Positions 1 to 32,873 of a DNA stretch of 32,873 nucleotides are shown here, piece after piece (the first letter of the stretch is position 1; every line of letters begins with the position of its first letter). This stretch comes from a virus. The notes under the pieces are model-generated. The model searched no databases, was not told the DNA's origin, and saw only the letters and a list, made by a program, of their open reading frames with translations. The position numbers were made by a program, and so were the translations under genes. Where the stretch lies: positions 1-32,873 of the IMG/VR virus record IMGVR_UViG_3300006353_000005. One strand, written 5' to 3'.

Positions 1-473
1 GAGATGTTGACCGCGGTATCGCCGATCTTCTCGGCCAGGTCCTGATACTTGCCGACCTGGTTGATCAGCGCGATAGTGCCGGCATAGGTTGCCGCTGCTG
101 CTGCGGCCGCAGCAGCAGCGAGAGCGATAAATCCCGTGCGCAGGCGCTGCCCGACATCGATGCCCCTTTGGTATCCCTCGGACATCTTGAGCGCAGAATC
201 TGCGGCCTCGAGTTGCGCTTTAGAAGCGCCCTTGAGCGAGAGTGTGTAGAGCTCAGACTCGCGCGTCGACATGCCGTTCGTGGCCGCGGCGGTCTGCAGC
301 TTTTTGATGTAGTTGTCGATCGACTTCGACGCGCGCGCGGAGCCGGCCGCCATGGAGTCGCCAACATCCTTCCCCAAACTCTTGATGGAACGCTTGGCGT
401 CATCGACTCCGGCCTTCAGCTTGGTAGCGTCGGCCGAAACTTCGATGACGCCTCTTCCGATGACATCAGCCAT
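1..473 (-). CDS. Tail length tape measure protein, N-terminal part (runs off the window)
   Basis: The ATG at 473 opens a frame that stays open to base 1, giving about 157 residues of a longer protein. It begins MADVIGRGVIEVSADATKLK and has helical, coiled-coil-prone stretches, then a very Ala-rich hydrophobic segment (about residues 117-128). That is the usual look of the start of a tail tape measure protein, which sets tail length and lies in the tail lumen. It starts one base inside the stop codon of the frameshift extension upstream (TAATG), and the order tube, chaperone, tape measure is the classic siphovirus order. The C-terminal part lies outside the window, so any lytic or other domain cannot be judged. 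Confidence 0.8.
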   Translation of the reverse strand, partial: MADVIGRGVIEVSADATKLKAGVDDAKRSIKSLGKDVGDSMAAGSARASKSIDNYIKKLQTAAATNGMSTRESELYTLSLKGASKAQLEAADSALKMSEGYQRGIDVGQRLRTGFIALAAAAAAAAAATYAGTIALINQVGKYQDLAEKIGDTAVNI

Positions 474-829
474 TACTTTTTCTCTTTCTCTTTCCGCATG
501 CGGTCCATGTGTTCAAGAGCAGCGCTTTCCATCACCCGAAGGCACTGGAAAACCTCATCTCGATCGGACGGTTGCGTCTTGGTGCGTCGCCACACCTCGG
601 GGAGTGCTGAATAGTCGAGACCAATGGCGCCGCTGAAGCCGGTGCGCCACTGGGTTCCCATCGCGGTGAAAACCTGCAGCGCATGCCAGTTCTCAGGCCA
701 GACGTCGATCAAGTTTCCTGGTGCCGAGCGGTCGCTCGCCTCTTCCATCGTCAAACCCCACATCGCCGCCTCGCTCTGCGAGGGTGGGGGCTGGACGGGT
801 GCGTAGAAGGCGCGGGCGACCGCCTCTAG
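473..829 (-). CDS. Tail assembly chaperone extension (DUF1799-like), reached by -1 frameshift
   Basis: This frame overlaps the end of the chaperone gene in the -1 frame and has no convincing start of its own at the overlap. It encodes about 118 residues including a Trp-rich part (WPENWHALQVF) and ends in a Lys/Glu-rich tail. It resembles DUF1799 phage proteins, which occupy the place of lambda T. The A_AAA_AAC heptamer just before the zero-frame stop would join it to the upstream chaperone, giving a fusion of about 221 residues. In lambda the G/GT pair helps load tail tube subunits on the tape measure; the same role is inferred here. An internal ATG near 760 could alternatively give a shorter independent protein. 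Confidence 0.7.
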   Translation of the reverse strand, partial: LEAVARAFYAPVQPPPSQSEAAMWGLTMEEASDRSAPGNLIDVWPENWHALQVFTAMGTQWRTGFSGAIGLDYSALPEVWRRTKTQPSDRDEVFQCLRVMESAALEHMDRMRKEKEKK

Positions 830-1137
830 TTTTTTGTGCGGTGCTGCACCAGCTCGTCGAGGTACGCCTTCCACGTCGCAAGAGCGACGCCGAGGTGGTT
901 CTCGAGCAGAAGCTCGACGTTCTCCTTGTTGAAGGAGTCTTCGAGATCCCAGCCGACGACCATTTCGTGGAACGACTCGACATCGGTCCGGCCGTCGCGC
1001 GTCTTCAGGAACTCGTCGAGCTCCTTGCGCGTGCGGTGTTTGAACGTGACCAGCACATCCACCGACGAGCCGCCGGCCACCGGAAAGGCGACCTTAGCGG
1101 CGAAAGTCGGGTTCGCCTTGAGTACGAACTTGGCCAT
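826..1137 (-). CDS. Phage tail assembly chaperone (lambda G-like position)
   Basis: A 103-residue protein beginning MAKFVLKANPTFAAKVAFPV, with a beta-rich start (VDVLVTFKHRTRKELDEF) and a helical C-terminal half. It sits between the tail tube gene and the tape measure, where the tail assembly chaperone lies in siphoviruses. It ends with a slippery heptamer and a stop, so a fraction of ribosomes should continue into the next frame. Its ATG overlaps the stop of the tail tube gene by one base (TAATG), which suggests translational coupling. The family call rests on context, length and the frameshift signal rather than a catalytic motif. Confidence 0.75.
   Translation of the reverse strand: MAKFVLKANPTFAAKVAFPVAGGSSVDVLVTFKHRTRKELDEFLKTRDGRTDVESFHEMVVGWDLEDSFNKENVELLLENHLGVALATWKAYLDELVQHRTKN
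829..835 (-). promoter_or_regulatory. Slippery heptamer A_AAA_AAC for -1 ribosomal frameshifting
   Basis: On the minus strand the last codons of the chaperone read ACA AAA AAC TAG, so the heptamer A AAA AAC sits in the correct zero frame and is followed at once by the stop. A -1 slip continues as AAA AAA CTA GAG into the DUF1799-like frame, which stays open to 473. This matches the X_XXY_YYZ rule and the G/GT organisation conserved in long-tailed phages. Confidence 0.8.
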
Positions 1138-1784
1138 TACGAGGCGTACCGGACGGGTTCAGCTTGCAGCGACATCGTGACCTCGCACGCCATCAGTTCG
1201 TTGACGGTGAGCGTCGGCGTCTTGTTCACGCTGATGAAGGCGTTGTAGGACAGAATCGAGGCCGACGGCAGCGTGATCTTCACAGCACGCTGCAGGCGGT
1301 CGTCGTTGGCCACGGCGGCCAGGACGAAGCCAGGCTGGGAGATGTCGTCGGCGACGCTCATCGTCAGGCCGGCAGCGCTCTTGAACGTCGGGATGCGCTT
1401 CTGTGCGTCGCTTTCCAGGAACTGGTATTCGAGGAATTGCTGCTCGCCGCCGTTCGAAGACGACGACAGAATCTGAGACAGTTGCGTGTAGCCGGTGACC
1501 TTGCGCACCGTACCCGTGCCGGTGCCGGCCGGGTAGATGGTGGTCAGGGTGGTGTCGATGTTCTCGAGGTTGAACGTGTTGGCGGTGACGCCGGACACGC
1601 GCACAACCTTGTTCGTGAGACGCGACCAGCCGCTGGTGACTTCGACGAAATCACCGTTGGACAGGCCGTGAGCCGTCGAGGTTGCAACGCCCGGGTTGGC
1701 ATTGGTGATGGCGGAGACGGTCAGGGCGGAACCGTAGCCGGACGCGATGGCGACGATTGCGCCGTTGGGGAGCGAGACACTCAT
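1137..1784 (-). CDS. Phage tail tube (major tail) protein
   Basis: A 215-residue protein beginning MSVSLPNGAIVAIASGYGSA. It is rich in beta-strand-forming and Thr/Ser/Val residues, with an internal AHGLSNGDFVEVTSG segment typical of inserted beta modules in tail tube proteins. The C-terminal half (LSQILSSSSNGGEQQFLEYQ) and the position before the chaperone/tape measure genes support a tube subunit that polymerises around the tape measure. A GAAAGG Shine-Dalgarno lies about 8 bases before the ATG. A hairpin terminator stands only 20 bases upstream, so expression should depend on read-through or on a promoter inside the preceding gene. Confidence 0.75.
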   Translation of the reverse strand: MSVSLPNGAIVAIASGYGSALTVSAITNANPGVATSTAHGLSNGDFVEVTSGWSRLTNKVVRVSGVTANTFNLENIDTTLTTIYPAGTGTGTVRKVTGYTQLSQILSSSSNGGEQQFLEYQFLESDAQKRIPTFKSAAGLTMSVADDISQPGFVLAAVANDDRLQRAVKITLPSASILSYNAFISVNKTPTLTVNELMACEVTMSLQAEPVRYAS

Positions 1785-1803
1785 GATGCAGACCTTTCGG
1801 ACG

Positions 1804-1828
1804 TAAAAAAAGCCGCTCGAAAGCGGCT
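1804..1828 (-). terminator. Intrinsic terminator with TTCG tetraloop ahead of the tail tube gene
   Basis: On the minus strand AGCCGCT-TTCG-AGCGGCT forms a perfect 7-bp stem with the stable TTCG loop, followed by a run of T. It lies after the DUF3168-like gene and just 20 bases before the tail tube start, inside the late operon. Confidence 0.75.
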
Positions 1829-1868
1829 GGTTGCAGTGCCCGGAAAGGGCGGGATGGAAAAGGAAGGG

Positions 1869-2228
1869 CTAGCGGTCAGCCCAGATGGAAAAGTCTTGGC
1901 GTGTTCCAAACAACTTGGTTTCTTCTTCCTGATCGGCCACGAATGCGCCGAGAGGCTTGGCCTGGAACACCGCGGATGTCGCAGCTTCAAGGGCCGCCTC
2001 AGCCTGCACGGCCAGTGCGTTTGCCTCGGCCCTGGTCAGCGACCAGAAGTTGATCTGCATGCGCGCATTGCGTTTGCTGGGTACGCCCGATAGGAACGTC
2101 GGCGCATCGCCTCCAACCTGCTGATACGTTCCGTAGGGCTTGACCACGCCCGACGGCGCCACGTCCGGGTAAAAGCGATTTCCTACCAATGCCTTCAGCG
2201 TGTTGAACAGATCAGATTCGAGGCTCAT
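1869..2228 (-). CDS. Tail completion / tail terminator protein, DUF3168-like
   Basis: A 119-residue protein beginning MSLESDLFNTLKALVGNRFY, with a central GGDAPTFLSG and the alternating beta-strand pattern RMQINFWSLTRAEANAL. This pattern (short helix, Pro/Gly loop, strand, long helix rich in Ala) is that of DUF3168 proteins, which cap or complete siphovirus tails at the head-proximal end. It overlaps the upstream HK97-gp10-like gene by 4 bases and is followed by a terminator hairpin. The assignment is by pattern and gene order. Confidence 0.7.
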   Translation of the reverse strand: MSLESDLFNTLKALVGNRFYPDVAPSGVVKPYGTYQQVGGDAPTFLSGVPSKRNARMQINFWSLTRAEANALAVQAEAALEAATSAVFQAKPLGAFVADQEEETKLFGTRQDFSIWADR

Positions 2229-2629
2229 GTTTCGCTCGCCATTCGTTCAGCCATGCGCTCTTTTCCGATGCGGATTGCCTCGTTCACGCGGCTGAAGGCC
2301 GGACGGAGGAACGGATGCGCAGGCGCACGCGAGGTGCCAAACTCGATCAAGTGACCGTGCGGCGCCTTGCGCTTGTTCCAGCTGACCCGATAGGTCTTCT
2401 GCGAGTCGGTTGATTTCTCCGGGGAATAGGCCCAGTAGATCGCGTCGAACAGGTTGCCGGTCTTGCGGCCCAGGCGCGGTGGCGAGGCATTCAGCTTCAC
2501 CTCGTCGTAGATGACTCGGCCCATTGCCGCGGCGCCGGAGAAAAGAACCTTCTCTTGAATGACCTTTTCGAACTTGGACAGGTCGGCTTCGAAGTCGCCG
2601 TTGAGCTTGGCTTCTACGAAATCAGCCAT
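2225..2629 (-). CDS. HK97 gp10-family neck/tail protein
   Basis: A 134-residue protein starting at the ATG at 2629 (MADFVEAKLNGDFEADLSKF). The C-terminal part, HGHLIEFGTSRAPAHPFLRP, is the hallmark of the HK97-gp10 family: a G-H-x-x-E-F-G-T segment followed by a Pro-rich PAHPFLRPAF motif. Members act at the head-tail neck or as tail completion proteins. The start overlaps the upstream head closure gene by 8 bases. A longer frame exists upstream but adds residues that belong to the overlapping gene and look unrelated. Confidence 0.85.
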   Translation of the reverse strand: MADFVEAKLNGDFEADLSKFEKVIQEKVLFSGAAAMGRVIYDEVKLNASPPRLGRKTGNLFDAIYWAYSPEKSTDSQKTYRVSWNKRKAPHGHLIEFGTSRAPAHPFLRPAFSRVNEAIRIGKERMAERMASET

Positions 2630-2948
2630 CGTTTGCACCCTGTTCGCACACCAGGTCCACCCGTTCTCGGTTCTCTTCATCTGGGAGGACGGCCTTGATG
2701 TCGAAGATCGTCGTACCGAGCACCGCGCGCATGTTCGCGACCACATCGGTGCGGCGGCGGATTCGGATCGAAGCCTTCGCCACGCTCACGGGCGCGTCGC
2801 TCTTGATGGATTCGACACCGTTCAGATAGCGCACGTTCGCCCAGACCGTTGCCAGCGTGGTCCAGACCATAGTCGGCTGGCCGATCGCATCCTGGCCAGC
2901 GACCAGGTTTTGCAGCACGATGCGGCGATTGAGCTTGCCGATCTCCAC
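2622..2948 (-). CDS. Phage head closure (stopper) protein
   Basis: A 108-residue protein read from a GTG at 2948, preceded by GGAG at an 8-base distance; it begins M/V-EIGKLNRRIVLQ. The pattern of a basic N-terminal strand (LNRRIVLQ), a central VWANVRYLNG, a long strand KASIRIRRRTDV and a Pro-rich end is that of SPP1 gp16/HK97 gp7-like head closure proteins, which seal the filled head and receive the tail. Only one base separates it from the stop of the upstream connector gene. The GTG start is chosen because the longer frame runs into that gene. Confidence 0.8.
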   Translation of the reverse strand: MEIGKLNRRIVLQNLVAGQDAIGQPTMVWTTLATVWANVRYLNGVESIKSDAPVSVAKASIRIRRRTDVVANMRAVLGTTIFDIKAVLPDEENRERVDLVCEQGANDG

Positions 2949-2949
2949 G

Positions 2950-3525
2950 TCATTTGCTCCAGATCTTGATCGTGTCGAGCAACGAGCGCGCACCCATCGG
3001 AATCTCGTCGAGGCTCAGCGTGCTGACAGCCTGGCGGTTCTCATACAGGTGGCCGATCAGCAGCAACAGCCCCGCCTTCGCCGCCTTGGGCAGCACCGTG
3101 TAGCCGGTCACGTAGCGGATGCGCACCGCGTCGGGCACGTCCTGCGTGGTCGGCCAGTAGACGTTGTATGTGGGAGCGATGCGGCGCGAGTCACCGTACA
3201 GACTCAGCGCATAGGCGCTCCCCGCAATGGTTTGTTCAACCCCCGTCGCATCGGTGTACTTCACACTGGTGATCGTTGCCACCGGCGGCATGTCCAGATC
3301 GATGTAGTCGTCCTCGTATTCCGGGAAGCACGGCAGAGCCATCTCGAGCGTCTGCGGCGCGAAGGCACGGCCGGTGTAGTGCTCTCCGAACTCGCGCGCG
3401 ACGGTGATCAGCGCCGTGATCAAGGTATCGTCGACCGTTTCCGACGTCTCCACGCGGAGATGCAGCTTTGCCTCGGCGAGCGTGATGGGCTCCGTTGCAA
3501 TCGAGGTGATGACTTTGAATGACAT
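2950..3525 (-). CDS. Head-tail connector (gp6-like adaptor) protein
   Basis: A 191-residue protein, MSFKVITSIATEPITLAEAK, with the gp6-like arrangement: EPITLAEAKLHLRV at the start, then a helix with ITVAREFGEHYTGRAF, strands (ALPCFPEYEDD) and a C-terminal helix AGLLLLIGHLYENR. Such adaptors form a ring below the portal. It stands just after the SGNH hydrolase gene rather than directly after the capsid, because three extra genes are inserted between them. The motifs are clear enough for a confident family call. Confidence 0.88.
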   Translation of the reverse strand: MSFKVITSIATEPITLAEAKLHLRVETSETVDDTLITALITVAREFGEHYTGRAFAPQTLEMALPCFPEYEDDYIDLDMPPVATITSVKYTDATGVEQTIAGSAYALSLYGDSRRIAPTYNVYWPTTQDVPDAVRIRYVTGYTVLPKAAKAGLLLLIGHLYENRQAVSTLSLDEIPMGARSLLDTIKIWSK

Positions 3526-3529
3526 AGTT

Positions 3530-4657
3530 TCAGGCCGCGTAGTACTTTAAGAATGCCCACCACGCATCTCCGATTTGCTGGTAGCCGGAGGTCGCTGGGT
3601 GCACGCCGTTGCTTTGCCGCGTCACGTTGACGCTGCTGCGGCTGTTCACCGGGGCAGACGCGGCACGGTTCATGTTATTGACGGTATCGAGCGCCGTGTT
3701 TGATGGAATCAAGTAGATGCGGCTGGCCTCCTGGCCGGTGTACTTCGCAATCAACTCGCGTGCCCACACCAAGATATTCCGCTTGAACCGCCAGCGGACT
3801 TGCCCCGCATCGTAGTTCTCGCCGAAGCTGTCCTGGTCGAATGATGGCGGTGGCGGGACAACGAGTCCAACCTTGATGCCAGCGTCTGCAGCCTTGATCG
3901 AGGCGATCAATGTGTCGAGAGAGGCGAAAGCTGTGGTTGTGAGCGAAACGGTTCCCGCATCCGTGGATTGGCTGAAGCAGTCGTTGATGCCCAAGGCGAT
4001 GAACACCCAGTCAGGCGTTGCGAGGCTGTTGTTCACCAGATACTGCGCGAAGTTGACCGCACCGCTGATGTAGAACGGGCTACCGCTGGTCACGAACAGA
4101 TTGATGGTCCAGCCCGAATGGCCCTCGTGCTTGTTCGCCCCGGTTCCTTGCGTGCCAAGCATCGTCACGCCCATCACATCACCGCTGGCGATATCGAGTA
4201 CGGTCTGCGTGATGGTGTTCTGCGACACGAGACTGTCGCCGACGACCAAAACCTTCTTGGTCGCACCGGAGCCAGCATTTGCTGCAGCGGCTCGAATCTG
4301 CACGGTGGCCGATGCCAGCGCGGCCCCGGTGCGTCGATCACTCGACGACACAACCAGCGTGCCGGCATCCAGAACGCCAGCAGGCGTCCAAGTCCAACGC
4401 TCATTCTGGTGCTTGCCGTAGCTGGCTGCGGCGTCGATTAGGCAATCAGCCGCGGCGCCAGGAAACAGGTTGTCGAAGTAGACATTGCACTCTCGGCCAG
4501 TGACGCCAAACACGTACGGTGGCGTAACCATCTCAGGCGCTGCAAGACGCAAGTCGGACACCGAAAATCGCTTGAGGTCCGAGCCGACAACACCCAGTAC
4601 GGTATCGCTTGCGCTTGGTGTGGCCGTGCTGATGGAAGGAACTGATACGTTCGTCAT
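3530..4657 (-). CDS. SGNH/GDSL-type hydrolase, putative virion esterase
   Basis: A 375-residue protein. An N-terminal region of about 130 residues, likely structural, precedes an SGNH hydrolase fold. Block I is VVGDSL with Ser142; block II is EGHSGWT with Gly179; block III is GIND with Asn225; block V is NGVHP with His353. In the usual family motif the residue three before the His is Asp (DGVHP); here it is Asn350, so the Ser-His pair may act without the Asp or use another acid. SGNH enzymes deacetylate or de-esterify glycans, so trimming of host surface polysaccharide is plausible. It lies among head genes, which is unusual for a receptor-modifying enzyme. Confidence 0.85.
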   Translation of the reverse strand: MTNVSVPSISTATPSASDTVLGVVGSDLKRFSVSDLRLAAPEMVTPPYVFGVTGRECNVYFDNLFPGAAADCLIDAAASYGKHQNERWTWTPAGVLDAGTLVVSSSDRRTGAALASATVQIRAAAANAGSGATKKVLVVGDSLVSQNTITQTVLDIASGDVMGVTMLGTQGTGANKHEGHSGWTINLFVTSGSPFYISGAVNFAQYLVNNSLATPDWVFIALGINDCFSQSTDAGTVSLTTTAFASLDTLIASIKAADAGIKVGLVVPPPPSFDQDSFGENYDAGQVRWRFKRNILVWARELIAKYTGQEASRIYLIPSNTALDTVNNMNRAASAPVNSRSSVNVTRQSNGVHPATSGYQQIGDAWWAFLKYYAA

Positions 4658-5617
4658 TTACACAACCAGGAAATTGCCGACCGAGTCAGTCAAGAACTCA
4701 CCATAGAAGCTGACCAAAAAGGCGCCGACTGCCACAGATGCGAAAGAGAGCCTGTCGAGAATTCCGGTCAGCGTCGTTGTCTCTGCTGCCGTCAGCGCCC
4801 GGTTGATGATCACCAATCCGCAGTTGCTGGTACTGTCCGAATAGCTGGTACCGATGGTCTGTCCGGTCAGGATCGAAGCACCAACTCCTGGTATGGCGCG
4901 AGCGATGGTGCAAGAGCCGCCGAGGGAGGCAGAAAACTTGATGGTCATGGCGTCATTCACACCGTCATAGATGATGCGACTCGGGCCATCTTGGTACAGC
5001 GGCCGAAGCCCAGCGGTGGTCTGGCGCCCGTGGCCTCCAAGAACCTCTTTGACGCTCATGTTGCTGACCTGAATGTCGCAAGCGGATGCAACCCGCTTGA
5101 TGGATGCCGTGGTCCCCGCGGCCTCGATGATGGCTCGCTTCTGCCCTGTCGTCGTGTACGTGGCGGAGGTCCCGGCTGCCGCATCGTTCGTGATGCCTGC
5201 GCCCACAACGGTCACCGAATCAACGGTCAAGACGATTTCGTAGGAGCGCCCGACAACCAGGCCAGTCACGGACGCGGCGCTGAGTGCCCCCGCCGACGAG
5301 AGAATGCGATAGACGCCCGGCGAGACACGGGAGGCCTCTCCGGTGAAAGAAACAGACGCATCGCTCCACAACTCTGAGCCGCGAGAAAGACCGGATTTCG
5401 TGTCAAGAACGACGCCAAGGGCCTGACCTGGTGCAGTCACCAAACTGACCGCAGCGCTGTCCTGGTAGAGAGACGCCGCATTGAATGGGAACTGTGCAGT
5501 CCCCAGTTCGCCATTTGCAAAAAGGGCAGCGATCTGGGAGGCAAGAGATGCGCCGCTCCATTCGATCGGAGCGCGCAACAATGGGCGCAGCAACGGCTGA
5601 AGCGGAGGGCGAAGCAT
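4658..5617 (-). CDS. Putative structural (fibre- or decoration-like) protein
   Basis: A 319-residue protein beginning MLRPPLQPLLRPLLRAP, then a Gly/Ser/Ala/Thr-rich beta-strand pattern throughout (VSPGVYRILSSAGALSAASV). The end, GLVIINRALTAAETTTLTGI, resembles the closing helix of concanavalin-like or glycan-binding modules found in phage virion proteins. It overlaps the upstream 90-residue gene by ATGA and is followed directly by the SGNH hydrolase, so the three probably act together on the particle surface. No catalytic residues are recognisable. The role is inferred from context. Confidence 0.6.
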   Translation of the reverse strand: MLRPPLQPLLRPLLRAPIEWSGASLASQIAALFANGELGTAQFPFNAASLYQDSAAVSLVTAPGQALGVVLDTKSGLSRGSELWSDASVSFTGEASRVSPGVYRILSSAGALSAASVTGLVVGRSYEIVLTVDSVTVVGAGITNDAAAGTSATYTTTGQKRAIIEAAGTTASIKRVASACDIQVSNMSVKEVLGGHGRQTTAGLRPLYQDGPSRIIYDGVNDAMTIKFSASLGGSCTIARAIPGVGASILTGQTIGTSYSDSTSNCGLVIINRALTAAETTTLTGILDRLSFASVAVGAFLVSFYGEFLTDSVGNFLVV

Positions 5618-5889
5618 CAGTTCTTATCCACGCCAAATGCAACAGCGCTGATCCTTCGTACCACGCGGTATGTCCCAGCGCCGGATAGCACTTTGCCAGG
5701 GATTTGCCATGTCAACGCGCCAATAGTGAAGTATTCACCTCCGCTTGACTTGATCTGCACTTCAGCCAAGGCGTTGGAATCGACCTGCGAGCCAGCCGCA
5801 TCCTTCAAAAACAGCGTTGCGCTGTCCGTCGTCAGCGTGAAATCCGAAGACGCCAGTTCTGTAGTACCGATTGCGATGAGTTCTGCCAT
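5617..5889 (-). CDS. Small beta-rich virion-type protein, unknown function
   Basis: A 90-residue protein from the ATG at 5889 (MAELIAIGTTELASSDFTLT), preceded by AGAGG. Its alternating pattern (SATLFLKDAAGS, EVQIKSSGGEYFTIG, GTYRVVRR) suggests a single small beta-sandwich, as in capsid decoration or fibre-base proteins. It starts the three-gene insert that continues with the 319-residue and SGNH genes, and a hairpin terminator lies about 40 bases upstream of its start. I do not recognise a named family. Confidence 0.65.
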   Translation of the reverse strand: MAELIAIGTTELASSDFTLTTDSATLFLKDAAGSQVDSNALAEVQIKSSGGEYFTIGALTWQIPGKVLSGAGTYRVVRRISAVAFGVDKN

Positions 5890-5927
5890 GGTGACCTCTT
5901 GCGTTATGACGCGTGCACGTCCTATGC

Positions 5928-5949
5928 AAAACGCCCTCCGAAGAGGGCG
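5928..5949 (-). terminator. Intrinsic terminator with TTCG tetraloop behind the capsid-side genes
   Basis: On the minus strand CGCCCTC-TTCG-GAGGGCG forms a perfect 7-bp stem closed by TTCG and followed by TTTT. It separates the capsid and its neighbour from the downstream insert genes and matches the design of the hairpin at 1804-1828. Confidence 0.7.
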
Positions 5950-5969
5950 CTTCACGTAGTGGTCTAGGG

Positions 5970-6392
5970 TCAGACCGGTGGATTGGCGGTCGGCTTGAGC
6001 ATCGCGCCACCGAGGACAGCGACAACCGACATGAGGGCGGCCGAAGCGTTTGCACTCGGCGTGATGGTCAGTCGCACGTAGCGCTTGCTTCCCTTGTAGC
6101 CAATCTTGCGGCACTTGTCGTCCGTGTCGAACTGAAAACCGGCGAGTGCGTAGGTACCGATCAGGTCTGCCGCGGCGACCGCCGAAGCGTCCGACAAGTT
6201 GGCCGCAGCGCCCTCATCCATCGTCACCGCGAAGGTGGCGTCAGCGTCGGCGATGGACCCGAGAGCGATCAGGAACGTCAGGCTATCGAAGCCCTGGCGG
6301 TCGATGATCTGGCTCACCTGGGCGGTGTTGTCTGCGACGGAGACAGGGCTGATGGCCCGCTTCACGTCGACCATGTTCATGAGATCTTTCAT
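5970..6392 (-). CDS. Phage structural protein next to the capsid, possible decoration protein
   Basis: A 140-residue protein from the ATG at 6392 (MKDLMNMVDVKRAISPVSVA), with AAAGGA upstream. It has the pattern DNTAQVSQIIDRQGFDSL, then ADADATFAVTMDEGA and a strand ending KRYVRLTITPSANAS. This is a common tailed-phage protein found right after the major capsid gene. Its role is not established, but position and beta-rich make-up suggest a capsid-associated or decoration protein. It lies 64 bases after the capsid gene. Confidence 0.7.
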   Translation of the reverse strand: MKDLMNMVDVKRAISPVSVADNTAQVSQIIDRQGFDSLTFLIALGSIADADATFAVTMDEGAAANLSDASAVAAADLIGTYALAGFQFDTDDKCRKIGYKGSKRYVRLTITPSANASAALMSVVAVLGGAMLKPTANPPV

Positions 6393-6456
6393 GGGGAATC
6401 CTTTCAAAATTGGGGGTAGTTGCCCGGCCAAGAGCCCAGGCTGGGTTGGCGTCAGA

Positions 6457-7926
6457 TCAGGACGTTGCGCACTTCAGCTGCTTGACGGCTTCGAAGTTGG
6501 CGACGCCTCCGCCGACGCGCCGGCGTGCCACGAACTTGACGTAGGGCACGGCGGTGTACGGATCGCGCAGGATGCTCATGCCCTTGCGGTCGATAACGTA
6601 GTAGGCGCGCTTGAAGTCAGCGAACGTGATGGGGAACGTGTTCGCGCCGACATCGGGCATGAAGTCGTCGGTCGCAACCGGGTAACCCAGCAGCGTGCCG
6701 ACAGCACCAGCCATCAAGTTCGAAGGCGCGGTCATGCCCCAGAGGTAGTTGCCCTGGCCGTCCTTGAACTTGCGGATCGCAGCGAGGGTCGAGTCGTTCA
6801 TCGCCCAGGCCGCGCCGGCGCGGTACTGACGCTTGAGCGAATGCACCAGGTCGATCAGCTTGTCCGACGGGTTCGTTGCGGCGAAGTCGGCTGCAGCGCC
6901 GGATGGGACGTAGCCGATCTTGCCCCAAGCATACGAGGCGTTCGCCACGGAGTCGTAAGCCAGCAGGCCGCGCGGACCGTTCACACCGTCACCGGTGATG
7001 AAGTCAGCGCCTTCCATTTCGGCAAACTCGATCCCGATTTCTTCCATCAGGTCGGATTCGACGTCCTGCACCGAGTCTTCGAGCGACTCCATGGTGATGC
7101 GCTGGTCCGACAGGTACGTGCCGGGCTTGAACTCCAGCTCCACCCAGCCAGGCGAGGTGCCTTGCGTGGGTGCCGTGGTCTCGCCGCCACGCGTTGCGCC
7201 AGAGGTGCCCGAGGTCTTCACCAGCTTCTTGTAGGAAGCGGCGCCGATCGGTATCACACGGGCCAGCTGGCGCATAGCGCTGTAACGGTGGACCACGCGG
7301 TCGATGCCGGCTTCCATCTCGAAGCCCACCAGGAAACCGCCTTGCGTGGCCGTGCCGACGTTGATCGCCTTCAGTTGGTCAGGCGTCAGGCCATCCACAC
7401 CCTTGCGGACGTAGAGGCCGATTGACTCTTTGAAGTTGGCATAGCCCTCGGCCGACAGCGGCACGAAGGACTTGCCGGATTCGATCGCGGCAGCGCGGGC
7501 GGTGGCATTGAAGGTCTTGAGTTCCTTCTCGGCCTGCTCTTGCTTTTCGCCAGACATGACCGGACGCTGCGCCTTGAGCGCAACTTCCTTCAGTTCCTTG
7601 CCGGCTTCGGCCAGTTCGGTTTCCATCTTCGAGAGCTTTGCCTCGAGCGCCTCGACCGATTCGCCCTTGGCCAGTTTGGCGAGGCGTTCGTCGTTGGTCT
7701 TCTTGAACTCTTCCCATGCAGCGCCCTGCTTGGTGATGGCCTCGCTCACAGCCTTGACGTCGAGTTCGCCGCTCATCGAGAACGGCATGGCGCCCAGGGC
7801 GCCGAGGCCTGCGAGCACTTCGTGCGGCAGGTAATTGGTCACCGGGTGGCCGGCGAATGCGGCGATGCAGAGCACCGCGAGGACTGCGATGAAAGCCATC
7901 GACAGGTTCTTTCGGGAGATTTTCAC
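6457..7926 (-). CDS. HK97-family major capsid protein with hydrophobic N-terminal segment
   Basis: A 489-residue protein read from a GTG at 7926 with AAAGGA at good distance. Residues 11-26 form a hydrophobic segment (AFIAVLAVLCIAAFAG) after a basic start, which looks like a signal anchor. A Lys/Glu-rich coiled coil follows (about 54-130), as expected for the scaffolding delta domain. The HK97 fold then starts around FVPLSAEGYANFKESIGLYV, with TQGGFLVGFEME and the C-terminal P-domain and A-domain pattern (ADFKRAYYVIDRKGMSILRD). HK97 capsids are about 385 residues; the extra length is mostly N-terminal. The adjacent protease should remove the delta domain. An internal ATG at 7776 lacks a good ribosome-binding site. 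Confidence 0.93.
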   Translation of the reverse strand: MKISRKNLSMAFIAVLAVLCIAAFAGHPVTNYLPHEVLAGLGALGAMPFSMSGELDVKAVSEAITKQGAAWEEFKKTNDERLAKLAKGESVEALEAKLSKMETELAEAGKELKEVALKAQRPVMSGEKQEQAEKELKTFNATARAAAIESGKSFVPLSAEGYANFKESIGLYVRKGVDGLTPDQLKAINVGTATQGGFLVGFEMEAGIDRVVHRYSAMRQLARVIPIGAASYKKLVKTSGTSGATRGGETTAPTQGTSPGWVELEFKPGTYLSDQRITMESLEDSVQDVESDLMEEIGIEFAEMEGADFITGDGVNGPRGLLAYDSVANASYAWGKIGYVPSGAAADFAATNPSDKLIDLVHSLKRQYRAGAAWAMNDSTLAAIRKFKDGQGNYLWGMTAPSNLMAGAVGTLLGYPVATDDFMPDVGANTFPITFADFKRAYYVIDRKGMSILRDPYTAVPYVKFVARRRVGGGVANFEAVKQLKCATS

Positions 7927-7938
7927 TTTCAGATCCTT

Positions 7939-8598
7939 TCAGGATTGGGACAGGAGTGCGGTGTTGCGCTTGATCGCTTCCACCAGATCGCCCAGCTCGT
8001 CAGAATCCCTCTGACCCGACAGGGACTTGAAGCGGCTGATGAAGGCCGCCGCCTGCGCGTTCGAAAGCCGCCCTACATCCCGTAGGAAGGCCTCCGCGTC
8101 GCGCACGGTTTCGATAGCGTTGATCGAGCTCTTGACTGAGCTGATCTGCGCCGCAGGATTGGCGGGAAAGGTCACGACGGACACTTCCCAGAGGTCGACC
8201 TTCTTTAGGGTGCGGATGCCCGTCACCCGGTCGTAGTTGTCTTCGCGCGTGACGAAGCCGATGGAGAGGCCATTCACGGCCTTCGCCTTCATGAGAGCGC
8301 GTGCTTCCTTGGCTCGCTGCACGTCATTGACGAGCAGCTGGCCTTTGACGCGGAGGCCGATGGCCTGCTCTTCCATATCAAGGTATGGGCCGATCGGCTC
8401 GCCGCTGCGGTGCTGCCAGAGAACCGGCGGCAGGCGCCCGGCGGCCTTCCAACCAGAGAGAGATTCGGCGAAGGCGCCTGGTGCGACGATCTCCTTGTAG
8501 GAGTCGACGTTGCCGAAGATGCTTCCGAAGCCTTCGAAAACGCCGTCATCCTCCACCGCCTTCACCTCGAAGGGGCGTTCCAGATATTTCAAATCCAT
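7939..8598 (-). CDS. HK97-family prohead maturation protease
   Basis: A 219-residue protein from the ATG at 8598 (MDLKYLERPFEVKAVEDDGV), preceded by AAAGG. The catalytic pattern is visible: His63 in LWQHRSGEPIG, Ser112 in NGLSIGFVT and an acidic partner in VDLWEVSVVTFPAN. The fold opens with FEGFGSIFGNVDSYKEIV, typical of the U35-type serine protease. The enzyme cleaves the capsid delta domain during head maturation. It lies directly before the capsid gene, and its own C-terminal tail (SLSGQRDSDELGDLV) may be removed by self-cleavage. A longer frame upstream overlaps the portal gene and is not needed. Confidence 0.93.
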   Translation of the reverse strand: MDLKYLERPFEVKAVEDDGVFEGFGSIFGNVDSYKEIVAPGAFAESLSGWKAAGRLPPVLWQHRSGEPIGPYLDMEEQAIGLRVKGQLLVNDVQRAKEARALMKAKAVNGLSIGFVTREDNYDRVTGIRTLKKVDLWEVSVVTFPANPAAQISSVKSSINAIETVRDAEAFLRDVGRLSNAQAAAFISRFKSLSGQRDSDELGDLVEAIKRNTALLSQS

Positions 8599-8608
8599 GG
8601 GGTACCTT

Positions 8609-9844
8609 TCAGGCTGGTGGGTTTGCCGTGTCCGCAGGCGTCGGCTGCTTGTTGATGAGCGGCGGCAACTTGGCCGCCTCGCCACCCATCGGGTCAGCGT
8701 CTTCCAATGCGCGGATCTCGTCTTGTGTGTGCCAAGCTGGCGACCCACCAGCACCAAGCGACTTGGCGTAGTACTCCGCGCGGTCCTTGGCGGATGCACG
8801 CAACAGGCTGTTCGCGAAAAACTTGAAGTAGTAGCCTTGCCGACGCTCTTTGTCGGTCAGAAGATTGACGTTGGCCGAATCCTGGATGCGCTCAAACCAC
8901 GGGTTAAGGCCCAGCACCTTATGGGCATCGAACATCGCTTCCGCGCTGGCGTAGGTGCTGGACTTATCGCCCGTGTGCCCGATAACGATGGGAAGAATCC
9001 CGAAGAATCGGCAAACCTCGCTGATCTGATGGTCTCGCGTGGCCATGTGCTCGGCATCGATCCCAGTCATGGTCTGAGAAAGCCATTTCGCCCCTCGGTC
9101 TAGCACCAGTGGTGTTCCAGCGCCGGCTGCGGCCTGTTTTTTCAGCCAATCAACGAGCTGCGTGTACTGCTCTTTGCTCAGGGTCGCGTCGACCGAATAG
9201 ACGCCGGTCGGTTGGACGCCATTTGCATGCAGCGATGAATGGCTTTCCTCCATGGCGATCGACAGGCCGAGCGCCTCTTTGGCGATGTTCAGCGTATCCA
9301 AGCCCATGAAGCCGTCCCAGCTCGGGCCGCGGACATGCCAAATCAAGTCTTGCGAGAACTCCTTCACCGTGCCGTCCTTGCCGATCACGCGGTATGTGAT
9401 GCTCCAATCCTCGTGCTGCACCGGCTTGACGCGGCCGGGGTCCAGCAGGATGAGCTCGCCGACCTCGCCCCGGTAGATGTTCTTGAAGGCGTAGCCATTT
9501 CCGAGGCTGGCATGCAGCGTCAAGGTCTCCTTGAACTCGAAAGACGTCTGCCACTTGTTTGGCTTGGCCGTAATCAGGTCATACAGGTAGTGATCCCGCG
9601 CCGCGCGCTTGCGCGAAAGTCCATCTTTCTCGTAGTCCTGCATCAACTTGAACGGAACCTGCGCGCATCCTTGCGTCGAGATCGCACGCATGCACGCGAA
9701 TGCGGCGGACACCCGGAAAGCGCTCTGAAGGTTGACCGAAGGACCGGCCTTCGACTTGGAGCCGATCGAAAGGAGCTCGAGCCAGCGCTCGTACACGCCT
9801 CCCGACTTGCCCTCAACGTCGAGGCCGCGCGCGAGGACGCCCAT
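8609..9844 (-). CDS. HK97-family phage portal protein
   Basis: A 411-residue protein beginning MGVLARGLDVEGKSGGVYER. Typical HK97 portal stretches are SAFACMRAISTQGCAQVPFK, HASLGNGYAFKNIYRGEVGE, LILLDPGRVKPV and HVRGPSWDGFMGLDTLNIA. Further on are EVCRFFGILPIVIGH and the C-terminal linker-rich end. Twelve copies form the ring through which DNA enters and leaves the head. It is placed between the terminase/membrane gene and the protease, the standard order, and its start overlaps the preceding stop by one base (TAATG). Confidence 0.93.
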   Translation of the reverse strand: MGVLARGLDVEGKSGGVYERWLELLSIGSKSKAGPSVNLQSAFRVSAAFACMRAISTQGCAQVPFKLMQDYEKDGLSRKRAARDHYLYDLITAKPNKWQTSFEFKETLTLHASLGNGYAFKNIYRGEVGELILLDPGRVKPVQHEDWSITYRVIGKDGTVKEFSQDLIWHVRGPSWDGFMGLDTLNIAKEALGLSIAMEESHSSLHANGVQPTGVYSVDATLSKEQYTQLVDWLKKQAAAGAGTPLVLDRGAKWLSQTMTGIDAEHMATRDHQISEVCRFFGILPIVIGHTGDKSSTYASAEAMFDAHKVLGLNPWFERIQDSANVNLLTDKERRQGYYFKFFANSLLRASAKDRAEYYAKSLGAGGSPAWHTQDEIRALEDADPMGGEAAKLPPLINKQPTPADTANPPA

Positions 9845-10032
9845 TACCTACTACCCCGCGCCACCAGCCACCCGGCCGCCAGCAGAAACAGGCCGCCGAC
9901 CACGAAGCCGGCCGGCGGATAGACGAGGCTCGCGCCATACGACACTGCGCCGGCGCCACCGGCCATGAGCGCATCGGGCATCCAGCCAGCCGCGGCCATG
10001 GCGCCTTTCTTGAGGTGTTCTTTGATGCGCAT
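9844..10032 (-). CDS. Small membrane protein between terminase and portal
   Basis: A 62-residue protein from an ATG at 10032 that overlaps the terminase stop (TGATG). A basic amphipathic start ([12 protein letters not shown]) is followed by two hydrophobic stretches, about residues 23-36 and 41-58, separated by VYPPAG, giving a probable hairpin membrane protein. Small membrane proteins at this place are common in HK97-like phages, and their role is not known. Stop-start overlaps on both sides suggest strict coupling with terminase and portal. Confidence 0.65.
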   Translation of the reverse strand: MRIKEHLKKGAMAAAGWMPDALMAGGAGAVSYGASLVYPPAGFVVGGLFLLAAGWLVARGSR

Positions 10033-11714
10033 CAGGCGGTTTCCCAAAAAGACTGGCCGGCACCCACCGGGTTCAGCGTCATCAGCGAAACCGCGTCGAA
10101 AACACCCATCAGCGGGTCTATCTTGGCGGTGCCGGAGATTTGTTTGTTGATCGAAATCGCGTTCTTCATCTGCTCAATGCGCGCATTGCCCACACACCAG
10201 GCCATCAGGTCTTGGTCACCGTGCAGCATTTCGCCGCCGGCAATCTTTCGCTCGGTCGTCTTGATGGCGCCGTTCAAGCGCCATCCCTGGCTGATCGCGA
10301 TGATTTGCCCGTCCGGCCCGGCCTCAAAGCCGCGCTCCGGCGAGGTCAACTCATCGACGATGTCGCCAATGCCCGCGGCGTCGACGCCGATCGCATGCTT
10401 CTCCGGCAGCAGGCCGGCATCGCGCACCAGGCAAATCATGTCGGCCACCGCGACCACGTCGTCACCCGGGCGATCCACGATGGTGAGGTCGCCTTGCGCC
10501 TTGAAGTCCAAAAGGCGCGGTGCGATTTCCATCCGCCGCTCGAGCACGATCTTGTGAGCCCATGCATGCGTCCACACCAGCCACCGGCGGGTGCCGCGCT
10601 CGCGACCGATCGCCGCCAGGCCCAGCAAGTCGTCTAGGCCGCCGCCGTCGATGCCGAAGACGATCACCTCGCACCGGCGGATCAGTTCTTCGAGCGTGAT
10701 CGGGAAGTCAGCCTTGGCCGCCTCCCAGAAATCCGCGCCGGCCCAGCGGTCCGACCGCAGGTTCATGCCGATCTCGACGTTCAAATGCTTGGCGAGGAAC
10801 TTCTGAAACGAACCATCCTGTTTCGGCTGGTTCTTCCTCAAGTTGTCCTCGAGCCACTCCTTGCTGACCGACCGACCCATGTTCGGGTTGGTGATGTAGA
10901 AGTTCTCCGGCCTGACGTAGGCTTTCGACTCGATCATGCACGGGGGGAATTCGTACAGCACCCCGAGCGATTTTTTGTCCTCGGTCTTTCCGTCGCGCAC
11001 GTTGCGGTAGTAGTCGAGCTTCTCTTTGAAGACTCCAGCCGGTGGCTCTTCGCTCTGCGTGGATAGGTAGATGACCCATCCCTCTTCACGCGAGACCTGA
11101 CCGCCCGTGGCTTCCATGAACATGCCGCTTGCATTGGCACGGCTGCCAAAAATCCAGTGCTCGTCGACCAGCACCTTGCCGGACTTCTTGCCGGACACGG
11201 TGTCGGTGTCCGCTGCCACCACCTTGAGCGACGCCTTGGAGACCCGATGCGTGATCGTCCGAATGTGGTCCTGCACATGGAACAGGGCCGCGAGCTCGTC
11301 GTCCGCGCGCACCATGCCGGCCGCCGGCTTGAAGCTGTTGTCGGCAACCTCCTTCGTGGGCGCCAGGATCAGGTGTTCCTCTTCCTCGCGCCAGCACAGG
11401 ATCACCGCCGTGAGCATGATCCCGGCGGCGATGGTCGATTTCGTGTTCTTCTTGCTGATCAGGAGGAAGAATTCCCGGATCAGCTGCTTGCCGGCCTCGG
11501 CGTCATAGGCGCCGAAGATCGCGCCGACGAAGTCGAAGACCCATTGCTCACTGCACTCGCCGAATGTCGGCTTGCCCGGCAGGTCTGTGACCCGCAGCTG
11601 CTTGAAGATCGCGAGCGCCTGCTCGGCCTGGTCGGGAAATATCGGCGGTGGGATGATCGAACGACCTCCCACCAGCCGGGCTTCCCAGTCCGGACAGGCC
11701 GTCGTCCACTCCAC
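10032..11714 (-). CDS. Terminase large subunit
   Basis: A 560-residue packaging motor. The ATPase part has a Walker A variant [10 protein letters not shown] (residues 85-94) and Walker B VLVDEH (181-186), with the coupling motif near [11 protein letters not shown]. The C-terminal nuclease carries the acidic segment [14 protein letters not shown] and a later [14 protein letters not shown]. The enzyme translocates DNA into the procapsid and cuts concatemers. It follows the small subunit by two bases, with an HNH gene close by, which in HK97-type phages goes with cohesive-end packaging. Length and order are normal. Confidence 0.95.
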
Positions 11715-11716
11715 GG

Positions 11717-12169
11717 TCAGACCTTCCTACCGCCGGCCGCAACGAGTTTGGGCGGGGCCGCCGCAGCAAACCGGCCGGCAACCTTCTTGGCCTCCGCATC
11801 CTTCTGATCCTTCTTCCCACCCTCGCCGAGCCGCTGGTGTTCGAACGGCATGAGCGCTTTCGCCGCATCGATCCGCTGCTTCGGGTCCAAGGCGATGTCG
11901 TTCATGGCCGCCAGCAGGAAAGTTTTCGGGTCCTTGTGCTGCAGCGCTGACGACAGATCGAACGTCGGTGCCGGGTCGGTCTTCGGCGCCGGGGCGGCCG
12001 GTTGACGCGCCTTTTTGAGCGCTTCGGCCACCTTGGGGTGCCTTAACAAACGTGATGCCGCCACCTCCGCCCCAGCCTTGCTGTAGCCAGCCTTGATTGC
12101 GGCCTTTTTCCCATTGGAATCAACGAGATAGGCGACAACGAAGGCCGCTTGTTTAGGTGTGAGGGACAT
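11717..12169 (-). CDS. Terminase small subunit
   Basis: A 150-residue protein starting at the ATG at 12169 ([20 protein letters not shown]), preceded by GGAGG at 10 bases; a TTG at 12175 is too close to the ribosome-binding site. The N-terminal helix-turn-helix reads [20 protein letters not shown], followed by [14 protein letters not shown], the standard terminase_2-type pattern. The linker ([13 protein letters not shown]) is Pro/Ala-rich, and the C-terminal part ends in basic residues. It recognises phage DNA and feeds it to the large subunit. Confidence 0.88.
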
Positions 12170-12299
12170 TAACAAATCCCCTCCAGGGGGAAATAATCTG
12201 CGCGTGCGGAACCGAGCGGTCTAGGGCCGAAGGGGGTGGGGAGATTTACCCTCCCCCTCCCCATATTGGTGCGCGCCGATGGTCGGACGCAGTACCCAC
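12170..12299 (-). other. Non-coding gap between HNH and small terminase genes, candidate cos region
   Basis: About 130 bases with no supported gene. It holds the small-terminase ribosome-binding site, a polypyrimidine run on the plus strand (CCCTCCCCCTCCCC around 12249-12262) and short G/C-rich segments. In HK97-like phages with an HNH gene beside terminase, the packaging site usually lies here. No known cos core sequence is recognisable, so the call is positional. Confidence 0.3.
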
Positions 12300-12635
12300 T
12301 CACATCCGGTCCGCTGCTTCCTCGCGCTGCTTGTGGGCGCTGTGGTGGTGAGCACACAGGCTCTGCCAGTTGTTGCGATCCCAGAACAGGGTCATGTCGC
12401 CACGGTGTGGCGCCTTGTGGTCGACCACCGTGGCTGCGGTCACTCGTTTGTCCAGTTCCTCGCACATCACGCACAGCGGATGCGCCTTGAGCCAACCTTC
12501 CCTTGCCTGTTGCCACTTGTAGCCGTAGCCACGCTGAGTGCTGGTCTGCTTGGCGGAGCGCCACGAGTCAGGGTTCAGGGTGGCCAAGCGCGAGCCGTGA
12601 GTGCCTAGCTTGGTCTTCAGGGTGGTGAGCTTCAT
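12300..12635 (-). CDS. HNH endonuclease (packaging-associated)
   Basis: A 111-residue protein with a complete HNH motif: Cys55-x2-Cys58 (LCVMC), Asp72-His73 (VVDHKAPHRGD), Asn89, then Cys94 and His96-98 (SLCAHHHSAHK). The N-terminal part is basic (YGYKWQQAREGWLKAHP), as in gp74-like HNH proteins of HK97 that stimulate terminase cutting at cos. Its ATG overlaps the stop of the small gene upstream, and the gene is the third of the late region. Size and position match the family closely. Confidence 0.9.
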   Translation of the reverse strand: MKLTTLKTKLGTHGSRLATLNPDSWRSAKQTSTQRGYGYKWQQAREGWLKAHPLCVMCEELDKRVTAATVVDHKAPHRGDMTLFWDRNNWQSLCAHHHSAHKQREEAADRM

Positions 12636-12817
12636 CCCTTGAGCTGGTCGATCACATCGAGCAGCCTCTTGTTCGCGCCGAGCAGGGTCTGAATGTTCCC
12701 GTGTTGCACATCGACCAACTCCAGCAGACTGGTGATGAGGCGCACGACCTCGGTGGGCAGGCCGTCCAACTCCTTCTGCAGCGCGTTCATGCCGGCGATG
12801 AAGGAGGCGGCTTGCAT
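12632..12817 (-). CDS. Small helical protein, unknown function
   Basis: About 61 residues from an ATG at 12817 (MQAASFIAGMNALQKELDGL), predicted to be all helix with a heptad-like Leu/Val pattern (TEVVRLITSLLELVDVQ), so a short coiled coil is likely. The ATG lacks a strong ribosome-binding site but lies 4 bases after the stop of a 39-residue gene with a perfect one, suggesting coupled translation. A longer frame from 12874 would overlap that small gene and has no ribosome-binding site. No family recognised. Confidence 0.55.
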   Translation of the reverse strand: MQAASFIAGMNALQKELDGLPTEVVRLITSLLELVDVQHGNIQTLLGANKRLLDVIDQLKG

Positions 12818-12821
12818 AGCG

Positions 12822-12941
12822 TCAAGTCTGGTTGATGCGGGACAGCGCCAACACTTCTGCGTCCGACTGTGCATCGGTGATCACGCCCGCCCACTTCGCC
12901 CGGTACGCGGCGACCTGCTGCTTCTCTTTGGTAGTCAGCAT
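12822..12941 (-). CDS. 39-residue small gene heading the late operon
   Basis: An ATG at 12941 follows AAGGAG at the ideal 6-base spacing and opens a 39-codon frame: MLTTKEKQQVAAYRAKWAGV, continuing to ALSRINQT. The product is basic and helical. The stop lies 4 bases before the next gene. Its ribosome-binding site is among the best in the region and makes it a credible gene despite its size. Function is unknown. It is the first credible gene after the gap that follows the early terminator. Confidence 0.6.
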   Translation of the reverse strand: MLTTKEKQQVAAYRAKWAGVITDAQSDAEVLALSRINQT

Positions 12942-13215
12942 GTCGGACTCCTTGTGTTCTGCGATCCCATCGGACTACCTCTTGCGAGGCTGGGTGCTGC
13001 CGTTCACCCCTCCCGCCATGGCGATGGGGTAGTCGCGAAGAATCCGCTGGCGTTGCGGCGGGTCGAAATGTGTTGCCCGACACGAGGGCAGTCCGCGGCG
13101 TTTGGAGTGTGCGGTGAGCCTCGGCGGGCGAACTGGGGCGGCTGCCGGGCCTTCTTGTCTTTTATCCGGCGTATTGACCACTAGGCCGCACCTTGCGATT
13201 GGCAAAGCCTCAAAT
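12942..13215 (-). other. Intergenic region, candidate late promoter region
   Basis: About 275 bases lie between the early-operon terminator and the first late gene. One frame on the minus strand is open across much of it (stop at 12975, start at 13238) but it begins inside the terminator stem and its composition is not gene-like. A minus-strand GGATAAAAGA near 13155-13165 could serve as a -10-like element, but no good -35 is seen. The late promoter must be here if the terminator works. Confidence 0.35.
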
Positions 13216-13216
13216 G

Positions 13217-13249
13217 GAAAAGCCGCCGAGATTTGCATCTGGGCGGCTT
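13217..13249 (-). terminator. Intrinsic terminator ending the leftward early operon
   Basis: On the minus strand AAGCCGCC and GGCGGCTT form an 8-bp stem around a 14-base loop that itself can pair (AGAT-GCAA-ATCT), followed by TTTT with one T already in the stem. It stands 38 bases after the stop of the last early minus-strand gene. Confidence 0.65.
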
Positions 13250-13286
13250 GGAAATCTATGGACGCACCTTGGCCGTCCGAGCGGAA

Positions 13287-13550
13287 CTATGGCACAACAG
13301 GCGGCGTGGTGCAACCACTTTCTTCCAGAAGTTTGCGCCCCTTGTCTCTCAGGTAGCAGCTCGCGACGCTCACACCCCATTCGAGGTAGCCGCGGTCGTA
13401 AGCGCGCTCCAGTGCTCTTTCGCACACCTTTTCAGGCTGGCCGGTTGCACGCATCAGGTAGGCCAAAGTCCTCCCGCTTCCGATCCCTTGCAGCTCTCGG
13501 GCAAGAGCGGCTTGGCAGCACTGCAAATCAGAAATGTCTTTTCTCGCCAT
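13287..13550 (-). CDS. Small winged-helix-like protein
   Basis: An 87-residue protein from the ATG at 13550 (MARKDISDLQCCQAALAREL). The pattern of a helix, then TLAYLMRATGQPEKVCERAL as a turn and recognition helix, then ERAYDRGYLEWGVSVASCYL and a basic end is that of small winged-helix DNA-binding domains. It is the last gene of the early minus-strand operon and is followed by a terminator. Similar small wHTH genes at 15086 and 16077 suggest a repeated theme. Regulatory role inferred, not shown. Confidence 0.6.
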   Translation of the reverse strand: MARKDISDLQCCQAALARELQGIGSGRTLAYLMRATGQPEKVCERALERAYDRGYLEWGVSVASCYLRDKGRKLLEESGCTTPPVVP

Positions 13551-13552
13551 GG

Positions 13553-14074
13553 TCACATCACTCCAGCGGCGATTAAACGCCGGGTCAGCATATTGCGAGC
13601 CTCCATACACACGATGCCTCGTTCCATCGGGTCTTGCGGTAGCCGAGGACTAGACCACACGCTGCGCCCCGAGTGCAGATTACGCGCGAGTGCATAGATA
13701 GCGCTACGGTACGCGCGGCCCGTCGCCTCGTCATCTGGAAGCTCGCCGACATGGAAGTCGATCGTCTCCATCGTGGAGCCATTAAGTTCGTCGCGGATCA
13801 CCTGGCTCGTGCTGTCCCAGGTCTTACCGCTCTTCACGTTACGGAACATGGGGTCAGCGCTGCACACGGGCACAGGGCTGTAGGCTGCCTGCCAGCGATG
13901 CCAGCGCTTCAACAGGTCGTTCAGGATGACGACCATCTCGTCGACCTGCTCCCGTTCTTGCGGCCCAGCGATGGCTATGCGCATAGGCTCGGCGCTCGCG
14001 CGCGGGGCACGGCTGGCCTGACGCTCTGCCCTACGTGCTCGCCATGCTTCGATCAGATCAACAGTACAGTTCAT
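13553..14074 (-). CDS. Hypothetical phage protein of the early operon
   Basis: A 173-residue protein from the ATG at 14074 (MNCTVDLIEAWRARRAERQA), preceded by AAGGAG. It has a basic Arg-rich start, then a helical stretch (REQVDEMVVILNDLLKRWHR) and a C-terminal part with DFHVGELPDDEATGRAYRSA. No motif of a known enzyme is recognised. Its length and basic helices are compatible with an antitermination-type regulator, and its place at the end of the early operon would fit, but this is only a context guess. It overlaps the upstream gene by ATGA. Confidence 0.6.
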   Translation of the reverse strand: MNCTVDLIEAWRARRAERQASRAPRASAEPMRIAIAGPQEREQVDEMVVILNDLLKRWHRWQAAYSPVPVCSADPMFRNVKSGKTWDSTSQVIRDELNGSTMETIDFHVGELPDDEATGRAYRSAIYALARNLHSGRSVWSSPRLPQDPMERGIVCMEARNMLTRRLIAAGVM

Positions 14075-14409
14075 GCGCGCTCCTTCCCTAGCAGCAACGC
14101 CGGTTCGTTCTTGGGAAGCGGCACCAGCGGGTACCATGCCTTGCTCTCGTCTACTGCGTCGTCGCCGGGGTCGCGGATCGGGCGCAGGCATTCGTCGGCG
14201 ATGACGAGTTCGCGCGCAATGAATCCGTCCCACATTGGCACGCAGCCGGTGCACACCCATCCTTGAATCAAGCCTTCATGTTCGAAAAAGCATTCGCCAA
14301 GCCTTTCGAACTTCTTGGCGCGGCGCACAACCTCTACGAAGTGGTCGATGCCGTTCGGTTCATACGGAGCGACGATGCGCGCCAAATCCCCCGGCTTAAC
14401 GTTGTTCAT
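14071..14409 (-). CDS. Hypothetical phage protein, SH3-like start
   Basis: A 112-residue protein from the ATG at 14409, with AAGGAG at 8 bases (MNNVKPGDLARIVAPYEPNG). The start, KPGDLARIV, and the later strand pattern suggest a small SH3-like barrel. The end, ARELVIADECLRPIRDPGDD, recurs in small phage proteins that carry a KPGDLA...LRPI-type frame. Function is unknown. It overlaps the downstream gene by ATGA. Confidence 0.6.
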   Translation of the reverse strand: MNNVKPGDLARIVAPYEPNGIDHFVEVVRRAKKFERLGECFFEHEGLIQGWVCTGCVPMWDGFIARELVIADECLRPIRDPGDDAVDESKAWYPLVPLPKNEPALLLGKERA

Positions 14410-14422
14410 TCCGAGTTCTCCT

Positions 14423-14761
14423 TCAGGTGACGATGCGCATGTCAATGCCGTGCAGGTGCTTCATGAGGTGGCGCTTGATGACGAACGCCTCTTTCTTCGC
14501 GGTCGCCTCGCTCTTCACGTCCTCGACGATCCGAACTCCGTTTTCGATGTATTCGAAGTCGGCGAAGTAGCGCAGCGCCGGCTTGGCCGCCCGAGCCCCG
14601 GCAAACTTGACGCTGGGCGCGAGCACGAATACCACCTGGCGGCGCAGGCCAGAGATGTGGCCGGCACGCTCCAAGATGCGCAGATGGCTCCAGCGCTCGG
14701 CCTCACGCTTGCTGTCGAAGGTGATGTCGCCGATCTTGGTTTTCTTGTTTCCGTACTTCAC
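14423..14761 (-). CDS. DUF1064 phage protein, putative nuclease
   Basis: A 112-residue protein from a GTG at 14761 (reads M/V-KYGNKKTKIGDITFDSKRE), with a strong AAGGGGGG ribosome-binding site upstream. The motif order F-D-S-K-R-E-A-E at the start, then ALRYFADFEYIENG and IVEDVKSEATAKKEAFVIKR, is that of DUF1064. It matches a PD-(D/E)xK-like nuclease core, with the acid in FADFEY and the catalytic E-D-V-K. Members are thought to work in phage recombination or as junction resolvases. Position among early replication genes agrees. Confidence 0.85.
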   Translation of the reverse strand: MKYGNKKTKIGDITFDSKREAERWSHLRILERAGHISGLRRQVVFVLAPSVKFAGARAAKPALRYFADFEYIENGVRIVEDVKSEATAKKEAFVIKRHLMKHLHGIDMRIVT

Positions 14762-14774
14762 AACTTGCCCCCCT

Positions 14775-15089
14775 TCAAGAGAAAGCAGGCCGTCCAGTGC
14801 CGCTCTTCAAGGCTCCCAAATGGGTATGGGCATCCTTCGTTTCGCGTGAAACATTCGCCTGCGGAACGTTCTGCTTCCGCCGCGATACGCTCTTTGACGG
14901 CTTCCGTGAGGACTCGGCCTCCGCTCTGATTCGCTCGTGTTCCGCACCCACCAACGCAGGTAGAGACGCATATGTGCTGTCTTCCATTGCAAGTTCCTCT
15001 GCACGATTCTTGACGTACGGCCACCAACCGTTCGTCGTCGGAGGGGCCATCAGCCACAACAGATGGGAAAGATGCTGATCGAAGTTCAT
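14775..15089 (-). CDS. Hypothetical phage protein (frame partly uncertain)
   Basis: A 104-residue protein whose ATG overlaps the upstream stop (ATGA): MNFDQHLSHLLWLMAPPTTN. The first half (GWWPYVKNRAEELAMEDSTY) looks like a natural helical protein. The second half is basic and less ordered (SRKPSKSVSRRKQNVPQAN). An alternative frame to 14758 also stays open, ends with a GTGA overlap with DUF1064 and reads EERHWTACFLLKGGKL. A frameshift or two overlapping genes in the 3' part therefore cannot be excluded. No family recognised. Confidence 0.5.
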   Translation of the reverse strand: MNFDQHLSHLLWLMAPPTTNGWWPYVKNRAEELAMEDSTYASLPALVGAEHERIRAEAESSRKPSKSVSRRKQNVPQANVSRETKDAHTHLGALKSGTGRPAFS

Positions 15090-15466
15090 TCGGCATTCCG
15101 AGCCCCCAAGGCAAAGACGCTGTTGGGAGTTCTTGCGCAGAGGGCCGCTGCAATCGCGTCCCGGACTTTGTTTGCACGATCCGCAGCTTCTTCAGCCTTG
15201 CGAAGATCTGCACGACGCTTCTTCTGACGCGCACTGCAAAGGTCTGTGCGCTCCTGGCGCGTCTTGGGGCGCCAGCCGACGCGTCGGGCACCCTTGGAGG
15301 TCAGGCTGTACTTGACGGGCTCTGCGTCGGCCATCTCCTGATGTGTGAGCGCGGTAATGGCGTTGCGCACCTTCTCGCGCGGCAGGCCGGTCAGTGCCAT
15401 GAGTTCGCCAATGCTCCGCGGCTTGCCATCAGCCAGGATGTCGATGATCTGCTGCGTGCTCTTCAT
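15086..15466 (-). CDS. Winged-helix DNA-binding protein
   Basis: A 126-residue protein, MKSTQQIIDILADGKPRSIG. The first 55 residues form a textbook winged helix: helix 1 (TQQIIDIL), helix 2 (IGELMALT), recognition helix (PREKVRNAITALTHQ) and a short wing (VKYSLTSKG). The rest is a basic, Glu/Arg/Ala-rich helix (RQKKRRADLRKAEEAADRAN), likely a coiled coil. The protein probably binds DNA as a dimer in early gene control or replication. It overlaps both neighbours by ATGA. Confidence 0.7.
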   Translation of the reverse strand: MKSTQQIIDILADGKPRSIGELMALTGLPREKVRNAITALTHQEMADAEPVKYSLTSKGARRVGWRPKTRQERTDLCSARQKKRRADLRKAEEAADRANKVRDAIAAALCARTPNSVFALGARNAE

Positions 15467-16080
15467 GCTCGAGCCCCAAGGCCGGCAAACAATCCGCCAG
15501 CTGGCTTATGCACCATCATCCCGCCCGTACGAATCTTGCTGATGATGGTGCGGCTGATGCCTGTGCGGGCCGAGATCTGGACGCCCGACTCTTCGGACAG
15601 CAGGATCTCATCGAAGCGATCCTGCGTGACCGTAGTGCGCTTCAGACCGATGAGGCGGTTGGCCAAGATGCGATTCGGTTGGTTCTTGAAGCGCCCGACC
15701 TTGGCGGTGAACTTTCCGATGTCGGCCCCGGTGCCGCAGTCCATGTGATCAGGGTTGAGGCAGTGATCGTGCAGGCACTTGCCGTATACGCGCCATCCAT
15801 CTGGGATAGGCTTGCCCGTCGCCATCTGCCAAACGGCCCGGCGGCCGGGCTGCGACAGCATCGCCGGCTCCGTCGCTTGCAGGATGGCGGCCTTGGTCTT
15901 GGCGCTCTCCCAATGTGACGAGAAGGCAACCTCGAGCGCAGCATCCAAGCGATCGCGCGTAGTTGCCCAGTCGGGGCCGTACACGCGCGGGAATCCTGCC
16001 GACAGCGCTCCGTCCCAGATCCAGCAGCCTGTGATGTCGTCGATCTTGCAGCGCCCATAGACTTCGTCGAGGGTCTTCAC
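15463..16080 (-). CDS. HNH-type endonuclease with C-terminal helix-turn-helix
   Basis: A 205-residue protein from a GTG at 16080 (M/V-KTLDEVYGRCKIDDITGCW), overlapping the upstream stop as GTGA. It carries CWIWDGALS near the start and a zinc/HNH-like core CLHDHCLNPDHMDCGT, the C-x4-C-x-N-P-x-H form seen in phage homing-type HNH enzymes. The C-terminal 50 residues form a helix-turn-helix (GVQISARTGISRTIISKIRT). Such proteins nick or cut DNA and can be free-standing homing enzymes. A longer frame upstream overlaps the neighbour and is not supported. Confidence 0.75.
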   Translation of the reverse strand: MKTLDEVYGRCKIDDITGCWIWDGALSAGFPRVYGPDWATTRDRLDAALEVAFSSHWESAKTKAAILQATEPAMLSQPGRRAVWQMATGKPIPDGWRVYGKCLHDHCLNPDHMDCGTGADIGKFTAKVGRFKNQPNRILANRLIGLKRTTVTQDRFDEILLSEESGVQISARTGISRTIISKIRTGGMMVHKPAGGLFAGLGARA

Positions 16081-16328
16081 GATGTAGCCTCCAGAATCTC
16101 GCGCACCTGAACGCCAGGCGGCACATTGCATCGCGGGGTGACCGCATAGGTGTACGAACGGTGCTTGCCGGATCGCTCGAGGTAGCCGAGCCGGAACGCC
16201 ACCTTCAGGGCGGGTGCCCGCTGGTTGTGGGACAACTCGGGAAGAGCCGCGGCAATGTCGGCGTACTGCATCGGCCGCTGTGCGCGCAGGAGCTCGATCC
16301 ATACGGTGTTGACGAGGGTGGCGGCCAT
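16077..16328 (-). CDS. Small winged-helix protein
   Basis: An 83-residue protein; the ATG at 16328 overlaps the upstream stop (TGATG). The order of helices (LVNTVWIELLRAQRPMQYAD, IAAALPEL), a turn, recognition helix (QRAPALKVAFRLGYLERSG) and a beta wing (RSYTYAVTP) fits a small winged-helix DNA-binding domain. It resembles the proteins at 13287 and 15086 in shape. Its target is unknown. Translation coupling with the replication-type gene upstream is likely. Confidence 0.65.
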   Translation of the reverse strand: MAATLVNTVWIELLRAQRPMQYADIAAALPELSHNQRAPALKVAFRLGYLERSGKHRSYTYAVTPRCNVPPGVQVREILEATS

Positions 16329-17224
16329 CAATGCACTCCCGTCGGTGCCGTGTGCTCAGCCTGCTGCCTTGCGCGGACCCGGGCCTTGTAGGCTGGGAAT
16401 TGCTCCGTCCCGGACCATTTGCCAAGGCCCAGACGAATGCCCTCAGCCTCGACGGCTTGCTGCGAATCGGGATCGATCTTTGCGGATGTCGCGGTTGGGC
16501 CTGAGGCTATGGCTGCCGCCTCTCCGAGTTGCCTCTTCACGATCCCGAGCAGATACGCCATGCCCTTCGGTGGCGTGGCCTTGGCGCAGGTATCGGCAGC
16601 GGCTTCGAAGGTCTCGACGGTCACGCCTTGACCGATCAACGCGAGCAACTCCGGGTTCGACGGGTTCACGTCCGGCACCCCGCGTGCCTTGATGGCCTTG
16701 CAGACGGCTCCCGCTTTCGTTGGGCTTTGCCCTTCACCCCCACCATCGCCCCCCGCTTGCGGGGGGTTGGGGGGTATTTCTTTCTCTTCTCTTCTCTTCT
16801 CTTCTCTGGTCTCGCTTTTGTCACGCTCACTGCGTGACGAATCTCGGACAGAATCTGAGACATTGGCGTGACCGGGAGGAGCCGCACGCTCTTTTTGCTT
16901 CCTTTTGGTGCCTAAAGCACGGGTTTTCGCGGTGTCGCCGTTGTGGTGGTCGAAGTTCGGGATGGTGATGCCTGAGTTATCCACAGACAGCCATCCAACA
17001 TCGCACATGGCTTGAGCGAACCCGTCACGCTGAACTTTGCGATCTACCCACTGTTGTGTCACGCCACTAGCGTGACCATCGCGTGACTGACCATCGGCCC
17101 AAGACCACAAACATTGCAGCCGGCCAACCACCGAGAACTCGTCCATTCCCAGTTTCGCGCCAATGGCTATGACGGCAGGGTCCTCTGCCAGGTCAGCGCG
17201 CATCTTGATCCAATCACCGGCCAT
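16328..17224 (-). CDS. Phage replication-type (DnaT/O-like) protein
   Basis: A 298-residue protein beginning MAGDWIKMRADLAEDPAVIA, with an N-terminal winged-helix pattern (FSVVGRLQCLWSWADGQSRD, then WVDRKVQRDGFAQAMCDVGW). This N-terminal type is common in phage replication initiators and primosomal proteins. A charged linker follows (residues about 110-165), including the stretch coded by five GAGAA repeats, and then a helical C-terminal domain (PKGMAYLLGIVKRQLGEAAA). It sits in the early operon beside a ParB-like gene. The role, recognising the origin or loading host helicase, is inferred. Ribosome-binding site GAGGAAG is close before the ATG. Confidence 0.65.
   Translation of the reverse strand: MAGDWIKMRADLAEDPAVIAIGAKLGMDEFSVVGRLQCLWSWADGQSRDGHASGVTQQWVDRKVQRDGFAQAMCDVGWLSVDNSGITIPNFDHHNGDTAKTRALGTKRKQKERAAPPGHANVSDSVRDSSRSERDKSETREEKRREEKEIPPNPPQAGGDGGGEGQSPTKAGAVCKAIKARGVPDVNPSNPELLALIGQGVTVETFEAAADTCAKATPPKGMAYLLGIVKRQLGEAAAIASGPTATSAKIDPDSQQAVEAEGIRLGLGKWSGTEQFPAYKARVRARQQAEHTAPTGVH
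16782..16806. repeat. Five tandem copies of TTCTC (GAGAA on the coding strand)
   Basis: A perfect 25-base run of five pentanucleotide units lies in the linker of the replication-type gene. Because the unit is not a multiple of three, gain or loss of one copy would shift the frame. A G/C hairpin (eight-base arms at 16749-16756 and 16759-16766) lies beside it in the same coding region. Confidence 0.85.
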
Positions 17225-17231
17225 GTCTTCC

Positions 17232-18077
17232 TCAGGCCGGCAGGTCGAGACGAGCGGCGATGTCAGCGTGCGGCGTGCCCGTGAGGTGTGCCAGCAGACC
17301 GGCGACCTCGTTGTAGGAGACGCTGGGGCAGTTCTCGAGAATCCACGCCGCCCCGTCAGCCACCAGGTCGCGCTGCGGCGTCAGCGTCTTCTTCGTCACC
17401 TTGGTCTTGCCATTGGCCTTGGCGGTAGCGATGCGTCCGGCCAGGTGCTCCGCTGCGCCAGCGCCGTGCTTGCGGATGGCCGCGATGGCGTTGCTGGCAC
17501 TGACCTCGCCGGCAGCCACCATGGCCTTGATGGCGTTGCTCGCGCCGGCCAGGATGAGCAGGCTCGACACGTAGGTGCGGGAGACGTTCAGTTTGGCGGC
17601 AATGTCGGCTTCGTCCATCTGGTAGCCGATGAGGCGCTTCATGCCTTCGGCCTTGCCGAGCTGGTCCTTGTCCATGCCGGGCTTGGCAAAGAGGCCCAGT
17701 GTCAGGTCGACCATGGACGTGCCGGCCGGTGTGGTCACAACAGGCAGCACCTCGATATTGGCGCCCTCGGCATTGGCCAGGCGGACGGCCCTCAGGCGGC
17801 TGTGGCCGTCGGTAAGGTAGGTCACGTCCTGGTCGCCCTCTTTCGCCACGTAGCCGGTGAGCGGGTGCGAGCGGCGGAAGCCGTGCGTCAGGATCGAATG
17901 CTTCAGATCCTGGATGTGCTGCAGGTAGGCGGCGGTCTCGGTGCGGATGTTGAAGCCGTCGAGAACGCGGATGCTCGCGAGTGGCGTCATCCAGAGGTCC
18001 GCAGACTTCGCGCCAGCATCGCGCATGGCTGCCTTGACGTTGCCGGAGGAAAGCTCCAGCGGGGCGGTATCGATCAT
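17232..18077 (-). CDS. ParB/Spo0J-like DNA-binding protein
   Basis: A 281-residue protein. The N-terminal domain has the ParB pattern: PLASIRVLDGFNIRTETA, SILTHGFRRSHPLTGYVAKE and the signature DGHSRLRAVRLANAEG, a variant of the GERRxRA CTP-binding motif. A helix-turn-helix follows (MDEADIAAKLNVSRTYVSSL). Known relatives are partition proteins, but many prophages carry ParB-like genes without ParA, as here, and these may instead serve replication or regulation. It lies upstream of the replication-type gene, 7 bases apart. GAGGAAG is the likely ribosome-binding site. Confidence 0.8.
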   Translation of the reverse strand: MIDTAPLELSSGNVKAAMRDAGAKSADLWMTPLASIRVLDGFNIRTETAAYLQHIQDLKHSILTHGFRRSHPLTGYVAKEGDQDVTYLTDGHSRLRAVRLANAEGANIEVLPVVTTPAGTSMVDLTLGLFAKPGMDKDQLGKAEGMKRLIGYQMDEADIAAKLNVSRTYVSSLLILAGASNAIKAMVAAGEVSASNAIAAIRKHGAGAAEHLAGRIATAKANGKTKVTKKTLTPQRDLVADGAAWILENCPSVSYNEVAGLLAHLTGTPHADIAARLDLPA

Positions 18078-18106
18078 TTGGCGTCTTCCTCGTTGGTCTT
18101 GTGAAA

Positions 18107-18514
18107 TCAGGTGGGGAACGCGACGGGCTCGGTGTTCGGCCCTGGCACATAGAGCTTTCCGCCGGATGTGCCGTGGCCGCGCAGGCGCGGGACGTAGCTG
18201 TGGACGGCGATGTATTTCTTCCGCAGGGCCTTGGCGTAGATGGCGCCGAATGCGCGGTCGCCGTTTTTCGGGCGGATGCCTGAGGCGGTCGCGGCCATCG
18301 TGATGCTCTCGCCCGCGACGGCGCCCTTCTCTCGTACGTGGTTCACGATGAAAGCGAGCGCACGAGCCCCGAAGAGGGGATCGTCTTGCTCGGCTGCGAA
18401 TTGAGCCCCTGCTGCAGCTGCGAGCCCCACAGCGCGAGCCGTGGCGGCCGGGCAGACGAGTTGCGAGGTTTCGTCCATGTCGGCGACCATGTCGTCGGTG
18501 AGTTCGGTGTTCAT
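18107..18514 (-). CDS. Hypothetical early phage protein
   Basis: A 135-residue protein, MNTELTDDMVADMDETSQLV, with a helix-rich centre (GARALAFIVNHVREKGAVAG) and a segment ASGIRPKNGDRAFGAIYAKA that could be a helix-turn-helix. A basic end follows (RLRGHGTSGGKLYV). It lies between the CII-like and ParB-like genes and overlaps the former by ATGA. The pattern of a promoter-proximal early gene with a possible DNA-binding helix suggests a regulator, but I do not recognise a family. Confidence 0.55.
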   Translation of the reverse strand: MNTELTDDMVADMDETSQLVCPAATARAVGLAAAAGAQFAAEQDDPLFGARALAFIVNHVREKGAVAGESITMAATASGIRPKNGDRAFGAIYAKALRKKYIAVHSYVPRLRGHGTSGGKLYVPGPNTEPVAFPT

Positions 18515-18999
18515 GCCGCAGCCCTCAGGTGCGCCGGCTTGCTGGCAGCGTTCGATGCGCGTGCAGCGTGACGGAGCCGATTCAATGCAGCCTCGGCCTC
18601 GGCGATCTCGCGCTCGATAACGATCAACTCGTTGTCGCTGACCACGCCGTCCGACATCGAGTCAACAAAAGCGGCCGTCACATCGGAGGTTTCGCGCACA
18701 ACGGCAGAGACGCGCTGCATCGGCGAGAGATCGCCCGCATCCACGGCGACAGCAACCTCGAAGCGCCCTCCGCACTCTTTCGCAACAGCGATCGGGTAGT
18801 CGTACGCGTGCGGGCCGCCGGCCTCGATGCACATCAGCGCAGTTTCGAGGGCGTCTACCGCACCGAGCTTGTGGTTGGGCGATATGCCCGAAAGCTCCTT
18901 GCGGTACACGTCGTCCGACTTGTCCAGGCGCCGCGCAATGGCGGGACGGCCACCGCTCGTGTTCGAGGTGCTGCGGCGCAGTGCGTCGAGAATGGTCAT
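18511..18999 (-). CDS. CII-like phage regulatory protein
   Basis: A 162-residue protein from the ATG at 18999 with AAGGAG at 6 bases (MTILDALRRSTSNTSGGRPA). Its pattern, an N-terminal helix-turn-helix region including GGRPAIARRLDKSDDVYRKE and SPNHKLGAVDALETALMC, matches the phage regulatory CII family. A helical C-terminal part (EREIAEAEAALNRLRHAARA) probably oligomerises. In lambda-like systems CII turns on lysogenic promoters. It is the first sure gene of the leftward early operon after Cro, the expected place. Confidence 0.7.
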   Translation of the reverse strand: MTILDALRRSTSNTSGGRPAIARRLDKSDDVYRKELSGISPNHKLGAVDALETALMCIEAGGPHAYDYPIAVAKECGGRFEVAVAVDAGDLSPMQRVSAVVRETSDVTAAFVDSMSDGVVSDNELIVIEREIAEAEAALNRLRHAARASNAASKPAHLRAAA

Positions 19000-19058
19000 G
19001 TCCAACTCCTTGTTACGTGGACGTTGTTGCGGTGCAGCGAACGCGGTGCAATGCAGGC

Positions 19059-19295
19059 ATGGAACCGAACAAGCCCCAGAACTTCGAACCCGTCGCAGCC
19101 CTTGAGGTGGTCGATGGGATGTGCATCCATGAATCCGCGCACACCACGCTGTCGGCCAATGCGGAAGATGGCGTGCGGTCGGTGTTGGTGGTGTCGTCGC
19201 GCATGGCGATGCACGTTGTCGGCGGCGTGCTCGAGGTGCGCTTCAAGCGGCATGCGCTGCTGCATCCAGGCCTGGCGGCGCTGGTGCGGCGCTGA
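19059..19295 (+). CDS. Possible small plus-strand gene between the Cro- and CII-like genes
   Basis: A 78-residue frame, MEPNKPQNFEPVAALEVVDG, with GC-rich third positions and natural-looking strands (RSVLVVSSRMAMHVVGGVLE). The opposite strand also holds an open frame (18996-19265), but it is His/Arg-rich in the way of a shadow and its third positions are less GC-rich. Against the plus frame: a weak ribosome-binding site and an orientation opposite to both neighbours. Function unknown. The gap would otherwise be about 310 bases without a gene. Confidence 0.4.
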   Translation: MEPNKPQNFEPVAALEVVDGMCIHESAHTTLSANAEDGVRSVLVVSSRMAMHVVGGVLEVRFKRHALLHPGLAALVRR

Positions 19296-19313
19296 CTGGT
19301 GACGAGCCCCATG

Positions 19314-19544
19314 TCAAACGACCGCCTTGACTTCATGAGGTGCCTTGCGCAGCACAGCCCAATTCACGTCGGGGCGCAATGCCTCACAACGCACACCGGT
19401 CAGTCGTTCGATTTCGGGGCAAAACTCCGCAGGAACACGTTCCTTTTTCCAGCGAGAAACGGAAGCCTTCTCCCGACCAAGCGCGGAGGCCAACTTGCTT
19501 GAGCCGCCGAACTTTTGGCAGGCTTCTTCGAGGGCAGAGATCAT
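19314..19544 (-). CDS. Cro/YdaS-like phage regulator
   Basis: A 76-residue protein from the ATG at 19544 (MISALEEACQKFGGSSKLAS), preceded by GGAAG. The YdaS/Cro-type helix-turn-helix reads FGGSSKLASALGREKASVSR WKKERVP (split here at the end of the recognition helix), and the tail CPEIERLTGVRCEALRPDVN is the typical family ending. It is divergent from the repressor gene with an inverted repeat between them, exactly the Cro/CI layout. It should start the lytic early operon by shutting off the repressor. An ATG at 19556 lacks a ribosome-binding site. Confidence 0.82.
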   Translation of the reverse strand: MISALEEACQKFGGSSKLASALGREKASVSRWKKERVPAEFCPEIERLTGVRCEALRPDVNWAVLRKAPHEVKAVV

Positions 19545-19554
19545 GGGCGCTTCC

Positions 19555-19572
19555 ATAGTTTCGGTAAACTAT
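19555..19572. promoter_or_regulatory. Operator-like inverted repeat between cro and repressor genes
   Basis: ATAGTTT-CGGT-AAACTAT is a perfect 7-bp inverted repeat with a 4-base spacer. It lies just upstream of the Cro-like start and 67 bases before the repressor start. Position and symmetry fit an operator for one or both regulators. Confidence 0.65.
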
Positions 19573-19638
19573 ACCTTCAAGTCTCGGGAAGCGATACTAC
19601 ATTCACGGAATATAGAAGCGGCGCCTTATGCTTTCTTG

Positions 19639-20238
19639 ATGGAATTTGGCGACCGACTCAAAGAGGCCCGTAACGACGCAGGCCTGACTGGCGAGAAGCT
19701 GGGTGAAGCCCTGGGCGTATCAAAGCAAACAATTGCGCACTGGGAGGCGAATCGCTATGAGCCGAAACTCATCTTCTTGGTCAAGCTCTGTGAGGTGCTC
19801 GATGTCACCGCGGACTGGCTGCTCACCGGAAAGTCGGTGGAACACCTTTCCCCGGCCGCTGTGAAGCAAGGTCGCTTCTACGACGCCCTGTCGCAGGACG
19901 GCCGGCGCAGATGGGAGACCGCAAAGATGCTGATACGAGAAGGCGTCTCGGATGCGATGGTGGAAAAACGCATGCCGATCACTGCGGCGCCTCCCGCGAA
20001 TACCGGGGTCAGTTCGGAATCAGGTTCTCAATCTAGGGAAATTACCGAAGGCGAAAAGCTACGCACTGATACATTGATTACAAATCATCAGAAACACATC
20101 GAGCTTTCCATTCCCAACTCCTCGAAAGGCAAGGGCACTCATAGTGACCAAGCTGGTAGCGATACAGAGCCAGAATCACCTAAGCGTGGCGAACACACTA
20201 AGGGTACTTCTCAGGCGGGCCGAGCAAGGAGAACTTGA
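19639..20238 (+). CDS. XRE-family phage repressor (CI-like) without a recognisable S24 peptidase
   Basis: A 199-residue protein from the ATG at 19639 (MEFGDRLKEARNDAGLTGEK). Residues 1-66 are a clear HTH_3 domain (KLGEALGVSKQTIAHWEANR and the LCEVLDVTADWLLTG ending). The remaining part is not an S24 peptidase: after a short helix it is Ser/Thr/Lys-rich and looks disordered. Induction by RecA-driven self-cleavage is therefore not supported. No Shine-Dalgarno is seen. A -10-like TATGCT just before the ATG would make the message nearly leaderless, as for lambda cI. The last 95 bases overlap the next gene. Confidence 0.8.
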   Translation: MEFGDRLKEARNDAGLTGEKLGEALGVSKQTIAHWEANRYEPKLIFLVKLCEVLDVTADWLLTGKSVEHLSPAAVKQGRFYDALSQDGRRRWETAKMLIREGVSDAMVEKRMPITAAPPANTGVSSESGSQSREITEGEKLRTDTLITNHQKHIELSIPNSSKGKGTHSDQAGSDTEPESPKRGEHTKGTSQAGRARRT

Positions 20239-20476
20239 CGGATTCATTTACCTCGCCTCATGCCCCGAAGGCGAAGACAAAATCGGCTTGTGCGGTCGAT
20301 ATGTTGACGACTTGGATGCTGCAGTCATTGCAGCCAGAGAGGGGTTCAACCGCCTGCTTGGACACAAAGCCTGCACCGAGACAGAGCCCGCCAGGCTACC
20401 GCGCAGACTGCGCAAGGAAAGTGAGAATGTTCAGATCAGTCACGTCCTGCCCTACCGTAGCCGAAAGCGGGTATGA
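20144..20476 (+). CDS. Hypothetical lysogenic-operon protein
   Basis: A 110-residue protein from a GTG at 20144, read in another frame over the end of the repressor gene (M/V-TKLVAIQSQNHLSVANTLR). The middle, LDGFIYLASCPEGEDKIGLC then VDDLDAAVIAAREGFNRLLG, has a natural strand-helix pattern and suggests a small alpha/beta domain. The end is basic. It overlaps the next gene by ATGA. No family is recognised. Being cotranscribed with the repressor, it should be expressed in the lysogen. Confidence 0.6.
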   Translation: MTKLVAIQSQNHLSVANTLRVLLRRAEQGELDGFIYLASCPEGEDKIGLCGRYVDDLDAAVIAAREGFNRLLGHKACTETEPARLPRRLRKESENVQISHVLPYRSRKRV

Positions 20477-21057
20477 ATAGGTCGGCGTTCAGCTATCGCG
20501 CTGGCGCTCAATGGGCACGCATGTCGACCTGGGCACGACTCGGCGCCGTGAGCGCGGCGATCCTGCTCGGCATTGCCATCATCGGGGTGAGCCGCCCCGC
20601 TGTCCCACCATCTGCGAACGAATTACGAGCTCCATCTCAAGAGAGGCATCTACAGACGAGGGCCAATCTGCTTGAGTCGCAGTGCACCTCCGGATTGCCA
20701 GCCTTGATGAAGGCGGCGAAAGAGCAGATTGCAGGCGGAAAGCTCCAGGCTGCACGGCTCACATTGGCTATGTGCAAGGACTTCCCCACGAGCGACGAGT
20801 TCAAGGCGTTCGCCGCCAAGGCCGAGGCTGCTATCGTCGCTCAAGAGAAGGACGCAGCCATCAAAGAGGCTGCGCGCAAGCGATCAGAGGGCGTCCAGAT
20901 CGGCATGACGCAACCTGATGTGCTGGCAAGTTCCTGGGGTAGCCCGCAAAAGGTGAACACAACGACCACAGCGCGTGGCACCCGGGAGCAATGGGTGTAC
21001 GGCGGCCACAACTACCTCTACTTCGAAAATGGGCTGCTGACCGCGATTCAGAACTGA
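20473..21057 (+). CDS. Membrane-anchored protein with BamE/SmpA-like C-terminal domain
   Basis: A 194-residue protein with a positively charged start, one membrane segment at about residues 23-42 (LGAVSAAILLGIAIIGV) and then a periplasmic part with a helix rich in Lys/Ala. The C-terminal 55 residues, IGMTQPDVLASSWGSPQKVN then REQWVYGGHNYLYFENGLLT, have the SmpA/OmlA (BamE-like) pattern of G-M-T-x-x-x-V followed by strands. It is the last gene of the repressor operon and a strong terminator follows. As a lysogen-expressed envelope protein it could alter the host surface or block superinfection; that is an inference. Confidence 0.7.
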   Translation: MNRSAFSYRAGAQWARMSTWARLGAVSAAILLGIAIIGVSRPAVPPSANELRAPSQERHLQTRANLLESQCTSGLPALMKAAKEQIAGGKLQAARLTLAMCKDFPTSDEFKAFAAKAEAAIVAQEKDAAIKEAARKRSEGVQIGMTQPDVLASSWGSPQKVNTTTTARGTREQWVYGGHNYLYFENGLLTAIQN

Positions 21058-21077
21058 TCGCGGCATAACCCCACCAA

Positions 21078-21101
21078 GGCCCGCCTCGAGCGGGCTTTTT
21101 T
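21078..21101 (+). terminator. Intrinsic terminator of the repressor operon
   Basis: GCCCGC-CTCGA-GCGGGC makes a perfect 6-bp stem, followed by TTTTTT. It lies 20 bases after the stop of the BamE-like gene and before the operator/promoter block of the next operon. Confidence 0.85.
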
Positions 21102-21134
21102 ATGTCCGCTCATAGGCGCCGCATATCTGCGGAT

Positions 21135-21221
21135 GTATCGGTTTCTTTGACTCGATATTGCAAATCGGTCTAACGATATTGTTTCGCTTTCCTTGACCTA
21201 AATGTCTCGCTAACCGATACT
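21135..21221 (+). promoter_or_regulatory. Early promoter with repeated operator-like sites
   Basis: TTGACC (21193-21198), 17 bases, then GATACT (21216-21221) is a good sigma70-type promoter. Around it are repeated boxes: TATCGGTT at 21136-21143 with its inverse AACCGATA at 21212-21219 over the -10, and CGATATTG at 21153-21160 and 21174-21181, exactly 21 bases (two helix turns) apart, with AATCGGTC between. Binding by the phage repressor is likely. The promoter should drive the small-gene array, DGR and integrase arm. Confidence 0.65.
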
Positions 21222-21255
21222 TTGTTCACTCGCCAATCAACACGGAGTGACGAAG

Positions 21256-21459
21256 ATGGAAACCCCCAGCAGGCGCGCGCCTCGCGCATCAAAGGCCCGG
21301 CTCGAAATCGCAGCGCTAATCGTGGCATCGATCTACGGTGCGCTGGCCGAGAAGATTCTTGATGTGCCAGACGGCCACACCGCCGAGAAGGTCGCAGACG
21401 AGGCGCTTCTCGCTGCCGATGTCCTGATCAATCGCGCGGCTCGTGGGGTGCAGGCATGA
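21256..21459 (+). CDS. Small helical early protein
   Basis: A 67-residue protein from the ATG at 21256 with GGAG at 8 bases; a GTG at 21247 is inside the ribosome-binding site. It reads METPSRRAPRASKARLEIAA and then mostly helix (VADEALLAADVLINRAARGV). It is the first gene after the operator/promoter block, about 28 bases downstream of the predicted transcription start. No family recognised. It overlaps the next gene by ATGA. Confidence 0.6.
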   Translation: METPSRRAPRASKARLEIAALIVASIYGALAEKILDVPDGHTAEKVADEALLAADVLINRAARGVQA

Positions 21460-21671
21460 ATACGCAAGTCCCTGACCTCAAGGGCGTGAACGTCCGTCTG
21501 TATCCGGCGCATCAGGTCGCCAACAAGCCACAAATCAACGGCAAAGAGGTCTCGCATGCCGAGTACCTCGAGCACATGAACGGCCGCCTGCGGCTGTATG
21601 TCCCCACCGTGCGCGGCGAGCACAAGGTCCAGATGCGCGGCACCGTTCCGGCGGAATGGAGCCTGGTGTGA
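21456..21671 (+). CDS. Small early protein, unknown
   Basis: A 71-residue protein (MNTQVPDLKGVNVRLYPAHQ) with ATGA overlap upstream and GTGA overlap downstream. Strand-turn patterns such as NGRLRLYVPTVRGEHKVQMR suggest a small beta protein. No motif of an enzyme is seen. Phage genes of this place and size are often host-takeover or anti-defence proteins, but nothing in the sequence shows this. Confidence 0.55.
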   Translation: MNTQVPDLKGVNVRLYPAHQVANKPQINGKEVSHAEYLEHMNGRLRLYVPTVRGEHKVQMRGTVPAEWSLV

Positions 21672-22021
21672 GCGCGCATAAGCCGGGTCCGCTGTACGCG
21701 GTCAAGATTCAAGACCGTTCGGCCTACAACATCTTCGCGCCCGACTACGCAACGGCAATCGCCACGGTTTCGAGCCAGACCAACGCCCATCGCTGCATGG
21801 GCTCAATTGTCACTCGGCAATACGCTCTCGCAATGGCCGCCGGCCCGGAGTTACTCGGGGTGCTGGAGCGAGCCGTCGAGATGTGTGACTGGTACGCCCA
21901 GTTCATCCGCAGCGACGTGATGGCTGCGGACATCGAGCGGCATCCTTACCTGCCTGAGTTGGAAGGCGTGGCAGAAGACGCCCGAGCCGCCATCGCCAAG
22001 GCCACCGGGAGCGCAGCATGA
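21668..22021 (+). CDS. Hypothetical early phage protein
   Basis: A 117-residue protein from a GTG at 21668 (M/V-SAHKPGPLYAVKIQDRSAY). A compact N-terminal part with strands (YAVKIQDRSAYNIFAPDYAT) is followed by a helical part (ELLGVLERAVEMCDWYAQFI). Phrases like AAGPELLGVLE recur in small Burkholderia/Pseudomonas phage proteins that list attendant helices after an MAAGPELL motif; their function is unknown. It overlaps both neighbours by four bases. Confidence 0.6.
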   Translation: MSAHKPGPLYAVKIQDRSAYNIFAPDYATAIATVSSQTNAHRCMGSIVTRQYALAMAAGPELLGVLERAVEMCDWYAQFIRSDVMAADIERHPYLPELEGVAEDARAAIAKATGSAA

Positions 22022-22389
22022 GCGCATCGAATATCCCCGAGCGTTGGGTTACCGGCTCCGCGGCATATCGCAAGCCAGCCGGCCCCATGCGCGACCTCTC
22101 GCAGGACTGGATCGATGCCGGTCGCCCGCACGACTTCAAGGCCTTCCGCCTCGGCTATGACTGCTGTTCGGCGAGGATGCTTGCCGCTGGCGGGGGCGCT
22201 GCCATTTCGGATGTGGTCGCAGAGCTGCAGAAGGCCCACCGCATCATCTACCTGCAGCGCATGCAGATGTCGACGCAGGGCAAAGCTCTGTATGCACGCA
22301 ACGCGCACCACGCTGGCCTGATCAGCGACGACGAAACGCGCGAGACCGAACGCGCTGCAGTGCTGGCTCGCGCAGGGGTGTCATCGTGA
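22018..22389 (+). CDS. Hypothetical early phage protein
   Basis: A 123-residue protein (MSASNIPERWVTGSAAYRKP), mostly helical after a loop-rich start, with HDFKAFRLGYDCCSARMLAA and a basic helix AHRIIYLQRMQMSTQGKALY. No catalytic motif and no known family recognised. It overlaps the upstream gene by ATGA and the next by GTGA, so it is part of one translation-coupled array. Confidence 0.55.
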   Translation: MSASNIPERWVTGSAAYRKPAGPMRDLSQDWIDAGRPHDFKAFRLGYDCCSARMLAAGGGAAISDVVAELQKAHRIIYLQRMQMSTQGKALYARNAHHAGLISDDETRETERAAVLARAGVSS

Positions 22390-22598
22390 GCGCCGGACAA
22401 TCCCCGGCGCAAGCCGTCGAGGTGTGCTTCCGTACGAAGGGCGCCCGTCGTCAGGCATTCGTTCGGCCGCAAGGCGAGCCGACGTGGCGAAAGTGGTCCG
22501 TGCCGCGCGCAGAAGAAGCGATGAAACGCGGCTCGATCTCACTGCCCGGCCTGGTCGATGCGCCCGTCGTCGCCCGCTACTCGCTGGGGGTGTCATGA
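22386..22598 (+). CDS. Small basic early protein
   Basis: A 70-residue protein from a GTG at 22386 (M/V-SAGQSPAQAVEVCFRTKGA), with strand-like stretches and many basic residues (RRQAFVRPQGEPTWRKWSVP). It may be a compact nucleic-acid-binding protein, but no fold is recognisable. Four-base overlaps with both neighbours. Confidence 0.5.
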   Translation: MSAGQSPAQAVEVCFRTKGARRQAFVRPQGEPTWRKWSVPRAEEAMKRGSISLPGLVDAPVVARYSLGVS

Positions 22599-22792
22599 AC
22601 AGCATCCTCCAGTTCATCTCCAACCAGGCCATCGGCGTCGCCGGCGCTCTCGTGGTGCTCTCGCTCTACATCGTCGGCGCACGCATCGACATGCCATCAG
22701 AGACGGATGCGCTCCAGCGTTCGGCCCAAACCTCCAACTCTCGCGCCGCTGAGTACGCGGCTCAACACGCCCTCGTGGCTGCAAAGGAATGA
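22595..22792 (+). CDS. Small inner-membrane protein
   Basis: A 65-residue protein from the ATG at 22595 (MNSILQFISNQAIGVAGALV), overlapping the previous stop. Residues about 10-29 form one membrane helix (NQAIGVAGALVVLSLYIVGA), and the C-terminal half is a soluble, Ser/Ala-rich helix (SRAAEYAAQHALVAAKE). It ends at 22792, immediately before the acyl carrier protein gene. Function unknown; a role together with the carrier protein at the membrane is possible but not shown. Confidence 0.55.
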   Translation: MNSILQFISNQAIGVAGALVVLSLYIVGARIDMPSETDALQRSAQTSNSRAAEYAAQHALVAAKE

Positions 22793-22794
22793 CC

Positions 22795-23037
22795 ATGGAA
22801 GTCACCACCATCGAGAGCCGAGTGCTCAAGCAGATCCAGAAGCAACTCGGCCGCGCGCAGCCGCCAAAGCTGACCGACAGGCTTGTCCAAGATCTGGGCG
22901 TCGACTCCATGGACTTGATGGAAATCATCATGTTCCTGGAAGACGAGTTCTGCATCGAGATGGTCGACGAAGAGGCGCTGAAGTGCGTCACGGTCGCCGA
23001 CGCAGTGGCCCTGGTCTCGGTCTCGCAACCATCGTGA
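22795..23037 (+). CDS. Phage-encoded acyl carrier protein-like protein
   Basis: An 80-residue protein from the ATG at 22795, with AAGGA upstream (MEVTTIESRVLKQIQKQLGR). The phosphopantetheine site is visible: LGVDSMDLMEIIMFLEDEF with Ser38 in the D-S-M motif, followed by the usual acidic helix II and VTVADAVALV in helix IV. Size (80 residues) and acidity equal bacterial AcpP. A host transferase would load the prosthetic group. Carrier proteins supply acyl chains for lipids or modify proteins; in a phage, the partner is unknown. It differs from a typical host AcpP in having Cys residues (EFCIEM, LKCVTV). Confidence 0.88.
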   Translation: MEVTTIESRVLKQIQKQLGRAQPPKLTDRLVQDLGVDSMDLMEIIMFLEDEFCIEMVDEEALKCVTVADAVALVSVSQPS

Positions 23038-23044
23038 GATAGCG

Positions 23045-23725
23045 ATGACACACATGATCACCATCTCGGGCGCAGAGTACCACCTCGCCGGCCCAGGCTC
23101 GCTCGCCCCCGATGCGCGCCCAGTCTGCATCGAAGACATCGCGCACCACCTGTCTTTGATCAACCGCTTCACGGGCGCCACGACGCGGCCCTATAGCGTT
23201 GCCGAGCACAGCCTACTCTGCGCCGACATTGCGCATCGCGTGGGCCTGTCGCCGCTTGTGCAACTCTGCATGCTGCTGCACGACGCTCACGAGGCATACA
23301 CCACGGACCTGAGCAGCCCGGCAAAGATCGCGGTCAACTGCTACAGCATGGGTGCTGGCGATGTGCAGGCGTGGGGGATGTTCGAAGACGAGCATGCCAA
23401 GACCGTACGCCGGCATTTCGGGATGCTGTCGGCCTTTGCCGGCCACAAGCAACTGATCCGCGAGATCGACCTGCAGGCGCTGGCCACGGAACGTCATTTC
23501 CTGACGGCCTTCGACGCCAAGAAGAACGGCCCATGGGCGATCCTGGGCGATGGCAGCCACCTCCCCGTGCCGATCGCGACCTGGGCGCGGCTCGATGCCT
23601 CGTGGCGCGAAGAGACTCCGTGGAAGAAGTGGCGCCAGGACTTCCTGGAGCGCTTCCACGCACTGCGGCTGGAGACGGATGATTCGTTCACGAGCCGCAT
23701 GTCGGCTGCGAGGGCTGTGTGCTGA
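23045..23725 (+). CDS. HD-domain phosphohydrolase (YfbR-like)
   Basis: A 226-residue protein. The motif order is the HD family's: NRFTGATTRPYSVAEHSLLC with His55, then MLLHDAHEAYTTDLSSPAK with His79-Asp80 and a later Asp in EIDLQALATER. The combination Y-S-V-A-E-H-S and H-D-A-H-E-A-Y is common in phage YfbR-like enzymes, which may remove phosphate from deoxynucleoside monophosphates or related nucleotides. It lies 7 bases after the carrier protein stop. An ATG at 23054 would remove three residues. Confidence 0.85.
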   Translation: MTHMITISGAEYHLAGPGSLAPDARPVCIEDIAHHLSLINRFTGATTRPYSVAEHSLLCADIAHRVGLSPLVQLCMLLHDAHEAYTTDLSSPAKIAVNCYSMGAGDVQAWGMFEDEHAKTVRRHFGMLSAFAGHKQLIREIDLQALATERHFLTAFDAKKNGPWAILGDGSHLPVPIATWARLDASWREETPWKKWRQDFLERFHALRLETDDSFTSRMSAARAVC

Positions 23726-24240
23726 AGCGCAGCGGATTCAAGCGTCTGCAGATGGTGCACATGCCGCCGTCGGTGCCGCAGCGTCTGGAGCGGCCCGTGG
23801 TGATGGCCGACTGCAGCGCAATGTCGCAGCCGATGGCAAAGCCCGAACCGCAGCGCAATCCGCATCTGCTATCGATGGCCCATGGCCGGCCCTGCTTGCT
23901 GCGCACCAGCGCATGCAACTTCGACACCAGCACCACAGTAGCCGCCCATTCGAATCTTCTGATCCACGGCAAGGGCCGCGGGCGCAAGGCTGACGACTGC
24001 TATTCGGTCTGGGCTTGTGCGCGGTGCCATGCCTGGCTCGATGGCAGCTACAGCGCCGAGTTCGCGGACAAGGAAGAAGCCTTCATGTCCGCCCTTGTCG
24101 CCCAGGTCGATGAATGGAAGGCCATCGCCGACAGCACCTCCACCAATTCCAAAGATCGCGCCGCCGCTCAATGGGCGCTCGATCGCCTCAACGTTTCCCG
24201 ATCCCTCATCAATCAACCTGGAGCAACCCGTGAACTCTGA
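23719..24240 (+). CDS. YbcO-like (DUF1364) putative nuclease
   Basis: A 173-residue protein, GTG start at 23719 overlapping the HD gene by seven bases. After about 50 poorly conserved residues come AHGRPCLLRTSACNFDTSTT, VAAHSNLLIHGKGRGRKADD and SVWACARCHAWLDGSY. This is the Cys-rich, HNH-like frame of DUF1364/YbcO nucleases (C-x-R..., A-H, then A-C-x-x-C-H-x-x-L/I-D). These are phage nucleases thought to act on recombination or DNA intermediates. Its last 11 bases overlap the first DGR variable-protein gene. Confidence 0.8.
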   Translation: MLKRSGFKRLQMVHMPPSVPQRLERPVVMADCSAMSQPMAKPEPQRNPHLLSMAHGRPCLLRTSACNFDTSTTVAAHSNLLIHGKGRGRKADDCYSVWACARCHAWLDGSYSAEFADKEEAFMSALVAQVDEWKAIADSTSTNSKDRAAAQWALDRLNVSRSLINQPGATREL

Positions 24241-24841
24241 AAAGACCACCGTTCTTGTCCCTGCAACCTTTGGCGCCCCCTTCGAAGGTGGCTTCTACGG
24301 CGGAAAGATCCGCATCGGCGACGGCATCTTCGCCGTCGTCTGGGCGCCCAAGGCCACCGGCGACATCAAGGGCCTCTGGTTGCCGAGCTACACGCAGGTG
24401 CCGAACACCGACAGCTACTTCGACAGCATGGCGAATACCGTAGCGATGGCCGCGGCCGGCAGCCCCATCGCTCATCAGGCCCTGGCCGCCGAGATTGCCG
24501 GGCACAAGGACTGGTGCATCCCCGCGCGCGATGTGCTCGAGCTGGCCTACCGACACCTGAAGCCCTCCAGCTACGAGAACTACGCATACGAGGACGGCGA
24601 GAACACGAGCAGCGTTCCTCCGGGCGATGCATACACCGAGGAGCTGCCCGCGCAAACCAGCGTCGAGGCTTTCCGCAAAGGCGGTGCCGAGGCCTTCGAA
24701 GAGGCCTGGTACTGGAGCAGCACGCAGGCTTCCAGCTACGGCGCCTGGAATCAGTACTTCTACGACGGCCTCCAGGGCTACTACAGCAAGAAGTTCGGAG
24801 GCCGCGCCCGCCTCGTCCGCTTGATTCAGCTCAACTCTTGA
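24230..24841 (+). CDS. DGR variable protein 1, DUF1566 / C-type-lectin-like
   Basis: A 203-residue protein from a GTG at 24230 with GGAG six bases before it, overlapping the previous gene. It begins M/V-NSEKTTVLVPATFGAPFE, has a loop-rich centre (GDIKGLWLPSYTQVPNTDSY), a helix DWCIPARDVLELAYRHLKP and a C-terminal EAWYWSSTQ followed by the diversified part. The order PARDVLEL..., WYWSST..., RLVR is the DUF1566 (Lcl C-terminal) pattern, a C-type-lectin-like fold often used by DGRs. Residues 165-197 are coded by the variable region; its Tyr/Gly/Asp/Leu/Ser positions are those given by template AAC codons. It has no signal peptide. What it binds is unknown. Confidence 0.9.
   Translation: MNSEKTTVLVPATFGAPFEGGFYGGKIRIGDGIFAVVWAPKATGDIKGLWLPSYTQVPNTDSYFDSMANTVAMAAAGSPIAHQALAAEIAGHKDWCIPARDVLELAYRHLKPSSYENYAYEDGENTSSVPPGDAYTEELPAQTSVEAFRKGGAEAFEEAWYWSSTQASSYGAWNQYFYDGLQGYYSKKFGGRARLVRLIQLNS
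24722..24820 (+). repeat. DGR variable region 1 (VR1)
   Basis: Ninety-nine bases align without gaps to template 25935-26033. There are 13 differences, each at a template A (AAC changed to TAC, GGC, GAC, CTC or AGC). The last 35 bases (about 24786-24820, AGCAAGAAG... to CGTCCGC) are identical after the last change, which is the expected initiation-of-mutagenic-homing part. Confidence 0.95.
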
Positions 24842-24867
24842 GTCCTTCAATCCTTTCAGGAGTACCC

Positions 24868-25377
24868 ATGGCAATCACTCAAGAGACCATTCAAGAAGAG
24901 ACGAAGAAGCTGGGCGAAATGATCGCCCGGTTCGAGTCCATCGGCGTAAACGTCGGCGATGCCAAGGCATGGGCCGAAGGCCTGCTCGCCAAGCTCAAGG
25001 CCAGCGCGGCCACCGTCCTGAGCCTCCCCGGCATCGAGATCACGCTGGCGCCGGGCGAGCGCTATGCGGGCCTTCTCCTTGACGAGGAAGGCAAGCCCAG
25101 TCACCACCTGGTGCTGCTGCCCGGCGAGTTCGAAGACGTGAGCTGGGATGCCGCCAAGAGCGCAGCAGAGAAGGCCGGCGGCGAGCTTCCCTCCAGGCGT
25201 GAGCAGTCCCTGCTCTTCGCCAACCTGAAGAGCGAGTTCAAGGCCGCGTGGTACTGGTCGAGTGAGCAGGCTTCCAGCAGCTACGCCTGGACTCAGTACT
25301 TCGGCTACGGCAGCCAGAGCTACTACGGCAAGGAGTTCGGAGGCCGCGCCCGCCTCGTCCGCAGATTGTTCCTTTGA
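24868..25377 (+). CDS. DGR variable protein 2, DUF1566 / C-type-lectin-like
   Basis: A 169-residue protein from the ATG at 24868, preceded by AGGAG. It starts with a helical, coiled-coil-like part (residues 1-50, QEETKKLGEMIARFESIGV) and continues with a lectin-like domain: SLPGIEITLAPGERYAGLLL, then VSWDAAKSAAEKAGGELPSR, EQSLLFANLKSEFKAAWYWS. The end (133-169) is coded by variable region 2 and finishes RLVRRLFL at the stop. The N-terminal half is unrelated to that of variable protein 1, so the two share only the end of the fold. The helical start could serve for oligomers or for a docking partner. No signal peptide. Confidence 0.9.
   Translation: MAITQETIQEETKKLGEMIARFESIGVNVGDAKAWAEGLLAKLKASAATVLSLPGIEITLAPGERYAGLLLDEEGKPSHHLVLLPGEFEDVSWDAAKSAAEKAGGELPSRREQSLLFANLKSEFKAAWYWSSEQASSSYAWTQYFGYGSQSYYGKEFGGRARLVRRLFL
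25267..25367 (+). repeat. DGR variable region 2 (VR2)
   Basis: One hundred and one bases align without gaps to template 25938-26038, with 14 differences, all at template A (including AAT to ACT and AAG to GAG). After the last change, the 33 bases from 25335 to 25367 are identical to the template, and the match goes 5 bases further than VR1 does. Confidence 0.95.
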
Positions 25378-25396
25378 CCCTTTAACTCTTTGAGTC

Positions 25397-25762
25397 ATGG
25401 CCCTGCACACCGAACTGCCGATCTACAAGAAGGGATGCGAGCTCGTCTCGCTGGCCTTCCACGTCCAGAAAGAAATGCCGCGAGGCTTCAAGAACTCTCT
25501 GGGCGAAAAGATCACCGTGCACTGCACCGAGATGGTCAACCTGATGGCGCTCGCGAATGCAACGCGCGGTCAGGATCGGGCCGCCCACATCCGAGATTTG
25601 CTACAGCGCCAGCACGCGACCACCGTGCTGCTGCGTGTCTGCCACGACAGCCGCTTCATCTCGACCAAGCTGTGGTCCCAGTCCGTGCAGCTGCTTGACA
25701 ACATCGGCAAGCAGGGCGGTGGATGGCTCAAGGTTTCACACGTAACGGCGCCTGCAGCATGA
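25397..25762 (+). CDS. avd: DGR accessory variability determinant (Avd-like four-helix bundle)
   Basis: A 121-residue protein, MALHTELPIYKKGCELVSLA, with the family order: IYKKGCELVSLAFHVQKEMP, RGFKNSLGEKITVHCTEMVN, a third helix rich in Arg/Gln/Leu (IRDLLQRQHATTVLLRVCHD) and a fourth with FISTKLWSQSVQLLDNIGKQ. This is the Avd/23S-rRNA-intervening-sequence four-helix bundle. In BPP-1 Avd forms a basic barrel-like pentamer that binds the reverse transcriptase and template RNA. It stands between the variable genes and the template/RT, and its stop overlaps the first in-frame RT ATG. The ribosome-binding site is weak. Confidence 0.92.
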   Translation: MALHTELPIYKKGCELVSLAFHVQKEMPRGFKNSLGEKITVHCTEMVNLMALANATRGQDRAAHIRDLLQRQHATTVLLRVCHDSRFISTKLWSQSVQLLDNIGKQGGGWLKVSHVTAPAA

Positions 25763-27135
25763 CGGTCAAGGCCCACATGCCCGTGCGTAATTTGAATCTG
25801 GTCGCGCCGCTGCCCCACGAGGGCACCGCCATGCGCACAACGGATACCGCTGCACCCGTGCAGGCCCGGTCCGGCGCAGTCTCCCCGCTGATCGGCGCAG
25901 GCCTTCGGCAGGGCGACGTAGATAGCGCGAACCAACGCAGGCTTCCAGCAACAACGCCTGGAATCAGAACTTCAACAACGGCAACCAGAACAACAACAAC
26001 AAGAAGTTCGGAGGCCGCGCCCGCCTCGTCCGCAGATTCATATCCGTTTTCCTTCGAAGAGCTGGCGCAGGCCTACTTGGACTGCCGAAAAAGCAAGCGC
26101 AACACGGCAAGCGCGCTCGCCTTTGAGAGCCAGCTCGAGCGCAACCTGTGCGCTCTGTATGAGGAACTGGCCAGCGGCGCTTGGCGCCCTGGTCGGTCGA
26201 TCTGCTTTGTCATCACGCGGCCCAAGCCGCGCGAGGTCTGGGCCGCGGACTTCCGTGACCGCATCGTCCACCACCTCCTGTACAACCGCATCGGGCCGCG
26301 CTTTCACGCGAGCTTCGTGCACGCCAGTAGCGCATGCATCCCGGGGCGCGGCACGCTGTACGCCGCCAAGCTGCTGGAGCGCGACGTACGTAGCATCACC
26401 CAGAACTGGAGCCGCCCGGCCTTCTACCTGAAGTGCGACCTCGCCAATTTCTTCGTGGCCATCGACAAGGCAACGCTGCGCGACCAGTTGGCGCGCAAGG
26501 TCGGTGAGCCATTCTGGTTGGCGCTGGCCGAGACCATTCTCTTTCACGACCCGCGCGAAGATCACGATCTTCGCGGCCGCGCTGAGCTGCTGGCGCGTGT
26601 TCCGGCGCACAAGAGCCTCTTCAACGCGCCGGCGCACACCGGCCTGCCGATCGGCAATCTCAGCAGCCAATTCTTCGCGAACGTGCACCTCGACGCGCTC
26701 GATCAGTTCGCGAAGCACCAGCTGCGCGCCACACGGTACGTGCGCTACGTCGACGACTTCATCCTGCTGCACGAGTCGCCCCAATGGCTGAATGCCGCGC
26801 ACGGCCGCATCAGCGAATTCTTGACGCGGCGACTCGGAGCCCATCTCAATCCGAAGAAGACGATTCTGCAGCCGGTTGTCCGAGGCATTGACTTCGTCGG
26901 GCATGTCATCAAGCCATGGCGCCGCAGCACCAGGCCTCGCACGGTCGCTGCCGCTCTGCGACGCATCGAACAAGCCCCAGCCGAAGAAATCCAGCAGTCG
27001 GCCAACAGCTATTTCGGGCTCCTTCGGCAAGCCTCTGCTAGCCATCAGGACCGCGCCTCCCTCGCGCGTGCGGTCCTGGCTCGTGGGCATGCCGTCGAGA
27101 GCAACTTCACCAAAGCATTCAGAAAGGCCTCTTGA
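25759..27135 (+). CDS. DGR reverse transcriptase
   Basis: Conserved DGR-type RT. Counting from the ATG at 25759 (458 residues), the catalytic motifs are DLANFF with Asp227, then GLPIGNLSSQFFANVHLD (295-312, the DGR/retron-like SQxxAN form), YVDD at 330-333, and the later LNPKKT and GIDFVGHVI motifs. The conserved part begins at PFSFEELAQAYLDCR (about residue 97), just after the template repeat. No ATG, GTG or TTG lies in frame between the repeat and that point except a TTG at 26077, inside the first conserved helix. Upstream in-frame starts are ATG 25759 (overlapping the avd stop as ATGA), 25783 and 25831, and GTG 25858. The true start is therefore uncertain. Confidence 0.93.
   Translation: MTVKAHMPVRNLNLVAPLPHEGTAMRTTDTAAPVQARSGAVSPLIGAGLRQGDVDSANQRRLPATTPGIRTSTTATRTTTTRSSEAAPASSADSYPFSFEELAQAYLDCRKSKRNTASALAFESQLERNLCALYEELASGAWRPGRSICFVITRPKPREVWAADFRDRIVHHLLYNRIGPRFHASFVHASSACIPGRGTLYAAKLLERDVRSITQNWSRPAFYLKCDLANFFVAIDKATLRDQLARKVGEPFWLALAETILFHDPREDHDLRGRAELLARVPAHKSLFNAPAHTGLPIGNLSSQFFANVHLDALDQFAKHQLRATRYVRYVDDFILLHESPQWLNAAHGRISEFLTRRLGAHLNPKKTILQPVVRGIDFVGHVIKPWRRSTRPRTVAAALRRIEQAPAEEIQQSANSYFGLLRQASASHQDRASLARAVLARGHAVESNFTKAFRKAS
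25935..26038 (+). repeat. DGR template repeat (TR)
   Basis: A 104-base repeat with many AAC codons in the variable-protein frame (it would read QASSNNAWNQNFNNGNQ and then N-rich, ending GGRARLVRR). Twenty-odd template adenines lie in the part that differs. It lies 173 bases after the avd stop and is wholly inside the open RT frame, where it reads Thr-rich (TTPGIRTSTTATRTTTTRSS). Its transcript would be the mutagenised template. Confidence 0.95.
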
Positions 27136-27137
27136 TG

Positions 27138-27380
27138 TCAGTCATCCAAGTCGTACTGCATTTGCAGTTGCCGAATGATTCGGGCGATGTCCGGCCGGTG
27201 CAGGTTGCGGTCGGTCCTCACGGGAATCGTCCAGTTCGGGCCGCCCTCCCCATCGCCGCCGGTGCCCACCACACCGCCCCGGTGAACGTCCGTCTCCTGG
27301 CCCTTCAGGTCCGGGATCGCCTCGATTCGCTCCAGAACCATCTGCTTCAGCTCGTCTGCGGTGCGGGTGGGCTTGGCCAT
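27138..27380 (-). CDS. Small hypothetical protein on the opposite strand
   Basis: An 80-residue protein from the ATG at 27380 (MAKPTRTADELKQMVLERIE), with AAGGAAG upstream. It has a helical start, a central Gly-rich loop (GGVVGTGGDGEGG) and a helical end (PDIARIIRQLQMQYDLDD). It is the only minus-strand gene in this arm, with its stop two bases from the RT stop and its start 32 bases from the next plus gene. It may be expressed from its own promoter, perhaps in the lysogen. No family recognised. Confidence 0.6.
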   Translation of the reverse strand: MAKPTRTADELKQMVLERIEAIPDLKGQETDVHRGGVVGTGGDGEGGPNWTIPVRTDRNLHRPDIARIIRQLQMQYDLDD

Positions 27381-27412
27381 CTCGATTTCTTCCTTGCTCG
27401 AAAGGGAACAGT

Positions 27413-28888
27413 ATGAACTCCGCCGATCACAACATCTGCGATGCCTGCGAGTGTGTTGCTCATTGCCGAAAGAACGGCTGCATTCCGATTTCCGCGTTGC
27501 CCGTTGCCGCATCAAAGCCAGCAGCAGAGCCGGTGGCGTTCAGCGGCTACCTGTGCAGAGCCTGGGGAGAGACGGAAATTCCCTGCGCGGAAGTGGCCCG
27601 CGACTTCGAGGGCGTGCGGCGCTTCATGGTGCGCGAATGGCTCGGCGATGAAGGCTGCACCGATGCCAGCGGAGATGCCATCTTGCCCGGCCTGATGGCC
27701 GAGCTGGAGGGGCGCGACTGGAAAGACGAGGGCGAATGGAGTGCCGAGTTTGAAATCGGCGGCGTGAGCGTCGAACCTGTCTACGGCTACACCACCCCTC
27801 CCGCTGTGATGCCAGCCGAGCCGCTGCACGTAGGCGACTCGAGCTTCGAGGGCTGGTTTGCCTCGAAGAACATGAAGAACCTCGGGACGAAGCAACTCGC
27901 CCGAGACGCCTACGCCGCCGGCATGAGTGACCCCGCTGTGATGCCAGCAGCGCCGAGCGATGCGGTCTCGGTCGGATTCAGCCCTATGTGGCTGGCCCCT
28001 ATCGACGGAACGCCTGTGCTCCTGCATATGCCAACCACGGGCGATAAGTTCGCCATCGGGCAATGGCATGGGAGCGGTGTCTCGTTGGAGGGGCACTGGG
28101 GTGACGACGAAGGCAACTTCTACGTGCATGAACCTGTTGGTTGGATGAGCTTGGCCGTACTGAGCACGATTGCATCGGGCGCCGCCCGCTCTCAGACCAT
28201 GCAGCCGCAGGCAGACTGGAACGATGGTCGCATTGTCGGTTTGCGTGAAGCCGCAGCGATCATCCTCAAGCAAGAGGGCAAGACGCAGACGCGCGACCGC
28301 ATCCTAAACTTTGTCTCATTGATCGACGCCGTTCCCCGGCCCCAGGCAGAGCCCGCAGCCGGAGAGCAGGCCGGGGCGGTGGCGGAAGCAATGCAGGACG
28401 CTTGGAATGACTGGTGCTCAGATACCGGGTGCTTCCCTGACGACTTCACTCTCAAAGGGAAGACCATCACGTTCAAGGCTGGACGTTGGGCTGCATCGGT
28501 GGCGGCGCACCTCGCCGCACCCGGTGCTGCCATCGCTGCGCGCGAGCAGGAGGCGCCGGAGTGCGAGCGTTGTGGGCTGTCACCGGCAGAACACGCGGCC
28601 GGCCATTGGTGCGACAACCAGTCGTACGCCGTGGCAGCGCCGCATCCGAAGCGCGATGCGCTCATGAAGTTGTCCCAGTTCGCGCACACCGGCGCTCACA
28701 TGGACGAACGGCACATGCGCAACAACCTGTTGAGCATCGCAGACCAACTAATTGCCCTCGCATCGCGCGAGGAAGCACCAGCCACCCCGCAGGCGGGGAC
28801 GGCCAGCATCCCGGCGCTCCACCTTGGCTGGAATGACTGCCTTGCAGCACTCAAGGGCGTGCAGCCTGTCGAGCGGGGGGAGGGATGA
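27413..28888 (+). CDS. Large modular early phage protein, unknown function
   Basis: A 491-residue protein from the ATG at 27413 with AAAGGG before it. It starts with a Cys-rich segment (NICDACECVAHCRKNGCIPI), which could bind zinc. A middle module, MWLAPIDGTPVLLHMPTTGD then PVGWMSL, resembles the DUF551-like W-x-P-I-D-G-T pattern. Near the end is another Cys/His cluster (CERCGLSPAEHAAGHWC). Linkers are Ala/Pro/Glu-rich, and a 17-base direct repeat in two of them suggests growth by module shuffling. Relatives are common in phages of Burkholderiales, where the function is unknown. Confidence 0.6.
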   Translation: MNSADHNICDACECVAHCRKNGCIPISALPVAASKPAAEPVAFSGYLCRAWGETEIPCAEVARDFEGVRRFMVREWLGDEGCTDASGDAILPGLMAELEGRDWKDEGEWSAEFEIGGVSVEPVYGYTTPPAVMPAEPLHVGDSSFEGWFASKNMKNLGTKQLARDAYAAGMSDPAVMPAAPSDAVSVGFSPMWLAPIDGTPVLLHMPTTGDKFAIGQWHGSGVSLEGHWGDDEGNFYVHEPVGWMSLAVLSTIASGAARSQTMQPQADWNDGRIVGLREAAAIILKQEGKTQTRDRILNFVSLIDAVPRPQAEPAAGEQAGAVAEAMQDAWNDWCSDTGCFPDDFTLKGKTITFKAGRWAASVAAHLAAPGAAIAAREQEAPECERCGLSPAEHAAGHWCDNQSYAVAAPHPKRDALMKLSQFAHTGAHMDERHMRNNLLSIADQLIALASREEAPATPQAGTASIPALHLGWNDCLAALKGVQPVERGEG

Positions 28889-29340
28889 GTTCGCGTTCGT
28901 CCTGGAACAAGGGCGCCCACTACGTCGCTGGTGGCCGATCTGCTGAAACCCAGTTCAAGGTTGGTCGCCCTGCTCAAGAGGCGCGCAACTACGTGCCAAT
29001 CGGGACAACGCGGGGCAAGCCCGATGGCTATCTCTACCGCAAGGTCACGGATGACCTGAGCCTCGCCAAAAATCGGCGATGGACACCGGTGCACCGTCTC
29101 GTCTGGGAGGCCGAACACGGCTCAGTGCCAGAGGGCCACACGGTTGCGTTCAAACCAGGCCGGAAGACAACCGAGATCGCGCTGATCACGGTTGATGCGC
29201 TCGAGCTTCTTTCGCGAGCCGAGTTGATGCAGCGCAACCACTACCAGCGCTACCCCAAGGAGGTCGCCCAGCTGATCCAGCTGAAAGGCGCCCTCTCCCG
29301 CCAGATCAACAAGCGTACACGCGCACTGGAGGAATCATGA
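28885..29340 (+). CDS. HNH endonuclease (homing-type)
   Basis: A 151-residue protein overlapping the upstream stop (ATGA). It reads SSRSSWNKGAHYVAGGRSAE, then VPIGTTRGKPDGYLYRKVTD, then the HNH signature VHRLVWEAEHGSVPEGHTVA. A Thr/Ile-rich strand follows (KTTEIALITVDALELLSRAE), then AELMQRNHYQRYPKEVAQL as the basic C-terminal helix region. The core lacks the usual third histidine of some HNH members but has the V-H-R/E-G-H pair. Such genes are mobile in phages and can be free-standing. Function may also be in recombination. Confidence 0.8.
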   Translation: MSSRSSWNKGAHYVAGGRSAETQFKVGRPAQEARNYVPIGTTRGKPDGYLYRKVTDDLSLAKNRRWTPVHRLVWEAEHGSVPEGHTVAFKPGRKTTEIALITVDALELLSRAELMQRNHYQRYPKEVAQLIQLKGALSRQINKRTRALEES

Positions 29341-29624
29341 GCAACCACATCAGCACTGTTCGTCAGCATCTACTCGATCAAATGGCGGCGCTGCGCTCGG
29401 CCAGCGGCTCCGAGGCGATCAAGCAGGAACTGGACCGCGCCAAAGGCATCAGCGAACTCGCGCAAGTCGCCGTCAACACGGCAAAGGTGGAGGTGGACTA
29501 TCTCATTGCCACCGAGCAGACCTGCACGCCGTTCCTGGAGCCCGATACGCCGCGCCTGACGACGGCCGAGGGCATTCCTGGGAGCGGCATCACCAGTATC
29601 ACGCGCCATGCGCTGCAAGGATGA
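29337..29624 (+). CDS. Hypothetical phage protein
   Basis: A 95-residue protein (MSNHISTVRQHLLDQMAALR), ATGA overlap with the HNH gene and GGAGG before the start. It is helical in its first two thirds (SGSEAIKQELDRAKGISELA, then VNTAKVEVDYLIATEQ), so a short coiled coil is likely, with a loop-rich end. Helical products of this type often follow HNH genes in phages, but no role is known. Confidence 0.6.
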   Translation: MSNHISTVRQHLLDQMAALRSASGSEAIKQELDRAKGISELAQVAVNTAKVEVDYLIATEQTCTPFLEPDTPRLTTAEGIPGSGITSITRHALQG

Positions 29625-29629
29625 GCACC

Positions 29630-30091
29630 ATGACTACCCCAACCTCCCCTCTGCTGCCCGAGCCCGCAACAGCGGCGATGAAGGTTACCGCAATGCCACA
29701 TCCATGGATCTGGGATTTCCTCGACGGTAGCGCAGGTTACATGGGCGTTCACTACGGCGAGCGTCACCCCGATCATCCTGGCCTTTTCTGGTGGCGTCCA
29801 TTCCTTCGCCAAGAGGTCGAGGCGATGCGCAAGAACCGCTCCGACGCCGAAGCAGCCCTCAATGCGCTGAGGGCAGAGGTCGAGCAATACCGCCAACTGT
29901 TCAACGCATCGAAGCTCGGCCACGAACAGGCGTTTGCACGATGCCAAGAACTGAGCGCAGATGCTGAGCGGTATCAACTTCTGCGCCGCGGCCAGCGCTG
30001 GAGCGTCATCGACGGCATTGGCAACACGCTGAGGGCCGATGAACTCGATGCTTCCATCGACGCAATGAAGGGAGATGCCCATGCCCGTTGA
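29630..30091 (+). CDS. Hypothetical phage protein with coiled coil
   Basis: A 153-residue protein; ATG 29630 is preferred because the AAGG is 9 bases upstream, while the ATG at 29621 directly abuts it. A loop-rich start (MPHPWIWDFLDGSAGYMG) is followed by a long coiled coil (EVEAMRKNRSDAEAALNALR, then EQYRQLFNASKLGHEQAFAR) and a C-terminal module AERYQLLRRGQRWSVIDGIG ending in LRADELDASIDAMK. The last part is a common ending of small phage proteins of unknown role. Confidence 0.65.
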   Translation: MTTPTSPLLPEPATAAMKVTAMPHPWIWDFLDGSAGYMGVHYGERHPDHPGLFWWRPFLRQEVEAMRKNRSDAEAALNALRAEVEQYRQLFNASKLGHEQAFARCQELSADAERYQLLRRGQRWSVIDGIGNTLRADELDASIDAMKGDAHAR

Positions 30092-30290
30092 ACGTGTCGA
30101 TCCCAGCCGGCTCGCCATCATCGGCGGCGACGAAAGCGACTTGAAGCGCTATATCGAAAGCGATTTCAAGATCCGCAGCGGCCTCTGCCCGAACAACTGC
30201 GGCCTCATGAACGAGAACAACTACGGCCAGGAATGCCCATCCTGCGGCTTCTCGTGCAACACGCGGTCCGAGAAAGGAATGCCCTCATGA
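30081..30290 (+). CDS. Small zinc-ribbon-like protein
   Basis: A 69-residue protein, ATG 30081 with AAGGGAG at 6 bases. After a helical start (SDLKRYIESDFKIRSG) come two Cys pairs: LCPNNCG and ECPSCGFSC. That gives a C-x3-C and a C-x2-C pair suited to binding one zinc ion. Its start overlaps the upstream gene by 11 bases and its stop overlaps the next by ATGA. Zinc ribbons of this size often bind nucleic acid or partner proteins; nothing more can be said. Confidence 0.65.
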   Translation: MPVERVDPSRLAIIGGDESDLKRYIESDFKIRSGLCPNNCGLMNENNYGQECPSCGFSCNTRSEKGMPS

Positions 30291-30583
30291 CCACCCTCCC
30301 CGCCGAGCTTGAGGCGCTGATGCCGAAGCCTTCGTTCCGCCTCACTTGGTACAACAACACCGCAACGTATCACGTCAGCAAGCCGAACATCGGTGGCGAC
30401 CATGACTGCTACACCGCCGACCAGATGCGCGAGGCCATCCTTGCCGCCACTGAGCGCGCTGCAAAACTTGCAACCCAATTCGCCTACGACGCAGCAATCA
30501 AGTACGCCGATGGCTACGTTGTTGATTTCGATCAAGAGGTTGGCGATGCCATAAGGGCACGCACTGGGGGTGGGCAGACATGA
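30287..30583 (+). CDS. Hypothetical phage protein
   Basis: A 98-residue protein from ATG 30287 (MTTLPAELEALMPKPSFRLT), overlapping the zinc-ribbon gene. Its start, a strand-rich part (RLTWYNNTATYHVSKPNIGG) and helix YTADQMREAILAATERAAKL, is a common design in small phage proteins where the phrase Y-T-x-D-Q-M-R-E/x-A appears in the middle. Function is unknown. It overlaps the next gene by ATGA. Confidence 0.65.
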   Translation: MTTLPAELEALMPKPSFRLTWYNNTATYHVSKPNIGGDHDCYTADQMREAILAATERAAKLATQFAYDAAIKYADGYVVDFDQEVGDAIRARTGGGQT

Positions 30584-31107
30584 GCGCGATCATCAGCCCA
30601 TGCGGCAAGTTTCGGCATCGCTTGGAACGCGATGTAGCGATGGTTGGTTTGGTTTTCGCCTATTTCGGCGTCAACCCTTCGACAGCCGACGCATCGATCA
30701 ATGACCAAACGGTCGGAAAGTGGATCGGATTCACGAAGATCAACGGCGGCCGGCGCTTCATCGTCGGCAACGTGTCGGCCTATCGCGCCACGGATGTGAA
30801 GGAACTGGCGAAGGTGCTCATCACGCCGGCGCAGCATCGCGAAAATCTTGAGCACCTGCAACGCATCATTGCCGATGCGGACATTCTGGTTCCATGCTGG
30901 GGCAGCCGAGACAAGGTGCCGAAACACATGCGCGGCGACTTCGACACGGTGCTGGCGATGTTGCTGACAAGTGGCAAGCCTGTGCGGCACTTCGGACTCA
31001 CCAAGGGCGGCGATCCGAAGCATCCGCTCATGCTGGGCTACAGCACGCCGCTGACGGCATACCCCGCAGCAGCCTCTACCAGCACCGAGGAAGGGAGAGA
31101 GGGATGA
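30580..31107 (+). CDS. DUF1643 family protein
   Basis: A 175-residue protein with the DUF1643 order: CGKFRHRLERDVAMVGLVFA, then YFGVNPSTADASINDQTVGK, GGRRFIVGNVSAYRATDVKE, LVPCWGSRDKVPKHMRGDFD and the end FGLTKGGDPKHPLMLGYSTP. The N-P-S-x-A-D...D-x-T and GxPxHPL-like motifs are strongly conserved in this family. The biochemical role has not been established in the knowledge I have. It overlaps both neighbours by ATGA. Confidence 0.88.
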   Translation: MSAIISPCGKFRHRLERDVAMVGLVFAYFGVNPSTADASINDQTVGKWIGFTKINGGRRFIVGNVSAYRATDVKELAKVLITPAQHRENLEHLQRIIADADILVPCWGSRDKVPKHMRGDFDTVLAMLLTSGKPVRHFGLTKGGDPKHPLMLGYSTPLTAYPAAASTSTEEGREG

Positions 31108-31331
31108 GCATCGTTCTCACTGAAGAAGAGTTGGTCGCCATCACGGGCTACAAACTTTCCACCATGCAGCTCGACGTTCTGCGCCGCCGCGGCTTCTACC
31201 GGGCCTACATTGGGCGCAAGGGCGTGATCCTGGAGCGCTCGCACTACGAGGCTGTCACTCGCGGCCAGGACGATGCGCCGGCAGCGCTGCCGCGCAAAGT
31301 CGCCAAGCTCACCCACATGAGGGCTGCATGA
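31104..31331 (+). CDS. DUF4224 family protein next to the integrase
   Basis: A 75-residue protein, MSIVLTEEELVAITGYKLST, with the DUF4224 signature L-T-x-E-E-L-x-x-I-T-G-Y, followed by MQLDVLRRRGFYRAYIGRKG and a basic end. Small DUF4224 proteins lie upstream of integrases in many Burkholderia/Pseudomonas prophages, where they could act as a recombination directionality factor or regulator. Its helix-turn-helix-like first half is compatible with DNA binding. It overlaps the integrase start by four bases. Confidence 0.85.
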   Translation: MSIVLTEEELVAITGYKLSTMQLDVLRRRGFYRAYIGRKGVILERSHYEAVTRGQDDAPAALPRKVAKLTHMRAA

Positions 31332-32422
31332 TCCGCTCTCGCAACACTCCAGACGGCCTGCCGTTCCGCGTGTACGAGCGCTACGGCAAGCGGCTCTACA
31401 GCATCGGCTACAAGATGAAGTCTGGGCGCTGGGCGTTCCGATATCGGTGCTCGGTGGACGATGCCCATCAGATCCAGAAGCTGCGTCGCAATGCGATTGC
31501 CGAGTCCGCGCGCGTCGTGGATGACGTTCCCGAAGGCGGATTTGCTGGCCTAGTAGATGCGTGGTTTGAATGGCAGGAAGGTCTGCCCGAAGGCTCGGCC
31601 AAGAAACGCAAGCAGAGCACCATCGACGAGAACAAGAACGAGGCCCGGCTGCTGAAGGCCGACTGGGGCCATTTCGAGGTGCACGAGATCACCCGGACGA
31701 TGGGCTACGACTACCTCGAAGCCTACGAGCACACGAGGCCCGAGAAGGCGAACAAGGAAATTGCGCTGGCCCGGCTGATTCTGGAATACGCGATTCGCAA
31801 GAACCTGATCCAGACCAACCCACTGGATCGGATCTCGAAGAACAAGCGCGTCAAGGAAGCGAAGCGCTACGTCACCGACGACGAAATGAACATCGTGGTC
31901 GCGACCGGCCGCGAGATGGGCGGACCGTACCACATCATCGCGCTGGCGCTGAAGACGGCGTTCCTGTGCGTCCGCCGGTCATTCGAGGTGCGCAAGGTGG
32001 CACGCGACGCTATCACCGAGGCCGGGATTCTGTGGACGGACTCCAAAGACCCGACCAAGCCGAAGAGCCTGATCCAGTGGTCGCCCGAGTTGCGCGAGAC
32101 CATCGACGAGGTGCTGGCGATCAAGCGGAACAGCCTGGCGGGTTCGTTCCTGCTGTTCGGCAACCTGCAAGGGCAGCGCTACACGAAATCGGGCTGGGGG
32201 AAGCTGCTCGGCACGCTCATGGCGGCGTCCGAGGAAATGGCCGCGGCCATGGACATCGAGTTCCGGCACTTCAGCCTGCAGGACTGCCGGCCAAAGGGTG
32301 TCACGGACAAGCTCGAGCGTGGCGACACGGACACATCGAACGCCACCCTGCATACCAACGAAACCATGATTGCGCGCGTCTATGACCGCCGTGCGACCAA
32401 GAAGGCCACGCCTGCGGGCTGA
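31328..32422 (+). CDS. int: Tyrosine site-specific integrase
   Basis: A 364-residue protein. An N-terminal arm-binding part (PFRVYERYGKRLYSIGYKMK) is followed by the core-binding domain (about 73-170, with DYLEAYEHTRPEKANKEIAL) and the catalytic domain. The catalytic residues seen are Arg216/217 in LCVRRSFEVRK, a Lys in KPKSLIQW (about 246), Arg321 in LQDCRPKG, His342 in LHTNETM and the nucleophile Tyr352 in ARVYDRR. The H-x-x-R box has Gln318 in place of the first His, a tolerated variation. It should recombine the phage with the 3' part of the adjacent tRNA-Asp gene. Confidence 0.92.
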   Translation: MIRSRNTPDGLPFRVYERYGKRLYSIGYKMKSGRWAFRYRCSVDDAHQIQKLRRNAIAESARVVDDVPEGGFAGLVDAWFEWQEGLPEGSAKKRKQSTIDENKNEARLLKADWGHFEVHEITRTMGYDYLEAYEHTRPEKANKEIALARLILEYAIRKNLIQTNPLDRISKNKRVKEAKRYVTDDEMNIVVATGREMGGPYHIIALALKTAFLCVRRSFEVRKVARDAITEAGILWTDSKDPTKPKSLIQWSPELRETIDEVLAIKRNSLAGSFLLFGNLQGQRYTKSGWGKLLGTLMAASEEMAAAMDIEFRHFSLQDCRPKGVTDKLERGDTDTSNATLHTNETMIARVYDRRATKKATPAG

Positions 32423-32432
32423 AAGGGCGACC

Positions 32433-32739
32433 ATGTTCTGCACCAAAATCGAAACGATCCGAGCCAGGAAGCAGCACCAATGCACATGATGCACCCAGAT
32501 CATCGCCAAGGGCGAATCGCACGCCATCTGGAAGTCGGTCGAGGACAGCTGGTTCACCAGCCGCATGCACCCTGAGTGTCATGATGCCCTGGACGAAGAA
32601 CAGCGCCTCAGCGGCGACTCGGAATACATCCCCTACGACAACGAACGTCCAGCATATTCCAAAGACGTCGAACCAGATTCCAAAAACCAAAATGGGCTGC
32701 AAGCCGAAGCGTGCAACCCATTGATTTCTAACGAAAATT
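32433..32739 (+). pseudogene. Small Cys-rich phage gene interrupted by an in-frame TGA
   Basis: From the ATG at 32433 the frame reads MFCTKIETIRARKQHQCT, then a stop TGA (32487-32489), then CTQIIAKGESHAIWKSVEDS, WFTSRMHPECHDALDEEQRL. Homologous-looking phage proteins have H-x-C-x-x-C followed by I-x-x-G-E and later H-P-E-C, so the TGA falls exactly inside a Cys pair where a sense codon such as TGG would fit. The rest of the frame stays open into the tRNA gene. A point mutation to a stop is the simplest reading. The 3' end cannot be fixed. Confidence 0.6.
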
Positions 32740-32816
32740 TGGCGGAGTGGACGGGACTCGAACCCGCGACCCCCGGCGTGACAGGCCGGTATTCTAACCA
32801 ACTGAACTACCACTCC
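32740..32816 (-). tRNA. tRNA-Asp (anticodon GTC)
   Basis: The minus strand reads a complete 77-base tRNA with encoded CCA. It has a 7-bp acceptor stem (GGAGTGG with CCACTCC), the D-loop GTAGTTCAGTTGGTTAGAAT, an anticodon loop CCTGTCACG with GTC, and a T-arm GGGTTCGAGTCCC. Its 3' end points to the prophage integrase, so it is the probable attachment site; the core would be in its 3' half. It marks the right boundary of the prophage. Confidence 0.95.
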
Positions 32817-32873
32817 TGGTAGACAACGTTCGCTCCTTGCGGAACCGAGTGTTGACGACTCGTGCCTGCTTCA

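Follow-up and report, generated by a model that had tools for sequence, protein, structure and literature searches.

A prophage diversity-generating retroelement with a predicted long-range helix between RT-15 RNA and the 3' end of the template repeat

INTRODUCTION

To our knowledge, the priming of cDNA in diversity-generating retroelements (DGRs) is understood from one system only, BPP-1. In its cassette (avd-TR-brt, with mtd), avd abuts the template repeat (TR), 144 nt with the Rfam Phage_DGR RNA lie between TR and brt, and there is one target, in the tail. A strand of the spacer RNA primes cDNA at the 3' end of TR, the end that concerns us here, and a motif in the 3' end of avd stops the cDNA (PMC12875486). 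BalMu-1, Vibrio phage ZX4290 and Faecalibacterium phage Lagaffe have avd, TR, reverse transcriptase (RT) and A-biased differences between TR and VR in common with the locus described below, and all three keep the BPP-1 order, with TR 25 to 31 nt from avd and a TR-RT gap of 114 to 152 nt, which in BalMu-1 holds Rfam RT-14. Overlap between TR and the 5' portion of the RT ORF, which our locus shows as well, is already known from group 3 of the DiGReF survey, whose account of that group treats the overlap as irrelevant to mechanism and gives no RNA element for it (PMC3521204). Burkholderia phage Magia resembles our locus in avd, in RT-15 RNA, in an RT that is 61% identical and in a DGR near the integrase, and its lectin-fold genes have been noted as possible DGR targets, but these target genes and the genome are different ones.

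Here we analyze a DGR in a 32,873-nt stretch of viral DNA (IMG/VR record IMGVR_UViG_3300006353_000005, positions 1 to 32,873; the window). It is like BPP-1 in having Avd, a homologous RT, A-only differences, lectin-fold targets and a TR between avd and RT; it differs in an RT-15 RNA between avd and TR, in the lack of a 3' spacer and in two targets outside the tail region. Two VRs are usual in its family of about 160 loci, and the less ordinary feature is the layout of the template RNA. We propose that a helix between RT-15 and the TR end serves as the primer/template site, with its primer strand coming from 5' of TR, and we put the probability of this whole proposal at roughly two in three.

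RESULTS

One template and two target genes in a prophage

Base-by-base alignment pairs TR (25935 to 26038; all features given here are on the plus strand) with VR1 (24722 to 24820) over 25935 to 26033 and with VR2 (25266 to 25367) over 25937 to 26038. The first pairing spans 99 bases and has 13 mismatches, each of them at one of the 32 template A's (P of 5.6e-8 by chance), and the second has 14 in 102 bases, all 14 at the 33 A's (P of 1.4e-8), with no decay at other template bases in either VR. A search of the whole record found TR and exactly these two VRs. VR1 and VR2 differ from each other at 13 of the 31 shared template A's, and both carry a change at nine A's, to the same base at five of them; the differences therefore imply two or more homing events, as an earlier note on this DNA had argued. 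That note had given VR1 and its 13 A-only differences exactly as we find them and had the 14 differences of VR2 right, but it placed the start of VR2 one base late (25267), and its statement that the two VRs differ at most sites was too strong.

VR1 and VR2 sit at the ends of their target ORFs. Target gene 1 (24230 to 24841) encodes VP1, a 203-aa Lcl_C/DUF1566-like protein of C-type-lectin-like type whose C-terminal part carries VR1, and target gene 2 (24868 to 25377) encodes VP2, 169 aa, which carries VR2 and belongs to the same fold class. Both match phrog_4245 and, under the gathering score, Pfam PF07603 (E of 2.7e-7 for VP1 and 5e-5 for VP2). The top Foldseek match of the AlphaFold model of VP1 (pLDDT 76.5) is the Legionella Lcl C-terminal domain (E of 0.026), and the VP2 model (pLDDT 76.3) gave weak matches to the same domain and to C-type lectins. 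These model matches, weak but consistent, suggest that VP1 and VP2 are C-type-lectin-like targets.

A stretch identical to the window lies within a 43-kb IMG/VR contig (L004/G001). The remainder of this contig encodes a tape measure protein, a distal tail protein, tail fibre genes and an endolysin; from these tail and endolysin genes the DGR can be assigned to a temperate, siphophage-like prophage. It lies between the repressor region and an integrase-sized ORF, distant from the tail genes, and both targets are in the early/integrase arm; the DGR of phage Magia is placed likewise. The integrase-sized ORF adjoins a tRNA-Asp, which agrees with a usual attachment site, and had no family match in Pfam, PHROG or NCBIfam. 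By DNA similarity, neither a VR in the tail region nor any third VR was found in the 43-kb contig.

Homing in related loci

Scans of viral contigs and genome contigs yielded 160 related loci. Two VRs per locus are commonest (100 loci), followed by three (37 loci), and the pooled differences between TR and 316 VRs comprise 3908 at A sites and 72 elsewhere; the A-to-N signature of mutagenic homing that the earlier note had recognized thus recurs across about 160 relatives. Two loci (L058 and L059) share the same RT, TR and flanks without a difference, and of their three VRs two are identical as well, while the remaining one differs at 14 of 31 A sites and at none of the 77 others, which shows recent homing in the family. 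In the nearest divergent relative (L005, about 86% identical over the locus), TR differs from that of the window at one base, and both VRs of this relative carry the change; the other differences in VR2 are confined to template A's, and VR1 shows one additional difference at a non-A site. In this comparison, the VRs thus follow the change in their own TR.

The 43-kb contig is the sole near-identical copy of the window, and its VRs are identical to those of the window. The absence of VR variation there is one of two observations that a non-functional remnant would explain, the other being the weakness of the hairpins after the VRs. A BPP-1-type hairpin of 7 to 10 GC-rich bp with a GRNA loop is absent after both VR1 and VR2, where we found only AT-rich repeats of 4 to 5 bp: CTCAA-CTC-TTGAG (24830 to 24842), too short for the BPP-1 type, and the likewise weak ACTC-TTT-GAGT (25385 to 25395). 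Among 326 VRs of the family, 82 have a stem of at least 6 bp downstream (14 expected), usually with loops other than GRNA. We nevertheless regard a remnant as very improbable, considering that the RT with its YVDD motif and avd are intact, that RT-15 is full length, and that the VRs show no non-A decay and track the TR base change relative to L005. The DGR of the window is probably active at present.

RT-15 RNA occupies the interval between avd and TR

The avd gene (25397 to 25762) encodes the RT accessory protein, which matches Pfam bAvd at 39.8 bits (E of 7e-10), just under the cut-off of 40, phrog_3206 ("Avd protein of DGR") and, below cut-off, NCBIfam DivGenRetAVD. The TGA that ends avd and an in-frame ATG of RT overlap (ATGA at 25759); this ATG is the probable start of the RT ORF (25759 to 27135), which matches Pfam RVT_1 and contains the YVDD catalytic motif at 26746 to 26757, as read from the sequence. 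The database search for the RT that the earlier note had suggested returned, besides RVT_1, a best solved relative, the 328-aa RT chain 8ub7 (E of 1e-36), which has the length of BPP-1 Brt; its alignment to the ORF opening at 25723 begins at residue 110, and the conserved RT core starts at about 26041. Sequence as well as Pfam and PHROG profiles bear out that Avd, TR and a YVDD RT adjoin the targets in the same orientation. With A-only TR/VR differences, Avd, RT and targets all present, we can confirm by sequence analysis a genuine, complete DGR with one template and two diversified genes. This had been the reading of the earlier note, which was not so much wrong as incomplete: in the family, two is the commonest number of targets, and the template-RNA layout, with RT-15 between avd and TR and an RT frame open through TR, had gone unnoticed.

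The avd-to-TR interval of 172 nt corresponds to the Rfam orphan RNA RT-15 (RF03018), which cmscan finds at full length (25746 to 25937; model positions 1 to 192) with a score of 181.8 bits (gathering score, 82). RT-15 ends at the TR start, here as in all 11 relatives scanned, and TR leads directly into the RT coding region. Over 158 loci, the median distance is 172 nt from avd stop to TR and 6 nt (range, 0 to 28 nt) from TR end to RT core. RT-15 also occurs in phages Magia, Cruim01, Haboob and QDWS, and in a genome search by the RNA model alone all matches above cut-off adjoin this RT and avd, while weak matches below cut-off do not. RT-15 and its vicinity to RT genes had been catalogued before; our literature search, of incomplete coverage, found no paper with "RF03018" or "RT-15 RNA," so that an earlier link to DGRs may exist.

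In the window, the RT frame is open straight through TR, and no in-frame ATG, GTG or TTG occurs from 25861 to 26076. Given this gap and the RT-frame ATG at the avd stop, RT is probably translated from that ATG through RT-15 and TR, both of which would lie inside the RT ORF. Of 158 relatives, a set skewed towards open frames because the query included the RT-15/TR region, 129 keep this frame open as far as the avd stop; in most Pseudomonas members the frame is closed upstream, and in-frame ATGs lie inside TR instead.

In BPP-1 the structured RNA lies in the 3' spacer, whereas RT-15 lies 5' of TR, so the structured RNA has changed sides. One could still suppose a plain BPP-1-like DGR, in which the priming RNA lies 3' of TR, overlapping the RT coding sequence, and RT-15 merely stops the cDNA or stabilizes the transcript; the RT and Avd are homologous to those of BPP-1, where the primer is in the 3' spacer and a motif at the avd 3' end stops cDNA (PMC12875486). 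However, the 0 to 28 nt between TR end and RT core leave no room for a non-coding spacer, and an overlapping RNA domain would require conserved synonymous sites, whereas the first ~60 RT codons show no clear excess of conservation at such sites over the remaining codons (ratio, 0.90 to 1.14). The synonymous-site profile of 149 RTs has no clear suppression at the 5' end of the coding region, and on this ground we rejected an Sp-like RNA concealed there. Moreover, the TR 3' end has a covarying partner on the 5' side, as described next, and we consider BPP-1-like priming unlikely.

A predicted helix between RT-15 and the 3' end of TR

The strand UGAAUCUG in RT-15 (25793 to 25800), the proposed primer strand, is the complement of CAGAUUCA at the end of TR (26033 to 26040), which resembles a primer-binding site. 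The Rfam model of RT-15 (RF03018) stops at TR and excludes it, and it shows the partner motif of the TR 3' end as single-stranded. Across loci the two strands change together, as in TTGAATCTG/CAGATTCAA, TAATCTG/CAGATTA, ATGAATCCG/CGGATTCAT, TTTCAATCTG/CAGATTGGAA, TAAATCTG/CAGATTTA and GTTGATCTG/CAGATCAAC. Among 139 non-redundant loci, Watson-Crick pairs lie 14.5 standard deviations above a permutation of partners, and sliding the partner by 1 to 4 bases reduces the paired fraction from 0.85 to 0.12-0.29. Our search anchors fix positions 1 to 6 on the RT-15 side and 1 to 3 on the TR side; therefore, positions 7 to 9 alone escape this bias on both strands. At position 7, the pair is G-C in 72 of the 139 loci, T-A in 43, C-G in 12 and A-T in 2, being Watson-Crick in 93% against 40% with permuted partners. 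In a null model on the RT tree, with one side evolving independently, position 7 had 10 coincident changes against a mean of 1.1 and a maximum of 5 (P of 0.001), and P was 0.006 to 0.009 at positions 2, 8 and 9; an independent-pairs test on supported branches had too few pairs. Chance or slid pairing as the source of the helix was rejected by permutation, sliding and the tree-based null.

The pairing is not uniform along the helix, since 60 of the 139 loci have an A x C mismatch at position 6 and positions 8 and 9 are paired in only about two thirds of them. In phage Magia the helix is weaker (positions 1 to 5 and 7 to 8 paired). The unconstrained minimum-energy fold of the window includes the helix, with pair probabilities mostly of 0.6 to 0.8; single-sequence folds contain at least 5 of 9 helix pairs in only 63 of 139 loci, against 29 with swapped partners. 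Taken together, the matched changes on the two strands support a conserved, covarying helix between RT-15 and the TR 3' end, also after correction for the RT tree.

The boundary of the copied sequence coincides with this helix. Identity between TR and VR1 stops at 26033, the first base pair of the helix. For the VRs of 137 loci, identity to TR is 0.99 to 1.00 up to helix position 1, falls at position 2 to 0.74 in distant VRs and 0.96 in the VR next to avd, and is near random by positions 8 and 9; the VRs lack the complement at positions 7 to 9. Thus, the copied stretch ends where the helix begins. At the 5' edge of TR, identity climbs sharply 8 to 10 nt past the conserved ATAGC of RT-15. The RT-15 strand has its 3' side directed into TR, as a primer would. 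A helix that is real but governs RT translation or transcript processing, not priming, could be imagined on the grounds that most loci have RT-15 and TR within the RT frame and that the avd stop and an RT start overlap, so that the helix could affect RT translation. Such control does not predict that TR=VR identity should end at helix position 1 throughout 137 loci, and the helix is kept in the Pseudomonas group despite the closed upstream RT frame, which makes this explanation improbable in our judgment.

DISCUSSION

The reading that we prefer, a primer/template site whose primer strand comes from 5' of TR, can be put as a sequence of steps. A transcript through avd, RT-15, TR and RT would be the source of both proteins and of the template. 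The RT-15 domain 5' of TR would fold, and its strand UGAAUCUG would pair with the TR end, enclosing TR as a loop bounded by the RT-15 closing stem on its 5' edge and by the long-range helix on its 3' edge. RT and Avd, to which we infer that RT-15 binds, would start cDNA at the helix edge with RT-15 as the primer strand, copy TR towards its 5' end and stop near the RT-15 stem, which itself would halt the cDNA. Errors opposite template A's would produce the A-to-N changes, and the mutated cDNA would replace VR1 or VR2 in the two lectin-like genes.

That the helix would prime cDNA is suggested by two features, the coincidence of the TR=VR boundary with it and the 3' side of the RT-15 strand facing TR, and we draw further support from BPP-1, where a spacer strand primes at the same end of TR. 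A script that looked for uninterrupted Watson-Crick pairing of at least 6 bases between the BPP-1 TR 3' end and its spacer found none; by eye, AGGUGGU of the spacer could form pairs with AUCACCU, one of them G-U.

Beyond this locus, we lean towards the existence of a phage DGR lineage marked by RT-15, with a permuted template RNA in which the priming strand, paired with the TR 3' end, lies 5' of TR, TR is looped, and the template is within the RT coding sequence. If this is true, a helix on the last TR bases would be essential to DGRs, and the side from which it comes would not; the orphan Rfam family RT-15 would gain a function; TR boundaries could be marked in a third way besides TR/VR comparison; and a compact template without a separate 3' spacer would be available for engineered diversification. 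The diversified genes are away from the phage tail, so the targets of the RT-15 lineage may not serve host attachment.

In the helix that pairs the conserved strand of the RT-15 RNA with the 3' end of the template repeat (TR), position 6 (window 25795/26038) places a TR C opposite the conserved RT-15 A in 60 of the 139 non-redundant loci, and at this same position the variable repeats (VRs) mostly carry T. The A x C pair is a conserved mismatch that is specific to the TR. In BalMu-1 (locus L194), the Rfam RNA RT-14 (2298-2441) lies immediately 3' of the diversity-generating retroelement (DGR) TR, and because of this placement RT-14 looks like a 3'-spacer counterpart of RT-15.

A single reading frame of 391 amino acids in locus L036 (1892-3064) holds both VRs, as if two target genes had been fused. 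A distant VR of L014 (1380-1484) has 7 non-A differences from its TR and is perhaps a target that homing has ceased to reach. The related contig L008 (G003) contains an additional weak TR-like match (29501-29584), about 6 kb from the contig's other VR-like match, which is possibly a remote VR. Two RT-15 DGRs occur on separate contigs within one genome or metagenome-assembled genome in the pairs L126/L140, L139/L150, L128/L136, L084/L098 and L086/L099.

A short way upstream of the window's DGR region lies a phage-borne acyl carrier protein gene (22789-23037; PP-binding domain, TIGR00517-like). Farther along the window, a probable integrase ORF (31328-32422), for which Pfam and PHROG comparison returned no match, adjoins a tRNA-Asp (32740-32816), and this tRNA gene is the likely prophage attachment site.
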